From NCBI RefSeq assembly GCF_000969835.1, contig NZ_KQ033912.1:716620-780619 (forward strand): DNA of 64,000 nt, in the 5' to 3' direction. A program made the position numbers and the translations under genes. The notes beneath the pieces were generated by a model that was not told the origin of the DNA, did no database searches, and worked only from the letters and a program-made list of their open reading frames with translations. The DNA is from Parabacteroides goldsteinii DSM 19448 = WAL 12034 (GTDB lineage: Bacteria; Bacteroidota; Bacteroidia; Bacteroidales; Tannerellaceae). The stretch's first letter is position 1; the number at the start of each line of letters is the position of its first letter. This document shows positions 1-64,000 of this stretch, one piece after another.

Positions 1-126
1 GCATTCGTTTTTTCGAGTGAATGACACTAAAGTAAACAATACCCCCCTATTTACATTCTCTTGGACGAAATTTATTTCATGGATGTTTCATGATATATAG
101 TTTTAAAATCAAGATTAAATTAAATG

Positions 127-166
127 CAAGAAAACCCTGCAAGAGTTCTCCCGAATACTTGCAGGG
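127..166 (-). terminator. Terminator of the first susCD operon
   Basis: A 9-bp perfect stem, CCCTGCAAG (135-143) with CTTGCAGGG (158-166), is followed on the minus strand by TTTTCTTG. It lies about 34 bp past the susD stop codon and probably ends the susCD transcript. I see no gene between 1 and 126. Confidence 0.7.
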
Positions 167-199
167 TAATTAAGGTCTATTTAAATTATGTTGAATATA

Positions 200-2224
200 C
201 TATTCCAAAGCCGGTGCACTTGCCTTTGTCGGCCAGTAAGGATTCTGATACAAATTAGACGTTTCCAATTTTGAATCAGGAGAAGCTAATGTCAACTCAA
301 GAACAGAATATGGTGATAAGTAATAAGCTTTTCTCCACTGATATCCATCCCAAACTTCATTGTTTTCTTTGATTACACGGTATGGGCGGATGTATTTGCT
401 GTCCTTTCTGTTTGAGATATTGGCATCCCCCTTGCCTTCAGCCTGTTCGATCAAGGCGGATTCGTCAGTCACGTTGCCTTTCTCATCGACTTTCAAATAA
501 GCTTCATCCTTATACATTTGCGTCCAGAAATTGACACCTTCAGGAATATATTTACCCATATTTTCAGGGAATAAGGCATCAAATGCTCTCCAACGGATCA
601 AGTCGCCCTTTCTTCTTCCTTCGCCGATAAATTCACAACGACGTTCACGGCGAATGTTATACATAGTCGCATCCACTTTTTCGGAACCGGAATAAACTGC
701 CCAGTCCGGTTCTTTTGAAAGATCGGTTGCTGCAATAGTCTTATTAAAATCAGGATCTATACCAGCACGTTCACGCAACTGTCTCCAATAAGATGCTGCC
801 GTCCCATCAATTGATCCGTTTTTCAAATAAGAAGCTTCCAGATAGTTCAAATACGCTTCAGCAGCACGAGCTACTACAATACCGTTAGTTCCGCGTACGC
901 CATTACGAATCTGTGAAAAATCATAGCAATAGTGTTTACGCTGACGGAACCCAGTACGGTCGCGGTGTTCGGTCAATGCCACAACTGTCGGTGCTTCAAA
1001 AAGATTTAATGAATCTTCATTGACTACAACAGTTGATTCACCAAACACGAACAACTGTAAACGTCCGTCGCGTCCTTCTTTTTGCAAATCAATTGTTACG
1101 TCACCTTTATATCCGGAATTGACAGCATAGATCGGTAAACCGTTTTCCATCAGGAATGCATCTACATAACTTTTTGTCATACCGTTATTACCACCTTCCA
1201 TGATATAAGCCATGAAACCATGTGTTATACTTAAGTCTGAATCAAACTGACGCCACATCAAGACTTCATCTAAAGAACTTGGATCAGGCATTGAAAACAT
1301 TTCAAAATAAGGATTCCAACCGTAAATCTGATTGATTGCAGGATTCAACACTTTTGTATTTTGTACCAGACTATGATTGTCTGCTACTTCTTTCGCTGCA
1401 CTCATTGCTTCAGTCAGGAAAAAGTCGATTTCACTGTCGATGTTAAATGTTTTGCCTGCATTGTAAGCCATGTTCGCTCCCGGCCATCCGGATTCACCCG
1501 GTACACGCGGCGTACCTTTGTGGTATTTCTCGAATGTCGCTTCGTATAAAGCTACGCGCGATTTCACCAAAAGTGCCATTTCTTTACCGATACGCACCTT
1601 GTTGAATGCCGTACCCGGTTTTAACAAAGAGATGGCTCTGTCCAAATCTTCCAGAATAAAACGGGCTACTTCATTGCGGGGGGCACGTTTGCTGAATTCC
1701 ACCAGTTCTTCTGTTTTATCTTCCGGTACAGTTGTAACGATGGGGAAGTCACCATAGGTGCACAGACGGTCGAAATAAGCAGTAGCTCGCAAGAAATAAA
1801 TTTCACCTATATAATGGTTGATATCTTCCGTTGCACCGGAGATAACACCAGCTTCCTTCTTCGGCAATACTTGTTCAAGGAAGTAATTCATAGCACGGAT
1901 CAGACTAAAATCAGGGCCACCAGAAGAAGGAACCAACCAACGATCTGCTGCAAAATAGCCTGTGTTGGCTTCACCTACTACCATATTGTCCGTATCACCG
2001 TCAACATTCAAAGGTCCGGCATTATAGGCTGCATCATTTGTTGCAATAAGAGAGGTGTAATAATTGATAGCATAAGCTCCCAATTCTTCAGCAGAATTAA
2101 AATATTGTGCAGGAGTAATGCTTGAAATCGGTTCCCTATCCAAAAAATCGTTACATGACGATGTCAGTATACCGCAAGCTGCCACTATAGGAAAAATATA
2201 TATTTTTTTTAAATTCAGTTTCAT
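200..2224 (-). CDS. SusD/RagB family nutrient-binding outer-membrane lipoprotein
   Basis: SusD-family proteins sit on the cell surface, bind glycan or peptide and form the lid over the SusC barrel. The N-terminus is a lipoprotein signal with lipobox LTSSC followed by NDFLDREP, a typical mature SusD start. The body has the helical TPR-like pattern of the family and the C-terminal part ends in the usual aromatic-rich RagB/SusD segment; about 674 residues is at the long end for the family. I chose the ATG at 2224, which has AGGA just upstream; an ATG at 2233 would add three residues. The susC stop is only 12 bp upstream, so the pair is co-transcribed. No enzyme gene accompanies it inside the window, so the substrate cannot be named. 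Confidence 0.93.
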   Translation of the reverse strand: MKLNLKKIYIFPIVAACGILTSSCNDFLDREPISSITPAQYFNSAEELGAYAINYYTSLIATNDAAYNAGPLNVDGDTDNMVVGEANTGYFAADRWLVPSSGGPDFSLIRAMNYFLEQVLPKKEAGVISGATEDINHYIGEIYFLRATAYFDRLCTYGDFPIVTTVPEDKTEELVEFSKRAPRNEVARFILEDLDRAISLLKPGTAFNKVRIGKEMALLVKSRVALYEATFEKYHKGTPRVPGESGWPGANMAYNAGKTFNIDSEIDFFLTEAMSAAKEVADNHSLVQNTKVLNPAINQIYGWNPYFEMFSMPDPSSLDEVLMWRQFDSDLSITHGFMAYIMEGGNNGMTKSYVDAFLMENGLPIYAVNSGYKGDVTIDLQKEGRDGRLQLFVFGESTVVVNEDSLNLFEAPTVVALTEHRDRTGFRQRKHYCYDFSQIRNGVRGTNGIVVARAAEAYLNYLEASYLKNGSIDGTAASYWRQLRERAGIDPDFNKTIAATDLSKEPDWAVYSGSEKVDATMYNIRRERRCEFIGEGRRKGDLIRWRAFDALFPENMGKYIPEGVNFWTQMYKDEAYLKVDEKGNVTDESALIEQAEGKGDANISNRKDSKYIRPYRVIKENNEVWDGYQWRKAYYLSPYSVLELTLASPDSKLETSNLYQNPYWPTKASAPALE

Positions 2225-2236
2225 AATCCTCATTAT

Positions 2237-5200
2237 TTAGAAATTAACATTCAGACCTACAGAAATCGTTTTACACAGCGGATACAATTTACCGTCTCCC
2301 CAATCTCCACCTAATGTTTCAGGGTCAAATACACCGGTAATATCAGAAATAGTCAGTAAGTTATCTCCTGAAATATATAATCTGACAGAAGACATACCGG
2401 CCTTAGAAATCCACTGTTGAGGTAATGTATAACCTAACTGTATATTTTTCATACGGATATAAGCCGCATTCTGTAAGTATCCACTTTGACGTTGTTGGTT
2501 CTTACCTCCATCAAAGCTGGCACGCGGATAATAAGCGTTCAAATTAGCACCCAACGGATCATTTTCACCACGCCAGAAATCCCAGTGTTCTTTGAAACCG
2601 GCTGATTGCCACATACCACCGTTTGCCCCCCAGAAATACGGACCATCCAACCAATAATCACGTTTACCGATACCTTGGAAGAATACAGAGAAGTCAAAAC
2701 CTTTCCAAGCTGCATCCAAAGTTAAACCGAAATTGTAACGTGGTGTACTATTACCGATGATAGAACGGTCACCCGGATTATCTACCGTATTACCGCCTGT
2801 GTTAACAACACCATCACCGTTTAAATCTTTATACATCACATCACCTGGGCTCCAGCTCGATCCCCAACTCGGTTTATTGTTAGCCAAATGAGCATCCATC
2901 TGTTCCTGAGTCTGAGCAATACCCACAGTCGTATATCCCCAAATTTCATTCAACATTTTACCGCTGTAATGAGCGATATCTAATGATCTTGATTCATTCG
3001 GATATCTAGTTATCTTCTGTCTTGCATCAGACAAAACAAATTTAGCTCCATAACTAACATCACCTATACGATCTCTCCATGAGAGTTCCAACTCAAAACC
3101 GTATGATTTCATATCTGAGTTATTGATTTTCGGAGGAGTTGTCCCTAAAACACTTGGTAATTCAGGAGCCGGTCCGATCATATCATACGTATAACGTGTA
3201 AAGTAATCGAATGATCCGGTCAAACGGTTATTCAATAAAGACCAATCCAAACCAACGTCCCAGGTTTCAACTGTTTCCCAGGTCTTCAATGAACTTACGA
3301 TTGATGGTAATCCGGCTACATTCGGTTTCAAACCATTTACCAACCAACGGCCATTAGCTGTTCCTACCGGCATAGTCTGATAGAATGGGTACCAAGCATC
3401 ATTTGTATCCGTATTACCCAACTGTCCCCAAGAACCTCTTACTTTTAATGTGCTGAAAATATCAGACAGACTACCAAAGAATTCTTCACGGGCAATATTC
3501 CATCCGGCTGATACAGAAGGGAAGAATCCCCAGCGCTGATCACCGATAAAACGGGAAGATCCGTCATAACGCCCGTTCAACTCAACCATGTAACGATCTT
3601 TGTAATTGTAGTTGATACGTCCGAAGAAACCGGCAACTGAATTTTCGGCTTTACCGCCACCCACTTTTTGTTCAGATGTAGTTTGATTTATTGTAGGTAC
3701 TTCCGGAGAGATGATCTTATCTCCTTGTCCATAAAGATTATCTGTTCTCGTTAATTCGGCATTAAACCCAACCATCACTTTGAAGAAGTGATCATTGATT
3801 GTTTTCTGGTAATCCGTATAAATATTTGTTGTAAAATAATCTTCTGTATACCTGCTTTCCGAAATGCGACTGGCTCCCGGTGAATAAGAAGCTCCGCCAT
3901 CCCAGCTTATGGCATAAGGTTGGTTATTAGCATCGTATGCATAAACTGGCAACACTGCCCAGTGCTGATTGTTTGTATGCGTACGCATATTCCCATCAAT
4001 ATTGATTGTCCAATCTTTGATCGGTTCGAATCTTAAACCCATTTGTTGAGTGTAATAATTCTTTTGCTGTGTCTGTACACCACCTTCTTCCATCTGGGTC
4101 AACTCCATACCTTCGGTTAAATGTCCATTATCATCATATACCGGACAGGTCGGCCAGCGGCGAGCAATATTATGGAAGAACAATCCCGTCATATAAGTCG
4201 GACGATCGTAATCTTCACGTGTCCATTTACTTGTATAATTTAAAGTAACCCATTTTGCCAATTGAGCTGTTATTTTAGCATCCAATGTGTATCGCTGGAA
4301 ATTATCCGATCCATGGCGTATCAAACCATTCTGATCCAAAAAACTACCACTGACACGGTAAGTCAGTTTTTCCGTACCGCCACTTACACTTAAATTATGC
4401 TCGTGTGAAGGCGCCCAATTACGATATACTTCAGCAAACCAGTCTGTATTAGCATTAGCCCCACTATACATTTCCCACTTATTTTGAGAATTGGGAGTAG
4501 AAACGGTTGTTATCTTACCAGCCTGATAATCCTGAATACGCTGCATGACATCAGCACTAAATACCGGACTCTGACCAGCATTGGCAGCTGCTGCATTAAA
4601 ATATTGTGCAAACTGATAAGAATCCATCATTTCCGGTATCTGCAAAGCATCTGTGAAACGAACATTACCGGAATAACTTACGTTGGTTTTACCTGCTTTT
4701 CCACCTTTTGTCTTAATCAAAATCACACCAAACGATGCACGCGAACCATAAATAGAAGACGCTGCAGCGTCTTTCAAAACAGAAACCGATTCGATATCAT
4801 TCGGATTGACAGTGTTCATATTACCTTCAATACCATCAATCAACACTAATGGTTTCGAACCGGAACCGTCACCGATAGTACCAGCACCACGAATATTGAA
4901 ATTCATTTCATTATCAAGCGTACCACCACCTGAATTTACAGAAAAGTTCAAACCGGGAACTACACCTTGCAAAGCTTGCGAAACATTCTGAACCGGACGA
5001 GATTCGAGCACTTCTGCATCCACCATACTAACCGACCCAGTTAAATTAACCTTTTTCTGTGTACCAAAACCTACAACTACCACTTCATCAAGTGTTTGTG
5101 TATCTTCCTTAAGTACAATTTTAATAGGGCTTTGTCCTGTGTACTTTACCTCCTGGGTAATATAACCGATAAAGGAAATTTGGATCAAGTCTCCTTTTTT

Positions 5201-5437
5201 GACATGAGAGAGTTCAAAATTTCCATTCATGTCCGTAACAGTTCCATTTGTAGTTCCTTTTACGACAACAGAAGCACCGGTTACAGGCCCAAACTCATCT
5301 TCAATAGTCCCTGTAAGTTTGTCTGTTTGTTGAGTAATAGTTGTTGCTGCACTCACTTCCATAGCATGAAGTTGCCCTCCATAAGAAAAGGCTAACGAAA
5401 GCAACAAAACACCAACGGTTTGCATTTTTTTTAGCAT
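2237..5437 (-). CDS. SusC/RagA family TonB-linked outer-membrane transporter
   Basis: This is a TonB-dependent barrel importing oligosaccharide or peptide handed over by its SusD partner. A signal peptide covers about residues 1-30. A carboxypeptidase-regulatory-like (CarbopepD_reg_2) domain follows (TGTIEDEFGPVTGASVVVKG), then the TonB-box-like LDEVVVVGFG motif (about 117-126), the plug domain and a 22-strand-type barrel ending in ISVGLNVNF with a terminal phenylalanine. The length of 1066 residues is normal. It is the first gene of a susC-susD operon. Palindromes at 5545-5559 and 5762-5780 lie in its upstream region and may be regulatory. I found no TAnnTTTG box close to its start. Confidence 0.95.
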   Translation of the reverse strand: MLKKMQTVGVLLLSLAFSYGGQLHAMEVSAATTITQQTDKLTGTIEDEFGPVTGASVVVKGTTNGTVTDMNGNFELSHVKKGDLIQISFIGYITQEVKYTGQSPIKIVLKEDTQTLDEVVVVGFGTQKKVNLTGSVSMVDAEVLESRPVQNVSQALQGVVPGLNFSVNSGGGTLDNEMNFNIRGAGTIGDGSGSKPLVLIDGIEGNMNTVNPNDIESVSVLKDAAASSIYGSRASFGVILIKTKGGKAGKTNVSYSGNVRFTDALQIPEMMDSYQFAQYFNAAAANAGQSPVFSADVMQRIQDYQAGKITTVSTPNSQNKWEMYSGANANTDWFAEVYRNWAPSHEHNLSVSGGTEKLTYRVSGSFLDQNGLIRHGSDNFQRYTLDAKITAQLAKWVTLNYTSKWTREDYDRPTYMTGLFFHNIARRWPTCPVYDDNGHLTEGMELTQMEEGGVQTQQKNYYTQQMGLRFEPIKDWTINIDGNMRTHTNNQHWAVLPVYAYDANNQPYAISWDGGASYSPGASRISESRYTEDYFTTNIYTDYQKTINDHFFKVMVGFNAELTRTDNLYGQGDKIISPEVPTINQTTSEQKVGGGKAENSVAGFFGRINYNYKDRYMVELNGRYDGSSRFIGDQRWGFFPSVSAGWNIAREEFFGSLSDIFSTLKVRGSWGQLGNTDTNDAWYPFYQTMPVGTANGRWLVNGLKPNVAGLPSIVSSLKTWETVETWDVGLDWSLLNNRLTGSFDYFTRYTYDMIGPAPELPSVLGTTPPKINNSDMKSYGFELELSWRDRIGDVSYGAKFVLSDARQKITRYPNESRSLDIAHYSGKMLNEIWGYTTVGIAQTQEQMDAHLANNKPSWGSSWSPGDVMYKDLNGDGVVNTGGNTVDNPGDRSIIGNSTPRYNFGLTLDAAWKGFDFSVFFQGIGKRDYWLDGPYFWGANGGMWQSAGFKEHWDFWRGENDPLGANLNAYYPRASFDGGKNQQRQSGYLQNAAYIRMKNIQLGYTLPQQWISKAGMSSVRLYISGDNLLTISDITGVFDPETLGGDWGDGKLYPLCKTISVGLNVNF

Positions 5438-5544
5438 AGCATTACTTTTAATTATTAAAACTAGGTTAACTATAAGGAATAACTTATGTTAATCAAAAGA
5501 TTATAAACTTTGACGCCAATCATATTTATATTTGTTTTTATATT

Positions 5545-5559
5545 AGTTCTGGTAGAACT
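5545..5559. promoter_or_regulatory. Palindrome AGTTCT-GGT-AGAACT, possible operator copy 1
   Basis: A perfect 6-3-6 dyad about 110 bp upstream of the susC start. The same dyad recurs at 5762-5780 with the spacer in reverse-complement form. Two copies flanking the likely promoter region suggest a dimeric regulator; the regulator is unknown. Confidence 0.5.
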
Positions 5560-5739
5560 CAGTCCTTATTTTTCAATACCCACAAGGGTTACAAGCCTGT
5601 TTCATTTACTTTAAAAACGTATGATTAGATTTTATTATAAAAGCTGATTTTCTTTTTGTTTTTTAAATATACCTTCTGTTGCTATTTTATTTTTTAAATA
5701 TTTGAAAGGTTAAAATGTGATATATTTAAAAATAATATA

Positions 5740-5747
5740 TATATTTG
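5740..5747 (+). promoter_or_regulatory. Plus-strand -7 promoter box TATATTTG
   Basis: A perfect match to the Bacteroidota -7 consensus TAnnTTTG, 15 bp before the palindrome at 5762-5780. No clear -33 TTG sits 19-20 bp upstream and no plus-strand gene follows for over 1.1 kb, so it may drive a non-coding RNA or be chance in AT-rich DNA. Confidence 0.35.
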
Positions 5748-5761
5748 CACCGAAAACAAAA

Positions 5762-5780
5762 ATAGTTCTACCAGAACTAT
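5762..5780. promoter_or_regulatory. 19-bp perfect palindrome, possible operator copy 2
   Basis: ATAGTTCT-ACC-AGAACTAT is an 8-3-8 perfect dyad sharing its core with 5545-5559, about 217 bp away. It directly follows the plus-strand -7 box, a position where bound protein would block transcription. Confidence 0.5.
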
Positions 5781-6119
5781 GGTATTCCTTATTATATTCT
5801 ATCTCTTGAAATTTCAGGGCAACCGCACCAAATTGTTTGAAAAGCCAACAGCAAAGACTTTTGGAGATCCGAAAAGCCCTCGTTTTTAGAAAAATCTATC
5901 TCCCAATGGAGTTTTATAAATTTACTTTCACCTTTCACCATCTATAACATATTATAAAGCAGGTAATTGCAGTGAAGGAAGAGTGAGGGGGTGAAAAAAC
6001 GGAGATGTTTGTCACGAGCATCATACCAGTTTAGGAGGGATGAGTTCCTGGCTATCCAGGCGAGAATATATTGCACGATTACGAAAGAAAGGAGTGGAAA
6101 ATATGCATTTCCCCACTTT

Positions 6120-6206
6120 TCCCATGCCTATGGGGATTTTTCCCCACAGACATGGGGAATATGCCCCACCAGTATGGGGAAAAGTCCCCACTATGGTGGG
6201 GAAATC
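6120..6206. repeat. 22-bp-period array A with alternating CCCCA and TGGGGA boxes
   Basis: TGGGGA starts at 6131, 6153, 6175 and 6197, exactly 22 bp apart. CCCCA starts at 6142, 6164 and 6186 (with a TCCCA at 6120), also 22 bp apart and offset by 11 bp. The boxes are reverse complements, so one alternates with the other once per helical turn. The filler between boxes differs in every unit. It shares the 22-bp step, not the sequence, with arrays at 29989, 40850 and 54333. Confidence 0.8.
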
Positions 6207-6423
6207 TCTAACTTATCCAGCAATACATCATGTTCCACACCTTACGACATAAGAGGGGCAAACATCCCTTCCAATAAAAATAAAATAACAACTAATACAA
6301 TCTTAACATAATACATAACCCTACATTTAAGATATGTAAAATTATTATTACAACAACCACATCACATAAATATTGATTTTTAAGCATTACAAACATTCAG
6401 TTATTATCACTTCTTTATTAAAA

Positions 6424-6453
6424 AAAGGCACTGCTTTCACAAGCAACGCCTTT
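6424..6453. terminator. Terminator-like hairpin, possibly bidirectional
   Basis: The stem is AAAGGC/GCCTTT with an inner TGCTT/AAGCA and a short loop. On the minus strand it is followed by a run of seven T, on the plus strand by TCTTTATAT. No annotated gene ends here on either strand, so it hints at an unannotated transcript. Confidence 0.5.
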
Positions 6454-6841
6454 CTTTATATAACTAACCTGTAGAAACAAATTACATTCTATTTACTACA
6501 AACTAATTAGCATTCATGGTATTCTTTCCTAGCTATCGCAGTAGAAAAGATAATATTCATAAAGTTAACATAAACTAGTATCTTCTATAAAAATCCCAAT
6601 AACATCATTTGTAATCAAATTGTCAATATTATGTTTGCTGAAACAAATGTACATATTTTAAAATTAAATTCACAAATAATGGAAATCTGGTATTATAATA
6701 GAGAAGTCCAGCCTTATTTATCTTTTTGTCAACTTATTTTAGGACGGGAGGAAAGACGCGAACAAACACGTGCTGACTGTGAAAAAAATCACAAAATAAG
6801 GTATCCCTTACATATTAATAACTAAGATATACAAACACGGC

Positions 6842-6872
6842 TTGCAACATTCCGCAAATGCCAGTATCTTTG
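6842..6872 (+). promoter_or_regulatory. Promoter of the pseudouridine synthase gene
   Basis: A -33 TTGC (6842-6845) and a -7 TATCTTTG (6865-6872) are separated by 19 bp, the ideal Bacteroidota layout. The start site would be near 6877, so the TTG at 6842 cannot be the translation start; the ATG at 6893 is. Confidence 0.75.
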
Positions 6873-6892
6873 TAAATTATTTATTAAATAAA

Positions 6893-7804
6893 ATGGGAAG
6901 ACGCTCAGGTTACAAAGACACAAATCTCAAAAAAGCCCCTCGCGGACGCAAAGTAACGGTGAAGGAAGAGAATACATTGCTCCCTTTCCTGTTCGCATTG
7001 CTAAGTGAACAGAGCAAAAGTTCCGTCAAGGCTTTACTCAGCCACGGACAAATCTTGATAAACGGGAAGGTTACCTCCCAGTTCAACGCTCCTTTAGTGC
7101 CGGGAGACGAAGTCGAGATCAGTTACGAACGGGGAAAGGTGGAATTCAGCAACCCCTTGTTACATATTGTCTGGGAAGATGACGACCTGATCGTTGTCAA
7201 TAAGAAAAGCGGGCTCATGTCCGTTTCCAGCGACCGTGTAAAGGAACGTACCGCTTATCATCTGCTCAGCGATTACGTCAAGAAGAATGATCCCCGGAGC
7301 AAGATTTTTGTCCTCCACCGGCTCGACCGGGATACTTCGGGACTGATGATGTTTGCCAAGAACCAACGGGTGCAGAAAGCATTGCAGTCGAACTGGAACT
7401 CGGCCATCACCCAACGTTCTTACGTTGCCGTAGTAGAAGGCCGCCCAGAGAAAGACCATGACCTGATCGTCTCGAACCTGGTTGAAAATGCCAAGATGCA
7501 GGTATATGTAACAGCTGAAGGCGACGGAAAGGAAGCCATCACCCGTTACCATGTGCTGCACAGCAACGGCCATTATTCTTTACTGGAACTCGACCTGGAG
7601 ACAGGACGTAAAAACCAGATACGTGTCCAGATGGAATCTATCGGACATCCCATCGTCGGCGATTACAAGTACGGCGCAGATACTGATCCCGCCGGACGGC
7701 TGATGCTTCATGCCCGACGGCTCTTCTTTATTCATCCGGCAACAGGTGAAGAGATGCGTTTTGAAACACGTATTCCGGATGCTTTCGTTTCATTAGCTAA
7801 ATAA
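6893..7804 (+). CDS. RluA-family RNA pseudouridine synthase with S4 domain
   Basis: The enzyme isomerises specific uridines of rRNA or tRNA to pseudouridine. Residues about 20-80 form an S4 RNA-binding domain (SSVKALLSHGQILINGKV, then PLVPGDEVEI). The catalytic domain shows the RluA motif HRLDRDTSGLMMFAKN with the catalytic Asp. The protein is 303 residues. The reading frame is open back to a TTG at 6842, but that codon lies inside the promoter, so I start at the ATG 6893. Which uridine is modified (RluC, RluD or TruC type) cannot be read from the sequence. dsbD follows 25 bp downstream and may be co-transcribed. Confidence 0.93.
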   Translation: MGRRSGYKDTNLKKAPRGRKVTVKEENTLLPFLFALLSEQSKSSVKALLSHGQILINGKVTSQFNAPLVPGDEVEISYERGKVEFSNPLLHIVWEDDDLIVVNKKSGLMSVSSDRVKERTAYHLLSDYVKKNDPRSKIFVLHRLDRDTSGLMMFAKNQRVQKALQSNWNSAITQRSYVAVVEGRPEKDHDLIVSNLVENAKMQVYVTAEGDGKEAITRYHVLHSNGHYSLLELDLETGRKNQIRVQMESIGHPIVGDYKYGADTDPAGRLMLHARRLFFIHPATGEEMRFETRIPDAFVSLAK

Positions 7805-7829
7805 ACTAAGACAGAAATATAGACATAGT

Positions 7830-9905
7830 ATGAAGAAACTCTTTAGTATCTTATTGCTGGTGTTCGTAACACTGGCCGTACAGGCTCAAATTCATCAGCC
7901 TGTCAAGTGGAAAATAAAACTGGAGGACTCCAAAACTGCCGAAAAAGAAATCGTATTCACCGCCACCATTGAAAAAGGCTGGCATCTGTACGATATGAAC
8001 CTGCCCGAGGGGGGACCTGTTTCAACCTCGTTTACTTTTGAGACACTCCAGGGGGCCGAACTGATCGGACAACCGGTATCCAACATTAAGCCGACTGTCG
8101 TTTACGACGAACAGTTTGCCATGGACCTCCGTTGGTTCCCCGGTGCCGTAACCTTTACACAAAAGGTAAAAATACTCGACCCGAAGAAGTTTAAAATCGA
8201 AGGGGAAGTCGAATTCATGGTCTGCAACGACGAAACCTGTTTGCCACCCGACCGTGAGAGTTTTGCTTTCGACAGTAAAAACACGAAACTGACATTGCCT
8301 ACCGAAGCGCCTGTCGTGGAGAAAGAAGATGTTACAAAAGAACAGCCGGATACAAACCTCGTAGTGGAAGAAGGAAAAACCCTGACAACACCCGACCCGG
8401 TTGCAAAAGAAGAAAAAGTAATCGTCAATCCGGAAAAGATAACCAACGCATTAACGAACGATGCTGCTTTATGGACACCGGTTATCGACGAGTTGAAAGC
8501 CTTTGGCGATACGACCGTTACGGCAACCGATACTTCCTGGCTATTCATTTTCTTCGCCGGATTCCTCGGCGGATTGATCGCCTTGCTGACACCTTGCGTG
8601 TGGCCGATGATCCCGATGACGGTTAGTTTCTTCCTAAAACGTACGAAAGACCGGAAGAAAGCGATTCGCGATGCACTGACATACGGCTTGTCCATTATTG
8701 TAATCTACCTGGTGATGGGATTACTTATCACGGGTATTTTCGGGGCTAGCGCACTGAATGACTTATCGACGAACGCTATATTCAATATTATATTCTTCCT
8801 GTTGCTGGTTGTATTTGCCATTTCGTTCTTCGGAGCATTTGAAATGGTTCTACCCGCTTCATGGACAACAAAACTGGATAGCAAAGCGGATTCTACCACC
8901 GGTATATTGAGTATCTTCTTTATGTCGTTCACCCTGGTACTGGTATCTTTCTCCTGTACCGGTCCGATTATCGGAACATTGTTGGTTCAGGCTGCATCTA
9001 TGGGAACGGCAGTCGGTCCGGCTATCGGAATGTTCGGGTTTGCATTGGCACTCTCTATTCCGTTCAGTCTGTTCGCCATCTTCCCGAATATGTTGCAAAG
9101 TATGCCTAAATCAGGCGGTTGGCTGAACTCCGTAAAAGTAGTACTTGGTTTCCTTGAACTGGCTTTGGCTTTGAAGTTCCTCTCCGTAGCCGACCTGGCT
9201 TACGGCTGGCGTTTGCTGGATCGTGAAGTATTTATCGTGTTATGGATTGTGATATTCGTTCTGTTAGGTTTCTATCTGCTGGGCAAAATCAAATTCAGCC
9301 ACGACAGCGATGTGAAATATGTATCTGTTCCGCGTCTGTTTATGGCAATCATTTCATTCGGCTTCGCCGTTTATATGGTTCCGGGACTTTGGGGTGCTCC
9401 GCTGAAATCGATCAGCGCCTTCGCTCCTCCTTTGTACACACAGGATTTCAGCTTGTATGATGACGAAGTCCATGCAGCCTACGACGATTATGAAAGCGGC
9501 ATGGCCAAAGCCAAACTCCTAAATAAACCGGTGATGATCGACTTTTCCGGCTTCGGTTGTGTAAACTGCCGCAAGATGGAAGCATCCGTCTGGACAGACC
9601 CGAAGGTGAAACAGATACTCGAAAACGATTATGTACTAATCACCTTGATGGTAGACGATAAGACTAAACTGCCGCATCCGATCGAAATCGAAGAACATGG
9701 CAAAGTCCGCAAACTGAAAACAATCGGCGATAAATGGAGTTATCTCCAGCGCAGTAAGTTCGGAGCCAACGCACAGCCTTTCTACATTCTGCTGAATGAC
9801 GAAGGCAAACCGCTCGGCCCGTCTTATGCCTTCAACGAAGATGTATCGAAATACATACAATTCCTTGAAAACGGATTGAAAACGTTCAAAGAACAAAATA
9901 AATAA
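7830..9905 (+). CDS. DsbD-like protein-disulfide reductase (thiol:disulfide interchange protein)
   Basis: DsbD-family proteins carry electrons from cytoplasmic thioredoxin through the inner membrane to periplasmic thiol proteins. Order seen: signal peptide (1-19); periplasmic N-terminal DsbD-alpha-like domain with the CNDETC cysteine pair (about 130-137); a low-complexity Glu/Lys/Thr/Val linker (about 165-205); an eight-helix membrane domain with TPCVWPMIP and SCTGPIIG, the paired membrane cysteines; and a C-terminal thioredoxin-like domain with FGCVNCRKM as active site. All three cysteine pairs are present, so it looks functional. Length of 691 residues is usual for Bacteroidales. It may be co-transcribed with the pseudouridine synthase 25 bp upstream. 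Confidence 0.93.
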   Translation: MKKLFSILLLVFVTLAVQAQIHQPVKWKIKLEDSKTAEKEIVFTATIEKGWHLYDMNLPEGGPVSTSFTFETLQGAELIGQPVSNIKPTVVYDEQFAMDLRWFPGAVTFTQKVKILDPKKFKIEGEVEFMVCNDETCLPPDRESFAFDSKNTKLTLPTEAPVVEKEDVTKEQPDTNLVVEEGKTLTTPDPVAKEEKVIVNPEKITNALTNDAALWTPVIDELKAFGDTTVTATDTSWLFIFFAGFLGGLIALLTPCVWPMIPMTVSFFLKRTKDRKKAIRDALTYGLSIIVIYLVMGLLITGIFGASALNDLSTNAIFNIIFFLLLVVFAISFFGAFEMVLPASWTTKLDSKADSTTGILSIFFMSFTLVLVSFSCTGPIIGTLLVQAASMGTAVGPAIGMFGFALALSIPFSLFAIFPNMLQSMPKSGGWLNSVKVVLGFLELALALKFLSVADLAYGWRLLDREVFIVLWIVIFVLLGFYLLGKIKFSHDSDVKYVSVPRLFMAIISFGFAVYMVPGLWGAPLKSISAFAPPLYTQDFSLYDDEVHAAYDDYESGMAKAKLLNKPVMIDFSGFGCVNCRKMEASVWTDPKVKQILENDYVLITLMVDDKTKLPHPIEIEEHGKVRKLKTIGDKWSYLQRSKFGANAQPFYILLNDEGKPLGPSYAFNEDVSKYIQFLENGLKTFKEQNK

Positions 9906-9911
9906 TTAATC

Positions 9912-9997
9912 AATGTGCCGATATGCCAATGTGCCAATTAAGAATGCTCCTGTACCGACAGAGTTTCTTCATTTTCACATTGGCATATCGGCACATT
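9912..9997. repeat. 22-bp perfect inverted repeat between dsbD and mazG
   Basis: The arm at 9912-9933 is the exact reverse complement of 9976-9997, with a 42-nt loop. The arms are made of the simple words AATGTGCC, GATATGCC and AATGTG. A further TTGGCATAT copy lies at 10004-10012. The element fills most of the dsbD-mazG gap. It could end the dsbD transcript, but there is no T tract. Confidence 0.8.
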
Positions 9998-10019
9998 AAC
10001 TTATTGGCATATTATTACA

Positions 10020-10805
10020 ATGTCTACGAAACAAGAAAAAATGGAAGCCTTCGGGCAACTGCTCGACATTCTGGATGAGCTTCGGGTGAAATGTCCCTGG
10101 GACAGGAAGCAAACAAACGAGAGTCTGCGTACCAACACAATCGAAGAAACATACGAATTGTGCGACGCAATTATGAAAGACGATAATAACAATATCAAAA
10201 AAGAGTTGGGCGACCTGCTCCTGCATATCGTCTTCTATGCAAAAATAGGCGAAGAGAAAGAAGCCTTCGACATCAAAGACGTATGCGACAGCCTTTGCCA
10301 GAAGCTCATCTTCCGCCATCCGCATGTATTTGGTGACGCATCCGCCGATACGGCCCAGAAAGTAGAACAAAGTTGGGAACAGATAAAACTGAAAGAAAAA
10401 GGCGGCAACAAAACCGTACTGGAAGGCGTCCCTGCTTCCCTCCCGTCTGTCGTAAAAGCCCACCGTATCCAGGATAAAGCCCGCAACGTAGGTTTCGATT
10501 GGGAACAGCGCGACCAGGTATGGGATAAAGTTCATGAAGAGTTTACCGAACTGAAGGCCGAGATCGACAAAATGGATGCAGATAAGATGGAAGGTGAATT
10601 CGGAGACCTGTTCTTCAGCCTTATTAATGCCGCCCGCTTATATAAGATCAACCCGGATAACGCATTGGAACGCACGAACCAGAAGTTTATCCGCCGTTTC
10701 AACTATCTGGAAGATCATACCATCAAAGAAGGACGTTCACTGAAAGAAATGTCTTTGGAAGAGATGGATAAGATATGGGATGAAGCCAAATCGAAAGGTT
10801 TATAA
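10020..10805 (+). CDS. mazG: MazG-type nucleoside triphosphate pyrophosphohydrolase
   Basis: It hydrolyses (d)NTPs to the monophosphate and pyrophosphate, a cytoplasmic house-cleaning role. Two MazG folds are visible: an N-terminal one with CPWDRKQTNESLRTNTIEE and ELGDLLLH (about 25-70), and a C-terminal one with EEFTELKAE and EFGDLFFSLIN (about 177-205), the metal-binding ExxE/ExxD patterns. At 261 residues it matches the two-domain E. coli-type protein. A GGGG...CGAC...GTCG...CCCC hairpin at about 10815-10841 may be its terminator. Confidence 0.94.
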   Translation: MSTKQEKMEAFGQLLDILDELRVKCPWDRKQTNESLRTNTIEETYELCDAIMKDDNNNIKKELGDLLLHIVFYAKIGEEKEAFDIKDVCDSLCQKLIFRHPHVFGDASADTAQKVEQSWEQIKLKEKGGNKTVLEGVPASLPSVVKAHRIQDKARNVGFDWEQRDQVWDKVHEEFTELKAEIDKMDADKMEGEFGDLFFSLINAARLYKINPDNALERTNQKFIRRFNYLEDHTIKEGRSLKEMSLEEMDKIWDEAKSKGL

Positions 10806-10900
10806 AAAACAAAAGGGGAACCGACATCACGTCGCCACCCCTCCCTTAACTTAAACGCCAAAACTAAATCTAAACAAAAAACACAAATAATGATAATATT

Positions 10901-11374
10901 TTATTTTTTCTTGTTTTCATCTTTCCTATCGTCCGGTCCTTTCATAAAATTCCGTGCAAACTTATATTCTGCCCGCCGGTATTTATAAAGTTTCTCAGGC
11001 GATAATATCTTTTTGAATTTCTCGTAATATTCTTTTTCCAAAGCCGCTTCCTTCATCTTCACTCCGAGACATTCATCATTCACTTTCGAATAATCGGATT
11101 CAGTCGGTGGATTCTTATGCTTCAGATCCTTCGTCAGCTTACGGCATTCACGGCCAACTTCGAACATTTTTTGTTGTAACTCATTACACAACGGTATAAA
11201 AGCTGCTGCTTCTTCCGGTGTCAAGCCTACTTCAGCTGTAATGAAAGCATTTCGCTTTGCCTGAAAGGCCTCCTTATCAAAATGTCGATGTTGTTGTTTT
11301 TCTCCCTGCGCCAACACTTTCGAAGAGAACAAAACTGAAATCGCCACAAATGTAATAAAAAATATTTTGCTCAT
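10901..11374 (-). CDS. Small periplasmic Spy/CpxP-like protein of an ECF sigma operon
   Basis: A signal peptide (about 1-22, ending SSKVLAQG) is followed by a short, highly charged helical protein. It carries an LTPEEAAAF segment, similar to the LTxxQ motifs of Spy/CpxP-type periplasmic chaperones and metal sensors. It is the third gene of an operon after a sigma factor and a membrane protein (48-bp gap). By context it may sense or respond to envelope stress; this is inference, since the family match is only by pattern. Confidence 0.65.
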   Translation of the reverse strand: MSKIFFITFVAISVLFSSKVLAQGEKQQHRHFDKEAFQAKRNAFITAEVGLTPEEAAAFIPLCNELQQKMFEVGRECRKLTKDLKHKNPPTESDYSKVNDECLGVKMKEAALEKEYYEKFKKILSPEKLYKYRRAEYKFARNFMKGPDDRKDENKKK

Positions 11375-11422
11375 ACAATTATTATTACAAAAATATGCTA
11401 ATAACTTCTTTTTTTCGTCAAT

Positions 11423-11809
11423 TTATTCGTAATTGCCCAATTCTTCTGCTAAAAGATAATCCGTATATTGGGCCTCCAGATACTCCAGGTATTCTTCATT
11501 CTCTGCTTCCATGATAGCAGTTTTTACTTCCGATGCATCTTTAGACTGTACTAACAATGCATCAGACTGGCTCTTTTCACCGTCGAAACCGACTATTGCT
11601 TTAAAGAACAACCCCAGTCCGGCAAATACAGCAGCCATATACAACCACGGACGGGCACGGTCCATCATGGAGACCTTTTTCGCCTCAGCCTTCGGTTTAT
11701 CAGGTAACTGGCTCATTATATTAGCCGTGAGATCCTTCATATACCCGTCGGGCACAGTAAAAGGATTCTTTCCTTTAAAACGTTCCAGATTGTTTTGTTC
11801 TTTTTCCAT
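11423..11809 (-). CDS. Single-pass membrane protein, probable anti-sigma partner
   Basis: A 128-residue protein with a hydrophilic N-terminus (FTVPDGYMKDLTANIMSQLP, about 17-36), one transmembrane segment (WLYMAAVFAGLGLFFKAIVG, about 54-73) and an acidic C-terminus rich in Glu and Tyr. The FxVPxGYF-like N-terminal motif is common in Bacteroidales proteins encoded next to ECF sigma factors. It begins 46 bp after the sigma factor stop and so is probably co-transcribed. An anti-sigma role is inferred from position and topology. No zinc-binding anti-sigma motif is visible. Confidence 0.65.
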   Translation of the reverse strand: MEKEQNNLERFKGKNPFTVPDGYMKDLTANIMSQLPDKPKAEAKKVSMMDRARPWLYMAAVFAGLGLFFKAIVGFDGEKSQSDALLVQSKDASEVKTAIMEAENEEYLEYLEAQYTDYLLAEELGNYE

Positions 11810-11855
11810 ACACTTCCGTTTTAATACACCTTTGACGAGCTTCGCCCCAAAAGGT

Positions 11856-12416
11856 TTAAATGTCTTTTGTTAAAAACTCCTCGACTTTTTTGACCGCATG
11901 ATGATAAGAGGCTTTGAGGGCACCGACAGAGGTTCCCAGAATATCCGACATATCTTCATACTTCATCTCGTCAAAGTATTTCATGGTAAACACCAAACGT
12001 TGTTTCTCCGGTAAAGTGAGGATGGCATTCTGCAATTTCAGCTGTGCCTCGTCACCGTCAAAATAGTCATCCCCCTTCAGACGTTCCAGCAAAAAGACAT
12101 CGGTATCGTCGATCGAGACGTTATTCATATTCCGCTGGCGGTTCAGGAAAGTAATACATTCATTGATGGCAATCTTATACAGCCAGGTAGACAACTTCGC
12201 CTCTCCCCGGAAATAATCGATATTCGTCCAGGCTTTCAGAAAAGTATTCTGCAAAAGATCATTTGCATCATCATGGCTCAGTACCATCTTTCGTATCTGC
12301 CAATATAACTTTTCCCCATAAAGATTCACCACCCAGGCAAAAGCATCCCTTTGCCGGGCCGGATCCCGTAGTTGTTCTACGATTTCATCTTCCGTATATT
12401 GCTGCATCCTCTCCAT
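11856..12416 (-). CDS. ECF-type RNA polymerase sigma factor
   Basis: A sigma-70 family extracytoplasmic-function factor that redirects RNA polymerase. Region 2 is seen in DDANDLLQNTFLKAWTN and the aromatic-rich FRGEAKLSTWLYKIAINEC; region 4 is the helix-turn-helix EMKYEDMSDILGTSVGALK. The frame stays open upstream to 12566, but that stretch is simply the tRNA-Leu gene translated, so I place the start at the ATG 12416 (186 residues); ATG 12407 is an alternative. The -7 box ends only 8 bp before ATG 12416, leaving almost no leader. It heads an operon with the membrane protein and the Spy-like protein. Confidence 0.9.
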   Translation of the reverse strand: MERMQQYTEDEIVEQLRDPARQRDAFAWVVNLYGEKLYWQIRKMVLSHDDANDLLQNTFLKAWTNIDYFRGEAKLSTWLYKIAINECITFLNRQRNMNNVSIDDTDVFLLERLKGDDYFDGDEAQLKLQNAILTLPEKQRLVFTMKYFDEMKYEDMSDILGTSVGALKASYHHAVKKVEEFLTKDI

Positions 12417-12424
12417 ATTTGGCT

Positions 12425-12432
12425 CAAATATA
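12425..12432 (-). promoter_or_regulatory. -7 box of the sigma factor operon
   Basis: Minus-strand TATATTTG is a perfect TAnnTTTG match. Transcription would begin within a few bases of the ATG at 12416, so the mRNA is leaderless or starts at ATG 12407. A -33 TTG at the right distance is not evident, as may be expected if the promoter is read by its own ECF factor. Confidence 0.5.
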
Positions 12433-12449
12433 CAAAAAAGTACGGATAT

Positions 12450-12480
12450 AAAAAAAGCGGGCAACTTTACAGTTGTCCGC
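12450..12480 (-). terminator. Terminator of tRNA-Leu
   Basis: On the minus strand GCGG-CAACT pairs with AGTTG-CCGC around a GTAA loop, followed by seven T. It starts 10 bp past the tRNA end and isolates the tRNA from the sigma operon. Confidence 0.8.
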
Positions 12481-12490
12481 TTTTCGGAAG

Positions 12491-12572
12491 TGCCCAGAAC
12501 AGGACTCGAACCTGCACGCCTCGCGACACACGCACCTGAAACGTGCGCGTCTACCAATTCCGCCACCTGGGC
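12491..12572 (-). tRNA. tRNA-Leu (anticodon CAG)
   Basis: The acceptor stem GCCCAGG pairs with TCTGGGC (one G-U) and is followed by discriminator A. The D-arm GCGGAATTGGTAGACGC, the anticodon arm CACGT-TTCAGGT-GCGTG (anticodon at 12536-12538), a class II variable arm and the T-arm GTTCGAGTC are all present. It aligns closely with E. coli tRNA-Leu(CAG) from memory. CCA is not encoded. It reads CUG codons. Confidence 0.96.
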
Positions 12573-12614
12573 ATTTCATTACTTTCAGGTAAGCAATCTC
12601 TCGTGATTGCGGTG

Positions 12615-12622
12615 CAAAGGTA
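12615..12622 (-). promoter_or_regulatory. -7 box of the tRNA-Leu promoter
   Basis: Minus-strand TACCTTTG is a TAnnTTTG match, about 43 bp upstream of the tRNA 5' end. TTTTG lies 18 bp further upstream as a -33 candidate. Processing of a leader of about 38 nt is implied. Confidence 0.65.
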
Positions 12623-12701
12623 GTGTTTTTTTTTATACTGCAAAATATCTATGCTGTTTTTTTCCTATTATTTGAATTTTCAGTTTTTATAGTCAATATT
12701 C

Positions 12702-12736
12702 ATTGTCCGTGTTCCCATGATAGGAACACAGACAAT
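12702..12736 (-). terminator. Hairpin after the LamG lipoprotein gene
   Basis: A 14-bp stem with one mismatch: ATTGTCCGTGTTCC (12702-12715) with GGAACACAGACAAT (12723-12736), loop 7 nt. No long T run follows, so it may act as an mRNA 3' end protector more than as an intrinsic terminator. Confidence 0.6.
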
Positions 12737-12742
12737 CTTCGT

Positions 12743-13672
12743 TTATTCTTCCGAATTCTCCCAAACGACATCAACTAAATTAACCGTATGATTACCAGTT
12801 TTATCAGTTATGGAAGTTCCAAGATTCAGATTTAACGGCCAATAAGCATTCAAACCGTCTTCTGTCCCACTAAAATCACAATTAATATCCGCAGCAACTT
12901 CTTCTGCCGTACGTACATCTTTCCATAGACTTAAATCCTGAATATATCCTCTCATATAACGATCAGAATAAGATGGAGCCGTACCTGCCTGCAAATCAGC
13001 GTTCGGAGTTACCTGTAAAGTACCACAAGATGAGCTACCAACCTTTTTCCCATCCAGATACAAAGCTATTCCGCCGCCCTTCTGGTAAGTTGCAGCCACA
13101 TGATACCAACGGTTCAACTCTAAAGAAGAAGTCTGACAACCAGTCCAGTTACCATCGTTAATATAAAACTGTATAACATTTCCACTACTTCTGAGCATCC
13201 AACCCGAGTTACCACTCTCACAAGAAATAACATTCTGATCACCACCGGCAAATTCGTTATATTTCACCCGACACTCTATAGAAAAACTTTCCGTCACATT
13301 CCAATCGCCGACTGGTCCCAAATTCATTTTAGAACCTAATCCGAAAAGAGGAACACCTGCTTTTACCGTATTAGCATAAAAGGCAGCAATAGCATCATCC
13401 AATATCTTCAATGCATTGGTATAGGCTTCATCCGATGATGAATTCTGAAGGATAAAATAGGCCCAATCAATACGGGTTTGTAAAATGTCTTTAGAACCCG
13501 GAGCTATACAACCTTCCTCATTTCCTTCCACCGACTCAGAGATAGAAGTTTCCGCTTTTTGAATACATTCGATCAAACCACTTCGGGCTAAAGAGTCATC
13601 CTCATCCTTACACGACAAGCAAATCAACATAAGGCTTGCCAAAAATATCATTGATATATACTTTGTTCTCAT
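12743..13672 (-). CDS. LamG-domain surface lipoprotein of the mannoside PUL
   Basis: A lipoprotein signal (lipobox LICLSC, about 16-21) precedes a short helical region (about 30-100, possibly DUF4972-like). A concanavalin-A-like LamG/laminin-G-3 jelly roll of about 200 residues follows: FSIECRVKYNEF, RWYHVAATYQKGGGIALYLDGK, RGYIQDLSLWKDVRTAEEV, all classical LamG words. It comes 12 bp after susD, at the place where PULs usually encode a surface glycan-binding protein. A binding role, not catalysis, is most likely. Confidence 0.85.
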   Translation of the reverse strand: MRTKYISMIFLASLMLICLSCKDEDDSLARSGLIECIQKAETSISESVEGNEEGCIAPGSKDILQTRIDWAYFILQNSSSDEAYTNALKILDDAIAAFYANTVKAGVPLFGLGSKMNLGPVGDWNVTESFSIECRVKYNEFAGGDQNVISCESGNSGWMLRSSGNVIQFYINDGNWTGCQTSSLELNRWYHVAATYQKGGGIALYLDGKKVGSSSCGTLQVTPNADLQAGTAPSYSDRYMRGYIQDLSLWKDVRTAEEVAADINCDFSGTEDGLNAYWPLNLNLGTSITDKTGNHTVNLVDVVWENSEE

Positions 13673-13684
13673 ATAAATACATTT

Positions 13685-15319
13685 TTAATAACCATCATTC
13701 TGACCCAGCGTCGTCCAATCGGGCATACCATCAAATTGAGTCTGTGGTATCGGACGAACCTTATGAAAATCTTTTATATTACCTGCTGCATCCGGATTGT
13801 AAAGCTTAATATGATCAACCAGCTTACCTAGGCGCTTCAGATCAAACCAACGCTGAAACTCTCCAGCCAGCTCCCTTCCACGTTCATCCAGAATGAAATC
13901 GACAGTCATATCTTTTTCCGTTACTTCCATTTCCTTTTCATGACCGGATTTCGTAGCGCGGCTTCTAATTGTCATGATATCCCGAGCAGCACCCTGCAAA
14001 TCTTTTTTCGTTGTACTTCTGATTTTTGCTTCTGCACGGATCAAATACATTTCAGCTAAGCGTAATACAGGATAATTTCTATCTGAATTGGTCGACATAT
14101 CACCCGGACGTGTCTGATCATCGAATTTTGTCATACCGATAAATGTTTTACGATCGGTCGGAATACCTTTTGCATCATACAAGTCATTTACATCGAAAGC
14201 AGTATAACATTTTGCCATACGTACTTTTTCCTCTGCAGAGATCGGATCAATACTCAGATATAATGCCGTATCCTTATACAAGGTCTGCATATTGGGAAAT
14301 GCCGAAGTATCATCAGTCGGATCATTATACAACCATACCCACTGATGTAAGTCGGACCAGCGCAAATCAGCCTCATGATTAAATAATGATATATAATATA
14401 ATGTAGGAACTGCACCACAGCCACCATAACCAGTCCAACCGCATTCTGTTTTCACACCGGCAAAACGGTCGATAAACATGGCAAAATGTTGCCAGTAATA
14501 GCTTGGTTGTTTAAAAGACTCGTCTTCCACAAACTCTGTTGTCCAGATAAACTCTTTATTTCGTTTACTGTCATCCCATAAATCTTTCAGGGAAGATGAA
14601 AGTTCCAAACCATAAGAACCATCAATAACCTGCGACGCCATATCGGCTGCCTCATCCAGCTGTTCATTATAAAGATACATACGAGCTAAAAATGCTTTAG
14701 CAGAAGGCATATCTATACGTCCATATTCGGAAGTCCGCCGATCCGGTAACAGCTTGACAGCCTCTTCCAATCCCGAAATAATTTCTTTGTAAAAATCCGC
14801 ACGGGGCGAACGACTAGCCGTCATCCCTTCATCCACATCCGTCGTACGAGGCAGATATGTATCTCCCCATGTTTCAGTTATTATCCAAAGGAACATAGAA
14901 CGCATAACCATCATTTCCGCTTTATACTGATCTTTTTCCGCTTCATCGGCAAAAGGCGTACTGTCTATCGTTTCAAAGAAAAGATTGATATTTGCCATCG
15001 CCTTATAGCAGTGGTTCCACAACCAGGACACATTTCCGTTTGTTGCATCCAAACCATAATAATCGCAGACTCCCATATCCGTAAAATTCCCTCCCCGAAG
15101 GAACAGGTCTGCCCCATGTTCTGTAAAAGCAGGCCATTGCCCACCACCGCCATACAGATTGTTTATCTTTGTATAGGACTGATACACCAATGCTTTAATA
15201 CCATTCTCCTCACCAAAAATATCAGTTGTAGATCCGTACGATTCTTCTTTTAAAAAGTCTGAGCACCCTATTGTAGACATACATATGGCTACCAAACCCA
15301 ATATAAATATTCTTTTCAT
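13685..15319 (-). CDS. SusD/RagB family glycan-binding lipoprotein of the mannoside PUL
   Basis: Lipobox STIGC (about 15-19) is followed by SDFLKEESYGS, the usual SusD mature start. The C-terminal YPVLRLAEMYLIRAEAKIRS and DERGRELAGEFQRWFDLKRLG are signature RagB/SusD words. The protein has 544 residues, standard length. It lies 16 bp after the susC stop and 12 bp before the LamG lipoprotein, so the three are one operon. If susC is off through its C-tract frameshift, this lid protein would lack its barrel. Confidence 0.95.
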   Translation of the reverse strand: MKRIFILGLVAICMSTIGCSDFLKEESYGSTTDIFGEENGIKALVYQSYTKINNLYGGGGQWPAFTEHGADLFLRGGNFTDMGVCDYYGLDATNGNVSWLWNHCYKAMANINLFFETIDSTPFADEAEKDQYKAEMMVMRSMFLWIITETWGDTYLPRTTDVDEGMTASRSPRADFYKEIISGLEEAVKLLPDRRTSEYGRIDMPSAKAFLARMYLYNEQLDEAADMASQVIDGSYGLELSSSLKDLWDDSKRNKEFIWTTEFVEDESFKQPSYYWQHFAMFIDRFAGVKTECGWTGYGGCGAVPTLYYISLFNHEADLRWSDLHQWVWLYNDPTDDTSAFPNMQTLYKDTALYLSIDPISAEEKVRMAKCYTAFDVNDLYDAKGIPTDRKTFIGMTKFDDQTRPGDMSTNSDRNYPVLRLAEMYLIRAEAKIRSTTKKDLQGAARDIMTIRSRATKSGHEKEMEVTEKDMTVDFILDERGRELAGEFQRWFDLKRLGKLVDHIKLYNPDAAGNIKDFHKVRPIPQTQFDGMPDWTTLGQNDGY

Positions 15320-15335
15320 ACTTATTCGTTTATTA

Positions 15336-18212
15336 TTAGAACTGAAGATTTACGCCAAAAATATAAAATGCTTCCCACCAGGAAATACCACCGGAATTTA
15401 TGAACTTGCTATAATGAACAGGATCATTCGCCGTTGCATAAACACGTAGTTTTTTCACTACACTTTTATCATTGAACAATGTTTTCGGTAATGTATAACC
15501 GACTGTAATATTCCTGATATTAACATAGTTATTTTTATGATAGCCCACTGCACTCAGATATTTAACACTTTGACCGGCTACCGGACGAGGATTACAATTA
15601 GTCGGATTTTCCGGAGTCCAGTAATCAACTTTCACCGTATTCCAACGTCCCATTTCTGATGACCAGAAATCTGTACTATAAGTATCTCTCGCCAAAGCTC
15701 CGAATTCACCATAACAATCTACTGAGAAATCCAGGTCTTTCCATCGTCCATTGATCTGAAGTCCGCCAACCCAGTCAGGTCTGTTCGTACCCAGAATCAT
15801 ACGGTCATTCCCATCAATCTTCCCATTTCCATCCAAATCAGCCACTTTCACTTCACCCGGTTTCTGTCCGTAAAGTGCTGCAAGGCCCGCTTCTTCTTGT
15901 TGCCAAATACCCACTTGCTTATAATCGTAGAATACACCATTTACCGGATAGCCAACAAAAAGTCCGTTATTGATATCCTCTTTCATCTCAGGATCCTGAA
16001 GGCGAACCAATTCTTCCTTATTTCTATAATAAGTAAGCGTCGCCCCCAATTCTAAATCTTTTTTCTTAACAGCAATCCCCGACAAAGAAATCTCCAATCC
16101 CCGGTTACGGGTATCTCCCACATTATCCCAGGCACGGTTAAATCCTGTCGTATAAGGAAGTGTTTTCAAATAAAGCAAATCAAAACTTCTGGAGTCATAC
16201 CAGTCAACAGATCCGTAAATACGCCCATCCAGAAAACCGAAATCCAATCCGATATCAAGCATCTTATTCTTTTCCCATTTCAAGTCGGGAGTCGGACGGG
16301 TATCAGGTTCCAGACCCGGATAATTAATTTCACCGGATTCTGTTTTAAAGTTGGCATATGTACCATAAAGAGTTCCGGCTGTCGCATAAGCAGCAATTGC
16401 ATAATTGCCTGTCAAACCATAACTTGCTCTCAGTTTCAGGTTAGTGATCCAATCGATCGGCTTAATGAAATCTTCCTCAGAAATTCTCCAGGCGAGGGCT
16501 CCTGACGGGAAAGTTGCCCATTTATGCCCTTCTGAAAGCTGGGAAGCCCCATCTCCTCTGACTGAAAATGTCAACATATAACGATCATTATAATCGTACT
16601 GTACACGTCCAATATAAGATACCATCTGGGAGCGGGTAAAACTTGAAGACAATGTTTTCGAATCAACCAGACGCCCCATGTTATACCACAAATAAGCAGG
16701 AGATTCCTGTTCTTTACCCGACATACTCGAGTTAACAGTTTGCCTGTTCTGCATCTCCAGTACTCCGGATAAATTAATCGTATGTTTCTTTACGTCCAGC
16801 TTATAATTCAGAATATTATTCCACACCCAGTCGGCTTGCCGATTATTAGTCATACTGGCCACATTCCGTGTATCCTGATAAGAAACGCTTCTTTCATCAT
16901 AATAATATCCTCTGGAAGAGAAAGCCGGATTATAGGCAAAATTCGTATTATAAGTAAAGTTTTTTGCCAGATTGATCTCTGCAAAAATCCTGAAAAAGAT
17001 CTTCCATTCTTCCGTTTTATCCTTGTAGACTTCATCGCTTTCATTCAGATACGGATTCTTTACAAAAGGATCGCCAAACGGGTAGGTATTGTAAGAACCA
17101 TCAGCATCCCTCACCGACGTCAACGGAGACATCCTGATTACCGTACCGAACACATCCGGTTTATCATTTTTAATTGTATAATAAGCACGGTTAGAGATTC
17201 CGACTTTCATAAAAGGCAATACCTGATGAGATAAATCGGTAGTCAGGTAAAAATTATTGTAGTTATTATTTTTATAACGACTATCGTCATTCCGGTAATT
17301 AAATGAGATTTTATACTGAGTTTTGTCATTTCCTGAAGAAATAGTAACCAGATGGTTGGTCCAGAAACGTTTCCGGTTAAAGTATTCGCCCGTCCAGTCC
17401 GTATTCATTTTTCCCATATTGGACAGTTCTGCTCCGGAAAAAGCTTTAGCATCATCAGCTTCGCTGTTCCATGTTCCGGCAGCTCGGTATGCTTCACGTT
17501 TGAATGCAATATATTCATCTGCATCCATCACTTCGAAAGAACCCCAATCATTTACTCCGACTCCGGCAAACCCATCATAAGAAACAATCGTTTTACCTTT
17601 CTTCGCCTGCCGGGTTGTAACCAGAATTACGCCATTAGCACCTCTTGCCCCGTATATAGCGGTAGAAGAAGCATCCTTTAATACATCAATCGATTCAATA
17701 TCACCGGGATTTATTGAAGCCAGCGTTTCATTATAAGGTATCCCGTCCAACACAATCAACGGGTCATTACTGGCATTTCGGGAACGTGTTCCACGGATTC
17801 GAATGGAACTACCATCCATTCGTATACCCGGAACTCCTACAAGGCTGGTCGTAATATCGTTGGCTGGTATTCTGCCAATCTTTTCTGAACTGATAGAGGC
17901 CACCGAACCTGTTATATCTTTACGTTTCATAGAAGTATAACCTGTGACAACAACATCTTCCAATCCGATAACGTCTTCCGCCATCACAATGTTGATCTCA
18001 GTACGACTTCCAACTGTTACCTCCTGGGATAACATTCCTAAATAGGAAAAGACTAGTATGTCTTTGGGATTCAGATTAGCAAAAGAGTAAGCGCCTTCCT
18101 CATCAGTAATGGTTCCGGTTGTACTCCCTTTTACACTAACATTGACACCAAACAAGGGCTCCCCATTAATATCTTTTACGATTCCAGACACATAATTGTC
18201 TGTTTTTAACAC
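15336..18212 (-). CDS. SusC family TonB-linked transporter, cut from its signal peptide by a frameshift
   Basis: This frame holds the carboxypeptidase-like domain (SGIVKDINGEPLFGVNVSVKG), the TonB-box-like LEDVVVTGY, the plug and the whole barrel to FGVNLQF. It opens with a GTG at 18212, and the codons upstream in this frame lead straight into a stop. The signal peptide is encoded just upstream in another frame (18166-18351). The two meet at an 11-base C tract (18213-18223). A tract of 10 or 13 C would join them into one normal SusC of about 1005 residues. As written the transporter cannot be exported. It may be phase-variable, a lesion, or a homopolymer base-call error. Confidence 0.9.
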   Translation of the reverse strand: MLKTDNYVSGIVKDINGEPLFGVNVSVKGSTTGTITDEEGAYSFANLNPKDILVFSYLGMLSQEVTVGSRTEINIVMAEDVIGLEDVVVTGYTSMKRKDITGSVASISSEKIGRIPANDITTSLVGVPGIRMDGSSIRIRGTRSRNASNDPLIVLDGIPYNETLASINPGDIESIDVLKDASSTAIYGARGANGVILVTTRQAKKGKTIVSYDGFAGVGVNDWGSFEVMDADEYIAFKREAYRAAGTWNSEADDAKAFSGAELSNMGKMNTDWTGEYFNRKRFWTNHLVTISSGNDKTQYKISFNYRNDDSRYKNNNYNNFYLTTDLSHQVLPFMKVGISNRAYYTIKNDKPDVFGTVIRMSPLTSVRDADGSYNTYPFGDPFVKNPYLNESDEVYKDKTEEWKIFFRIFAEINLAKNFTYNTNFAYNPAFSSRGYYYDERSVSYQDTRNVASMTNNRQADWVWNNILNYKLDVKKHTINLSGVLEMQNRQTVNSSMSGKEQESPAYLWYNMGRLVDSKTLSSSFTRSQMVSYIGRVQYDYNDRYMLTFSVRGDGASQLSEGHKWATFPSGALAWRISEEDFIKPIDWITNLKLRASYGLTGNYAIAAYATAGTLYGTYANFKTESGEINYPGLEPDTRPTPDLKWEKNKMLDIGLDFGFLDGRIYGSVDWYDSRSFDLLYLKTLPYTTGFNRAWDNVGDTRNRGLEISLSGIAVKKKDLELGATLTYYRNKEELVRLQDPEMKEDINNGLFVGYPVNGVFYDYKQVGIWQQEEAGLAALYGQKPGEVKVADLDGNGKIDGNDRMILGTNRPDWVGGLQINGRWKDLDFSVDCYGEFGALARDTYSTDFWSSEMGRWNTVKVDYWTPENPTNCNPRPVAGQSVKYLSAVGYHKNNYVNIRNITVGYTLPKTLFNDKSVVKKLRVYATANDPVHYSKFINSGGISWWEAFYIFGVNLQF

Positions 18213-18351
18213 GGGGGGGGGGGATTAACATATGTTTTGATTCCGCAGCAACCGGCAGAACCAAAACCGACATGACTAGAATCATTGGAATTTTCATTCT
18301 TCGATTCAAATCCTGAACGAAAAGTTTAGACAATTGATTAACTTGTTTCAT
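18166..18351 (-). pseudogene. Signal-peptide fragment of the frameshifted susC
   Basis: A start ATG at 18351 gives a positively charged N-terminus, a hydrophobic core (IPMILVMSVLVLPVAA, about 21-36) and then ESKHMLIPPP. The frame next runs through the C tract into unrelated sequence and stops at 18166. In the alternative frame the next residues would be VLKTDNYVSG, the natural continuation of a SusC N-terminus. Confidence 0.85.
18213..18223. repeat. G11/C11 homopolymer tract inside susC
   Basis: Eleven G on the plus strand (C on the coding strand), much longer than any other G or C run in the window. It lies about 43 codons into susC, right between signal peptide and mature domain, where slippage by one base switches the protein off without other effects. 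Confidence 0.9.
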
Positions 18352-18642
18352 ACTCTTTATTTTTAATTAGCAATAAATATTGTTAGATAAGAAGATTATA
18401 TTATTTATATCACAAACCACGCATATTAACACAAGGCAATAAATACAAACATATAACAACATATTCAAACCTTTTATATCTGTCATAATATTTATCCGGG
18501 ATTAAAGCCTACTACGAGTGCTCTCCCCTTTTATTTAAAGACAAAGTAAAAGATTCCATTTTACAAATTCATAATAAAATACTCCGATATTCTTATATTA
18601 TCTTACTATATTATTAATTAGAATTTAGTTAAATAAATCAGA

Positions 18643-21600
18643 CTACCGCTCTATTCCCCAGGAATAATCCGGTGTCGATCCCATTTCTAATGTGAGAGTA
18701 CCTCCTTTTAACAATTCGGAAGCCGGAAAACGGAAAGACTGGAGTTGCTTGCCATTCAGAACAGCACTCTGAACATATTTATTGACACGGGAAGCATTAT
18801 GTGCTTCTATCGTAAATGTTTGCCCTCTGCCAAAACGTTCACCCAAATCAATGACAACCTTTTCATATAACGGACTAGCGATCTCATAAACAGGCTCGAT
18901 GCTACAACCACCATCTGTCTGGAAGAGCCCTAGAGCAGCCATCACAAACCAGGCACTCATTTGTCCCTGATCTTCATCTCCCAGATAAGCATTTGCCATT
19001 CCGCCCCCGTAATAACGTTCAATTATAGAACGACTCCATTTCTGAGTTAACCAAGGTTGTCCCACCCAGTTAAACAAAAAGGCAAAATGCATGGACTGTT
19101 GATTTCCCTGGACTACCGGATAATCCCAGTACTGATCGTTGGGTGCATTGTAACGCCAAGGTTCACTCGCTCCGAATCCCCATTGAAGACGTTCAACAAA
19201 ACGGTCTTTTCCTATCATTTCAGCCAAAGCCGGAACATTTTGGGGAACAAAATAAGTCAATTGCCAGGCATTTCCCTCCACATAATGATGGTTCGCACCT
19301 GAATGGAAAGGATCAAAATCTTTACTCCAACTTCCATCACTATTCCGCATTTGAGCATAACCGGTTTCCGGATTTATCGCATTTTTCCACCACGAACCCC
19401 GTTCTGCAAATAGTTTAGCATCCTCCTCTTTCCCCAATGCCTCGGCCAGTTGAGATACTGTCCAATCGTCATAAGCATATTCCAGTGTATTAGAAAAACG
19501 TCCGAGGTCTGCCGGAACATACCGGTGTTTCAGATAGGGCATCAAATCACGATTTCCCGCATAACCACCACAGACTTTCTGACTCGGGGTAGTCTGCATC
19601 TTTTTAACAGCAGCAAAAGCTTTTTCTCCGTCAAAACCACGAACACCCATTTGCCAAGCACTGACAATCAAAGGTATTTCATGTTCTGCGACCATTACCG
19701 GAATATATTCCATGCCAGCAGGACCTTTAGCCAACCAACCATTCGCATCATACATCGCCAATTGTGACTTTACCCAACGATTACTCCACTCCGGCGTCAC
19801 CAGATTCCAAAACTGATTCAGATTCCAGAACGTATTCCAAAAAGCATCACATCCCAAAGCCACATCATCCGGATCTGAAAACCGACGGACCTTTTCATCG
19901 GCAGATACCCATTCTCCGTTTACATCGCTCCAGATATTACGGCTACACAATGCCCGATACATATTAGTATAAAAACGCACCTTCTCCAAACGGTCATTTG
20001 TCGAGATCAACACACGGTCAAACAAATCGTTCCATACATTTACCTGATTATTCCGGACCAGATCAAACTGCCAGCCAAAAGGTGAACTGATTTCTTTCTC
20101 CAGATTTTCAGCAGCATTTGCTATACTGACCAGAGAAATACCTGAACGCGCCTGTACTACCGGTGATTTTTTGGCATCAAACTGTAACCAGACACCGGCA
20201 TTCTTTATATTTTGGGCTGCCAGATGTTCCGTCTTTTCCCTCTTCTCATTGATCCAACCACCCATCGATTCTATAGGCTGGTCAAACTCAATCACAAAAT
20301 GAAGGGTATATTCCTGATCTGCATCAGAACTCCATACATATTTAGACAACTGATGACTGTAACCCTCGATACGAGTATCGCTGACTTTTTTTATTTCAAC
20401 ATCCTCTAATTGGTAATCATATTCAGCCGGGATATGCAGATCAACCAAGACCCGGGCACTATCCTTATCGGAAGGAAAAGTATATCGCTGAAAACCGCAA
20501 TGAGTCGCGGCAGTCAACTCAGCTCTAATACCATAATCCGTAAGGTCTACCTTATAATAACCCAAAGGAGCTTCTTCCGTCAGTTTATCTATCCGGGAAC
20601 GATAGCCTGAATCCGGGTCAGTTTCATCACCGACAATCGTTTGTAACGGTCCATTCGTCGGCATCATACCCAGCCCTCCCATCGTCCATTCGTGTATATG
20701 GCTAAAACATCCTACGCTCTCGAAAGTAGGCTGATATCCGGCCTGCCAACCGGCATTCTGATTATCGGGACTCAGTTTTACCATTCCGAAAGGCATCCAG
20801 GGACCAGGTGCAATCATCCAACGGGAATGGGCCGTACCAATACGAGTATCTACATACCGGGCTAAAGTCTGAAGAGGCTGAGGCTTACGTTCCACCTTTC
20901 CTTTCTGTAATAATTTACCATCTGCCCGAACCTCGAAAGTACTGATCTGCGAAGATGCAACAGCCGGCATCGGAACTTCCAGGCAATAACGTGCTGTATC
21001 CAGCACAGTTGAAAATATCTCTTTTCCATCCAATTCGACAGCAAGAGCCGGCTGTCCTTCCAAATGTTCCACATCAACGAGCAAGGGCTGCTTATTTCCA
21101 CTATCGGTAGCCACTTCATAATCGGCAGCCTTTACAGAACGAACGAATGCTTTTTCCGGATTCACCAACCGGACACGTGAAGGGCCTTGCAAACCGACAT
21201 GATCAAACAAAAGCCACGAACCTTCCAATACGGAAAGCGTGATGCTGTTTCCTCCCTCACGTAATACTCCTTTCTTCACCGGAATAGACAGATGAATCGG
21301 TTTCGCCTGACTCATATCTCCTGTAATAGAAGCATCGCTTCCTCCTGAAGTCAATTGAATCTTCTCTTCCTGACTATTATTAATCAAGACTTTTAACAAA
21401 GGAGGTTTATGAGGAGAATTATCAGCCAAATCAACGATCAACGACCACTCCCCTTCTTCCGGAATATTTTCCAATCCGAAAAGGATATTCACGTCATGTG
21501 TCCTTAAACCTGCGGTAGACCAAGTTCCGCCCCATTGATCGGCCGGACCGGGCAAAACATAAGGGAATGATTTTTTTACATCACTCTTCCCGACCAAGAA

Positions 21601-21786
21601 ATATCGATCCTCAAAACCAAAGTCATTAGCCAGAAAATCTTTATACCGATCTGGTCCCAATGCCAATTCAACAGTAGAACTATCAGGGACACCTATATTC
21701 CAAATCTGTCCCTTATTGTCAGGTATTGTACAAGAGGTTACAGCCAGTACACACAGACAACTTGCCAAAAGTATTCTTTTTCTCAT
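18643..21786 (-). CDS. GH92 family alpha-mannosidase lipoprotein with N-terminal PL4-like domain
   Basis: GH92 enzymes are calcium-dependent exo-alpha-mannosidases acting on N-glycans or fungal mannan. Signal peptide with lipobox VTSC (about 16-19). Residues about 27-200 (GQIWNIGVPD...DRYFLVGKSD...WSTAGLRTHDVNILFGL) resemble the lyase family 4 domain III beta-sandwich. From about 300 the GH92 body follows: YVDTRIGTA, GMMPTNG, CGFQRYTF, and DEDQGQMSAW near the C-terminus, matching the usual NDDxGQMSAW catalytic-base region. CDAFWNTFWN replaces the usual WDTYR-type segment, so it belongs to a divergent subfamily. It is 1047 residues long, first gene of the PUL, 291 bp upstream of susC. Confidence 0.88.
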   Translation of the reverse strand: MRKRILLASCLCVLAVTSCTIPDNKGQIWNIGVPDSSTVELALGPDRYKDFLANDFGFEDRYFLVGKSDVKKSFPYVLPGPADQWGGTWSTAGLRTHDVNILFGLENIPEEGEWSLIVDLADNSPHKPPLLKVLINNSQEEKIQLTSGGSDASITGDMSQAKPIHLSIPVKKGVLREGGNSITLSVLEGSWLLFDHVGLQGPSRVRLVNPEKAFVRSVKAADYEVATDSGNKQPLLVDVEHLEGQPALAVELDGKEIFSTVLDTARYCLEVPMPAVASSQISTFEVRADGKLLQKGKVERKPQPLQTLARYVDTRIGTAHSRWMIAPGPWMPFGMVKLSPDNQNAGWQAGYQPTFESVGCFSHIHEWTMGGLGMMPTNGPLQTIVGDETDPDSGYRSRIDKLTEEAPLGYYKVDLTDYGIRAELTAATHCGFQRYTFPSDKDSARVLVDLHIPAEYDYQLEDVEIKKVSDTRIEGYSHQLSKYVWSSDADQEYTLHFVIEFDQPIESMGGWINEKREKTEHLAAQNIKNAGVWLQFDAKKSPVVQARSGISLVSIANAAENLEKEISSPFGWQFDLVRNNQVNVWNDLFDRVLISTNDRLEKVRFYTNMYRALCSRNIWSDVNGEWVSADEKVRRFSDPDDVALGCDAFWNTFWNLNQFWNLVTPEWSNRWVKSQLAMYDANGWLAKGPAGMEYIPVMVAEHEIPLIVSAWQMGVRGFDGEKAFAAVKKMQTTPSQKVCGGYAGNRDLMPYLKHRYVPADLGRFSNTLEYAYDDWTVSQLAEALGKEEDAKLFAERGSWWKNAINPETGYAQMRNSDGSWSKDFDPFHSGANHHYVEGNAWQLTYFVPQNVPALAEMIGKDRFVERLQWGFGASEPWRYNAPNDQYWDYPVVQGNQQSMHFAFLFNWVGQPWLTQKWSRSIIERYYGGGMANAYLGDEDQGQMSAWFVMAALGLFQTDGGCSIEPVYEIASPLYEKVVIDLGERFGRGQTFTIEAHNASRVNKYVQSAVLNGKQLQSFRFPASELLKGGTLTLEMGSTPDYSWGIER

Positions 21787-21846
21787 AACTGCAAAGATTA
21801 TTTATGCAGCAAAAGAAGCGATCTTCAGCGAGTCCCGCAAGTCATA

Positions 21847-22767
21847 TTATTCTGATTGAGTTATACTATGTTCTGATTCTTTCTTTCGATATACGGAAGG
21901 AGAGACTCCCATCACTCTTGTAAAGATACGCGAGAAATAGGCTGGTTCCTCAAATCCCAGTTTAATAGATATCTCATTCAATTTAAGATTAGTCAGCACT
22001 ATATACTGACAGGCTTTCTGAATCTTCAACCGAATAAAATAATTAATCGGTGACATTCTCGTCTCTTTTTGGAAAAGCATTGAGAAATGTGATGGAGAGT
22101 ATTTAAAGTAAGTAGCTAATTGTTCCAGCGTCAGATTTCGTTCCACATTTTCCTGCATATAGTGGATCACTTTCGACGAGAATGAATATTCTTTATGAGT
22201 AGGTAAATTATAATAACGGAACTGTTCCAGATATATGAACGAACTCAGGAACATATAAAGGCACATACTGGAATAGATCATATATTCCTTTGTGTATCCC
22301 ATAGAGAAACAACTGTATATCTCCTCGAATAACCGTATCCTGTCCTGAAGCCGCGAATGTTCTCCCGGCAAAATATCTTTGGGCATGTTGTAGGACGGGA
22401 CAAACTCTTTACACAGTTTTCCTTTAAAATGAAGGAAATAGATGGTCCAGGGATCATGCTCGTCCGCTCCAAATGAATAGGGGACATCGGGTGGGATAAT
22501 GATATACTGGTTTTCAACGACCGTATAAGTCTTTCCATAAATAGTATACCACCCCTTTCCTTCCGTACAATAGATCAGCATCGCATATTTAGAGCCCTGG
22601 TCCTTTTGTACATAATGATACTTTACTTTCGGAAAGAAACCGATTTTCCTAACATACAAATTTCCGATAAGCGGTTCGCTGCTGTACGAATCCAGTAATT
22701 CGTCCGGCAGGGAAACAAAACGTTCTCCTTTGAATCCTTCCTTAATCTTTATCATGGCTTTAATCAT
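21847..22767 (-). CDS. AraC family transcriptional regulator of the mannoside PUL
   Basis: The N-terminal half is a cupin-like AraC ligand-binding domain (KYAMLIYCTEGKGWYTI, then ENQYIIIPPDVPYSFGAD). The C-terminal 100 residues form the double helix-turn-helix: LTLEQLATYFKYSPSHFSML and KLNEISIKLGFEEPAYFSRI, ending in GVSPSVYRKK. It is 306 residues; an ATG at 22755 is an alternative start. It lies 60 bp upstream of the GH92 gene in the same direction and probably controls the PUL in response to a mannoside. No signal peptide, so cytoplasmic. Confidence 0.9.
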   Translation of the reverse strand: MIKAMIKIKEGFKGERFVSLPDELLDSYSSEPLIGNLYVRKIGFFPKVKYHYVQKDQGSKYAMLIYCTEGKGWYTIYGKTYTVVENQYIIIPPDVPYSFGADEHDPWTIYFLHFKGKLCKEFVPSYNMPKDILPGEHSRLQDRIRLFEEIYSCFSMGYTKEYMIYSSMCLYMFLSSFIYLEQFRYYNLPTHKEYSFSSKVIHYMQENVERNLTLEQLATYFKYSPSHFSMLFQKETRMSPINYFIRLKIQKACQYIVLTNLKLNEISIKLGFEEPAYFSRIFTRVMGVSPSVYRKKESEHSITQSE

Positions 22768-22841
22768 AAGACCTGTTCCAATAAAGAAAACCTTCGCTTT
22801 CTCTAACCGGGAACTTACGGTCGGTTTACGATGCGAAGATA

Positions 22842-22874
22842 CAAAAAAACTCCGCCGGTTTCCCGACGGAGTTT
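22842..22874 (-). terminator. Terminator of the large surface protein gene
   Basis: On the minus strand CTCCG and CGG pair with CCG and CGGAG around a GAAA tetraloop, followed by seven T. It lies 46 bp past the stop of the 1520-residue protein gene. The same run overlaps the likely promoter region of the AraC gene. Confidence 0.85.
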
Positions 22875-22919
22875 CTATCTTTAATACTTTCGGACTTTTC
22901 AGTCTTTCGGGTATCTTAT

Positions 22920-25900
22920 TTACTTAACAACAGTTTTAACTGCGCTTTCGCCTTCAACAGCTACTACAACGATACCTGCCGGAGCAGAGATTGTAGCATT
23001 GTCAGAAGAAAGAACTGTTCTTGCGATTGTCTGTCCTAATACATTTGTTACAACAACTGTCTTATTAGCAGCACCCTGGATTGTTACAGAACCTACGCCA
23101 CCGAATACGTTGAATCCATCAACTGTGATGTCTTCGTTGCCTACTGGCGGGCTGTAAGAATCTTCGTCAAACTGCATGTCACCTGTAACAGGTTCAGTAA
23201 AGATTGAAGTACCGAACTCAGCGATGTCAGATGAAGCAGATTTTACAATTGAAGGAGAATAGCTATAAGCTGTTACGCGTACTGCATATTCAGTCTTCGG
23301 CTGCAAGTTGATTGCTCTGATTGAAGTTGAAGTAGGACCTACTTCTTCTGATTCAATACCCTGAACAAAGAGGAAGTCCCATTTGTCAGATTCTTCCATG
23401 TAGCTAGCTACCGGCAGAGAACCGAAGTCAGGATTCCAGTCATTCTTATTGAATGCGCCAGTGTTTTCTTCAAGACCGTCTTTTTCGTCACGAGACAAAC
23501 GAGTTGTGTTAGTGAATTCGAAGATATCGATCTGCTTGCCACCTTCTTTCAACAGAACTGTATAAGTGTTAGCCGGGCTCAAATCAGCGTCAACGCTAAA
23601 TGCTTCAGCCTTATAAGCCTCATTCAACTGAGTATTTGTTGAAATAACATCCATAGTGTTATATTCAGCGCCATTCTTCATGATAGTCAGCTTATAGTTG
23701 TGGTGCAGCAACGGATTAATAACCTCACCTGTTCCGTTGAACAATTCAACCATGATTGTACCTTCTTCAGCTTTCACTTCAGAGATAAAGATATTCTTAG
23801 AAGTGTTCTGCTTTTCGTACTGACCAAGTTCTACTTTGTAGTAGTGAGCACCCGGAACTGCAGACCATCTGAATTCAGCCTTGCTACCGTTAATGTTGTC
23901 AGACAAATATTTAGTATCAACTACAGGAGCAGCCAGAACTGGAGAATAATTAACCGGAAGATCTACTGTACAGTTGCACAATGTGCTTGCTGCTAATACA
24001 TCCGTAACCAGATCATGATCGCTCTTATCAGCCAACAGATCAACAGAAACCGGAATAATAGCTTCGCTTACATATTCAGCCTGGTTCTTACCTTCAGTAG
24101 AAGCGATCAATGCACCAGCAGGAGAGATAGCAATTACTTTAGATACCTCTTCAGTAGGATCGATTGAAGGCAGATCTTTACCGATCAAATAGATTTCCTT
24201 CGTTGCAGCAATGTCTGCATCGATGAATGTAACAGCGCCGAAGTCTAACTTAGCCAACTTAGCAGCTTTTGTATCAGCTGTAGTTGCGAAATACAGTTCA
24301 GGTTGTTTAACATCACCATAGATATTAGCAGCTACTGTATCATTACGGTAAGCTCCGTAGATATCGAACAGGCTGATATAGCCATTGCTCTGACCATTAT
24401 TGTTTTCTACTTCTTTGTAAGCATACTTTTCATCCAAACCGTATACATAAGTCCAGCTGATCTGGTCTTTGATCTGCATCGGATACAGACGAACTGTGTC
24501 ATTTACATAATTATAGATGAAGTCTTTGTTATCAACTGCTGAATGGATTGTATCAGGAACGATACCAGCCTTGTCAGACGGTTTGAATGTAGACTTAACG
24601 TAAGCAAGTAACTCACCGTATTTGTTAGGAATCAATTTGCCACCGTCCAAAGTACCGATAACAACAGTTGTATCGTGATCGAATGCACCAATCTTGTTAG
24701 ATTTGCTTGCTTCTACAGTTACCGGAGCAACAAGGTTCAAACCTGCGATAACGAAAGTACCGTCTTTCACTTCATAACACTGATCCTGGCCCAGGTAATA
24801 AGTACCATAGTTCTTAGTATACAGATCACGGAATACGTTAGAGTCATATTCGCCCCATTCAAATTGGTCAAGATTCTGGATATTACCCAGGAAGCTGGTA
24901 TAAGCACCTACCGGTTTGTCACCTGTCAATGTAGAGATAAGACCTTTGAATACAGTACCAACTACGTTGAATTGATTGAAACCTGTCAATTCTTTTTCCC
25001 AATCTTCGTGAGTAGCTTTACCATCACCTGAATCATTTGTCAACAGGCCGAACTGAGCCATATCTGTAAGGATTTCTTCTGTCGGAACCCAATCGGTTCT
25101 GGACTGAGGTGTATATCTAACCTTAACAGGAATACCATTATTTTTCAGGTCATCCAGATTAGCTTGTTTGTAGGGAACACGGATATACAATGTGTCACCA
25201 GCACTTTCACCACGCCATACAGAACCAGGTTGCGGTTCAAGACCACCAACATCACCACGATTCCAAACAGCGTTTGCATATTCTGTTGAGAAATAGAAGT
25301 TCTTATCCTGTTTTACTTTCGCTTCACCAATTCTCATAGCCTGTTTGTACAGACGGATAGTTGTATAGTTAGCGTCGTCAGCATCCGGTTTCAAACCTGT
25401 TGCGTAAACATGAACAACATGGTTACGAGAAGAGCCACCAATACCCCATACATAAGAATCCTTATTAGTAAAGTAAGGAGCTGCAAATACTTCAGCACCA
25501 CCCTTTACAGCCTCACCTACAGGACATTCGCAATCCTGAGCAGCAGAGATCAAACCAGCAGAAATATTCATAATGTTTGCCAATGTTCCGGTTACAGAAC
25601 CAACAACACCCTTATCTGTTTCAATACCTCTCCAGTTAGTCCATACGTGCTGAGTACGAGCAGATGTAGTCAGAACACCCGGATAATAAGCTTCACCCAG
25701 ATTGATCAAATCCTGTCCTGAATAACCTTCGCAATCATCCTGAGTATTCAATGTTGCTGACAAGCCCCATTTTTCTTCAATATTATAAGCTCCATCCTGA
25801 TCGATGTTCATGTTACCTGATGCAAAGTGGAAAGCAGCTTTCACTGTCCAGCCTTCATTCAGATTACCTAAACAATCGATAGCAGCATTCGGAATACATT

Positions 25901-27482
25901 TTGTATGTTTTAATCCATCAACTAATTCACCTTCGAAGTACCAGTTGAATCCCAAGAATTCAATCTTATCTTCCCATCTGTCGGTAGAACCCGGATCAGC
26001 CGGAGTTAATAATTCAAGATTTAATGCACCACCATCACAAGAGTTATCAATTGCCATTCTTACAGCATTCGCAGGTGCAGGGCCAGGACCTTCTGCACAA
26101 TCTAAAATAAACTTAGGCAGATATGTGAAATCAATAGATGTTTCAAGAACTTCTTCGTATTTTGTAAAGACTAAGTCATCACCGAATTTGAATGAACCGC
26201 GAGCATCTACGCTATGTCTAACAAATGCTGTATCCGTACTGGATGCAGTAGTCGTAGCAAATACATAGTCAGCCAATTCCCACTGGTCTTTCACAGTACC
26301 CGGCTCTACATGATAAACAACCTTTACATTTGACCAGTCAACTGGATTGTATTCATTGAACAAACCTGCACGTACATAGAAACTTCTACTTCCGTCAGCT
26401 TCTGTTGCCTGAGAGAAGTTACCTTCAGTTACAGCAACATTACCAATCTTTTCAAGAACGATAGGAGCTTTCACATTCAGTTTCAAATAAGTAGCCTGAA
26501 CATGGTGAGGAGTTTCAACACCAGCCATCTTATCATTGAACTTCCAGATCTTAACATCCATTTCAGATGCTTCGCATTCAGTAGAACGGTTAACACCTAC
26601 ACGGAATTCTTTTTCTGCTTCATAATCTATTTCTACGTGAGGACGAATGAAATCAAGATTAACACTTGAGAACAATGTTACAGGTTCCAAAGTATTATCT
26701 GTTGCATTTTCATCAGGTTCAGATAGTTCTGATTCAAGAACGATATGTACAATAGAGTTATCAATATCGACTTCACCTGTGTTAGCCATGTTAAACATTA
26801 CCTTATAGGCATCTGGATTTATTACGCCATCTACAGTAACACCTTCTTTATCAACCAGGAATCCATTCTGATATTTTTCATTATAAGGTAAATCCTGAGC
26901 ATCTGTACCATCCAGTTTATAAGCCTTAGCACTTGCAATCTTCCAAACCAAGTTACGGTTTACGTCATCGTTTTTCAAACGGCTGATGTAAAAATGGAAA
27001 CTTGTTGCATCACTCAAACCTCTTGTATCGAATGTAAATTCAACACGACTTTGTCTTGTTTCTGTCGCTCTAACACCTAAATAAGTAATATCACCTTGAG
27101 TAATAACACCATATTGAGGTTGATTTACATTACTATATAACTCGTCGCCAGATACATACTGGCCACCAGCTACATTACCCGCTGCAGAATCAAAAGCAAC
27201 AAATACCCCTGGAATAAGAGTTCCAGCATTCACATCCTGCAAAGGCAGAATATAATTCCAGTAATTAACAGTTTGCTCTGTGATATACTTTAAGGCACCT
27301 CTATTGAGAAGGTCAAATTTCGCAGCTTCTTTCAATTCATCCGCAGTCGGATCTTCAAAATCGGCCTTGTAAGTATCAGCACCTGTCTTGTACCAGGCTG
27401 GGACCGCATTTTGAGCAAAAATTGAAAAACTACTGCTTGCCACAAGGAACGCGGCGAACAAAGTAGAAAACTTTTTGTTCAT
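22920..27482 (-). CDS. Very large secreted surface protein with DUF6383-like C-terminal domain
   Basis: A Sec signal peptide (MNKKFSTLFAAFLVASS, cleaved after FAQ) leads a 1520-residue protein without a recognisable catalytic domain. Repetitive beta-rich segments, Asp/Glu-rich stretches, CNC (about 1170) and CEC (about 640) cysteine pairs suggest an extracellular architecture. A fibronectin-III-like part precedes the end. The last 75 residues (FNVFGGVGSVTIQG, VTNVLGQTIARTVLSS, PAGIVVVAVEG, KTVVK) resemble both DUF6383 and type IX sorting domains, which attach proteins to the cell surface. The start is the ATG at 27482; a TTG two codons upstream is unlikely. Single-gene transcript with a leader of about 120 nt. 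Function unknown. Confidence 0.8.
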   Translation of the reverse strand: MNKKFSTLFAAFLVASSSFSIFAQNAVPAWYKTGADTYKADFEDPTADELKEAAKFDLLNRGALKYITEQTVNYWNYILPLQDVNAGTLIPGVFVAFDSAAGNVAGGQYVSGDELYSNVNQPQYGVITQGDITYLGVRATETRQSRVEFTFDTRGLSDATSFHFYISRLKNDDVNRNLVWKIASAKAYKLDGTDAQDLPYNEKYQNGFLVDKEGVTVDGVINPDAYKVMFNMANTGEVDIDNSIVHIVLESELSEPDENATDNTLEPVTLFSSVNLDFIRPHVEIDYEAEKEFRVGVNRSTECEASEMDVKIWKFNDKMAGVETPHHVQATYLKLNVKAPIVLEKIGNVAVTEGNFSQATEADGSRSFYVRAGLFNEYNPVDWSNVKVVYHVEPGTVKDQWELADYVFATTTASSTDTAFVRHSVDARGSFKFGDDLVFTKYEEVLETSIDFTYLPKFILDCAEGPGPAPANAVRMAIDNSCDGGALNLELLTPADPGSTDRWEDKIEFLGFNWYFEGELVDGLKHTKCIPNAAIDCLGNLNEGWTVKAAFHFASGNMNIDQDGAYNIEEKWGLSATLNTQDDCEGYSGQDLINLGEAYYPGVLTTSARTQHVWTNWRGIETDKGVVGSVTGTLANIMNISAGLISAAQDCECPVGEAVKGGAEVFAAPYFTNKDSYVWGIGGSSRNHVVHVYATGLKPDADDANYTTIRLYKQAMRIGEAKVKQDKNFYFSTEYANAVWNRGDVGGLEPQPGSVWRGESAGDTLYIRVPYKQANLDDLKNNGIPVKVRYTPQSRTDWVPTEEILTDMAQFGLLTNDSGDGKATHEDWEKELTGFNQFNVVGTVFKGLISTLTGDKPVGAYTSFLGNIQNLDQFEWGEYDSNVFRDLYTKNYGTYYLGQDQCYEVKDGTFVIAGLNLVAPVTVEASKSNKIGAFDHDTTVVIGTLDGGKLIPNKYGELLAYVKSTFKPSDKAGIVPDTIHSAVDNKDFIYNYVNDTVRLYPMQIKDQISWTYVYGLDEKYAYKEVENNNGQSNGYISLFDIYGAYRNDTVAANIYGDVKQPELYFATTADTKAAKLAKLDFGAVTFIDADIAATKEIYLIGKDLPSIDPTEEVSKVIAISPAGALIASTEGKNQAEYVSEAIIPVSVDLLADKSDHDLVTDVLAASTLCNCTVDLPVNYSPVLAAPVVDTKYLSDNINGSKAEFRWSAVPGAHYYKVELGQYEKQNTSKNIFISEVKAEEGTIMVELFNGTGEVINPLLHHNYKLTIMKNGAEYNTMDVISTNTQLNEAYKAEAFSVDADLSPANTYTVLLKEGGKQIDIFEFTNTTRLSRDEKDGLEENTGAFNKNDWNPDFGSLPVASYMEESDKWDFLFVQGIESEEVGPTSTSIRAINLQPKTEYAVRVTAYSYSPSIVKSASSDIAEFGTSIFTEPVTGDMQFDEDSYSPPVGNEDITVDGFNVFGGVGSVTIQGAANKTVVVTNVLGQTIARTVLSSDNATISAPAGIVVVAVEGESAVKTVVK

Positions 27483-27604
27483 AATCAAATAATTTAATTA
27501 GTAATAAAATATAAAGTTCAAATAAATCTTTCTATCAAAATAAAGTTCTGACGACTACTTACCGTCGCATTCATCTGTGCATACCTTGCACCTAAATTCT
27601 TATG

Positions 27605-27612
27605 CAAATATA
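27605..27612 (-). promoter_or_regulatory. -7 box for the large surface protein gene
   Basis: Minus-strand TATATTTG, about 123 bp upstream of the ATG, matches TAnnTTTG. The remaining DNA between 27483 and 27781 is AT-rich and holds no other gene. Confidence 0.5.
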
Positions 27613-27781
27613 CATATCTTTTTTTGTTGCACTATTTTTTTGTTATATTTTTTTCCCTTTAACCATGCTTTCTTATCCGATTCTTACCTTAAATCGTACA
27701 AAGGGGACAGTTTTAAGGACATATCCAACCATTAGCACTTCATTTCCGGCAATATTCCCTATACATTATTATATATATAAC

Positions 27782-27820
27782 AAAAAAACGGCCACCACCC
27801 TTTTCGGGAAGCAGCCGTTT
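27782..27820 (-). terminator. Terminator of groES-groEL
   Basis: AAACGGC (27786-27792) pairs with GCCGTTT (27814-27820), with an inner CCC/GGG pairing. Seven T follow on the minus strand, 26 bp past the groEL stop. Confidence 0.85.
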
Positions 27821-27845
27821 CCGGTTTTATCTTGATGGGAAGATA

Positions 27846-29498
<1,653 letters not shown>

Positions 29499-29519
29499 TT
29501 ATTATTTCCGTTTAATGAA

Positions 29520-29789
29520 TTAGATAATAGCTAAAATGTCAGACTGACGCATGATAAGATATTTCTCACCATCCAGTTCGATTTCTGTTCCTGCATATTT
29601 TCCGTACAGTACAGTATCGCCACCTTTCACAACCATTTCTTCATCCTTTGTTCCGTTACCCACGGCAACAACTTCACCTTTTAAAGGTTTTTCTTTTGCT
29701 GAATCCGGGATAATGATTCCGCCAAGTGTCTTTTCTTCTGCTGCAGCCGGCTTAATAAGCACTCTGTCTGCTAATGGTCTAATGTTCAT
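29520..29789 (-). CDS. groS: 10 kDa co-chaperonin GroES
   Basis: Lid of the GroEL chamber. [18 protein letters not shown], a mobile loop with [17 protein letters not shown], and the C-terminal [14 protein letters not shown] are typical. The 89-residue length is normal. First gene of the groES-groEL operon; a dyad at 29878-29903 and a -24/-12-like motif at 29858-29874 lie in its upstream region. Confidence 0.98.
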
Positions 29790-29857
29790 CTTACTATATT
29801 TTTAATTGTTAATAATATTATGTTTACATGTGTTTTTCTAATTCACGCTTATTCCTA

Positions 29858-29903
29858 TGCGAAATCTGTGCCAAATTAATTGGCAGGGAAAAGACTGCCA
29901 ATT
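29858..29903 (-). promoter_or_regulatory. groES upstream dyad and sigma-54-like motif
   Basis: The 9-bp arms AATTGGCAG (29878-29886) and CTGCCAATT (29895-29903) form a perfect dyad with 8-bp spacer, similar in geometry, not sequence, to the CIRCE heat-shock operator. Four bases closer to groES, minus-strand TTGGCACAGATTTCGCA (29858-29874) matches 15 of 17 positions of the classical sigma-54 consensus. Both readings are tentative, and no TAnnTTTG box is evident. Confidence 0.4.
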
Positions 29904-29988
29904 TTGCATAAACAGACGTTTAGATGCGCCGACATGACTGACAGGATGACTATACATTCCGCCTCACATGCTTCCCGACTAGAACAAA

Positions 29989-30142
29989 AGTAACGGGAAA
30001 GTAGTTCATAAGTCACGGTCTTTTAACTGATAAGTCCTAAACTTTTATTCTTTTGAGCATGCCTTAATTTAATTTTCAGCTAGCTAAAAATAGATTTCGA
30101 CCATGCTAAAAATCAATTCCGAGCATGCTCAAAAGTAAAAAA
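29989..30142. repeat. 22-bp-period array B with GCATGC-type boxes
   Basis: Seven consecutive 22-bp units start at 29989, 30011, 30033, 30055, 30077, 30099 and 30121. The last four begin GAGCATGC, CAGCTAGC, GACCATGC, GAGCATGC followed by AT-rich filler (TAAAAAT in two of them). The first three begin AGTAACGG, AGTCACGG, AGTCCTAA and are weaker. The array sits between the GH30 gene end and the groES promoter. The GH30 terminator overlaps its last unit. This region (29790-30202) holds no gene. Confidence 0.75.
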
Positions 30143-30178
30143 ATAAGGGACGAAAGAATTAGAATCTGCCGTCCCTTA
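30137..30178 (-). terminator. Terminator of the GH30 gene
   Basis: TAAGGGACG (30144-30152) pairs perfectly with CGTCCCTTA (30170-30178). On the minus strand seven T follow, 25 bp past the GH30 stop codon. Confidence 0.85.
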
Positions 30179-30202
30179 CATTAATATATAGTATATTTCA
30201 AA

Positions 30203-31633
30203 TTAGTCTATCAGCAATGTTGCGATGGAATGAGCCGGTAGTACAGGCTGGTAGACGCGACCGTCGATTTCAACAGATACCTGGCGGTCCTCATTTCCTT
30301 CGTTTGCCAAAGCGACAACAATACTTTTGTCGGAGTTGACGAAGGCCATGAGATTGCTGAACTGGCCGGAGGTTTCCAGTTTACGGGCACCGGGCTGGAC
30401 GTAATGGCTCAAATGTTTCATTACATAATATTCGGGAGTGTAATGGAAGGTTTTTGTATCGGGATCGACAACCACAAGGGAGTTTTGCGCCCATCCCCAA
30501 CGGCTGATACCGCCTTTATCCAGCGAGATATTCCAATACATATAGGCCGACGCACCGTTATCCAGGTAATGACGCATCAGGTTCCAGGAGTAAACGGCAC
30601 CGCTCCAGTCATTCTTTCCGTCGCCGCATTCCTGCTCGGTCTGATAGAGTTTCATATCGGGATAACGTTCGTGTATACCTTTGATCGCTCCTTTTCCCGC
30701 CCATTGGAAACCGACTGCGCTGATATACTTGCCGCTTGCCGGGTCGGTCAGGATGGTATCCACCAATGCTTCGTTGGCACGTTCCATGGTGCCGAACATC
30801 ACTTTCACGTCCAGTTCCTTCATAGCCGGACCGAGATAGTTGCCGACGAAGTTAGCCAGGGAAGCAGCCGTCCAGCAACAACTGGGGAATATCTGTGCCG
30901 AATTGAACTCGTTCTGCGGCATGACGGCAAAAATGTCGATGCCCTGTTCACGATAAGCTTCGATAAATTTAGAGAAGTAAAGGGCATACGATTGCAGGTA
31001 AAGGGAGTCCTGGATAAACATATCCGTTCCTTCATAACCGACCTTATCGGCAGGCAGGCCGTTGCGGTACTTCTCGTTGTAGGCTTCGCCGGTATAGGCG
31101 GAGGCATAATGCTTATTGTATTTCATCCAGGCAGGAGGACACCAGGGAGAGGCCCAGATACGCAGGTCGGAATTGTATTTCTGTGCGCCTTTAATAAAAG
31201 GGATCAATGTCTGCTGGTCGTTGGCGATGGTGAAGTATTCCATTTCGAAATCGCCTTCGGTCTCATTATAGGAATACCAGTCGCGGGAGAAATCGTTGGC
31301 ACCCACCGGCATACGGCAGATGGTGAAATTTGCCCCTATCTCCGGGAAGAAGAGTTCTTCCATGATCTCTTCGCGGACTGTCGGATCGAGTTTGCTCAGG
31401 GAAATCCAGCCCAGCTCGTTGAAGCAGGCACCGAAACCGTCTATCTTCTGTCCTTTCTTATGGGTATGGATAACCGCGTCGATCGTCGGAATCGTATCCG
31501 AAGAGGCAGAGACCAGGTCGGATTGCTCCTGCCACGGTTCGTTTTCCGTAGTTGTTACCCAGGATGCTCTTGGCTGAACAGAACAGGAAGAGAGGACTAA
31601 AGCGAATGCGAGAATTAAAAGAGATGTTTTCAT
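30203..31633 (-). CDS. GH30 family glycosidase lipoprotein (glucosylceramidase-like)
   Basis: GH30 retaining enzymes cleave beta-glucosides, beta-1,6-glucan or related substrates. Lipobox LSSC (about 14-17) implies envelope location. The TIM-barrel start KIDGFGACFNELG (about 63-75), RMPVGANDFS, SPWCPPAWMK, acid/base Glu near 242 in MPQNEFNSAQ and nucleophile Glu near 333 in LYQTEQECGDG are visible, as is the C-terminal beta-sandwich (VVALANEGNEDRQVSVEIDG). At 476 residues it is normal length. It lies after hisS on the same strand but is separated by inverted repeats, so it is probably its own unit. The substrate cannot be decided between beta-1,6-glucan and glucosylceramide-like. Confidence 0.9.
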   Translation of the reverse strand: MKTSLLILAFALVLSSCSVQPRASWVTTTENEPWQEQSDLVSASSDTIPTIDAVIHTHKKGQKIDGFGACFNELGWISLSKLDPTVREEIMEELFFPEIGANFTICRMPVGANDFSRDWYSYNETEGDFEMEYFTIANDQQTLIPFIKGAQKYNSDLRIWASPWCPPAWMKYNKHYASAYTGEAYNEKYRNGLPADKVGYEGTDMFIQDSLYLQSYALYFSKFIEAYREQGIDIFAVMPQNEFNSAQIFPSCCWTAASLANFVGNYLGPAMKELDVKVMFGTMERANEALVDTILTDPASGKYISAVGFQWAGKGAIKGIHERYPDMKLYQTEQECGDGKNDWSGAVYSWNLMRHYLDNGASAYMYWNISLDKGGISRWGWAQNSLVVVDPDTKTFHYTPEYYVMKHLSHYVQPGARKLETSGQFSNLMAFVNSDKSIVVALANEGNEDRQVSVEIDGRVYQPVLPAHSIATLLID

Positions 31634-31667
31634 GAGACAGTAATATTAAGGATAGCATAAACCCGTT

Positions 31668-31753
31668 CCCGTGCTTGACACGGGATCGCAAAAGAACAGG
31701 TCACATGCCTATTTATTCAGGCAGCACCTTTGCGGCCCCGTGTCAAGCACGGG
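31668..31753. repeat. REP-like inverted pair of 17-bp palindromic units
   Basis: CCCGTGCTTGACACGGG (31668-31684) and its exact reverse complement (31737-31753) face each other between hisS and the GH30 gene. Each unit is itself an imperfect palindrome (CCCGTG...CACGGG). This is the geometry of REP/BIME-type intergenic elements. Confidence 0.8.
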
Positions 31754-31773
31754 GACAAGGCTACTTATTTATA

Positions 31774-33129
31774 TCAGAACTTTGCGATCAGTTCTTCTAC
31801 AGTGACAGGTGTTTGTTCGCCTGTAATCATATTCTTCAGGTTGATCTTGCCTTCGCTCATCTCCGTTTCGCCAACGATAGCGACATACGGGATTTTCTTC
31901 GTATCGGCATACCCCATCTGCTTCTTCATCTTGGCTGATTCAGGGAAAAGTTCGGTACGGATACCGGCGGCACGAACCTGGGCAATGATTGGTAACAGAT
32001 AGCTTTCTTCCTTCTCTCCGAAGTTGACAAACAGTAACTGTGTTGTCTTCAACGAATCGGCCGGATACAGGTCCAACTGATTCAGCACGTCGAAGATACG
32101 GTCTGCCCCAAAAGAGATACCGACACCCGAAACGCCATCCATGCCAAATACGCCGGTCAAGTTGTCATATCGTCCGCCACCGGTGATACTTCCTATCTGG
32201 ACATCCAGGGCTTTTACTTCGAAGATGGCACCGGTGTAATAGTTCAGACCGCGGGCCAGTGTCAGGTCGAGTTCCAGTTCCGAATGCATAGGCAGCTGAT
32301 CGATACGGTCGAGAATGAAGGTCATTTCTTCGATACCCTTCACGGCTATTTCGGAAGTTGCCAACTGTTCTTTCAGGACGGCCAGTTTTTCACGATTGCT
32401 ACCCGACAGCATGATGATCGGTTGCAAGCGGGCAATCGCATCTTCTGAAAGGCCTTTGGAACGCAGTTCTTCGTTTACATTATCCAGACCGATCTTATCC
32501 AATTTATCGATAGCCACTGTTATGTCGACAATCTTATCCGCTTCACCGATAATTTCGGCAATACCCGACAATATCTTACGGTTGTTCATCTTGATGCAAA
32601 CGCGGATACCGAAACGGTGGAACACCTCATCCATAATCTGAATCAGTTCCACTTCGTTAATCAGCGAATCGGAGCCTACCACGTCACCGTCGCACTGGTA
32701 GAACTCACGGTAACGTCCTTTCTGCGGACGGTCGGCACGCCATACGGGTTGTATCTGATAACGTTTGAAAGGGAATGTTATATCGTTGCGGTGCTGCACC
32801 ACGTAGCGGGCAAAAGGAACAGTCAGGTCGTAACGCAATCCTTTCTCACAGGCTTTCACGCCGAATCTCACCGGGTTACGTTCCAGCAGTTCTTCATCGG
32901 TAATGCCAGAGAAACAATCTCCCGAGTTTAATATCTTGAAAAGTAATTTATCACCTTCTTCGCCATACTTGCCCATCAGGGTCGACAGGTTCTCCATGGC
33001 CGGAGTTTCTATTTGCTGAAATCCGTACAGATGATATACTTCACGAATCGTATTGAATATATAATTACGTTTCGCCATTTCTTCGGGCGAAAAATCTCTG
33101 GTACCTTTTGGTATAGACGGCTTCTGCAT
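31774..33129 (-). CDS. hisS: Histidyl-tRNA synthetase
   Basis: It charges tRNA-His in the cytoplasm. Class II motifs: [16 protein letters not shown] at the N-terminus, [12 protein letters not shown] (motif 1), [21 protein letters not shown] (motif 2), the histidine-A motif [13 protein letters not shown] and GGRYDNL, and [11 protein letters not shown] (motif 3). The C-terminal anticodon-binding domain is complete. The open frame extends to 33219, but the -7 box at 33197-33204 and similarity place the start at ATG 33129 (451 residues). Confidence 0.97.
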
Positions 33130-33196
33130 ATACTGTTTGCTCTTCTTTATCGTCGGAGCTAACCGACTTTTATATATTAAATTATTATTCGGAATG

Positions 33197-33204
33197 CAAA
33201 GGTA
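33197..33204 (-). promoter_or_regulatory. -7 box of hisS
   Basis: Minus-strand TACCTTTG matches TAnnTTTG. Transcription would start near 33193, giving a 64-nt leader before ATG 33129 and ruling out the more upstream start codon. Confidence 0.65.
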
Positions 33205-33243
33205 GGTATTTTGTTTCAAATTCGTAGATTCCTGATTAAGTTC

Positions 33244-33275
33244 ATTGTTTTATCGGTTTCTTTTTACTACGTTTG
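33244..33275 (+). promoter_or_regulatory. Promoter of the small membrane protein pair
   Basis: -33 ATTG (33244-33247) and -7 TACGTTTG (33268-33275) are 20 bp apart, a good Bacteroidota promoter, 26 bp before the ATG at 33302. Confidence 0.7.
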
Positions 33276-33301
33276 TAACACAATAAACAAAACTTTTAAT
33301 T

Positions 33302-33508
33302 ATGAAAAAGAAACAGAAGAAAGCGTTGTATGGTGAGATCGGTAGTTTTGCTATTGATTTAGCCAAGTATATAACAACAGGCGTTATTATCACAGCCTTA
33401 TTTAAGGATTTTGGAGATAATACGATCATTATTTATATAGCAGGAGTTTTTTCAATTGCTCTATTCTTTGGCGTTGGCTTATTATTCATTAAACGAAAGG
33501 AGGAATAA
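33302..33508 (+). CDS. Small two-helix membrane protein (possibly DUF6722)
   Basis: A 68-residue protein with a Lys-rich N-terminus, two hydrophobic segments (YITTGVIITALF, about 23-34; IIIYIAGVFSIALFFGVGLLFI, about 42-63) and a KRKEE tail. It resembles small Bacteroidales inner-membrane proteins labelled DUF6722, by recall of pattern only. A good promoter precedes it, and a 38-residue gene follows 2 bp downstream with a strong Shine-Dalgarno sequence in its last codons. Function unknown. Confidence 0.75.
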   Translation: MKKKQKKALYGEIGSFAIDLAKYITTGVIITALFKDFGDNTIIIYIAGVFSIALFFGVGLLFIKRKEE

Positions 33509-33510
33509 TT

Positions 33511-33627
33511 ATGACAAATATTCTCTTAGCATTTTCTATTCCAGTGATACTACTTACAGGAGCTTTGATCTGGTCTTATTTTATCGAGAAAGAATCTCGT
33601 CAGGCAAAAAAGAAAAATAAGAAATAA
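33511..33627 (+). CDS. 38-residue single-helix membrane protein
   Basis: The ATG at 33511 is preceded by AAGGAGG at 33497-33503, a strong ribosome-binding site and unusual for this phylum. The product MTNILLAFSIPVILLTGALI continues WSYF and ends in a Lys-rich tail with stop at 33625-33627, so it has one transmembrane helix. It is coupled to the preceding small membrane protein and followed by a strong terminator. Function unknown. Confidence 0.7.
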   Translation: MTNILLAFSIPVILLTGALIWSYFIEKESRQAKKKNKK

Positions 33628-33630
33628 AAA

Positions 33631-33670
33631 GCAGCCCGAGTCATTCAAAACGACCCGGGCTGCTTTTTTT
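33631..33670. terminator. Bidirectional terminator
   Basis: GCAGCCCG pairs with CGGGCTGC, with a partial inner stem. Seven T follow on the plus strand (33664-33670), and TTTTTATTTC follows on the minus strand. It serves the small membrane pair and the convergent metallopeptidase gene. Confidence 0.85.
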
Positions 33671-33688
33671 ATCTGATACGGTACTCGC

Positions 33689-34375
33689 TTAGTCGCGGCT
33701 TCTTCCTCCCAGGAAGATCATTATATAATATAATAATGTAGCCAGCGAACCTAAGGCAGCCACCACATAAGTATAAGCGGCAGAGCGCAAAGCATCTTCG
33801 GCCATACCATGCGTAGAAACATTCGTTATCCCGGCACGGCTCAACCATGCCAACGCACGCTGGCTGGCATTGATTTCGACCGGCAACGTAATGAAACTGA
33901 ACAACGTTGTCGATGCGAACAGGATGATACCGAACAACAGCAATTGCGGGAACTGGTGGATCAGCAACATACCGCCCAGCAACACCCAGGTCATAATATT
34001 CGAAGCAAAGCTAACCACCGGTACCAACGCCGACCGCATCTTCAGCGGGGCATAAGACGTTGCATGCTGTACTGCGTGACCACATTCATGGGCGGCTACA
34101 GCAGCGGCAGCGATACTATTACTATAATATACAGATTCGCTCAGATTCACCGTTTGATTGGCAGGATTGTAATGGTCTGTCAAATGTCCGGGAGTAGAGA
34201 TCACCTTCACGTCGTAGATGCCGTTATCGCGCAACATCTTTTCAGCCACATCCTTTCCGGTCATACCGTTAGGCATAGGAATCTTAGAATACTTCTCAAA
34301 CTTGTTCTTCAGTCGGGAAGATACCAGCCAGCTTAACAAGGCAAAACCAATAAATATGATCCAATACATGCTCAT
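33689..34375 (-). CDS. YugP-like membrane zinc metallopeptidase
   Basis: A 228-residue integral membrane protein. The zinc motif HECGH lies at residues 96-100 (HExxH). An N-terminal helix (about 4-20) and three or more C-terminal helices are present (FASNIMTWVLLGGMLLI; LLLFGIILFASTTLFSFI; VVAALGSLATLLYYIMIFLG). LPVEINASQRALAWL is typical of the YugP/DUF2391-type neutral zinc peptidases. Substrate unknown; probably membrane protein turnover. Stands alone, between terminators. Confidence 0.88.
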   Translation of the reverse strand: MSMYWIIFIGFALLSWLVSSRLKNKFEKYSKIPMPNGMTGKDVAEKMLRDNGIYDVKVISTPGHLTDHYNPANQTVNLSESVYYSNSIAAAAVAAHECGHAVQHATSYAPLKMRSALVPVVSFASNIMTWVLLGGMLLIHQFPQLLLFGIILFASTTLFSFITLPVEINASQRALAWLSRAGITNVSTHGMAEDALRSAAYTYVVAALGSLATLLYYIMIFLGGRSRD

Positions 34376-34435
34376 AATGTTCCAAATAATTAATTGTTAT
34401 ACAAGATATCTCTTACAAAAAGTCTGCCAAAAACA

Positions 34436-34482
34436 AAAATGGCAGAAGATTAGCCTGATTAGAGGTGGTCTTCTGCCATTTT
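34436..34482 (-). terminator. Terminator of fur-purA
   Basis: A 14-bp perfect stem, AAAATGGCAGAAGA (34436-34449) with TCTTCTGCCATTTT (34469-34482), 17 bp past the purA stop; the minus strand continues TTTTTGTTTTTGG. Confidence 0.85.
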
Positions 34483-34499
34483 GTATTAGTATGTGAGGT

Positions 34500-35771
34500 T
34501 TATTCTTCTGTATACCGGATGATTGTCTGTTCGCGGTCAGGTCCTACCGATACGATTTTAACAGGTACTCCCAGCTCTTCTTCAAGGAATGAAAGATATG
34601 CGTTAAACTCTTCGGGGAATTCGTCTTCGCTCTGCATCTTTGTCATGTCAGTCTTCCAACCCGGCAGTTCAACGTATACAGGTTCGATCGTATCGTCGAT
34701 CTCGAACGGGAATTCCGTCACTTCTTCGCCATTGATCTTGTAGGCTACGCAAGCCTTAATTGTCTCGAAGCTGTCGAGCACGTCACTCTTCATCATGATC
34801 AGCTGGCTTACACCATTGATCATAACAGCATATTTCAAGGCAACCAGGTCGATCCAGCCGCAACGACGTTTACGTCCTGTTACAGAGCCGAACTCATGTC
34901 CTAACGTACAAAGCTGATCGCCTGTTTCATCGAACAACTCTGTCGGGAACGGACCGCTACCGACACGTGTACAATATGCCTTGAAGATACCGTATACCTC
35001 ACCGATATTACGCGGAGAGACACCCAGTCCCGTACAGCATCCGGCACAGATCGTGTTGGAAGATGTCACGAACGGATAAGAACCGAAGTCGATGTCCAGC
35101 ATAGTGCCCTGTGCACCTTCCGCCAGGACAGACTTACCGTCTTTCAGGAAGTTGTTTACCACATGTTCGCTGTCGATCAGGTTGAATTGCTTCAAGTATT
35201 CCAATGCTTCAAACCACTGGGCTTCGAGTTCCTTGATATCATACGAATAGTTCAGTGATTTCAGGATTGCTTCGTGGCGTGCCTTGGCGGCAGCATATTT
35301 TTCATCGAAGTTGTGCAGCAAGTCACCTACGCGGAGACCGTTACGGCTGATCTTGTCTGTATATGTCGGGCCGATACCTTTACCTGTCGTACCGATCTTT
35401 CCGGAACCTTTGGCAGCTTCGTAGGCAGCATCCAGCATACGGTGGGTAGGCAGGATCAGGTGTGCCTTCTTGGAAATACAAAGTTGTTTGGTCAGGTCGT
35501 GACCACTGGCAGCAAGCGCTTCGGCTTCCTGTTTGAACAATAACGGGTCGAGAACGACTCCATTACCGATAACATTCACTTTTCCACCCTGGAAAATACC
35601 TGACGGAATAGAACGCAGGATATACTTTTCTCCGTTAAATTCCAGTGTGTGTCCTGCATTGGGACCTCCTTGAAAACGAGTGATCACATCGTAGTTAGGA
35701 GTCAGCACGTCGACAACTTTTCCTTTGCCTTCGTCACCCCATTGCAATCCTAATAAAACATCTACTTTCAT
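34500..35771 (-). CDS. purA: Adenylosuccinate synthetase
   Basis: First committed step from IMP to AMP, using GTP and aspartate. The N-terminal LLGLQWGDEGKGKVVDVL is the phosphate-binding signature. GKGIGPTYTDKISRNG, FPTELFDETGDQL and TGRKRRCGWIDLVALKYA are further conserved blocks. 423 residues is standard. It lies 20 bp after a fur-type gene in the same direction, so the two share an mRNA. Confidence 0.98.
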   Translation of the reverse strand: MKVDVLLGLQWGDEGKGKVVDVLTPNYDVITRFQGGPNAGHTLEFNGEKYILRSIPSGIFQGGKVNVIGNGVVLDPLLFKQEAEALAASGHDLTKQLCISKKAHLILPTHRMLDAAYEAAKGSGKIGTTGKGIGPTYTDKISRNGLRVGDLLHNFDEKYAAAKARHEAILKSLNYSYDIKELEAQWFEALEYLKQFNLIDSEHVVNNFLKDGKSVLAEGAQGTMLDIDFGSYPFVTSSNTICAGCCTGLGVSPRNIGEVYGIFKAYCTRVGSGPFPTELFDETGDQLCTLGHEFGSVTGRKRRCGWIDLVALKYAVMINGVSQLIMMKSDVLDSFETIKACVAYKINGEEVTEFPFEIDDTIEPVYVELPGWKTDMTKMQSEDEFPEEFNAYLSFLEEELGVPVKIVSVGPDREQTIIRYTEE

Positions 35772-35791
35772 TTTATCTTTATAATAGGCTG

Positions 35792-36265
35792 TTAATATTC
35801 TTTTTTACTATTCTTCTGCTGAAGCTTGAACTTGCATTTACTGCATATCCCGTAGATATACAGCGCATGAAATTCCTGTGTGAAACGGGATATCTTCAGA
35901 TTGTTGACCTCCTTTTTCAGCACGCTGTCTTTCATTTCCCGAATGGCCCCGCACTTCATGCAAACCAGGTGCAGGTGCGTTTCTGCCAATGCCCGCAGTT
36001 CGTACTGAACCGACTGGGCGTTGAGTTGATGCCGCACGATCAGGCCGCCGTCTTCCAGCACATCCAACGTGTTGTAAAGCGTTGCCCTACTCACATGGAA
36101 ATTCGCCTCTTCCAGCTTTTCCTGAAGGGAGTACATATCGAAATGACCGGCGAAGCGACAGATACATTCAAAGATCGCATATCTTTCCTCCGTCTTTCGT
36201 AGTTTTTTCTCAGTCAGATACTCCGTAAACGACTGCTTCATCTCTATGTACTTCTTCTCATCCAT
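35792..36265 (-). CDS. Fur family metal-dependent transcriptional repressor
   Basis: A 157-residue Fur/Zur/PerR-type regulator. The winged helix is in the N-terminal half (LRKTEERYAIFECI, HVSRATLYNTLDVLEDGGLI). The dimerisation domain has HLHLVCMKCGAI and a second CxxC, ICSKCKFKL, giving a structural zinc site. Which metal it senses cannot be told. First gene of the fur-purA operon. Confidence 0.93.
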   Translation of the reverse strand: MDEKKYIEMKQSFTEYLTEKKLRKTEERYAIFECICRFAGHFDMYSLQEKLEEANFHVSRATLYNTLDVLEDGGLIVRHQLNAQSVQYELRALAETHLHLVCMKCGAIREMKDSVLKKEVNNLKISRFTQEFHALYIYGICSKCKFKLQQKNSKKEY

Positions 36266-36322
36266 TTCGTTGCGACTCTACGCGACCGACAAAGTTAGCG
36301 CATTTATTTTAAACGCAAAGCC

Positions 36323-37006
36323 TTAGCTATAATATTCAAATTCAAATTTTAAATCATTATAGATTTCCTGCCCTTCCGGTGTCTTCATAAACTCCGGAAA
36401 GTCATCGAAACCACTCAACATTTGTTTCGCATGATCGGCCGACTGGCGACCGTAAAATTTCATTGCTTTTATCGCTGCCTGCTTCTCTTTCCAGGAAGCG
36501 CCGAAGTCGGGCCAGGCAATCGTCCGCATACATTCCACAATGAATGCGGCTCTCACCGGCGCAACCACCGTCTTCCCTACCCTGAACAGTTCCATCCAGA
36601 TAAGGTAAGCCACCGTACGGGCATATTCGTCTTCCACATTAAAAATCAATCCGAGCAGAAGGTTATCGACATACGGCAATTTGCAGAACAGATTACGGCT
36701 GCATTGTTCCGCTATTTCCAGATAGGGTATTTCTTTCACCCACTGTTCCGCCTGTTTAAAAGGAAAATCATCCACAGGCTGCAACAGGGATGCCAGTATC
36801 TTAAACTCGCGGATATCCTCTTTCCACAAAGCGGCTGCCAGCTCCGAACCGGGTTCGTGCCGGGCGGCTATCTGCTTTATCTCAGGCAGAGGGACACCGA
36901 AGTTCAGCTTATAGTCGATGCCCTTTTCGCGCATGCTGGTGGCTATGATACCGTTCATCGCCATGCGCAGCTGGGTACGTATTTCTTTTAGTTCGTCCTG
37001 TAACAT
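36323..37006 (-). CDS. AlkD-like DNA alkylation repair protein (HEAT-repeat)
   Basis: A 227-residue all-helical protein. FGVPLPEIKQIAARH, LWKEDIREFKILASLL and QCSRNLFCKLPYV follow the AlkC/AlkD HEAT-like glycosylase pattern, the last region corresponding to the DNA-facing groove. Members remove bulky or cationic alkylated bases. The key Trp/Asp/Arg residues of AlkD cannot be assigned with certainty, so catalytic activity is unproven. It starts 4 bp after the stop of the M49-like peptidase gene and is co-transcribed with it. Confidence 0.8.
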   Translation of the reverse strand: MLQDELKEIRTQLRMAMNGIIATSMREKGIDYKLNFGVPLPEIKQIAARHEPGSELAAALWKEDIREFKILASLLQPVDDFPFKQAEQWVKEIPYLEIAEQCSRNLFCKLPYVDNLLLGLIFNVEDEYARTVAYLIWMELFRVGKTVVAPVRAAFIVECMRTIAWPDFGASWKEKQAAIKAMKFYGRQSADHAKQMLSGFDDFPEFMKTPEGQEIYNDLKFEFEYYS

Positions 37007-37010
37007 ATCT

Positions 37011-39068
37011 TTAATCGTTATAAGATGGCAGGAATGAATAATCTTGGCTGTACCGAAGCATCTGGTCTGCGTATCCTTCGGTATAATCGAGAACGATGTC
37101 GGTCACTTCGCCTTTGTCGTTCCTTACCTCTTTCATCACCGGGTTCACAAAACCTTTGTATGGAGCCAGGTTCAGTTTGGCATAGCGGGCAAGCACTTCG
37201 TCGTGCAAGGTCTGGTCTACTTTCACACCGTAGTCTTCCACCAGTTTCTTTCCGGCGGCGAAATCGCCTTCGCTCTTGATGCGCTGCACTTCTGCCAATA
37301 AGGTGCCGAACAAGTTGCGGAGTTTGGCATAATCGTTTACAACGACATATGTCTTGCCGTCACGCTTCTTATATTCGATAACGTTATCGGCTTTACCGTT
37401 CTTATAGGCCCATTGGGCGATCAACTGACGGTTACGCATGTGAGCTTCTTCTACATCTTTGCCGGCTTCGATACGGACAAGCTGTGTCATCAGGCCATTC
37501 ATGATATACTTATAATACTCGGCCTTATAGGCTTCACCATCCGGAACCAGACCTAATTCAACCAGCTTCGGGTCGGCCAGGTAATAAAGGCCGAAGAGGT
37601 CGGCACGTGCTTCTTCCAAAGTGGAATCATAGGCTTTCAGTGCGCCCGATTCGGTATCGGGCAGAAGTTTGCCGGAACCATGTCCCAGGCATTCATGCAG
37701 GTCGGTATGCAGATTGTCAGTCAGGAAGCCGTATTTTGCAAGGGCTTCACGCTCCGCATCACTCCAGATAAATTCTTCATTAAAGCCATTGCCCTGCGAC
37801 GCCTTGTCGTAAGCCTCGGTTATATTCTCAATCGTAACGGACTTTGAGCCGTGGTCGCGGCGAATCCAATCTGCATTCGGCAGATTGATGCCGATCGGCG
37901 TTGCCGGATAACAATCGCCTCCCAACATGGATACGGTGATCACTTTGGCACTCACCCCTTTTACCTTTTCCTTCTTGAAGCGTTTGTCGACCGGAGAATG
38001 ATCTTCAAACCATTGCGCATTATCGCTGATAATCTTCGTGCGCTTGGTCGCTTCCTTATTGATAAAGTTTACGGTCGACTCCCAGCTGGCTTTCATACCC
38101 AGCGGATCGCCGTAAGTTTCGATAAAACCGTTCACGAAATCCACATCCGAAGTCGTATCCTCTACCCAAAGGATGGAGTAGGCATCGAATGTCTTCAAGT
38201 CACCGGTCTGATAGTATTCAATCAGTTTTTCGATAATTGCTTTCTGCGTATCGTTTTCGGCAAAAGGAACGGCCTTTTGCAATTCGCCTGCAATCTGTTC
38301 GATCGCTGCCGAATAAAGGCCTCCTACTTTCCATACCTTCTCGACAATCTTTCCGTTCTCCTTCACCAGTCGGCTATTGAGTCCGTAAGAGATCGGGGTG
38401 ATGGTATCTTTACCCGCTTTCATAGCGGCATAATACTCTTCCACCTCTTTTTGGGTAATACCGCCGCCATAGTAGTTATTGGCAGATGCCAGGATCAGAT
38501 CCCGGTCGCCGCTCTGCACAGTACGTTTTGCCAATACAGCCGGATCAAAGATTACCGGAGAGATTTCTGCAACAAACTGCTCCAGAGTCTGTCCTTCACG
38601 CAAAGGAAGTTCAGAGACATTCACCTGCTCCAGGCAGCTCTGAAAGAATTCGGGGGTAAAGCCGGGAACAAACTTATCCTCTGCATAATGGTGATGGATG
38701 CCGCTTGAGAACCATACCCGTTTCAGGTACGTCTCCAGGGCCTTGAACTGCTCATCCTCGCGATTTCCTTTATATTCCTTGTAAATCGTTTCCAATGCGC
38801 GGCGAACCGGCAGGTTATAACGACAATTCTGGTCAAAGAATATGTCGCGTCCCATCAGCGCAGCCTGCGACAGATGATATAATAACTGTTTTTGTTTCAA
38901 CGAAAGAGACTCGAATCCCGGAACCTGATACCGAAGTATCTGAAGGTCTGCGAACTGGTCTACCACATAATTAAAATCCTCCTGCGGCGCCTGAACATTC
39001 TTTTCTTTCGGGCCTGCACAGGCGGTTAATGCCACTGCTGTCATAAGCGATACAATTGTATTTCTCAT
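37011..39068 (-). CDS. Dipeptidyl-peptidase III (M49) family zinc lipoprotein
   Basis: M49 enzymes remove N-terminal dipeptides. A lipoprotein signal (MRNTIVSLMTAVALTAC) places this one in the envelope, unlike the cytosolic eukaryotic enzymes. The zinc site is DLHECLGHGSGKL near residue 457 (HExxGH), followed by the third ligand motif EEARADLFGLYY. About 685 residues is normal. I chose ATG 39068; the frame is open to 39164, but that extension would destroy the signal peptide. It shares an mRNA with the AlkD-like gene. Confidence 0.92.
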   Translation of the reverse strand: MRNTIVSLMTAVALTACAGPKEKNVQAPQEDFNYVVDQFADLQILRYQVPGFESLSLKQKQLLYHLSQAALMGRDIFFDQNCRYNLPVRRALETIYKEYKGNREDEQFKALETYLKRVWFSSGIHHHYAEDKFVPGFTPEFFQSCLEQVNVSELPLREGQTLEQFVAEISPVIFDPAVLAKRTVQSGDRDLILASANNYYGGGITQKEVEEYYAAMKAGKDTITPISYGLNSRLVKENGKIVEKVWKVGGLYSAAIEQIAGELQKAVPFAENDTQKAIIEKLIEYYQTGDLKTFDAYSILWVEDTTSDVDFVNGFIETYGDPLGMKASWESTVNFINKEATKRTKIISDNAQWFEDHSPVDKRFKKEKVKGVSAKVITVSMLGGDCYPATPIGINLPNADWIRRDHGSKSVTIENITEAYDKASQGNGFNEEFIWSDAEREALAKYGFLTDNLHTDLHECLGHGSGKLLPDTESGALKAYDSTLEEARADLFGLYYLADPKLVELGLVPDGEAYKAEYYKYIMNGLMTQLVRIEAGKDVEEAHMRNRQLIAQWAYKNGKADNVIEYKKRDGKTYVVVNDYAKLRNLFGTLLAEVQRIKSEGDFAAGKKLVEDYGVKVDQTLHDEVLARYAKLNLAPYKGFVNPVMKEVRNDKGEVTDIVLDYTEGYADQMLRYSQDYSFLPSYND

Positions 39069-39126
39069 TTTATTTATACTAATTCTTTTGTTTTTTTCTG
39101 AAGTATTACAACGAAAGGCTCTCCCG

Positions 39127-39134
39127 CAAAGGTA
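39127..39134 (-). promoter_or_regulatory. -7 box of the M49 peptidase operon
   Basis: Minus-strand TACCTTTG, about 59 bp upstream of ATG 39068. With the box at 39177-39184 it forms a divergent promoter pair. Confidence 0.6.
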
Positions 39135-39176
39135 ACGAATAAATCGAAGCCATAGGAATATCACCCTAATATTTTG

Positions 39177-39184
39177 TACCTTTG
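39177..39184 (+). promoter_or_regulatory. -7 box of mnmA
   Basis: Plus-strand TACCTTTG, 22 bp before the mnmA ATG at 39207. The transcript would have a leader of under 20 nt. Confidence 0.65.
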
Positions 39185-39206
39185 CAACCGATATATTTAT
39201 TAAAAA

Positions 39207-40283
39207 ATGGAAATAGCAGCATTAGTATCAGGAGGTGTGGACAGCTCCGTAGTTGTCCATCAGTTGAAGGAGGCGGGATATGATCCTACCATCTTCTATA
39301 TCCGTATCGGTATGGAAGATAAAGACGGATATATCGACTGCCCCGCCGAAGAGGATATAGAAATTACATCTTACATAGCACGCAAATACGGTTGTCGCAT
39401 GGAAGTGGTATCCCTGCATGACGAATACTGGGACAAGGTGGTCAGCTACACGATCGACTCGGTGAAGCGCGGCCTCACCCCCAACCCGGACATGATGTGC
39501 AACAAATTCATCAAGTTCGGCTGCTTTGAAGAGAAATGGGGGAAAGACTTCGATAAAATCGCCACCGGCCATTATGCCACAACGACCGAGATAGACGGAA
39601 AAGTATGGCTCTCCACCGCCAAAGACCCGGTGAAGGACCAGACCGATTTCCTGGGACAAATCACGCGCCTGCAAATCCAGAAGCTGATGTTCCCGATCGG
39701 CCACCTGATGAAAGCGGAAGTCCGTGCCATCGCTGCCGAACAAAAGCTCCCCAGCGCCATGCGCAAGGACAGCCAGGGTATCTGCTTCCTCGGTAAAATC
39801 AATTACAACGACTTCATCGAGCGTTACCTGGGCAAACGTGTCGGAAAAATCGTCGAACTGGAAACGGGCAAAGTACTGGGCAAGCACAACGGCTATTGGT
39901 TCCATACCATCGGCCAGCGGAAAGGACTGGGCCTGAGCGGCGGTCCGTGGTTCGTCATCAAGAAGGATATCAAGCGCAACATCATCTACGTCTCCAACGG
40001 CTACGACCCGGAAACGCAATACGGGAAGACAATCAACCTGCATGGTTTCGACTTCATCACCGAAGATCCGTGGGGAGAATTTACCGATGAAAAAGAAATC
40101 ACCTTCAAGATACGCCATACCCCCGATTTCACACCGGGACGCATCCGCCGTATCGGTGACCTTTACCGTATCGAATCGGAAAACAAAATACAGGGTATCG
40201 CTCCCGGCCAGTACGGTGTTGTCTACGACAAGGATCATCATCTCTGCCTGGGTAGCGGCATGATTATTGACGAAGAAAAATAA
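39207..40283 (+). CDS. mnmA: tRNA-specific 2-thiouridylase MnmA
   Basis: It thiolates U34 of Lys, Glu and Gln tRNAs. The PP-loop [10 protein letters not shown] at 8-17 binds ATP. Cys98 ([11 protein letters not shown]) and Cys193 (SQGICFLG) are the conserved nucleophile and persulfide cysteines. TGHYA and [10 protein letters not shown] are present. 358 residues, normal. Higher GC and strong codon bias compared with the surrounding intergenic DNA explain the long shadow frames around it. The toxin-antitoxin pair follows in the same direction after about 50 bp. Confidence 0.96.
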
Positions 40284-40304
40284 GTCTTTGTCAATAATTA
40301 TATG

Positions 40305-40312
40305 TATCTTTG
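40305..40312 (+). promoter_or_regulatory. -7 box of the toxin-antitoxin pair
   Basis: TATCTTTG, 24 bp before the antitoxin ATG at 40337. The TTG inside it at 40310 also opens the frame but cannot be the start. Confidence 0.6.
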
Positions 40313-40336
40313 TATCAGACTATAATATATACGACT

Positions 40337-40546
40337 ATGGAAGCAACAACATTAAAAACATTCGAGATATCCATTCCCGAAAAATACGCATCCGCCATAC
40401 GCTCACTGGTTAAAAGTATGGGAGGAAGCATCAAAGTCCGCAAAGAAAAGAAATGCGGACTGAATGAAGCATTGGAAGATGTGAAGGCCGGAAGAGTATA
40501 TCATGCTGAAAGCACAGAAGATATGATGAAACAAATCTTCGGATGA
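40337..40546 (+). CDS. Antitoxin of a YafQ-type toxin-antitoxin pair
   Basis: A 69-residue protein, start ATG 40337. The N-terminal part (TFEISIPEKYASAIRSLVKS) could form a strand plus helix for DNA binding; the C-terminal LNEALEDVKAGRVYHAEST followed by MKQIFG is the toxin-neutralising type of tail seen in Bacteroidales partners of RelE/YafQ toxins. Its stop overlaps the toxin start (ATGA at 40543-40546). Such antitoxins usually repress their own promoter. Confidence 0.85.
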   Translation: MEATTLKTFEISIPEKYASAIRSLVKSMGGSIKVRKEKKCGLNEALEDVKAGRVYHAESTEDMMKQIFG

Positions 40547-40824
40547 ATAAGAAATATACACTCAATTATACGGGTAAGTTCAAGAAAGATTTGAAACTCT
40601 GTAAGAAAAGAGGATACAATATTTCTTTATTTGAAAAAGTCTCTAAACTCCTTGAAACAACCGGTACCCTCCCACCCGAATACCACCCGCATAAATTAAG
40701 CGGCAAATACGAAGGCCTATGGGAATGTCATATTCAATCCGACTGGTTACTGGTTTGGGATCAAAATGATACGGAACTTATGCTTCTGTTTACAGATACC
40801 GGCACTCATGCCGATCTGTTTTAA
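40543..40824 (+). CDS. YafQ-family mRNA interferase toxin
   Basis: A RelE/ParE-superfamily ribosome-dependent mRNase, 93 residues. The block FKKDLKLCKKRG, then HPHKLSGKYEGLWECHI, DWLLVWDQ and the C-terminal GTHADLF match YafQ; the His in THADLF corresponds to the catalytic His near the E. coli YafQ C-terminus. It overlaps the antitoxin by 4 bp. It is followed by a 22-bp-period array. Confidence 0.92.
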   Translation: MNKKYTLNYTGKFKKDLKLCKKRGYNISLFEKVSKLLETTGTLPPEYHPHKLSGKYEGLWECHIQSDWLLVWDQNDTELMLLFTDTGTHADLF

Positions 40825-40849
40825 TAGAAAAATTTAAAATTAGAATAAC

Positions 40850-40959
40850 TGCGGCAGCTATCTCGAATGGTTGCCGCAGTCGTTTTATATAATTGCAGCA
40901 CCTGTTTTTTACCACTGCGGCAGCTATTTCTTACAATTGCCGCAACCATTTTCCCGGTA
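40850..40959. repeat. 22-bp-period array C with TGCSGCA boxes
   Basis: TGCGGCA (40850), TGCCGCA (40872), TGCAGCA (40894), TGCGGCA (40916) and TGCCGCA (40938) are spaced exactly 22 bp apart. A weaker TACCGCC at 40960 keeps the phase. Filler is T-rich and different per unit, though units 1 and 4 share GCTAT. The first two boxes form an ACTGCGGCA/TGCCGCAGT hairpin that may terminate the toxin mRNA. Array D at 54333 has the same box. The rest of 40825-41013 shows nothing else. Confidence 0.85.
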
Positions 40960-41013
40960 TACCGCCTTTATTTCAACTATTTCACCCTATTGTTTCATTT
41001 TTTTCGCCTTTAA

Positions 41014-41045
41014 TTTGGTTTACAACATAAACCATTTTATATTTG
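41014..41045 (+). promoter_or_regulatory. Promoter of the DUF2141 / outer-membrane receptor operon
   Basis: -33 TTTG (41014-41017) and -7 TATATTTG (41038-41045) are 20 bp apart. The start site near 41049 leaves a leader of about 97 nt. Confidence 0.75.
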
Positions 41046-41049
41046 CAGC

Positions 41050-41086
41050 GTGCAGGTGAGACATGCGCAGCTCCTTGCACTTTTTT
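41050..41086 (+). promoter_or_regulatory. Leader hairpin with U-tract, possible attenuator
   Basis: GTGCA-GGT-GAG (41050-41060) pairs with CTC-CT-TGCAC (41071-41080) and six T follow. It begins at the predicted transcription start and lies 60 bp before the first gene. A terminator in this place would make the operon conditional on read-through. Confidence 0.55.
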
Positions 41087-41145
41087 AATCCATATATGGT
41101 TGATATTATAAACTTATTTACATTCACTTTTAAAGTAAACAAAAC

Positions 41146-41523
41146 ATGGAAACGAAACGAATCATACTATTTATTCTGGCAATATTCTTTACTTGCAATC
41201 TTGCCGAAGCACGGACAATCATCGTCAAAGTGAGTAACATACGCCGAGAAAACGGAACAATCCTCGTCATGGCTCAATCAGGCAAAGAGACAAAACCGGT
41301 ATACGGCATGGCCAAACCGGAGAAAGGAGAAGCAACTATCACGCTTGAAAACGTCGAATGGGAACAGTTCGATATCTCAGTCTTCCATGACGAAAACGGC
41401 AATTACCAAATGGACTTCACCGAAGACAAAAAGCCGGCTGAAGGATATGCCATGAAAAAGTGTAAAACGCAACAGGAAGAAGAGACGGTCAAACTGAAAT
41501 TATATTACCCGGCAAACGAGTAA
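41146..41523 (+). CDS. DUF2141 family secreted protein
   Basis: A signal peptide (about 1-22, ending LAEA) precedes a compact beta-sandwich of about 100 residues: TIIVKVSNIRRENGTILVMA, then YPVSVFHDENGNYQMDF-like wording (DISVFHDENGNYQMDF) and a C-terminal strand VKLKLYYP. These are the hallmarks of DUF2141. It is followed 3 bp later by a TonB-dependent-type receptor, so the two are expressed together. Biochemical role unknown. Confidence 0.9.
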   Translation: METKRIILFILAIFFTCNLAEARTIIVKVSNIRRENGTILVMAQSGKETKPVYGMAKPEKGEATITLENVEWEQFDISVFHDENGNYQMDFTEDKKPAEGYAMKKCKTQQEEETVKLKLYYPANE

Positions 41524-41526
41524 GAC

Positions 41527-43905
41527 ATGAAATGGCTGTTATTCTTTACACTCATCTTTGCTACCGGCTTTCCGGCTATGGCCCGGAAACCGATAACGGC
41601 AGAGATTTACTCCGGCCACATTACCGACGGGCAGGGAAACGGAGTTGAATACGCGACAATCGTCCTCTTGCAGGATGAGATTCAAAAAGCAGGTACGACA
41701 ACCGACAACAAGGGCAATTTCACTATGGAAGCAAAAGCAGGAACATATAAAGTAATCGTCCGGTGTATCGGATATGAGCCGCTGCAAAAAGAATTATTGC
41801 TGGCCGCATCCATACACGACACCCTTTCGTTGAAGGCATCTTCCTATGCCTTGAAAGAGGTTGTGGTACAGGCTAAAAATATCGAACGCAAGACAGACCG
41901 TTTCGTCCTGTCCGTCTCCCCTTCCACCGGGAAAGACGGAACCGAGTTATTGTCGCAGGCTCCCGGCGTATGGCTGGCAGAAGATAATATCTCCATCAAC
42001 GGAGCACAGAGCACAAAGGTATTCGTCGATAACCGCGAAATAAAACTTACCGGCGAAGAACTTCTCACCTACCTTCGTTCGCTGAAATCGGAAGATATCA
42101 GGCGAATAGAAGTCATCCCGATAGCCGGAGCAGAATATGAAGCCAGCTCACGGGGCGGAATCATCCTAATCTCACTCCGTCGGCGGCAAACGAACGGTAT
42201 CCAGGGGAGTGTCACAGCCGGGGCCGCCTTATCTTCTACCCTTACCCGTTACATACCTTCCGGAACACTCAATGCACGCCTCGGGAAATGGACCGTAAAC
42301 GCTGCCGCCTCCAGCTATTTCACACCGAAGAATGAGAGCATGATGACATCCGTCAGGCAATATCCGGACAACGACAACCGCTTTTCCAGCCTCTCCAGGT
42401 TCGACACACGATCGGACTATGGTACGGGACGCATCGGAGCCATCTTCGAAATCGATACCGTCAACAGCATCGGAGCGGAGATAGAATATGTCGGACAGCT
42501 GTCTAAGGGCAACTCTTACAGCGAAACGGAACTGACCAAGCAGGAATGGCTAATAAACAGCACCGGCGATTATAACCAGAAGGATGATTACAACACTTTA
42601 TCCGCTACCGCCAACTACCTGCATAAACTCGACGACAAAGGCTCCCTGCTCAAATGGATTGTCGATTATGCTGACAAAAAGTCGACAGGGAAAAACAACT
42701 ACTATGTCGTACAAAAGGCAGCAGGCCGGGATACAGACAGTACATACCGAAGTAACAGCGATGCGACCTACAAGATCGTCACCACCGATATTTCAATGAA
42801 TAAATACTTCCGAAAAGGAATATCGCTGAACACCGGCCTGAAGTACACACATACATTCATGGACGATAATTCCTGCTACGAAGGTCTCTCGGCCGACCAA
42901 CAATGGAGTATCAGTCCGGCTTACGGCTACGCACTCAAATACAAGGAAAACATCATGGGAGTATACGCATCCTTTTCAACAGAAATCAATCGTTGGGCGT
43001 TCATCGCCGGGCTGCGGGGCGAATATACCCGGACCGCGAACGAGAGCGACCGGATTAAACGGGATTACTTCGACCTGTTCCCGAGCCTGAGCGCCACCTA
43101 TGCCTTCAACAACCTGAAGACCTGGATGCTGGTCGGACAATACACACGCAACATCGAACGCCCGGCCTTCTATACGCTCAACCCGAACCGGCTCCAGACC
43201 TCCGATTACAGCTACAACATAGGCAATCCCTACCTGAAACCGACCTATATCCACCGTTTCAGCACGACCCTTGTCTATAATTACCATTACACGCTGACAA
43301 TCGGAGGTAGCCTGCACCGCAACCTGATCCGCGAATTCTGCAAGGTAGATGCCGTCAACCCGGACGTTTCGTATATCACCTACGAGAACCATGACGTCGA
43401 AAACCATTGGTTCGTTGCCGCCAGTATCCCCGTGCAACCCGTCCCATGGCTTAACCTGGCAGCCAATTTCGTCGGTGTACGCCAGGATATCCGTATGACG
43501 GAGAAAGCCGCATTTGCCCACCATTACCTGGCATTCGCAAACGTGACCGTGACCTTCACGCTGCCGAAAGACATCACGTTCGAAGGACAATACTGCGGAA
43601 CCAGCCGCCTGTATTCAGGAAACAGCGAAGTGGCTCCCCGGCACATCGTCAGCCTGTTTGCCCGGAAGAAGCTGGCCGGCAACCGCTTTCTGATAACTGT
43701 TTCGGCCGATAATATCTTCAACCGCTATAATGACTTTGCCAGCCATATCGAAGCCTACACGTCACAAAGCCACTTCGAAAGCGGACACCTCGGACGTACC
43801 TTCAAAGCGACACTGACCTGGAGCTTCAACAGCGGCAGGAAAGTAAAGAAGCCGACAATCGAACGGGGCGTAAACTCTGAAAGAAACCGGTTGAACGAAA
43901 AATAG
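41527..43905 (+). CDS. Outer-membrane beta-barrel receptor (TonB-dependent receptor-like)
   Basis: Signal peptide (1-20), then a carboxypeptidase-regulatory-like domain (YSGHITDGQGNGVEYATIVL, about 29-48), a plug-like region (GKDGTELLSQAPGV, SINGAQSTKVFVDNREI, EDIRRIEVIPIAGAEYEASS), and an OMP_b-brl_3-type barrel to the end. It is 792 residues and has no SusD partner, unlike the SusC proteins here. The C-terminus (KKPTIERGVNSERNRLNEK) runs past the last strand. Ligand unknown; it is paired with a DUF2141 protein. Confidence 0.88.
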   Translation: MKWLLFFTLIFATGFPAMARKPITAEIYSGHITDGQGNGVEYATIVLLQDEIQKAGTTTDNKGNFTMEAKAGTYKVIVRCIGYEPLQKELLLAASIHDTLSLKASSYALKEVVVQAKNIERKTDRFVLSVSPSTGKDGTELLSQAPGVWLAEDNISINGAQSTKVFVDNREIKLTGEELLTYLRSLKSEDIRRIEVIPIAGAEYEASSRGGIILISLRRRQTNGIQGSVTAGAALSSTLTRYIPSGTLNARLGKWTVNAAASSYFTPKNESMMTSVRQYPDNDNRFSSLSRFDTRSDYGTGRIGAIFEIDTVNSIGAEIEYVGQLSKGNSYSETELTKQEWLINSTGDYNQKDDYNTLSATANYLHKLDDKGSLLKWIVDYADKKSTGKNNYYVVQKAAGRDTDSTYRSNSDATYKIVTTDISMNKYFRKGISLNTGLKYTHTFMDDNSCYEGLSADQQWSISPAYGYALKYKENIMGVYASFSTEINRWAFIAGLRGEYTRTANESDRIKRDYFDLFPSLSATYAFNNLKTWMLVGQYTRNIERPAFYTLNPNRLQTSDYSYNIGNPYLKPTYIHRFSTTLVYNYHYTLTIGGSLHRNLIREFCKVDAVNPDVSYITYENHDVENHWFVAASIPVQPVPWLNLAANFVGVRQDIRMTEKAAFAHHYLAFANVTVTFTLPKDITFEGQYCGTSRLYSGNSEVAPRHIVSLFARKKLAGNRFLITVSADNIFNRYNDFASHIEAYTSQSHFESGHLGRTFKATLTWSFNSGRKVKKPTIERGVNSERNRLNEK

Positions 43906-43914
43906 ACCGGAATG

Positions 43915-43946
43915 ATTGACTGTTAAAAACAATGACATTATCTTTG
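43915..43946 (+). promoter_or_regulatory. Promoter of the membrane protein / winged-helix pair
   Basis: -33 ATTG (43915-43918) and -7 TATCTTTG (43939-43946), 20 bp apart. The ATG at 43932 lies inside this promoter, so the real start is ATG 43986. Confidence 0.75.
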
Positions 43947-43985
43947 AACAAACATAGTACGAACAATATAAAAACAAATAAAATC

Positions 43986-44615
43986 ATGGAAGAAAGACTT
44001 TTAAACGAGAAAGAAAGCCTGGAACTCATCACACAGATGATAAACTCCAGCAAAAAGAATATGGAGATCGGCCAGGGGAATTACCTCCTGGTGTGGGGTT
44101 ATTTCACAACTGCCCTGTCGATCATTCTGTTTACACTGATCGCTCTTACCCACAACATGATATGGAGCTGGGGATGGATGCTGATGTTCGTCATGTGGCC
44201 CGTCATGTCTTACCGGCAAAGGCAGCAGCCCCCGAGGGTCATCACCTATACCGACAAAGTAATCATGCAGGTCTGGCAGGTAATGGGCTGGATGTTTGTC
44301 ATCACTTTCCTGACAACTGGCACCATTGAGTTCATTTTCGGCAGATACGTCGACTTTATCCTTATGCTGCCGTTATCCCTGATATACTGCGGATTGGGAG
44401 TATCTATCACCGGTATTATCGTACAGGGGCGCTGGATGATTTATACCCCTTTGGTTGCCTTCGTCATAGCGATTTATATGCTAACCATGCTGCTGATGGG
44501 TGAAAAAGCGACAACTTTGTGGTATCTTTACTTCGGTTTATCGTTCGTGTTTATGATGATCATACCCGGACATATCGTCAATAATAAAGCCAGGAAGCAA
44601 TGTTTAAAGAATTAG
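43986..44615 (+). CDS. Five- to six-helix membrane protein coupled to a winged-helix regulator
   Basis: A 209-residue protein: a cytoplasmic N-terminus (MEERLLNEKESLELITQMI), then paired helices (YFTTALSIILFTLIAL; IWSWGWMLMFVMWPVM), a basic loop (YRQRQQPPR) and further helices to MMIIPGHIV. It overlaps the downstream regulator gene by 16 bp, so translation is coupled. The pattern membrane protein plus PadR/HTH_34-like regulator is common in Bacteroidota, but I do not know the function. A sensor or a regulated target are both possible. Confidence 0.8.
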   Translation: MEERLLNEKESLELITQMINSSKKNMEIGQGNYLLVWGYFTTALSIILFTLIALTHNMIWSWGWMLMFVMWPVMSYRQRQQPPRVITYTDKVIMQVWQVMGWMFVITFLTTGTIEFIFGRYVDFILMLPLSLIYCGLGVSITGIIVQGRWMIYTPLVAFVIAIYMLTMLLMGEKATTLWYLYFGLSFVFMMIIPGHIVNNKARKQCLKN

Positions 44616-44887
44616 ATCCGTTACTTCATTCACAATTGCGGCTCGCCGTGATATCCATCCTCCTTTCGGTCGAGGAGGCTGAATTCGTCTATCTGCGGGA
44701 AAAGACGCAGGCGACAGCGGGAAACCTGAGTGTACAGATAGACAAACTGAGCGAAGCCGGCTACATAGAAGTCGAAAAGAGCTTTGTCGGAAAGAAACCC
44801 CGTACCACCTGCCGGATAACACCCGTAGGACGACAGGCATTCGAGAATTACGTAAATGCCCTGAAAGACTATATCGGAGGAAGTTAA
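44600..44887 (+). CDS. Winged-helix transcriptional regulator (HTH_34 / MarR-like)
   Basis: A 95-residue DNA-binding protein. LRLAVISILLSVEEAEFVYL begins helix 1-2, TAGNLSVQIDKLSEAGYIEV is the recognition helix and wing entry, and KPRTTCRITPVGRQAF the wing and last helix. It matches the short one-domain winged-helix regulators (PF13601-like). It overlaps the membrane protein gene by 16 bp and probably autoregulates the pair. A bidirectional terminator follows. Confidence 0.88.
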   Translation: MFKELDPLLHSQLRLAVISILLSVEEAEFVYLREKTQATAGNLSVQIDKLSEAGYIEVEKSFVGKKPRTTCRITPVGRQAFENYVNALKDYIGGS

Positions 44888-44913
44888 TCCCTCCGCCAGC
44901 CACCGCATACCAA

Positions 44914-44950
44914 TAAAAAAGGCTGCCATCAATCCGACGGCAGCCTTTTT
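44914..44950. terminator. Bidirectional terminator
   Basis: AAAAAGGCTGCC pairs with GGCAGCCTTTTT around an 11-nt loop, symmetric with A/T runs on both sides. It serves the winged-helix gene and the convergent prs gene. Confidence 0.9.
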
Positions 44951-44970
44951 ATATCATTAATCCCTGCTAA

Positions 44971-45912
44971 TTAAATAGCGTATAAAGAACTGATAGATTC
45001 GCCACTGCAAACACGGCGGATTGCTTCAGCAAACATATCGGCAACAGATAATACTTTTACTTTCTCGCATTTCTTTGCGTAAGGAATAGAATCGGTAAAG
45101 ATCATTTCCGTCAATGAAGACTGGTCTACACGGGTAGAAGCCGGGTCAGACATGACAGCGTGGCTGGCGATTGCACGTACAGACTTGGCGCCGTTTTCCA
45201 TCATCAGGTTAGCGGCTTTAGTGATTGTACCGGCTGTATCCACCATATCATCCACCAAAAGAACGTCCAAGCCTTCCACATCACCGATGATACGCATTTC
45301 AGCTACCTCATTGGCACGCAGGCGTGATTTGTGGCAGATAACCATCGGCAATCCCAGGTATTTGGAATAGCTGCTGGCACGTTTCGTACCCCCTACGTCA
45401 GGAGTAGCGATACACAAGTTATCCAAAGGCAGTTCTCCCTTGATATAATCCAGGAAGATAGAAGAAGCATACAGGTGGTCGACAGGAACATTGAAGAATC
45501 CCTGGATCTGGTCTGCATGTAAATCCATTGTAATCAGACGGTCGATACCGGCAGTGCTCAACATATCTGCGATCAATTTTGCACCGATAGACACACGGGG
45601 TTTATCCTTTCTGTCCTGACGGGCCCAACCGAAATAAGGAACAACAGCAATTACAGAATGTGCAGAAGCACGTTTAGCCGCATCAATCATCAGGAGCAAC
45701 TCCATCAGATTGTCCGAGTTAGGAAATGTTGATTGAACAAGGAACACGTCACGACCACGGATAGACTCTTCATAAGATACTGAAAATTCACCGTCAGCAA
45801 AATGTTGAATGTTCATCTGCCCCAGAGGACAACCAAGACTATTGCAAATTTTCTCTGCAAGATACCGGGAGTTGGTTCCCGAAAACACCAAGAAAGGAGT
45901 TTGTGCACTCAT
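44971..45912 (-). CDS. prs: Ribose-phosphate pyrophosphokinase
   Basis: It makes PRPP from ribose-5-phosphate and ATP for nucleotide, His and Trp synthesis. The PRPP-binding loop VLLVDDMVDTAGTI, the flexible GRDVFLVQSTFPNSD and YFGWARQDRKDKPR are conserved. 313 residues, normal. Monocistronic, with its own promoter and a shared terminator. Confidence 0.97.
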   Translation of the reverse strand: MSAQTPFLVFSGTNSRYLAEKICNSLGCPLGQMNIQHFADGEFSVSYEESIRGRDVFLVQSTFPNSDNLMELLLMIDAAKRASAHSVIAVVPYFGWARQDRKDKPRVSIGAKLIADMLSTAGIDRLITMDLHADQIQGFFNVPVDHLYASSIFLDYIKGELPLDNLCIATPDVGGTKRASSYSKYLGLPMVICHKSRLRANEVAEMRIIGDVEGLDVLLVDDMVDTAGTITKAANLMMENGAKSVRAIASHAVMSDPASTRVDQSSLTEMIFTDSIPYAKKCEKVKVLSVADMFAEAIRRVCSGESISSLYAI

Positions 45913-45956
45913 TATTCCGAATATTTATCTTAAGTAAATAGATTTGAATTGTGCTG

Positions 45957-45964
45957 CAAAAGTA
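45957..45964 (-). promoter_or_regulatory. -7 box of prs
   Basis: Minus-strand TACTTTTG matches TAnnTTTG, 44 bp before the prs start. Confidence 0.6.
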
Positions 45965-46015
45965 CAAAACTTATTTGCAATTATCCCTTTATCTTCGGAA
46001 AACTTTCAACAATAA

Positions 46016-46034
46016 GGGCGAGTCAACCCCGCCC
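46016..46034 (-). terminator. GC hairpin after the amylase gene
   Basis: GGGCG (46016-46020) pairs with CGCCC (46030-46034), about 33 bp past the amylase stop. On the minus strand only TTATTGTTG follows, so it is a weak terminator candidate. Confidence 0.4.
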
Positions 46035-46066
46035 CTGTTACTTTTTCTAACGAAATGAAAGACTCA

Positions 46067-47761
46067 TCACTTATACGTAAACTTCAGAACCTTACCCGAA
46101 TAAGCCGGCAAAACCAGCTGATACGGCCACGCCGCCGTCAGCGTACTGATACTGGTCTCTCCCGTCAACAAATCCGTCAGCGTAGCGGCCTTGTTATCGT
46201 CAAAACCCAGTGTAAGAAATGCGTCGGAAGGAATCTTTACCCGCACCGTCTGTTCGCTTTTATCGAAATTCACGACAATCAGTACGACCTCGTTACGGTA
46301 TTTGCGCATAAAGGCATACTGGCTATTCGAATTGAAATACGGATTCCGCGAGTTGGCATACATCAGGTCGAAGAAAGCCCCCTGAGTAATGGCCTGCTCC
46401 GATTTCGCCACGTTCAGTATCCGGGCATACTTCTCACGCAATTCACGCTGCTCGTGCGTCAAACCGGCGCCATCGAACTTCCAGTCGTTGATCCATTTGC
46501 GCAGGCTCTCCACGCTCCAGTAATCGAATATCGTCGTACGCCCGTCGCGTCCGCTGAAACCTTCCTCGTCCATACCCGGCTCGCCCAACTCCTGACCGCT
46601 GTAGATCATGACCGGGTTCGTATTCATCATGGCCGAAACAATCATGCCGGGGATACCCGGACGGTGATCGCCGGCAAAGAAATAAGAGGCGATACGCTGC
46701 TCGTCATGGTTTTCCAGGAAGTTCAACATATGTGACTGGATACCTTCCAGGCTCTGCCAGCAGTAAGAGATCGTGTTGGCCGCAGCCTGATTGCACATCA
46801 CCGCACGCACGGTATCGTACAGTCCTACCTTATCATACAAATAGTCAAAATGACCGTTGAAAATATAGTTACGGTATTCTGCCGGATTATAAACCTCGGC
46901 AATGAAAACAACAGCATGTTTTTCTTTTACCTTCGGAATCACCCAGTTCCAAAATTCCACCGGTACCATCTCCGCCATATCGCAACGGAAACCGTCAACG
47001 CCTTTATCCGCCCAGTAAAGCAGGATATCCAGCATCTTCGTCCAGGTGCCGGGCACCGGGTTGAAATGACAGATCCGGCCATTCACATAATCCACGCCAT
47101 AATTCAGTTTGACCGTTTCGTACCAGTCGTTCTTTCCCGGACACGGACTAAAACAGTCATTTCCCGTCACTTTAGCGGGGAACTCGCTATAATCGTAATC
47201 CCCGTGCGCTTCGGCAAACGACAGGTGCAACGGGCATCCCGGAATATAATAGAAGTTATTATTGCGGTCGAACCCTTTGGTCGTATCATCATGCTGCCCC
47301 AGATCTTCGACATACGACATGCGGGCATCCGAGTAATATTCGCGTGCCACATGGTTCGGCACAAAGTCAATGATCACCTTCATCCCGGCATCGTGCGTAC
47401 GTTTCACCAACGCCTCGAACTCCTTCATACGGTTCGGCACCTTCTCTGCCAGGTCGGGGTCTATATCGTAGTAATCTTTTATTGCATAAGGAGAACCGGC
47501 TTTACCTTTCACCACGTCCGGATGGTCTTTGCGTATCTGATAAGCGGAATAATCGGTCTGGGTAGCATGTTCTATCACTCCGGTGTACCAGATATGCGTC
47601 GTACCCAGTTCCTTGATCTTTGCCAGGGCCGTCGGTGAAAAGGCGGAGAACTTTCCTACTCCGTTTTCCCTTACACTACCGTTCTTTGCCAACGGAGACT
47701 TCAGATTTCCGAACCAACGGGGAAATACCTGATAAATGATCATTTTATCCATTTGTTTCAT
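46067..47761 (-). CDS. GH13 family alpha-amylase, cytoplasmic
   Basis: An alpha-glucan-active TIM-barrel enzyme. Conserved regions: DFVPNHVAREY (region I), GVDGFRCDMAEMV with the nucleophile Asp (II), VVFIAEVYNPAEY with the acid/base Glu (III), LENHDEQRIAS with the transition-state Asp (IV). A C-terminal beta domain follows. No signal peptide is present, so it acts on internal glycogen or imported maltodextrin. The frame opens with a TTG at 47773, but ATG 47761 is the better start (564 residues). It follows the patatin gene by 59 bp on the same strand. Confidence 0.92.
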   Translation of the reverse strand: MKQMDKMIIYQVFPRWFGNLKSPLAKNGSVRENGVGKFSAFSPTALAKIKELGTTHIWYTGVIEHATQTDYSAYQIRKDHPDVVKGKAGSPYAIKDYYDIDPDLAEKVPNRMKEFEALVKRTHDAGMKVIIDFVPNHVAREYYSDARMSYVEDLGQHDDTTKGFDRNNNFYYIPGCPLHLSFAEAHGDYDYSEFPAKVTGNDCFSPCPGKNDWYETVKLNYGVDYVNGRICHFNPVPGTWTKMLDILLYWADKGVDGFRCDMAEMVPVEFWNWVIPKVKEKHAVVFIAEVYNPAEYRNYIFNGHFDYLYDKVGLYDTVRAVMCNQAAANTISYCWQSLEGIQSHMLNFLENHDEQRIASYFFAGDHRPGIPGMIVSAMMNTNPVMIYSGQELGEPGMDEEGFSGRDGRTTIFDYWSVESLRKWINDWKFDGAGLTHEQRELREKYARILNVAKSEQAITQGAFFDLMYANSRNPYFNSNSQYAFMRKYRNEVVLIVVNFDKSEQTVRVKIPSDAFLTLGFDDNKAATLTDLLTGETSISTLTAAWPYQLVLPAYSGKVLKFTYK

Positions 47762-47820
47762 CGCTTTTATCAACTTTAAATATTATCGGTAAAAGTTATC
47801 CGGGCAAGCGCCGGACAAAG

Positions 47821-48660
47821 CTATGGCAGGAGCATATTGTTCTTCCGCGCCATAATCGCTTTCACCAGTGTTTCATGTTTATTCTCTTGTATCACCAATT
47901 CGAATGCGCGGATCGCTGCATCATAACCGATGCGGGCAATCTGTTCCACATTCTCCAAATCAAAAGTCTTATACATACCGAATTCTTCCGCTTCAATCAA
48001 CACGTCGCACATCTCACGATCTTCCAGCGTATTGGCCCGGAACATATAATGATAGGAACGTTCTGCAATATGAAATATCGTTTGCTTGTATTTCTGGGGA
48101 ACCAGCGGGCTGACATTCACCCCGATCACCCGCTCGCACCTGTCGCGGATTATGGAAACCGGGAAGTTATGAAACAAACCGCCGTCCACATAATGTACCC
48201 CGTTAATCACTACCGGACTGAAAATGATCGGTATACTGCACGAAGCAGTCACCGCCTCCACGATAGGCCCGCTATCGAACTCATGGCTTTCGCCGTTATC
48301 CAGATCGGTCGCTACCACAATCATAGGGATTTTCAGTTCTTCAAATGTCTTGGCTCTCAGATGGCGTTTCAGGAAATACCGGAAACGTTTGCTGTCGAAC
48401 AAGCCGGACTTGGGAAGCTGGAGTTGTGCAAATTCGGAAAATTCACGGCCTGTAAAGAGTTCTTTCAACTCGTCTGCCGAATAGCCGTCGGCAAACAAAG
48501 TACCCATTAACGCACCGACACTCGTCCCAACGATGATATCCGGCTTCAGTCCGCACTCCTCCAGTAATTTGAATACCCCAAGGTGTGCAAAACCTTTCGC
48601 GCCTCCGCCGCTTAAGGCCAATCCCAATCTATAGGTCTTATGGTTCGATTCTTGCGTCAT
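47821..48660 (-). CDS. Patatin-like phospholipase (RssA/YchK-like)
   Basis: A Ser-Asp dyad lipid acyl hydrolase. The oxyanion loop ALSGGGAKGFAHLG (about 14-27), nucleophile motif GTSVGALMG (GxSxG, about 44-52), and Asp motif VDGGLFHNFP (DGG) are all there. 279 residues, no signal peptide, so cytoplasmic or peripheral. It precedes the amylase gene by about 60 bp; a functional link is not obvious. Confidence 0.93.
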   Translation of the reverse strand: MTQESNHKTYRLGLALSGGGAKGFAHLGVFKLLEECGLKPDIIVGTSVGALMGTLFADGYSADELKELFTGREFSEFAQLQLPKSGLFDSKRFRYFLKRHLRAKTFEELKIPMIVVATDLDNGESHEFDSGPIVEAVTASCSIPIIFSPVVINGVHYVDGGLFHNFPVSIIRDRCERVIGVNVSPLVPQKYKQTIFHIAERSYHYMFRANTLEDREMCDVLIEAEEFGMYKTFDLENVEQIARIGYDAAIRAFELVIQENKHETLVKAIMARKNNMLLP

Positions 48661-48820
48661 TGTATGTTTTCTCTCTTTTACGGTGACAAATATGCTGTTT
48701 TTTTTAGAATGAAACAGTATTATTTACGAAAAAGTTTCTCTACGTTTTTATTTTTCTTACATTTACGGGAAACAAAATAACGATCCTAAGGGGTGGTTAT
48801 TCATTTTAAATCTAACGACT

Positions 48821-51025
48821 ATGATAACTAGTATTTTCTGGATTGTGCCCGTAGCGTCGGTTCTGGCGCTGGTATTTGCCTGGTTCTTCTTTCGGCAAAT
48901 GATGAAAGAGAGTGAAGGAACGGAAACGATGGCTAAAATCGCTTCTTATGTGCGTGAAGGTGCGATGTCGTACCTGAAACAACAGTACAAGGTAGTAGCC
49001 TCGGTTTTCCTTGTGCTGGTTATCTTGTTTTCCATTATGGCTTACGGCTTCGGCGTGCAGAACGAATGGGTGCCGATCGCCTTCCTGACCGGCGGTTTCT
49101 TCTCTGGACTAGCGGGATTCCTGGGGATGAAGACGGCGACTTATGCCTCCGCCCGTACAGCCAATGCCGCCCGTTCATCACTCAACAAGGGGTTGCAGGT
49201 CGCTTTCCGCAGCGGCGCCGTCATGGGACTGGTGGTGGTCGGCCTCGGACTGCTCGACATCTCTTTCTGGTACGTCCTGCTGAACGCTTTCATTCCGGAT
49301 GAAGCCCTGAACCCGACCCATAAACTGACCATTATCACTACGACCATGCTAACCTTCGGCATGGGAGCCTCTACACAGGCGCTCTTTGCCCGCGTGGGAG
49401 GTGGAATCTATACGAAAGCCGCCGATGTGGGAGCCGACCTTGTCGGGAAAGTGGAAGCCGGCATTCCGGAAGACGACCCGCGTAACCCGGCCACCATCGC
49501 CGATAACGTGGGTGACAATGTAGGCGACGTAGCCGGTATGGGTGCCGACCTGTACGAATCTTACTGCGGTTCGATACTGGCGACCGCCGCTCTGGGCGCC
49601 GCCGCTTTCGTTTCGTCCGGCAATATAGAAATGCAATATAAGGCAGTAGTCGCACCGATGCTGATCGCGGCTGTCGGCATCGTCCTCTCTATCCTGGGTA
49701 TTTTTGCCGTCAGGACGAAAGAGGATGCTAATATCCGGCAGTTGTTGAAGGCGCTGGCTATCGGTACAAACCTCAGTTCGGTGCTGATCGCTGTTTTCAC
49801 CTTCGGGATACTTTATCTGCTCGGCCTCGACAACTGGTTCTGGATCAGTTGCTCGGTAGTGATCGGCTTGCTGGTAGGTATCGTGATCGGCCAGGCAACG
49901 GAATATTACACCTCACAATCCTACAACCCGACCAAACGGGTTTCGGAAGCGGGACTGACAGGGCCGGCCACCGTTATCATTTCCGGATTAGGACTGGGAA
50001 TGCTTTCTACCGCTATCCCCGTGCTGGCTGTTGTGGTAGGTATCATCTGCTCTTTCCTCTTTGCCTCGGGATTTGACTTTAACAATGTAGGAATGGGACT
50101 TTACGGAATCGGCATCGCTGCCGTCGGCATGCTTTCCACCCTGGGTATCACACTGGCTACCGACGCTTACGGCCCGATCGCCGACAATGCCGGAGGAAAT
50201 GCCGAAATGTCTGGTCTGGGCAAAGAAGTACGCAAACGTACCGACGCCCTCGACTCGCTGGGTAACACCACAGCCGCCACCGGTAAAGGATTTGCCATCG
50301 GCTCTGCCGCCCTGACGGGATTGGCGTTGCTGGCGTCTTATATAGAAGAGATCAAGATCGGCCTGCTGCGCCTGGGAGAAAACGTCTTGTCGTTTGCCGA
50401 CGGGCGTACGATGGAGGTATCGAAGGCTTCTTTCTCCGACTTTATGATCTACTACGATGTGACGCTGATGAATCCGAAAGTACTGTCGGGCATGTTCCTG
50501 GGGTCGATGATGGCCTTTATGTTCTGCGGACTGACGATGAACGCCGTAGGACGCGCTGCCGGACATATGGTAGAAGAAGTACGCCGCCAGTTCCGCGAAA
50601 TACCGGGTATCCTGACAGGAAAAGCAGAACCCGATTACGCCCGTTGCGTAGAGATTTCGACGAAAGGGGCACAACATGAGATGGTTGTTCCTTCATTGCT
50701 GGCGATCATCGCCCCGATAGTGACCGGACTGATATTCGGTGTGACCGGCGTGATCGGCCTGCTGATCGGCGGACTAAGCACAGGTTTCGTACTGGCCATC
50801 TTCATGGCCAACGCAGGCGGCGCCTGGGACAACGCGAAGAAACATATTGAAGAAGGCAACCACGGCGGCAAAGGCAGCGAAGCCCATAAGGCAACCGTTG
50901 TCGGCGATACCGTCGGCGACCCGTTCAAAGACACTTCCGGTCCGAGCCTCAATATCCTGATCAAGCTGATGAGCATGGTAGCTATCGTGATGGCGGGGTT
51001 GACTGTAGCATGGAGTTTGTTCTGA
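48821..51025 (+). CDS. hppA: Membrane-bound ion-translocating pyrophosphatase
   Basis: It couples PPi hydrolysis to H+ and/or Na+ export across the inner membrane. About 16 transmembrane helices. The substrate site motifs are [20 protein letters not shown] and [36 protein letters not shown] carries Ala at the position that in family knowledge marks the K+-dependent type. 734 residues. Ion choice (Na+, H+ or both) cannot be read reliably. Its promoter is not obvious; a strong hairpin follows the gene. Confidence 0.96.
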
Positions 51026-51061
51026 AACAGTTAATATAATCTAACCGGGATCAAATACTTT

Positions 51062-51100
51062 CATACGAATAGTTCGTAATTACGAGCTATTCGTATTTTT
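51062..51100 (+). terminator. Near-perfect palindrome terminator after hppA
   Basis: ATACGAATAG pairs with CTATTCGTAT, with inner TTCGTAA/TTACGAG pairing, followed by TTTTTG. The TATTTTTG in its 3' end (51094-51101) also fits a -7 box for the next gene, so terminator and promoter may overlap. Confidence 0.75.
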
Positions 51101-51132
51101 GTTGATAGTAAACAACTTTAAATAGATCCTGT

Positions 51133-52302
51133 ATGAAAACAACTTGTCTGCTCTTCTCCTCCGTCTTGTTACTGGGATGTTTATCCGCCTGCAACATTTT
51201 CACCCAGAAACAAAAAGCACTGAAAACGAACGACGGAAGTATCACCACCGTTGAAACAGGCGGAAACGAACTGACCGTGTGCGACTTCGCCCTGGCGAAA
51301 GACACTATCGACGTGCCGCTCAGCGAATTTGTCGAAGACTGCCGCATCATACGTTTCGACAACTCTGACTCCGCCATGTTCAAAGCCTGGTTCACACTCG
51401 TCACCGACCAGTATATCGGGGTACGGCAACGAAGCGGCGGACCGTTCAAACTCTTCGACAAAGAGGGAAAATTCCTGCACGACATCGGCTCCGTAGGCAA
51501 TGGGGCCGGAGAATATGCCATATCCATTTACGATGAAGTCATCGACGAAAAGAACGACCGTATCTTCCTCTCGCCTTTCTATGGCCGGAAGATCATGGTG
51601 TACGGCACGAATGGCAAATGGATCAAAGACATCCCGCTTCCGGGACAGATCAACAAACCTAAATTATCGCTCAATGCGGACGGCACATTATCCGTCGTAC
51701 ACATGCCATTCCAGGAAGGGGAACCGCTTGCCTTCCAAGTGGATATGGAAGGAAACATCCTGAAACAGATCCCGGCAACCGCCAAAAGGACAGTGTCGGA
51801 CTTCAACGGAGAAGTTTTCTCTTACAAAAACGGCTACGGGTTCGATTTCTTCCACACCAGCATAGACACTCTTTTTGTCTACGATCCTGTCGGCAACCGG
51901 TTATTGCCTGAATTTACCATGACTTTCCCGAATCCGGAAGAGAAACCGATACATCTATACTACCGGCTCCCGAATCACTTCATGGTCAATTATTATTTCT
52001 GGGGGAAAAACGGCCCGGAAAATGGCGGAGATATCCTGATTGATAAAAAGAAGAATGCTTCCTCCCATTTCCGTCTGATAAACGACTTCTACGGAAACCT
52101 CCCCATCTCCGGAACAGGCCACAATTTCTACCAGGGATATTTTATCCAGAATATGGAACCGGGACAACTGATCGAAAAGATAGAAAAACATCTCGCCTCC
52201 GGCAAATGCCCCAGCCAGGACAGAAAGAAACTCGAGGAACTGGCAGCGACGCTGGATGAGAATGATAATAATGTGTTATTTGTCGGGAAAGTGAAGGAGT
52301 AA
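51133..52302 (+). CDS. 6-bladed beta-propeller lipoprotein
   Basis: Lipobox LSAC (about 17-20) is followed by CNIFTQKQK. The body follows the 6-bladed TolB-like propeller pattern common in Bacteroides (DUF4934/BF3964-like): VPLSEFVEDCRIIRFDNSDS, FKLFDKEGKFLHDIGSVGNGAGEY, KIMVYGTNGKWIKDIPLPG. About 389 residues, usual length. Such lipoproteins often accompany surface nutrient systems, but nothing next to this one suggests a substrate. Function unknown. Confidence 0.85.
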   Translation: MKTTCLLFSSVLLLGCLSACNIFTQKQKALKTNDGSITTVETGGNELTVCDFALAKDTIDVPLSEFVEDCRIIRFDNSDSAMFKAWFTLVTDQYIGVRQRSGGPFKLFDKEGKFLHDIGSVGNGAGEYAISIYDEVIDEKNDRIFLSPFYGRKIMVYGTNGKWIKDIPLPGQINKPKLSLNADGTLSVVHMPFQEGEPLAFQVDMEGNILKQIPATAKRTVSDFNGEVFSYKNGYGFDFFHTSIDTLFVYDPVGNRLLPEFTMTFPNPEEKPIHLYYRLPNHFMVNYYFWGKNGPENGGDILIDKKKNASSHFRLINDFYGNLPISGTGHNFYQGYFIQNMEPGQLIEKIEKHLASGKCPSQDRKKLEELAATLDENDNNVLFVGKVKE

Positions 52303-52336
52303 AGGGGGTATGTGATAATTATAGAAATATTTGAAC

Positions 52337-52783
52337 CTACTTTTCCCTTGATGGAAAAGTAGTCAAAAGATCAAGGCTTAACCGGCTTCACTGCTCCGGT
52401 GAAAGACTTCGCTGAAAAATCCGAAACTCGCTTCGCTCAGACAACGGATTTTTTTAACCGCTTCGTCTTCCCCCTACGCGGACGTTCACCCGCTTAGGCC
52501 TTTCCAAGGAAGCTGTGCTTCCTCTTAGGATGGCCGATACCGGTACTTATAAAACAAAAACTTTCGGATTTAACAGGTAGTATCGGCAATCTTAGGAGAA
52601 CGCAAAGCGTTCTATGAAAGGCCTCATCTGGTGAGCGTAAAGCGAAGTATCCGTAGAGAGCGTCCGGAGGCTGTGCTGTTTGAGCGTAGCGAGTTCACAG
52701 ACGACAGCGAACGCAGGATGCTGAGTAGCGAAGCAGATGCAGCCTTGATCTTTTGGTTACTTTTCTATCAAGAGAAAAGTAAC
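52337..52783. repeat. 447-bp long imperfect palindromic intergenic element
   Basis: Each end is a hairpin: CTACTTTTCC/GGAAAAGTAG (52337-52362) and GTTACTTTTCT/AGAAAAGTAAC (52756-52783). Inside these, AAAAGATCAAGGCT (52365-52378) is the exact reverse complement of 52741-52754. Further paired words inwards are CTCGCTTCGCTCA / TGAGCGTAGCGAG, GGCCTTTC / GAAAGGCC and GCCGATAC / GTATCGGC. The element reads as two diverged copies of one sequence joined head to head. It has no open frame. The flanking DNA in 52303-52821 holds nothing else. Confidence 0.85.
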
Positions 52784-52821
52784 ATTCAAAACTGATAATA
52801 TCCAAACCTTTCCTATTCTTC

Positions 52822-52920
52822 CTACTGCTTCTTCCTCCCCAACAGGAACCCCAGCAACTCCATGATAAACTGGAGGATGGTTCTTACCTTGTTGCCACTG
52901 CCATTTTCTTTCTCACTCAT
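52822..52920 (-). CDS. Smalltalk-like 32-residue protein
   Basis: A tiny frame from ATG 52920 to TAG at 52822: a polar start (MSEKENGSGNK), a hydrophobic helix (TILQFIMELLGFLLG) and a basic tail RKKQ. It overlaps the end of the GH73 gene by 8 bp. Size, one helix and position after an HU-like and a cell-wall hydrolase gene match the 'smalltalk' family of Bacteroidales. It could be a holin-like or membrane-signalling peptide; function is not known. Confidence 0.7.
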   Translation of the reverse strand: MSEKENGSGNKVRTILQFIMELLGFLLGRKKQ

Positions 52921-53386
52921 ACGCTTTATTATTTAAGTTATACACTATGGGGACCAGCGACCGTGCAATGCTTTCCAGCATGTTGCAATACGCCTCGCGG
53001 TTATCCCCGTTTACTTCACTGATATATTTGCTGTAGGCCATCTCGCGGGCATAAGCCCGGGGATAGTTGCTGACGGCGGCCGCCTGTTTGTAGGCGGTGG
53101 CGATCAGGCGGGCAAAATCGAGAAAACTGTTCTCCGCCCGGTCGTAACGGCGGAACACAAGGCCGCCGGGATTATCCAGGTCCGTCTTTCCCCCGTGCCA
53201 GTAAGCGTTGGAAACGCCATAGCCGGTCAGCCCGAAGAAATTATTGTAGCACGTAGCCAGGCGGCTCTCTCCCCACCCGCTTTCGATAGCAGCCTGCGCC
53301 AGGATGACTACCGGGTTCAGGCCGTACAACTCACCCGCCATACGGGCGGCGGGGAGGTACTTTGTTGTAAACGATTGCTTATCCAT
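52913..53386 (-). CDS. GH73-type glucosaminidase (peptidoglycan hydrolase)
   Basis: A 157-residue FlgJ/lysozyme-like N-acetylglucosaminidase. NPVVILAQAAIESGWGESRL carries the catalytic Glu, followed by CYNNFFGLTGYG, FRRYDRAENSFLDFARLI and YAREMAYSKYISEVNGD. No signal peptide is present, as in phage-type lysins that need a holin. It sits between an HU-like gene and the smalltalk gene, in the slot where other Bacteroidales carry an amidase. Confidence 0.9.
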   Translation of the reverse strand: MDKQSFTTKYLPAARMAGELYGLNPVVILAQAAIESGWGESRLATCYNNFFGLTGYGVSNAYWHGGKTDLDNPGGLVFRRYDRAENSFLDFARLIATAYKQAAAVSNYPRAYAREMAYSKYISEVNGDNREAYCNMLESIARSLVPIVYNLNNKAYE

Positions 53387-53407
53387 ATGATGTCCGTTTC
53401 AGGTAGA

Positions 53408-53866
53408 TTACTCGATTTCGGGGCGGTCGCTACCACCACCGCCTTCCGGCGGAGTTGAAGGTTTCGCCTCCTCCAGCTTGAAACGCTCCCCCTTCGTAGT
53501 CTGGGTCAGGTTACGAAGTTTGGCGCCGGGACGGAAACGGAGACGGGCGCGGTACAACAAATTGGTTGAGAAATCATCGGTCGTAACACTTCCCGAACTG
53601 GTCTGGATCAGCTGGAACGTCCCCAGGTCGCCACACTGGACCACTTCCCCACGCCCCAGAAACATCAGAAGGAACCGGATCACACGGTCGATCACCACCT
53701 TCACATCCCCACTCGAAGCGGTCGAACTCTCCGCCACCGCATCACACAACTCATCAAACGTGCAGGTCCCCGTCGCACGCGTCTGGGCATAATAGAGCTT
53801 CTCTTTCCCTGCTTCCACATTTTTACTGAGGTTCTTCCGGAGAACCAAATGATACTGTACTGCCAT
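53408..53866 (-). CDS. HU-like DNA-binding protein (HU-CCDC81 type)
   Basis: A 152-residue Bacteroidales-type HU homologue. VQYHLVLRKNLSKNVEAGKEKLYYAQ opens with a strand and helix; DVKVVIDRVIRFLLMFLGRGE is the dimer helix; GDLGTFQLIQ the strand before the DNA arm; FRPGAKLRNLTQTTKGERF the arm end. The acidic, Pro-rich tail is not in canonical HU (about 90 residues). First gene of HU-GH73-smalltalk with a good -7 box. Confidence 0.9.
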   Translation of the reverse strand: MAVQYHLVLRKNLSKNVEAGKEKLYYAQTRATGTCTFDELCDAVAESSTASSGDVKVVIDRVIRFLLMFLGRGEVVQCGDLGTFQLIQTSSGSVTTDDFSTNLLYRARLRFRPGAKLRNLTQTTKGERFKLEEAKPSTPPEGGGGSDRPEIE

Positions 53867-53902
53867 AACTTTACTGTTTTTAGTTGATTATTAATTACAT
53901 AT

Positions 53903-53910
53903 CAAAGATA
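53903..53910 (-). promoter_or_regulatory. -7 box of the HU-GH73-smalltalk operon
   Basis: Minus-strand TATCTTTG, 37 bp before the HU-like ATG. Confidence 0.65.
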
Positions 53911-54039
53911 CGCCCGGAGGGAAGGCAGGTTGAAGCCATAGGTGACGGGATGTTACGAAGCGACAGTTTATTTCAGATAATTTCAGATATCTCCAGGCAA
54001 TCGTATTGTTGTCAACATGCTAAAAAACGAACAAATAGC

Positions 54040-54070
54040 TTGCCGCATCCATTGATTTTTCGTATCTTAG
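54040..54070 (+). promoter_or_regulatory. Promoter of the DUF4248 gene
   Basis: -33 TTGC (54040-54043) and -7 TATCTTAG (54063-54070, one mismatch to TAnnTTTG), 19 bp apart and 22 bp before the ATG at 54092. Confidence 0.6.
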
Positions 54071-54091
54071 AAGAATAAAACCATACATTTT

Positions 54092-54316
54092 ATGGAACAA
54101 ACGACCTTCACGATACGGGCCTACGGAGTAGGCGAACTGGCGGCACTCTACAGCCCTCACCTCAGCCGCAGGGGAGCGATCCTGCAACTTTGGCGGTGGA
54201 TCAATTATCATGGCGTACTGAAAGCCAAACTGGTTGAACTGGGGTATCATCCCGGAGTCAGGAGTTTCACACCCCGCCAGGTGGAATGTATCGTCGAACA
54301 TTTAGGGGAACCCTGA
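54092..54316 (+). CDS. DUF4248 family protein of the VirE-like module
   Basis: A 74-residue basic protein. YGVGELAALYSPHLSRRGAI looks like a helix-turn-helix start, followed by LQLWRWINYHGVL and FTPRQVECIVEHLG. It matches DUF4248, a family seen beside VirE-like genes in Bacteroidales. The predicted role is DNA binding or recruiting the VirE-like ATPase; unproven. It is divergent to the HU operon and convergent with the VirE-like gene, with array D and a 26-bp inverted repeat in the gap. Confidence 0.85.
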   Translation: MEQTTFTIRAYGVGELAALYSPHLSRRGAILQLWRWINYHGVLKAKLVELGYHPGVRSFTPRQVECIVEHLGEP

Positions 54317-54332
54317 AAAAGAAAAGAATGGG

Positions 54333-54464
54333 TGACGCAATCATCCCAAAGGACTGCGGCAGTTTTTTTCAGAGACTGCCGCAACTGTTTCCAGAGACTG
54401 CGGCAGTCGTTTTATGTCGTTGCGGCACCCCCTGAAAAAAACTGCCGCAGCCAGTGGAGAAAGA
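54333..54464. repeat. 22-bp-period array D with TGCSGCA boxes
   Basis: Boxes start at 54333 (TGACGCA, weak), 54355 (TGCGGCA), 54377 (TGCCGCA), 54399 (TGCGGCA), 54421 (TGCGGCA) and 54443 (TGCCGCA), exactly 22 bp apart six times. The filler is different in each unit; AGAGAC occurs before two boxes. TGCGGCAGTCGTTTTAT here matches TGCCGCAGTCGTTTTAT in array C except for one base. The array begins 17 bp after the DUF4248 stop. Confidence 0.85.
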
Positions 54465-54470
54465 AAGGGC

Positions 54471-54610
54471 GGGGGCAGAAAGGGCAGACAAAAAGGCATT
54501 TTTGAAAACTTTATAATAAGATGTCACTTGTTACTTCTATGAATGTTTCGTAGAAGTAACACCGTACAGAAGTTTTTCAAAACACCTTTTTGTCTGCCCT
54601 TTCTGCCCCC
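54471..54610. repeat. 140-bp element with 26-bp perfect terminal inverted repeats
   Basis: The arm 54471-54496 is the exact reverse complement of 54585-54610. Nested inside are GAAAACTT/AAGTTTTTC and TGTTACTTCT (54529-54538) with AGAAGTAACA (54552-54561). The whole folds into one long hairpin or cruciform. It ends 6 bp before the stop codon of the VirE-like gene. It may act as a terminator, a MITE, or the substrate of the module. Confidence 0.85.
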
Positions 54611-54616
54611 GATCAG

Positions 54617-56731
54617 TTAAAACGGAAGCTGCGGGTCGGGGCGTCCACCACCGTCATCCTCCTTATTATCACCACCTTCGCCCTCATCCGAAGGATCATA
54701 GCCAAATCCTTTGCGACGCGCTTCCACCTGGTCATTACTCAATTCCATGACGGCATACAGCCGCTTTCCATGTCTCTTTTGTGACTCGAATTCACCGCTT
54801 TTTAACACTCTGCCCAGCAAATTAACACTCATTGTAGTCATGGAATAGCGTGTTCGTTCCGCTATTTTAGACAGGATTTCGCTTGCAGAGAGCAAGAGGG
54901 GCAGCTCGAAACGGACCGGCTTGCGGAAATAGGTATAAAACAATTCCGCTTCGGGGCACGATTGCTGGAAAGGCTCGTTGTTGTCGTTTATTTCCGTTAT
55001 GTCATTTTCGGCAAACCAATAACGGAAATTCTGTTTGTAGAGCGCCAGCGCCTGGGCATAGATGGCGGCATGGTCTATTTCAGAAGTATAATCGATCCGG
55101 AGCGTTTCGAAACAAAGGAAACGGCGCGACCCGGTGCGATCTGTCAGAATCTGGCTGTCGTTTACCGTGGCGGCAAACGAAGCACGGCGCACGAACGTCT
55201 CCGCATTACGGGCATACGGGCGGCGTTCGAGGATAGAATCTTTTGTGATCAGGGCCTTCAACTGGTTCAACTCCACGCGGCTCTGTCCCGACAGTTCATC
55301 GAGGATGATCAGGAAGCAATCGCTCATCAACAACGACGAATCTTTTGCCGTAGGATCGAGGTTGCCGGAGAAGACATAGTTTCTAAGCACGGGCGGCACC
55401 AGGTTGCGCAGCCAGGTGGTCTTCCCCAACCCCTGTGCACCGCTCAGCAACAAGACCGTATGATTGGTCTGCCGCTCGTCGATGGCACAGGCTACGACTG
55501 CCACCAGCCATTTCTTCAGGCATTTCTCCCAATACTCGGGGTGGGTAGTGTCGATTGTGGCTGCCAGGCGGCCGATAGGGTCCGTCGTCCCGTCCCAGCG
55601 CGGCAGGTTATCGAAGTAAGACTTGAAAGGATTGTACTCGGGACTGAAATCGGAATAGATCACCGAACGCAGGTCGGACACGCGGCAAAACACGCCCGAT
55701 TTCTGCAATGCACACCAGACGGAATTCTCCCAATAATCGGTGACCGGTTGAAAGGCATCGTGTTTCTTCAGGTCCCGGTATTCAACCGTACGTCTGACGA
55801 TATTGCGACGAAGTTTGTAATATTTCGTCAGAAACTCCTGTATCTGATTGACAAAACTGTCTCCGCGCTGCAAACGGAACGCCGGCTTCTCCGTAGCATA
55901 TTGTTCGGTATGCGCATAAGCACTGTCGATTGCCTGTCGGCGTTCCTCGACCGGCAGGTCGTCAAATGATTTTGCGGCATAGGCTTCGACCTCCTCTCTG
56001 GCAACCCCGAAGCGGTTGCAGTAGCCGGCAAAAAGGTGCACGTAATTGTTGCGGTTGCCCTCGGCATAAGGGAACTTGCGGCTGGCCTTTCTACGGGCGG
56101 AAGAGATCAGTTGTGACACAGTCTTTCCGCCTATGGCTTCTATCGGCGGCAGATCGGCGGGCAAAGTGCCTTCCCCTTTCAGCCAGGGTTCGAAACGGGG
56201 AGAGAGATAGAGCTGCTGATCGTACGACATGATGCAGAGCCGTCCGGCATCGCTGCCCGAAGTGTCCGCCCCGACACCCAGCAGGCGTTCGTACCAGTCT
56301 TTCACCAGCTTGTAGACAGCGAGATGGTTTGCGGGGATCAGTTCGGTCCCGACAGCCGGATAGACAATGATCTTGATGCCCCGTCCGCGCGGGCTGATCC
56401 AGCAGGCCACCGTATAGACGGCTTCGCGCACCAGGGCAAGCAGGCGCGGCAAGTCTTCTTTGTTCAATTCATCGAAATCGAGGATGGTAAGCGGATTGTA
56501 GCCTGTCATATATTTCGGCAACCGTTGTTTCTGATAGGTAGCGGATACGGTTATGGCAGGCAGCTTTTTCTTCTGCATGTCGGCTTCATCCTGATTTCCG
56601 GCGTCCATAAAGGCGCGGATACGGTTAATTTCGGTGGCATACTTGCCATTGCGGATGTCGTAAAGGGCGTCGATCAGGGGAATATCCCCCATACATCTCT
56701 TAAATCCGGCGAATAAGGTTACGTTTATCAT
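54617..56731 (-). CDS. VirE-like primase-helicase family ATPase (BT4734/BF3469-like)
   Basis: A 704-residue protein. The N-terminal third (SATYQKQRLPKYM, LDFDELNKEDLP, CWISPRGRGIKIIVYP) is the BT4734/VirE-N domain, similar to primase-polymerase folds. The C-terminal half has Walker A GAQGLGKTTWL (about 430), Walker B-like CFLIILDELSG, sensor FAATVNDSQILTDRTGSRRF, as in phage/plasmid VirE superfamily-3-like helicases. The tail is acidic. It lies 108 bp after a small coiled-coil gene. I infer DNA replication or processing of an integrated element; host function unknown. Confidence 0.88.
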   Translation of the reverse strand: MINVTLFAGFKRCMGDIPLIDALYDIRNGKYATEINRIRAFMDAGNQDEADMQKKKLPAITVSATYQKQRLPKYMTGYNPLTILDFDELNKEDLPRLLALVREAVYTVACWISPRGRGIKIIVYPAVGTELIPANHLAVYKLVKDWYERLLGVGADTSGSDAGRLCIMSYDQQLYLSPRFEPWLKGEGTLPADLPPIEAIGGKTVSQLISSARRKASRKFPYAEGNRNNYVHLFAGYCNRFGVAREEVEAYAAKSFDDLPVEERRQAIDSAYAHTEQYATEKPAFRLQRGDSFVNQIQEFLTKYYKLRRNIVRRTVEYRDLKKHDAFQPVTDYWENSVWCALQKSGVFCRVSDLRSVIYSDFSPEYNPFKSYFDNLPRWDGTTDPIGRLAATIDTTHPEYWEKCLKKWLVAVVACAIDERQTNHTVLLLSGAQGLGKTTWLRNLVPPVLRNYVFSGNLDPTAKDSSLLMSDCFLIILDELSGQSRVELNQLKALITKDSILERRPYARNAETFVRRASFAATVNDSQILTDRTGSRRFLCFETLRIDYTSEIDHAAIYAQALALYKQNFRYWFAENDITEINDNNEPFQQSCPEAELFYTYFRKPVRFELPLLLSASEILSKIAERTRYSMTTMSVNLLGRVLKSGEFESQKRHGKRLYAVMELSNDQVEARRKGFGYDPSDEGEGGDNKEDDGGGRPDPQLPF

Positions 56732-56839
56732 AATAAGATAAAATTAAGTGAGTATTATTCTGCCCAAGGTACGGGCATTAAACAAGGCAGCCTATGTTTT
56801 TACATTATATTATGAAAAACATAAGCTGCACGACAAACA

Positions 56840-57199
56840 TCAATCGTCCTTGCGGGTAGAAAGATACTCCATCACCCCATTCACGAGCGTACCCAACGCC
56901 AGTGGTTCCACTTTGCCTTCAGGACAGACCTTCATGACGGTATCGAGCGAACGGAGGAAAGGCTTCACTTCATGGCAGTCGTTAACCGTCCATTTGCGGC
57001 TCTCGATCAGGGGAGCGATCTGGGCGACAAACTCTTCCAGGGAACAGTGGAACGTAATGGTTTCGCCTACCACCATATCCTCCTCCCAGACGGCATGTTC
57101 CAACATCCGGCCCAGGGTGTTGCTTAGTTTCATCACTTCGTGCAATTTCTTTTCCAGCTGCACGCATTCATTTCTCAAATCCAGTACTGCTCCATTCAA
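56840..57199 (-). CDS. Coiled-coil protein upstream of the VirE-like gene, start uncertain
   Basis: A protein of about 119 residues: an N-terminal coiled coil (LRNECVQLEKKLHEVMKLSN), a middle strand-rich part (VVGETITFHCSLEEFVAQI) and ending STRKDD. The only start in frame is a TTG at 57199. An ATG at 57225 is out of frame by one: it is followed by eight A (57215-57222); a ninth A would give MKKKLNAALLNGAVLDL, a natural start. Slippage on the A tract or a TTG start are both possible. No family recognised; the position suggests a partner of the VirE-like ATPase. Confidence 0.6.
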   Translation of the reverse strand: MNGAVLDLRNECVQLEKKLHEVMKLSNTLGRMLEHAVWEEDMVVGETITFHCSLEEFVAQIAPLIESRKWTVNDCHEVKPFLRSLDTVMKVCPEGKVEPLALGTLVNGVMEYLSTRKDD

Positions 57200-57214
57200 C
57201 AGGGCGGCGTTCAG

Positions 57215-57222
57215 TTTTTTTT
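57215..57222. repeat. A8 tract at the start of the coiled-coil gene
   Basis: Eight A on the coding strand directly after ATG 57225. RNA polymerase slippage on runs of this length is known in AT-rich bacteria, and one extra A links the ATG to the open frame. Confidence 0.6.
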
Positions 57223-57294
57223 CATATGAATTTAATTTATAATAAAAGAATCTCTAATGATTCAGAGGTTTGAATGTTCAGTCATTATCAGTTT

Positions 57295-57354
57295 TGAGCT
57301 ATCTAATTATCGACCGGTTGTAACTGCCTCCCCTCTTGAGAGGGGGAAGGGGGT
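57295..57354 (+). repeat. Left 60-bp inverted repeat flanking the IS110 element
   Basis: This 60-bp segment matches the reverse complement of 58982-59041 at 54 of 60 positions. It starts GAGCTATCT and includes GGTTGTAACTG and the hairpin word CTCCCCTCTTGAGAGGGG. Confidence 0.9.
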
Positions 57355-57407
57355 GTGTTATATTCCAGCCTATACAACCTCCATAATCAGAGTTACTTAA
57401 CTATTGT

Positions 57408-57570
57408 AGGTTCATTTGCCGTTTGCTTCAGCTGACGGTTTACAAGTTGTTTCTCTCTTTTGGCTTCAGCCACATTTCTCTTAGATAGAAAACTGTAAGA
57501 AATGGGACTAAAGTCCAATGAAATAGACCCTTTACTAATCCGTCAGCTGAAGCAGACGGCAAATAAACCT
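57408..57570. repeat. 31-bp inverted repeat element upstream of the transposase
   Basis: The arm 57408-57438 matches the reverse complement of 57540-57570 at 29 of 31 positions (core TTTGCCGTnTGCTTCAGCTG). Between the arms lie TGGCTTCAGCCA (57460-57471) and GGGACTAAAGTCC (57504-57516), themselves palindromic. It looks like a short non-coding palindromic repeat of the Bacteroidota type. Confidence 0.85.
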
Positions 57571-57648
57571 GTAACAAGGCTTGTTTTATTGACTGGCTTT
57601 AACACATTTACATTTGCAGTATTAAATATCCTAATAAAAATATAAGTG

Positions 57649-57656
57649 TATATTTG
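57649..57656 (+). promoter_or_regulatory. -7 box of the bridge RNA candidate
   Basis: TATATTTG, a perfect TAnnTTTG match, with transcription expected to begin at about 57660, exactly at the first hairpin. No -33 TTG at the ideal distance. Confidence 0.55.
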
Positions 57657-57659
57657 AAA

Positions 57660-57800
57660 AGAAGAGTTGCAGTGAACTAACTTTGACACTAGTCTTAAAT
57701 GACTATGGGCTGAATCAGACTGCAACTCTCTTAATTGGAGAACCTAGCCAGTTAGAATTGTAGGCTCACGACCTAATAAATGTATTAGCTGTTTCTCCTT
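57660..57800 (+). ncRNA. Probable bridge RNA of the IS110-family element
   Basis: Two large-loop hairpins lie in the 170 bp before the transposase. The first has an 11-bp perfect stem, AGAGTTGCAGT (57663-57673) with ACTGCAACTCT (57719-57729), around a 45-nt internal loop. The second has GGAGAA (57737-57742) with TTCTCC (57793-57798), and an inner CTAATA/TATTAG hairpin (57773-57788). Two stem-loops with big internal loops upstream of the recombinase is the layout of IS621-type bridge RNAs, whose loops pair with target and donor DNA. Confidence 0.65.
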
Positions 57801-57827
57801 CATGTTTAATACTGTAAATACAAAGTT

Positions 57828-58823
57828 ATGAATTATTCTCATTTTGTAGGTCTTGATGTAGGGAAAAAAACTTTCGATGCATCCTTAATGTCTGCGGACG
57901 AAAAAGAGTTGTCTCACAAGTCTTTTGATAACACTTCAGAAGGGATCCAATCTTTATTAGATTGGATAGCAGGTTATCATCTCTCTTTATCCAAACTCTT
58001 GTTCTGTGCTGAAAACATGGGAAGTTATGTCACAGAGTTATCTGTTTCCAGTGCCTCTATGGGTTTTTCCCTAGCTTTGGTTTGCCCGTTGACCATCAAG
58101 AAGTCCATAGGCTTGCAACGAGGCAAAAATGACCGCATTGACGCTAAAAGAATAGCGAACTATGCGGTATTACACTATCGAAAACTAGAGTTATACAAAT
58201 TGCCTGACAAAGACTTGGTGAGACTGCGGGGATGGATTATTATACGTGACAATTTGGTCAAGCAAAAAGTATCAAGCATAAAGTTATTGGAAACATTCTC
58301 CCAGATGGCCAAGTTGGCTGATGTGACAGACTCCATTTCTTTTTTGGAAGAGCAGCTCAAGTCGATAAAAGAAAAGATCCTGCAGGTGGAAGAGGCTATG
58401 GAGCAACTAATAGCCGCTAGTTGTTCTCTTTGCACAAACTACTTGTTATTAAGAAGTATAAAAGGTGTAGGGATAATCAATGCCATTGTATTACTGTGTG
58501 TTACTAACAATTTTCAAAGATTTGACAACCCAAGGAAGTTTGCTTGTTATTGCGGGGTTGCTCCCTTTGAACATACTTCAGGTATTTCCATACGGGGAAA
58601 AACGCAGACTTCTCCATTGGCTAACAAAGAAGTAAAAGTGTACCTTACCCGGGCAGCTATTACTGCCATCTCTTGGGATCCGCAGATGAAAGCATATTAT
58701 AAAAGGAAAATAGCGGAGGGGAAACATAAAGCATCTGTAATCAATGCTGTAAGAGCCAAAATCATAGCAAGGTCTTTTGCTGTGATACGAAGACAGACTC
58801 CATTTGTAACATTAGTCGTATAA
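57828..58823 (+). mobile_element. IS110-family transposase
   Basis: A 331-residue DEDD recombinase. RuvC-like domain: D10 (VGLDVGKKTF), E62 (FCAENMG), D102 and D105 (NDRIDAKRIA). C-terminal Tnp domain: LLRSIKGVGIINAIVLL, FACYCGVAPFEHTSGISIRG with the expected catalytic Ser251, and ARSFAVIRR. Positions agree with the IS621 catalytic set. The protein is complete, so the element may be active. IS110 elements have no long terminal repeats of their own; the 60-bp repeats outside belong to the surrounding DNA or a composite. Confidence 0.95.
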
Positions 58824-58903
58824 TAAAAAGGCCCTTAATTTCGAAAACATCTTAGATTTAGGAAGTAGCTATACACTTCTGAAGAGTAATTATGTCTATA
58901 TAC

Positions 58904-58947
58904 GAACTTACCCAAGGATACGTTAATGTTCGTAAACTTGGGTAAGA
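58904..58947 (+). other. Imperfect hairpin after the transposase, probable right part of the IS
   Basis: GAACTTACCCAAGG pairs with CTTGGGTAAG across a short spacer holding CGTTAATGTTCGT. It probably lies in the non-coding right end of the IS. Exact IS ends cannot be set without an empty site. Confidence 0.5.
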
Positions 58948-58981
58948 TTTTATAGATATTGTTTGGAGAGGACTTAGAATT

Positions 58982-59041
58982 CACCCCCTACCCCCTCTCA
59001 AGAGGGGAGCCAGTTACAACCAGTCAATAAACAGATAGCTC
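58982..59041 (-). repeat. Right 60-bp inverted repeat flanking the IS110 element
   Basis: Reverse-complement partner of 57295-57354 with six mismatches. It contains CCCCTCTCAAGAGGGG, a self-complementary word. Confidence 0.9.
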
Positions 59042-59058
59042 AATCATTTCTAAATACG

Positions 59059-59097
59059 AAACCCCGGAAAGACGAATCCCCCGGGGTTTGTTTTGTC
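59059..59097. terminator. Terminator-like hairpin right of the IS region
   Basis: AAACCCCGG (59059-59067) pairs with CCGGGGTTT (59081-59089), followed by GTTTTG on the plus strand. It would stop transcription leaving the IS region. Confidence 0.6.
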
Positions 59098-59469
59098 TGC
59101 CTTCGCTTTTCACAAAGATAGGACAGAAGAACTTTATTTTATTACTTTAGTATTTAATAATTACCGCTTGTTCGCCCTTCACGGGTTAATTGGAGTCCGA
59201 TGACGCCGCACGGCAAGACTTTGATATTTTGATTATAGATAATTACCTATTCGGTGGTTGTTTACGGCGACAAATACAAGACCTGTACAGGTAGTATAGA
59301 TTCGCCTGAAATGAATATTGTTGAATTAGTACCGGACGATATGCACTCGCACGGCAGGAGTATTCTCGATAGAACAGAAAACCTTTTATTCATAACCAAT
59401 AATTTAATATTAATACATAGTGTTACCAAAATCCCGTCTACACCCGTTATTTCAAGCCGGAGAAAACAG

Positions 59470-59674
59470 AATGACTAGAAAAAACGTTCCTTTTTTTTAG
59501 TCATTATTTTGTGCCTTCATTCACTTCATAAGTAAAAGCTGAGATTTCGTACTAACTTTGCTATTGCGTTGATAAGAAAGAATATAGAAACGCAAAATAT
59601 AGGCGCAAAACGTTTGTCTATTAAAATAGAATATTTAATTTTGCTGGCGAGAAAAAAGGAACGTTTTTTCTCGC
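59470..59674. other. Two hairpins with complementary loops
   Basis: Hairpin 1: AATGACTA (59470-59477) and AAAAAA pair with TTTTTT and TAGTCATT (59498-59505), loop CGTTCC (59485-59490). Hairpin 2: GCGAGAAAAAA (59647-59657) pairs with TTTTTTCTCGC (59664-59674), loop GGAACG. The loops are exact complements; together with the A/T runs this makes an 18-bp inverted repeat. Confidence 0.7.
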
Positions 59675-59979
59675 CACACGTTTTTAACCTAAAACTCCAT
59701 TATATTCAATGCATAAGAGCACATTTTAATCCTATTTTTCATTCAATCGTCAACAACTTCTCCCTTATTATGTACAGGCATGTACATTAACTTATTATTA
59801 TCCTGGCCCCCAAAAAGCCGGGAAAAACCGGAAACCATCATTTTTTGCAGCAATTTACCCCGTCTATATCCTGTCCGGAAGAATGCAACCCGCCGGACAA
59901 TTTATCTCCGCCCGCTACCAAAATGTTCCATGAAATTGTTTTTAACTACCCGTTGAAAGCATAAATGAAGATTTGCTTG

Positions 59980-59987
59980 TATCTTTG
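59980..59987 (+). promoter_or_regulatory. -7 box of glnN
   Basis: TATCTTTG matches TAnnTTTG, 28 bp upstream of the glnN ATG at 60016. Confidence 0.65.
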
Positions 59988-60015
59988 CAGCCGGTAAAAC
60001 ATTAAAATAATCCAT

Positions 60016-62205
60016 ATGTCAATCTCACGCTTTAATGCAGTGGAGAAAGCTTCCAACCGTAAGGCCGTAGAAGCCGTCACTCCCAAACAGAAAGTATCCG
60101 AGTACTATGGCGAGAACGTATTTAACCGCAAGGCTATGCAAAAGTATCTCTCCAAGGAAACGTACAAAGCCCTGACCCACGCCATTGATAACGGAACACC
60201 TATCGACCGCGAAATAGCCAACCATGTGGCAGCCGGTATGCGTATGTGGGCACTGGAAAAAGGAGTTACCCATTATACACACTGGTTCCAGCCCCTGACC
60301 GACGGGACAGCCGAAAAACACGACGCTTTTGTCGAACACGACGGTAACGGCGGTATGATTGAAGAATTTAGCGGCAAACTGCTCGCACAGCAGGAACCGG
60401 ATGCGTCCAGCTTCCCCAACGGCGGACTGCGCAACACGTTCGAAGCCCGCGGTTATTCTGCCTGGGACCCCTCCTCCCCCGCATTTATTGTAGACGACAC
60501 CCTCTGTATCCCGACAGTCTTCATCGCCTATACCGGCGAGGCTCTCGACTACAAAACACCGCTGATACGTTCTGTCGAAGCACTCAACAAAGCGGCGAAA
60601 GAGGTTTGCAACTATTTCAATGAAGATGTTCACAAAGTAATCACATACCTGGGTTGGGAACAGGAATATTTCCTAGTGGACGAAGAGCTTTACTCCGCCC
60701 GTCCGGACCTCTCACTGACGGAACGCACGTTGCTGGGACACGAAAGTGCCAAGAACCAGCAGCTCGACGACCATTATTTCGGCGCCATCCCTTCACGTGT
60801 ACAGGAGTTCATGAAAGACCTGGAAGTGGAATGTTACAAGCTGGGCATCCCGGTGAAAACCCGTCATAACGAGGTGGCCCCGAACCAGTTCGAGCTGGCG
60901 CCCATCTACGAAGAATGCAACCTGGCCAACGACCATAACCAGTTGTTGATGTCGGTCATGAAACGTGTTTCACGCCGCCACAACTTCCGCGTGCTGCTTC
61001 ACGAAAAACCGTTCATGGGTGTGAACGGCTCGGGTAAACATTGCAACTGGTCGATGGGAACCGATACGGGCATCAACCTGTTCTCGCCGGGCAAGGACCG
61101 CGAAGACAACCTGCGTTTCATCACGTTCGTGGTCAATACGCTGATGGCCGTCTATAAATTCAACGGGCTGCTGAAAGCCAGTATCGCTTCGGCAACCAAC
61201 GCCCACCGCTTGGGGGCCAACGAAGCGCCTCCCGCCATTATCTCTTCCTTCCTGGGTACACAAATCAGCGAGGTACTGGATAAATTCGAAAACAGTTCGA
61301 TTGAAGATGCCATCGAGGTGGACGACAAGAAACGCCTGAGCCTCGGCTTCGGGCAGATTCCCGAACTGCTGCTGGACAATACGGACCGCAACCGCACGTC
61401 GCCGTTCGCTTTCACCGGCAACCGTTTCGAGTTCCGTGCTCCGGGTTCGTCCGTCAACTGCGGTTCGGCCATGCTGGCTGTCAATTCTGCCGTAGCCTAT
61501 CAGTTACAGCAGTTCAAGAAGGACGTGGAAGCGCTCCAGGCAGCAGGCAAGAGCAAGGAAGTGGCTATCTTCGAAACATTGAAGGCTTATATCAAAGAAT
61601 CCAAACCCATCCGTTTCGACGGCAACGGTTACTGCGACGAATGGAAGGCGGAAGCTGCCCGCCGCGGCCTGGATTGCGAAAACAGCGTTCCATTGCAATA
61701 CGACGCTTACCTGAAGCCGGAAGTAATCCGCATGTTCAGGGAAACAGGCGTATTGAGCGAAAAGGAGCTGGAAGCCCGCAACGAAGTGAAATGGGAAATC
61801 TATATCAAGAAAGTACAAATCGAAGCCCGCGTCCTGGGAGATTTGTCCATGAACCATATCATCCCGGTCGTATTGCATTACCAGTCTTTGCTGTTGAGCA
61901 ATATCACCAAGCTGAAGGAAACGTTCAGCCCGGAAGAATATGAGGAACTGTCTGCCGAACCGCGCCGCCTAGTACGCAAAATATCCAAGCACGTAAATGC
62001 CGTAACACGCATGACGGACGAGATGATCGAGGCCCGCAAGAAGGCGAACGTCATCACCGATTACCGCAGCAAGGCGATCGCCTATCATGACACGGTCGTT
62101 CCGTTCCTGGATGAAATACGCGAACATATCGACGAACTGGAACTGATGGTGGACAACCAGATGTGGCCGTTGCCGAAATACCGCGAACTGCTGTTTATCC
62201 GGTAA
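60016..62205 (+). CDS. glnN: Glutamine synthetase type III
   Basis: It forms glutamine from glutamate, ammonia and ATP. The 729-residue length is that of GSIII, the large type found in Bacteroidota and cyanobacteria. Blocks seen: LGWEQEYFLVDEEL, KTRHNEVAPNQFELAPIYEE, HEKPFMGVNGSGKHCNWSMG, ANEAPPAIISSFLG and NRTSPFAFTGNRFEFRAPGSS. The C-terminal helical extension with NQMWPLPKYRELLF is complete. Monocistronic, with its own promoter. Confidence 0.97.
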   Translation: MSISRFNAVEKASNRKAVEAVTPKQKVSEYYGENVFNRKAMQKYLSKETYKALTHAIDNGTPIDREIANHVAAGMRMWALEKGVTHYTHWFQPLTDGTAEKHDAFVEHDGNGGMIEEFSGKLLAQQEPDASSFPNGGLRNTFEARGYSAWDPSSPAFIVDDTLCIPTVFIAYTGEALDYKTPLIRSVEALNKAAKEVCNYFNEDVHKVITYLGWEQEYFLVDEELYSARPDLSLTERTLLGHESAKNQQLDDHYFGAIPSRVQEFMKDLEVECYKLGIPVKTRHNEVAPNQFELAPIYEECNLANDHNQLLMSVMKRVSRRHNFRVLLHEKPFMGVNGSGKHCNWSMGTDTGINLFSPGKDREDNLRFITFVVNTLMAVYKFNGLLKASIASATNAHRLGANEAPPAIISSFLGTQISEVLDKFENSSIEDAIEVDDKKRLSLGFGQIPELLLDNTDRNRTSPFAFTGNRFEFRAPGSSVNCGSAMLAVNSAVAYQLQQFKKDVEALQAAGKSKEVAIFETLKAYIKESKPIRFDGNGYCDEWKAEAARRGLDCENSVPLQYDAYLKPEVIRMFRETGVLSEKELEARNEVKWEIYIKKVQIEARVLGDLSMNHIIPVVLHYQSLLLSNITKLKETFSPEEYEELSAEPRRLVRKISKHVNAVTRMTDEMIEARKKANVITDYRSKAIAYHDTVVPFLDEIREHIDELELMVDNQMWPLPKYRELLFIR

Positions 62206-62267
62206 AAAGTAACAGAATCCAAAATAGGAGGTGCATCAAAAGTTTATTTTGCTACACCTCCCTTTTT

Positions 62268-63272
62268 TTACATTGACCTGTTAAAATTAGTAAGTGCTTG
62301 ATAAAATGCCTCAATATTCTCAGCCGGAATATGGGGCGGGACATCACAACCTGTCGACAAAACGAAATTCTTCCATGCTTTGGTCTGCTGTAACAGATTC
62401 ATAGTCGCGGTATATACTTCTTCTGACGAGGACTGTTTAAAAAGACCGACCGGGTCCAGATTCCCCATCACCAGACGGTCTTCCGGACAGTTGGCAAGGG
62501 CATCCTGCATATCGATCTTATTGCCGAAATGAAGTGCAGCCGCTCCCGACTGAACCATAGCCTCCGTACAATGGCCTGCATTTCCGCAGTTATGCAGGAT
62601 TACGATAAAATGTTCGTCCTGCACGGCCTCCACTACCTGGCGGACATAGGTCGTCGAATAAAGCAGCGAATCCTCATTTGAAATCAGCCCGGCAGCCGGT
62701 TCCGCCATAATCACGCCATGAACGCCTGTCTCCTTAATCGCACGGCAGTAATCGATCAGGAAACGAGTACATTTCTCCAACAGGACAGTGATGTTCTCCG
62801 GCTCCACATACAGGGCAATCATCAGTTCGGACAAACCGAACAAACGTCCTGCCAGTGAAAACGGACCGATACAGCCGGCAAAAACAGGCTTGTCCTTTAC
62901 ACGTTCCGCCGTCAGACGGTTCGCTTTCAGATACTCGGGGACACGTGCGGTATCCAGAGACGGTATCTGTAAATTATCAATCGACTCCTTATCGGATACC
63001 AGCGGTTCCGTTACGCTGGGCACTTCGTCTTCGGGGAAGACCACCTTTGCACCGAAAGCCTCCGCCTCTACCGTCAGGTCCATAATCACGGTCGGGGCGG
63101 CCGAAGGATACTGCTCATTCAACCGGCAGATAGCGTCTGCATGCACCATACCACTGGTGACTGCGTCTCTCACTGTTTTTCCACAGAGTTCAATGCCCGG
63201 ATGGGTCATGATAGGGATAGCCCTACGTTCTTTTTGCCTGATTGTCTCTTGCAACCATTCTTGTATTTCCAT
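62268..63272 (-). CDS. Uroporphyrinogen-decarboxylase-fold corrinoid methyltransferase (MtaA/CmuA-like)
   Basis: A 334-residue UroD-fold protein. The zinc-type motif is HNCGN (about 225) with STGCDVPPHIPAENI near the C-terminus; these match cobalamin:substrate methyltransferases better than heme-synthetic HemE. CIGPFSLAGRLFG and GVIMAEPAAGLIS are family blocks. It overlaps the upstream MetH-activation-like gene by one base (TAATG) and continues a cluster with a probable corrinoid protein. Methyl donor unknown. Confidence 0.88.
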   Translation of the reverse strand: MEIQEWLQETIRQKERRAIPIMTHPGIELCGKTVRDAVTSGMVHADAICRLNEQYPSAAPTVIMDLTVEAEAFGAKVVFPEDEVPSVTEPLVSDKESIDNLQIPSLDTARVPEYLKANRLTAERVKDKPVFAGCIGPFSLAGRLFGLSELMIALYVEPENITVLLEKCTRFLIDYCRAIKETGVHGVIMAEPAAGLISNEDSLLYSTTYVRQVVEAVQDEHFIVILHNCGNAGHCTEAMVQSGAAALHFGNKIDMQDALANCPEDRLVMGNLDPVGLFKQSSSEEVYTATMNLLQQTKAWKNFVLSTGCDVPPHIPAENIEAFYQALTNFNRSM

Positions 63273-63949
63273 TATTTCTTCTTTCTTTTTCGTTTATAAC
63301 AGGTTTCCAGTTCACAATACTGGCAACCGTATTTTTTCTCATCTACCTCCGGACCGATGCCGATTATTCCGCTAATCGACTTGATAGGAGTCATCAGGCA
63401 GACATCAGACAGGCTGATGCCGCAAGGGGCGCCTCCCATCAGCCGGAACAACGTTTTCTGTCCGGTGAGGTGCCAACCGCAATAACCGGGGCTCAGGCGG
63501 TTCGTATGCCGTTCGCCTCCCAGTTCTTTTTCAAGCAGGCGTTCCATCCGGTCGCCGGCTTTCTCGGCAATGCAGGTCCCGATAATATCGGCAATGAAGC
63601 ATTTCAGGATATCTCCCTCCGCTTTCAGGCTGTCCTGGTATTCCTGAAAAGCCATCCCGGCCGTGGCAGCAAACAGGGCGAACCGTTCGGAGCCTTTCAG
63701 TAGGGAAGCGATTGTCCCCCCTACGAGAAAGGGTTCTCCGCCATCCAGGGTAACATATCCGTCATCCACCGTTCCGTCGAACAGGCCGAAAGTACAACGG
63801 GGAACAGTCAGGGAAGAAACCTCCTTCAGCATGGAAAGGGCCAGTGCCTCCACAGGTTCTTCCGGGGCTGTGTTGCCGTATCCCATCTCGGCAAACAGGT
63901 CGTTTGCCGTCAGGGACAACGTGCTAAAATCCAAACTACAATCAAACAT
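63272..63949 (-). CDS. Methionine-synthase activation-domain-like protein
   Basis: A 225-residue protein like the reactivation domain of MetH: LFAATAGMAFQEYQDSL, then RLSPGYCGWHLTGQKTLF (cf. RxSPGYxxxP of MetH) and LMTPIKSISGIIGIG. A C-terminal CQYCELETCYKRKRKK (three Cys) is typical of the stand-alone version next to corrinoid methyltransferases. It probably helps re-reduce the corrinoid cofactor with SAM. It begins 4 bp after the stop of the upstream gene. Confidence 0.88.
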   Translation of the reverse strand: MFDCSLDFSTLSLTANDLFAEMGYGNTAPEEPVEALALSMLKEVSSLTVPRCTFGLFDGTVDDGYVTLDGGEPFLVGGTIASLLKGSERFALFAATAGMAFQEYQDSLKAEGDILKCFIADIIGTCIAEKAGDRMERLLEKELGGERHTNRLSPGYCGWHLTGQKTLFRLMGGAPCGISLSDVCLMTPIKSISGIIGIGPEVDEKKYGCQYCELETCYKRKRKKK

Positions 63950-63953
63950 ACAA

Positions 63954-64000
63954 TTAAGCGGATAACAATGATTTTGCCAGCGTCACGGCGGCATTCGCAT
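63954..64000 (-). CDS. C-terminus of a probable corrinoid (B12-binding) protein, cut by the window edge
   Basis: The last 15 codons before the stop at 63954-63956 read ANAAVTLAKSLLSA. An Ala-rich ending with AVxLAK is usual for the cobalamin-binding proteins that partner UroD-fold methyltransferases. The identity rests on context only. Confidence 0.45.
   Translation of the reverse strand, partial: ANAAVTLAKSLLSA

What the first reader, a model, noticed from the sequence alone, without database searches (positions are those of the whole stretch)
54333..54464. Six TGCSGCA boxes at exact 22-bp steps beside the VirE-like module (array D)
Counted in the sequence: boxes start at 54333 (one mismatch), 54355, 54377, 54399, 54421 and 54443. 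Box is self-complementary, filler is different in each unit, step is constant at two helical turns. Conservation of spacing without conservation of sequence suggests selection on geometry, such as a phased protein-binding array or single-strand hairpin series. Three more arrays with the same step occur in this window.
Basis: partly seen in the sequence, partly recalled or inferred. Interest (0 to 1): 0.85.

Follow-up and report, generated by a model that had tools for sequence, protein, structure and literature searches.

The report
Evenly spaced palindrome arrays in Bacteroidales
Between the genes of this gut bacterium and its relatives lie many short rows of mirror-image DNA words whose letters differ from row to row but whose step is nearly always 22 (or 23) bases, which looks like a docking rail kept for its spacing; what docks there, if anything, is unknown.

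Summary
Array D has six TGCSGCA boxes exactly 22 bp apart (first box one mismatch). In 300 shuffles of the window's intergenic DNA the longest comparable chain was 3; the real window has two of 5. Arrays A, B and C share the step.

A lag scan that assumes no period finds 22 bp (23 islands) and 23 bp (9) in 75.6 kb of Parabacteroides gordonii intergenic DNA, and no other lag above 2 except their doubles; none in the other phyla sampled. Sequence families differ and turn over; the step stays. At related loci boxes persist while fillers diverge. In family B, core columns change far less than the rest (6 of 308 versus 46 of 308). Unit number changes by whole units. G.U and A.C mismatches are balanced, so no RNA signature.

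Best reading: phased duplex-DNA sites, one dimer per palindrome (0.45; protein unknown). Main rival: a BrickBuilt/REP-like palindromic minisatellite without host function. The VirE-like module is a neighbour, not the cause.

The parts
54333..54464 (.). Array D: six boxes (54333 TGACGCA, 54355, 54377, 54399, 54421, 54443) at exactly 22-bp steps
54470..54611 (.). Long inverted repeat directly after array D: perfect 27-bp arms 54470-54496 and 54585-54611; similar repeats lie next to TGCSGCA arrays at other loci
40848..40957 (.). Array C: five boxes of the same family (third one TGCAGCA), step 22
30049..30136 (.). Array B: four units related to the 22-bp palindrome AATTTTGAGCWWGCTCAAAATT; dispersed family in Parabacteroides
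6107..6205 (.). Array A: TGGGG..CCCCA palindromes, step 22
54092..54316 (+). DUF4248 gene (PF14053); 16 bases lie between its end and array D
54617..56731 (-). VapE/VirE-like protein (PF05272, BT4734-like_N PF08800), convergent with the DUF4248 gene
53408..53866 (-). HU-HIG DNA-binding protein (PF18291) of the same module
52913..53386 (-). Glucosaminidase-domain protein (PF01832) of the same module

Best explanation
Array D is one of a large class of Bacteroidales intergenic arrays built from tandem units of 22 bp (less often 23 bp), most of them palindromic, so that half-units alternate in orientation about every 11 bp; the whole array also tends to be a long imperfect palindrome. Shown here: the near-constant step, several unrelated sequence families with the same step, dyads beyond chance, mismatches balanced as in duplex DNA, conserved cores with free fillers in the two families examined, unit number changing by whole units. 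Inferred: each palindrome is the site of a DNA-binding dimer, and neighbouring dimers sit two turns apart on one face of underwound DNA, so that spacing is under selection while linker letters are not. Binding specificity changes between lineages, giving new families on the same geometry. The likely effect is architectural, or on chromosome or transcription boundaries, rather than on promoters, since in co-directional gaps of Parabacteroides the arrays lean towards the upstream stop codon.
For: Lag spectrum of intergenic DNA, P. gordonii: 22:23, 23:9; other lags 12-60 at most 2 except 44 (13) and 46 (8); shuffles 0.0 at 22 and 23; other phyla 0 at 22 and 23. Whole-genome pairs of TGCSGCA at any step from 12 to 42 in P. 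gordonii and G002: 25 of 46 at 22, 13 at 23, 8 spread over seven other steps. D orthologues and a paralogue: 26 boxes in five loci at 22-bp steps, 150 of 156 fixed box letters kept, fillers 43% identical on average. Family B: 12 loci, 48 units, 36 of 36 steps 22, both central bases A or T in 48 of 48 units; columns ranked on the other loci, 6 of 308 differences in core columns against 46 of 308, p 2.6e-9. Dyads: best-dyad pairing 0.645 against 0.517 when unit columns are permuted, 55 Parabacteroides arrays, p 1e-9. Sense-strand G.U 101 versus A.C 106 in local dyads, 113 versus 120 in mirrored pairs. Co-directional gaps, Parabacteroides sets: 16 of 20 arrays nearer the upstream stop, p 0.012; 16 of 19 if array D, wrongly classed there, is left out.
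Against: No binding protein was identified, and several palindrome families in one genome would need several proteins or a protein reading shape. Two turns of relaxed B-DNA are 21 bp and no 21-bp island was seen in P. gordonii; that DNA in cells behaves as about 11 bp per turn is recalled, not tested. The TGCSGCA box itself occurs at both 22 and 23 bp, and one G002 array has a 24-bp step between two 22-bp steps. Dyads are not strong in every array: 39 of 55 Parabacteroides arrays and 18 of 31 P. conceptionensis arrays are reached by at most 2 of 40 permutations. No gene-orientation class is enriched (chi-square p 0.58 Parabacteroides sets, 0.22 all), and in P. conceptionensis the lean to the stop codon is absent (11 of 19, p 0.65). 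Mirror symmetry about the array centre is not predicted by simple dimer packing. Family B copies were found by DNA similarity to array B, and D loci by similarity to the D region, which favours conserved copies. In one Prevotella-group genome (G003) reversed-pattern pairs outnumber real ones, 59 versus 11.
Confidence: 0.45

Rival explanations
1. Palindromic minisatellite or MITE/REP-like non-coding DNA (BrickBuilt-like) without host function. Arrays spread and grow by unit duplication; template switching at quasi-palindromes keeps the arms complementary; the 22/23-bp unit reflects the copying machinery.
For: Dispersed families (array B has five further places in P. gordonii among 40 of 61 candidates scored); whole-unit copy change 1 versus 4 and 2 versus 4; mirror symmetry about the array centre, 0.630 versus 0.547 paired, 62 of 86 arrays testable, p 7e-6; balanced mismatches; no gene-orientation bias and no recurrent neighbour gene; presence or absence between species.
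Against: Core columns of B conserved far beyond the other columns; box letters of D kept while fillers diverge; four units in 12 of 12 B loci. No single transposase: Y1_Tnp was not found in 4 of 8 array-bearing genomes (one of the four, G002, is a MAG). Almost no unit length other than 22/23 in P. gordonii, which slippage alone does not predict.
Confidence: 0.33
2. RNA-level elements: tandem or long hairpins at transcript ends acting as terminators or stabilisers.
For: Arrays B, C and D fold as long hairpins and A as a set of shorter ones (D -67.7 and -74.7 kcal/mol on the two strands; no shuffle control was run); T-runs follow the boxes of array C and of the left part of D; lean to the upstream stop codon in Parabacteroides; palindromic candidate RNAs are reported in Bacteroidetes, 230 of 250 of all palindromic candidates predicted as terminators (PMC8040213, passages).
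Against: No G.U excess on the sense strand (101 versus 106 and 113 versus 120); 10 of 38 arrays of the Parabacteroides sets lie in divergent gaps by ORF-based calls; only one terminator-like site in the D region, shuffle mean 0.9; linker length need not be constant in an RNA hairpin series; T-left/A-right skew is seen over all contexts together.
Confidence: 0.17
3. Chance or low-complexity artefact.
For: The boxes are short and were noticed by eye; 8 of 31 P. conceptionensis arrays have weak dyads (score under 0.5) and look like simple repeats.
Against: Shuffles, lag scan that assumes no period, other-phyla controls, column permutations.
Confidence: 0.01

Closest known systems
BrickBuilt MITE/minisatellite of Porphyromonas gingivalis (PMC4596501; abstract, section 5, part 1 of section 7, and section 8 read)
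   Same: Bacteroidales, intergenic, tandem short units (23 nt), dyad symmetry giving long predicted stem-loops, copy number varying between strains, 19 dispersed copies in one strain.
   Different: BrickBuilt is one sequence family with leader, tail and IS5-type terminal repeats, reported there from P. gingivalis and P. gulae; here several unrelated families in and beyond one genus share the 22/23-bp step, and the BrickBuilt terminal repeat is not near array D.
REP/BIME elements (PMC3733652, abstract start and passages)
   Same: Extragenic palindromes, dispersed, sometimes in clusters.
   Different: No constant 22-bp step across unrelated sequences is described in the passages seen; a Y1 transposase was not found in 4 of 8 array-bearing genomes.
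Palindromic candidate structured RNAs of Bacteroidetes, e.g. HMP2_4205, HMP2_1032 (PMC8040213, passages)
   Same: Palindromic elements of 80-132 bp in Bacteroidetes, found on both strands.
   Different: Treated as RNA or terminators; the word 'tandem' has 0 occurrences in the main text and no common period is reported in the passages seen. Not compared by sequence here.
Plasmid iterons and centromere arrays (recalled, no call)
   Same: Protein-binding repeats at about two-turn spacing.
   Different: One family per replicon at an origin or centromere, usually not palindromic; here dispersed and chromosomal.

Membership tests
BrickBuilt | Tandem 23-nt unit | tested here: not met
   Array D and the other three window arrays are 22 bp; 9 of 32 islands at lag 22 or 23 in the P. 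gordonii sample are at 23.
BrickBuilt | Dyad symmetry with long stem-loops, intergenic | tested here: met
BrickBuilt | Terminal inverted repeat of the GAGACCTTTGCA type, with leader and tail | tested here: not met
   4 matches with 2 mismatches in the window, chance mean 4.86, none within 5 kb of array D. Leader and tail themselves were not searched.
REP/BIME | RAYT-type Y1 transposase in the genome | tested here: not met
   PF01797 found in 4 of 8 array-bearing genomes, not in G002, G012, G020, G006; RAYT subtype not examined, genome completeness not given.
REP/BIME | Short extragenic palindromes, dispersed | tested here: met
Intrinsic terminator | G+C hairpin followed by T-run in the transcript strand, beyond chance | tested here: inconclusive
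   One site at 54396-54408, shuffle mean 0.9.
RNA hairpin element | G.U favoured over A.C on the transcribed strand | tested here: not met
   101 versus 106 and 113 versus 120.
CRISPR array | Near-identical repeats separated by longer unique spacers | tested here: not met
   Unit of 22 bp with a short box whose flanks vary.
Protein-binding array | Specific protein bound | not testable with these tools
   No binding data.

The most novel reading that the evidence does not exclude
Bacteroidales chromosomes carry on the order of 40 arrays per megabase (extrapolated from 32 in 800 kb of P. gordonii) of a class defined by geometry, not sequence: tandem 22/23-bp palindromes read by a diversifying family of dimeric DNA-binding proteins, with lineage-specific codes replacing each other on a fixed two-turn rail. 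BrickBuilt of P. gingivalis would be one special case.
Probability: 0.3. Interest if true: 0.85.

Novelty: new variant of a known kind. Interest (0 to 1): 0.68.

Why it matters
A spacing kept while the letters change from family to family and lineage to lineage points to a general DNA-geometry rule in a dominant group of gut bacteria. If proteins read these arrays, they would be a new kind of chromosomal address system; if not, they show a mutational process with a fixed 22-bp stride. Either answer is testable in laboratory Bacteroides strains.

Tried and rejected
Local RNA hairpins per unit: pairing between half-units does not fall with distance, and there is no G.U excess. Order of units as proof of one global hairpin: permuting units gave only a weak, mixed signal; the central-dyad test was clearer and is post hoc. 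Terminator array: T-run orientation against gene direction was mixed (Parabacteroides co-directional 35 T-runs versus 18 A-runs on the sense strand, P. conceptionensis 33 versus 43). Linkage to convergent gene ends, suggested by 44 Bacteroidota pattern hits, did not hold in the sample that assumes no pattern. Phage origin: 15 stretches in the viral collection hold the three-box pattern; their contexts were not examined. Fall of direct identity with unit distance is partly built in by the detection rule and by array edges, so it is not used. Box spacing (27 of 30 neighbouring boxes within 80 bp at 22) is biased, since most of its loci were fetched by the 22-bp pattern or by similarity to D; the whole-genome count, which leaves the step open, replaces it. 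Rfam at gathering cut-offs: only a tRNA in the window. Literature: searches listed no paper on a 22-bp period in Bacteroidales intergenic DNA; that library lacks most subscription journals.

Rows dropped and known faults: islands with strong short-period self-match were removed (not); arrays with dyad score under 0.55 were left out of the G.U/A.C sums (a similar rule); 24 of 86 arrays could not enter the central-dyad test. Gene calls are ORF-based. Array D was wrongly classed as lying between two minus-strand genes (it is convergent); without it the sense counts are 97 versus 101 and 109 versus 117, and the stop-codon lean 16 of 19.

Full report
What is there. Array D (54333-54464) has six boxes at exactly 22-bp steps, the first with one mismatch. 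It begins 16 bases after the end of a DUF4248 gene and is followed by a long inverted repeat with perfect 27-bp arms (54470-54496, 54585-54611) before the convergent VapE/VirE-like gene. Tandem Repeats Finder gives five arrays in the window; the four intergenic ones all have period 22. Chains as long as those in C and D (five boxes) did not appear in 300 shuffles of the intergenic DNA, where the longest was 3.

How general it is. Pairs at this step exceed the reversed-pattern control in 7 of the first 8 array-bearing genomes (for example 84 versus 0 in Ca. Physcousia, 55 versus 1 in Hoylesella, 19 versus 0 in P. gordonii); the exception is G003, Hallella, with 11 versus 59. Ten further genomes, six of them from other phyla, had 3 to 10 pairs each and controls of 0 to 6, so single pairs are weak evidence; all these genomes were reached because they hold the pattern.

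Because those scans assume the step, I scanned intergenic DNA for any lag. In 800 kb of P. gordonii (75.6 kb intergenic) islands of at least 65% self-match over 40 bases occur at lag 22 (23) and 23 (9), at 44 (13) and 46 (8), and otherwise 0 to 2 per lag from 12 to 60; five shuffles of the first 400 kb gave 0.0 at 22 and 23. An unnamed genus-mate gave 3 at 22 and 1 at 33 besides 44. In Prevotella conceptionensis lag 22 leads (30), beside an 8-bp repeat family at 16, 24 and 32 (17, 12, 14); 8 of its 31 arrays have dyad scores under 0.5. Flanks of the Bacteroidales pattern hits with the hits masked gave 11 at 22, the next value apart from 44 being 3. Fifty loci of other phyla (42 kb intergenic) gave 0 at 22 and 23, as did the Paenibacillus, Nocardioides and Bacillus stretches; Bacteroides gave 2 and Pedobacter 1.

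Sequence is free, geometry much less so. By eye P. gordonii alone has about ten or more different palindromes, among them TGTTTCA..TGAAACA, GGTGTACACC, GATAATTATC with GCAAGCTTGC, GAGCWWGCTC, TGGGG..CCCC and TGCSGCA. With the step left open from 12 to 42, TGCSGCA pairs in the whole genomes of P. gordonii and G002 number 46: 25 at 22, 13 at 23, one each at 12, 21, 24, 25, 30 and 35, two at 27. The 23-bp pairs form arrays of their own (for example seven boxes at P. gordonii C1 4364087-4364231); one G002 array runs 22, 24, 22. The exact 22-bp pair is confined within the genus: 11 in P. gordonii, 14 in G002, 2 in G020, none in G044, single pairs in four others of 38 genomes. Around the D locus, arrays of 4 to 6 boxes with the step kept stand in P. 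gordonii (two copies of the module), G020 and G002; over these and the window 150 of 156 fixed box letters are kept, and fillers are 43% identical on average over all registers, best 61% (boxes with fewer than 4 of 6 letters were not counted). In a second G002 copy the array is there behind two inserted small genes; a third P. gordonii copy lacks it. Other module copies in the genus were not looked at.

Array B belongs to a dispersed family: 12 loci examined (at most seven independent ones), 48 units, 36 of 36 steps 22, consensus AATTTTGAGCWWGCTCAAAATT, central two bases A or T in every unit. With columns ranked on other loci only, orthologous copies differ at 6 of 308 core positions and 46 of 308 others, summed over seven comparisons that are not all independent; flanks differ by 2 to 22%. 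This is what binding sites look like and what a freely decaying palindrome does not.

Change in unit number. At one locus G020 has a single unit and G044 four, with the same flanks, a difference of 66 bp; at another G044 has two and P. gordonii four. Where the window has array C, the same gene gap in G044 holds an array of a different family and in G020 a single unit of it. Array B is present in P. gordonii and G044 and missing in G020, G009 and G021. P. gordonii carries a TGCSGCA array plus the long inverted repeat after the H+-pyrophosphatase gene where the window has neither.

DNA or RNA. The dyads are real as a group: best-dyad pairing is 0.645 against 0.517 after permuting unit columns in 55 Parabacteroides arrays (p 1e-9) and 0.572 against 0.469 in 31 P. 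conceptionensis arrays (p 3e-6), though 16 of 55 and 13 of 31 single arrays are matched by more than 2 of 40 permutations. B, C and D fold into long hairpins, A into several shorter ones. Pairing about the array centre is better than about other dyads (0.630 versus 0.547, 62 arrays, p 7e-6), with T-rich left and A-rich right halves (86 arrays, p 4e-4). But mismatches are balanced between G.U and A.C on the sense strand (101 versus 106; 113 versus 120; 97 versus 101 and 109 versus 117 without the misclassed array D), the mark of a duplex-level or mutational symmetry, not of an RNA. Gene context is neutral in orientation (p 0.58 Parabacteroides sets, 0.22 with P. conceptionensis), with a lean to the upstream stop codon in Parabacteroides (16 of 20; 16 of 19 without D) but not in P. 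conceptionensis (11 of 19). Neighbouring genes are a mixture: 57 proteins, 117 Pfam families, the commonest in 4.

Mechanism. The best-supported reading is a rail of duplex-DNA sites, one dimer per 22-bp palindrome. Near-constant spacing with free linkers, conserved cores and an A/T-only centre in family B speak for it; the lack of any known protein, the several families per genome, the coexistence of 22 and 23 bp, and the mirror symmetry speak against or are unexplained. That 22-23 bp is two turns at the roughly 11-11.5 bp per turn inferred for DNA inside bacteria is recalled, not tested. The chief rival is a palindromic minisatellite kept symmetric by template switching.

Known relatives. 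BrickBuilt of P. gingivalis (PMC4596501) is the nearest: 23-nt tandem units, dyad symmetry, long stem-loops, strain-variable copy number, but one sequence family with its own leader, tail and IS5-like ends. Palindromic candidate RNAs in Bacteroidetes (PMC8040213, passages) may include some of these elements. I found no report of a common 22-bp period in the order.

Noticed in passing
window 54470-54611; L144, L145, L173: A long hairpin with 27-bp perfect arms follows array D, and related hairpins stand beside TGCSGCA arrays at other Parabacteroides loci, once away from the VapE/VirE-like gene; array plus hairpin may move as one unit.
   Followed up: partly
L142:11415-11582, L233:7228-7330, G044 C7 about 888950-889040: Composite arrays in which units of one family are followed by units of another family in what looks like the same 22-bp register (read by eye).
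   Followed up: partly
G001 (P. gordonii) C1 573420-573564 and 4364087-4364231; G002 C189 10569-10621: Arrays with the same TGCSGCA box but a 23-bp step, a second geometry for one box.
   Followed up: no
window 57260-59060: IS110-type transposase (57828-58823) with inverted copies of short intergenic stretches on both sides, next to the VapE/VirE-like module.
   Followed up: no
L234-L248 (Prevotella conceptionensis): A second repeat class of 8-bp steps (lags 16, 24, 32; AACTCGTC-like) in intergenic DNA.
   Followed up: no
G003 (Hallella multisaccharivorax): The reversed control pattern is about five times more frequent than the real one (59 versus 11), so this genome probably has another repeat with a 22-bp step.
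   Followed up: no
L168:760-1520 (G002 C486): In one module copy of G002 two small genes, from recall like a DUF4160/DUF2442 pair, sit between the DUF4248 gene and the TGCSGCA array.
   Followed up: partly
L074:7161-7340: A run of 180 bases almost all G beside or inside a TGCSGCA array region of this MAG contig, possibly an assembly artefact.
   Followed up: no
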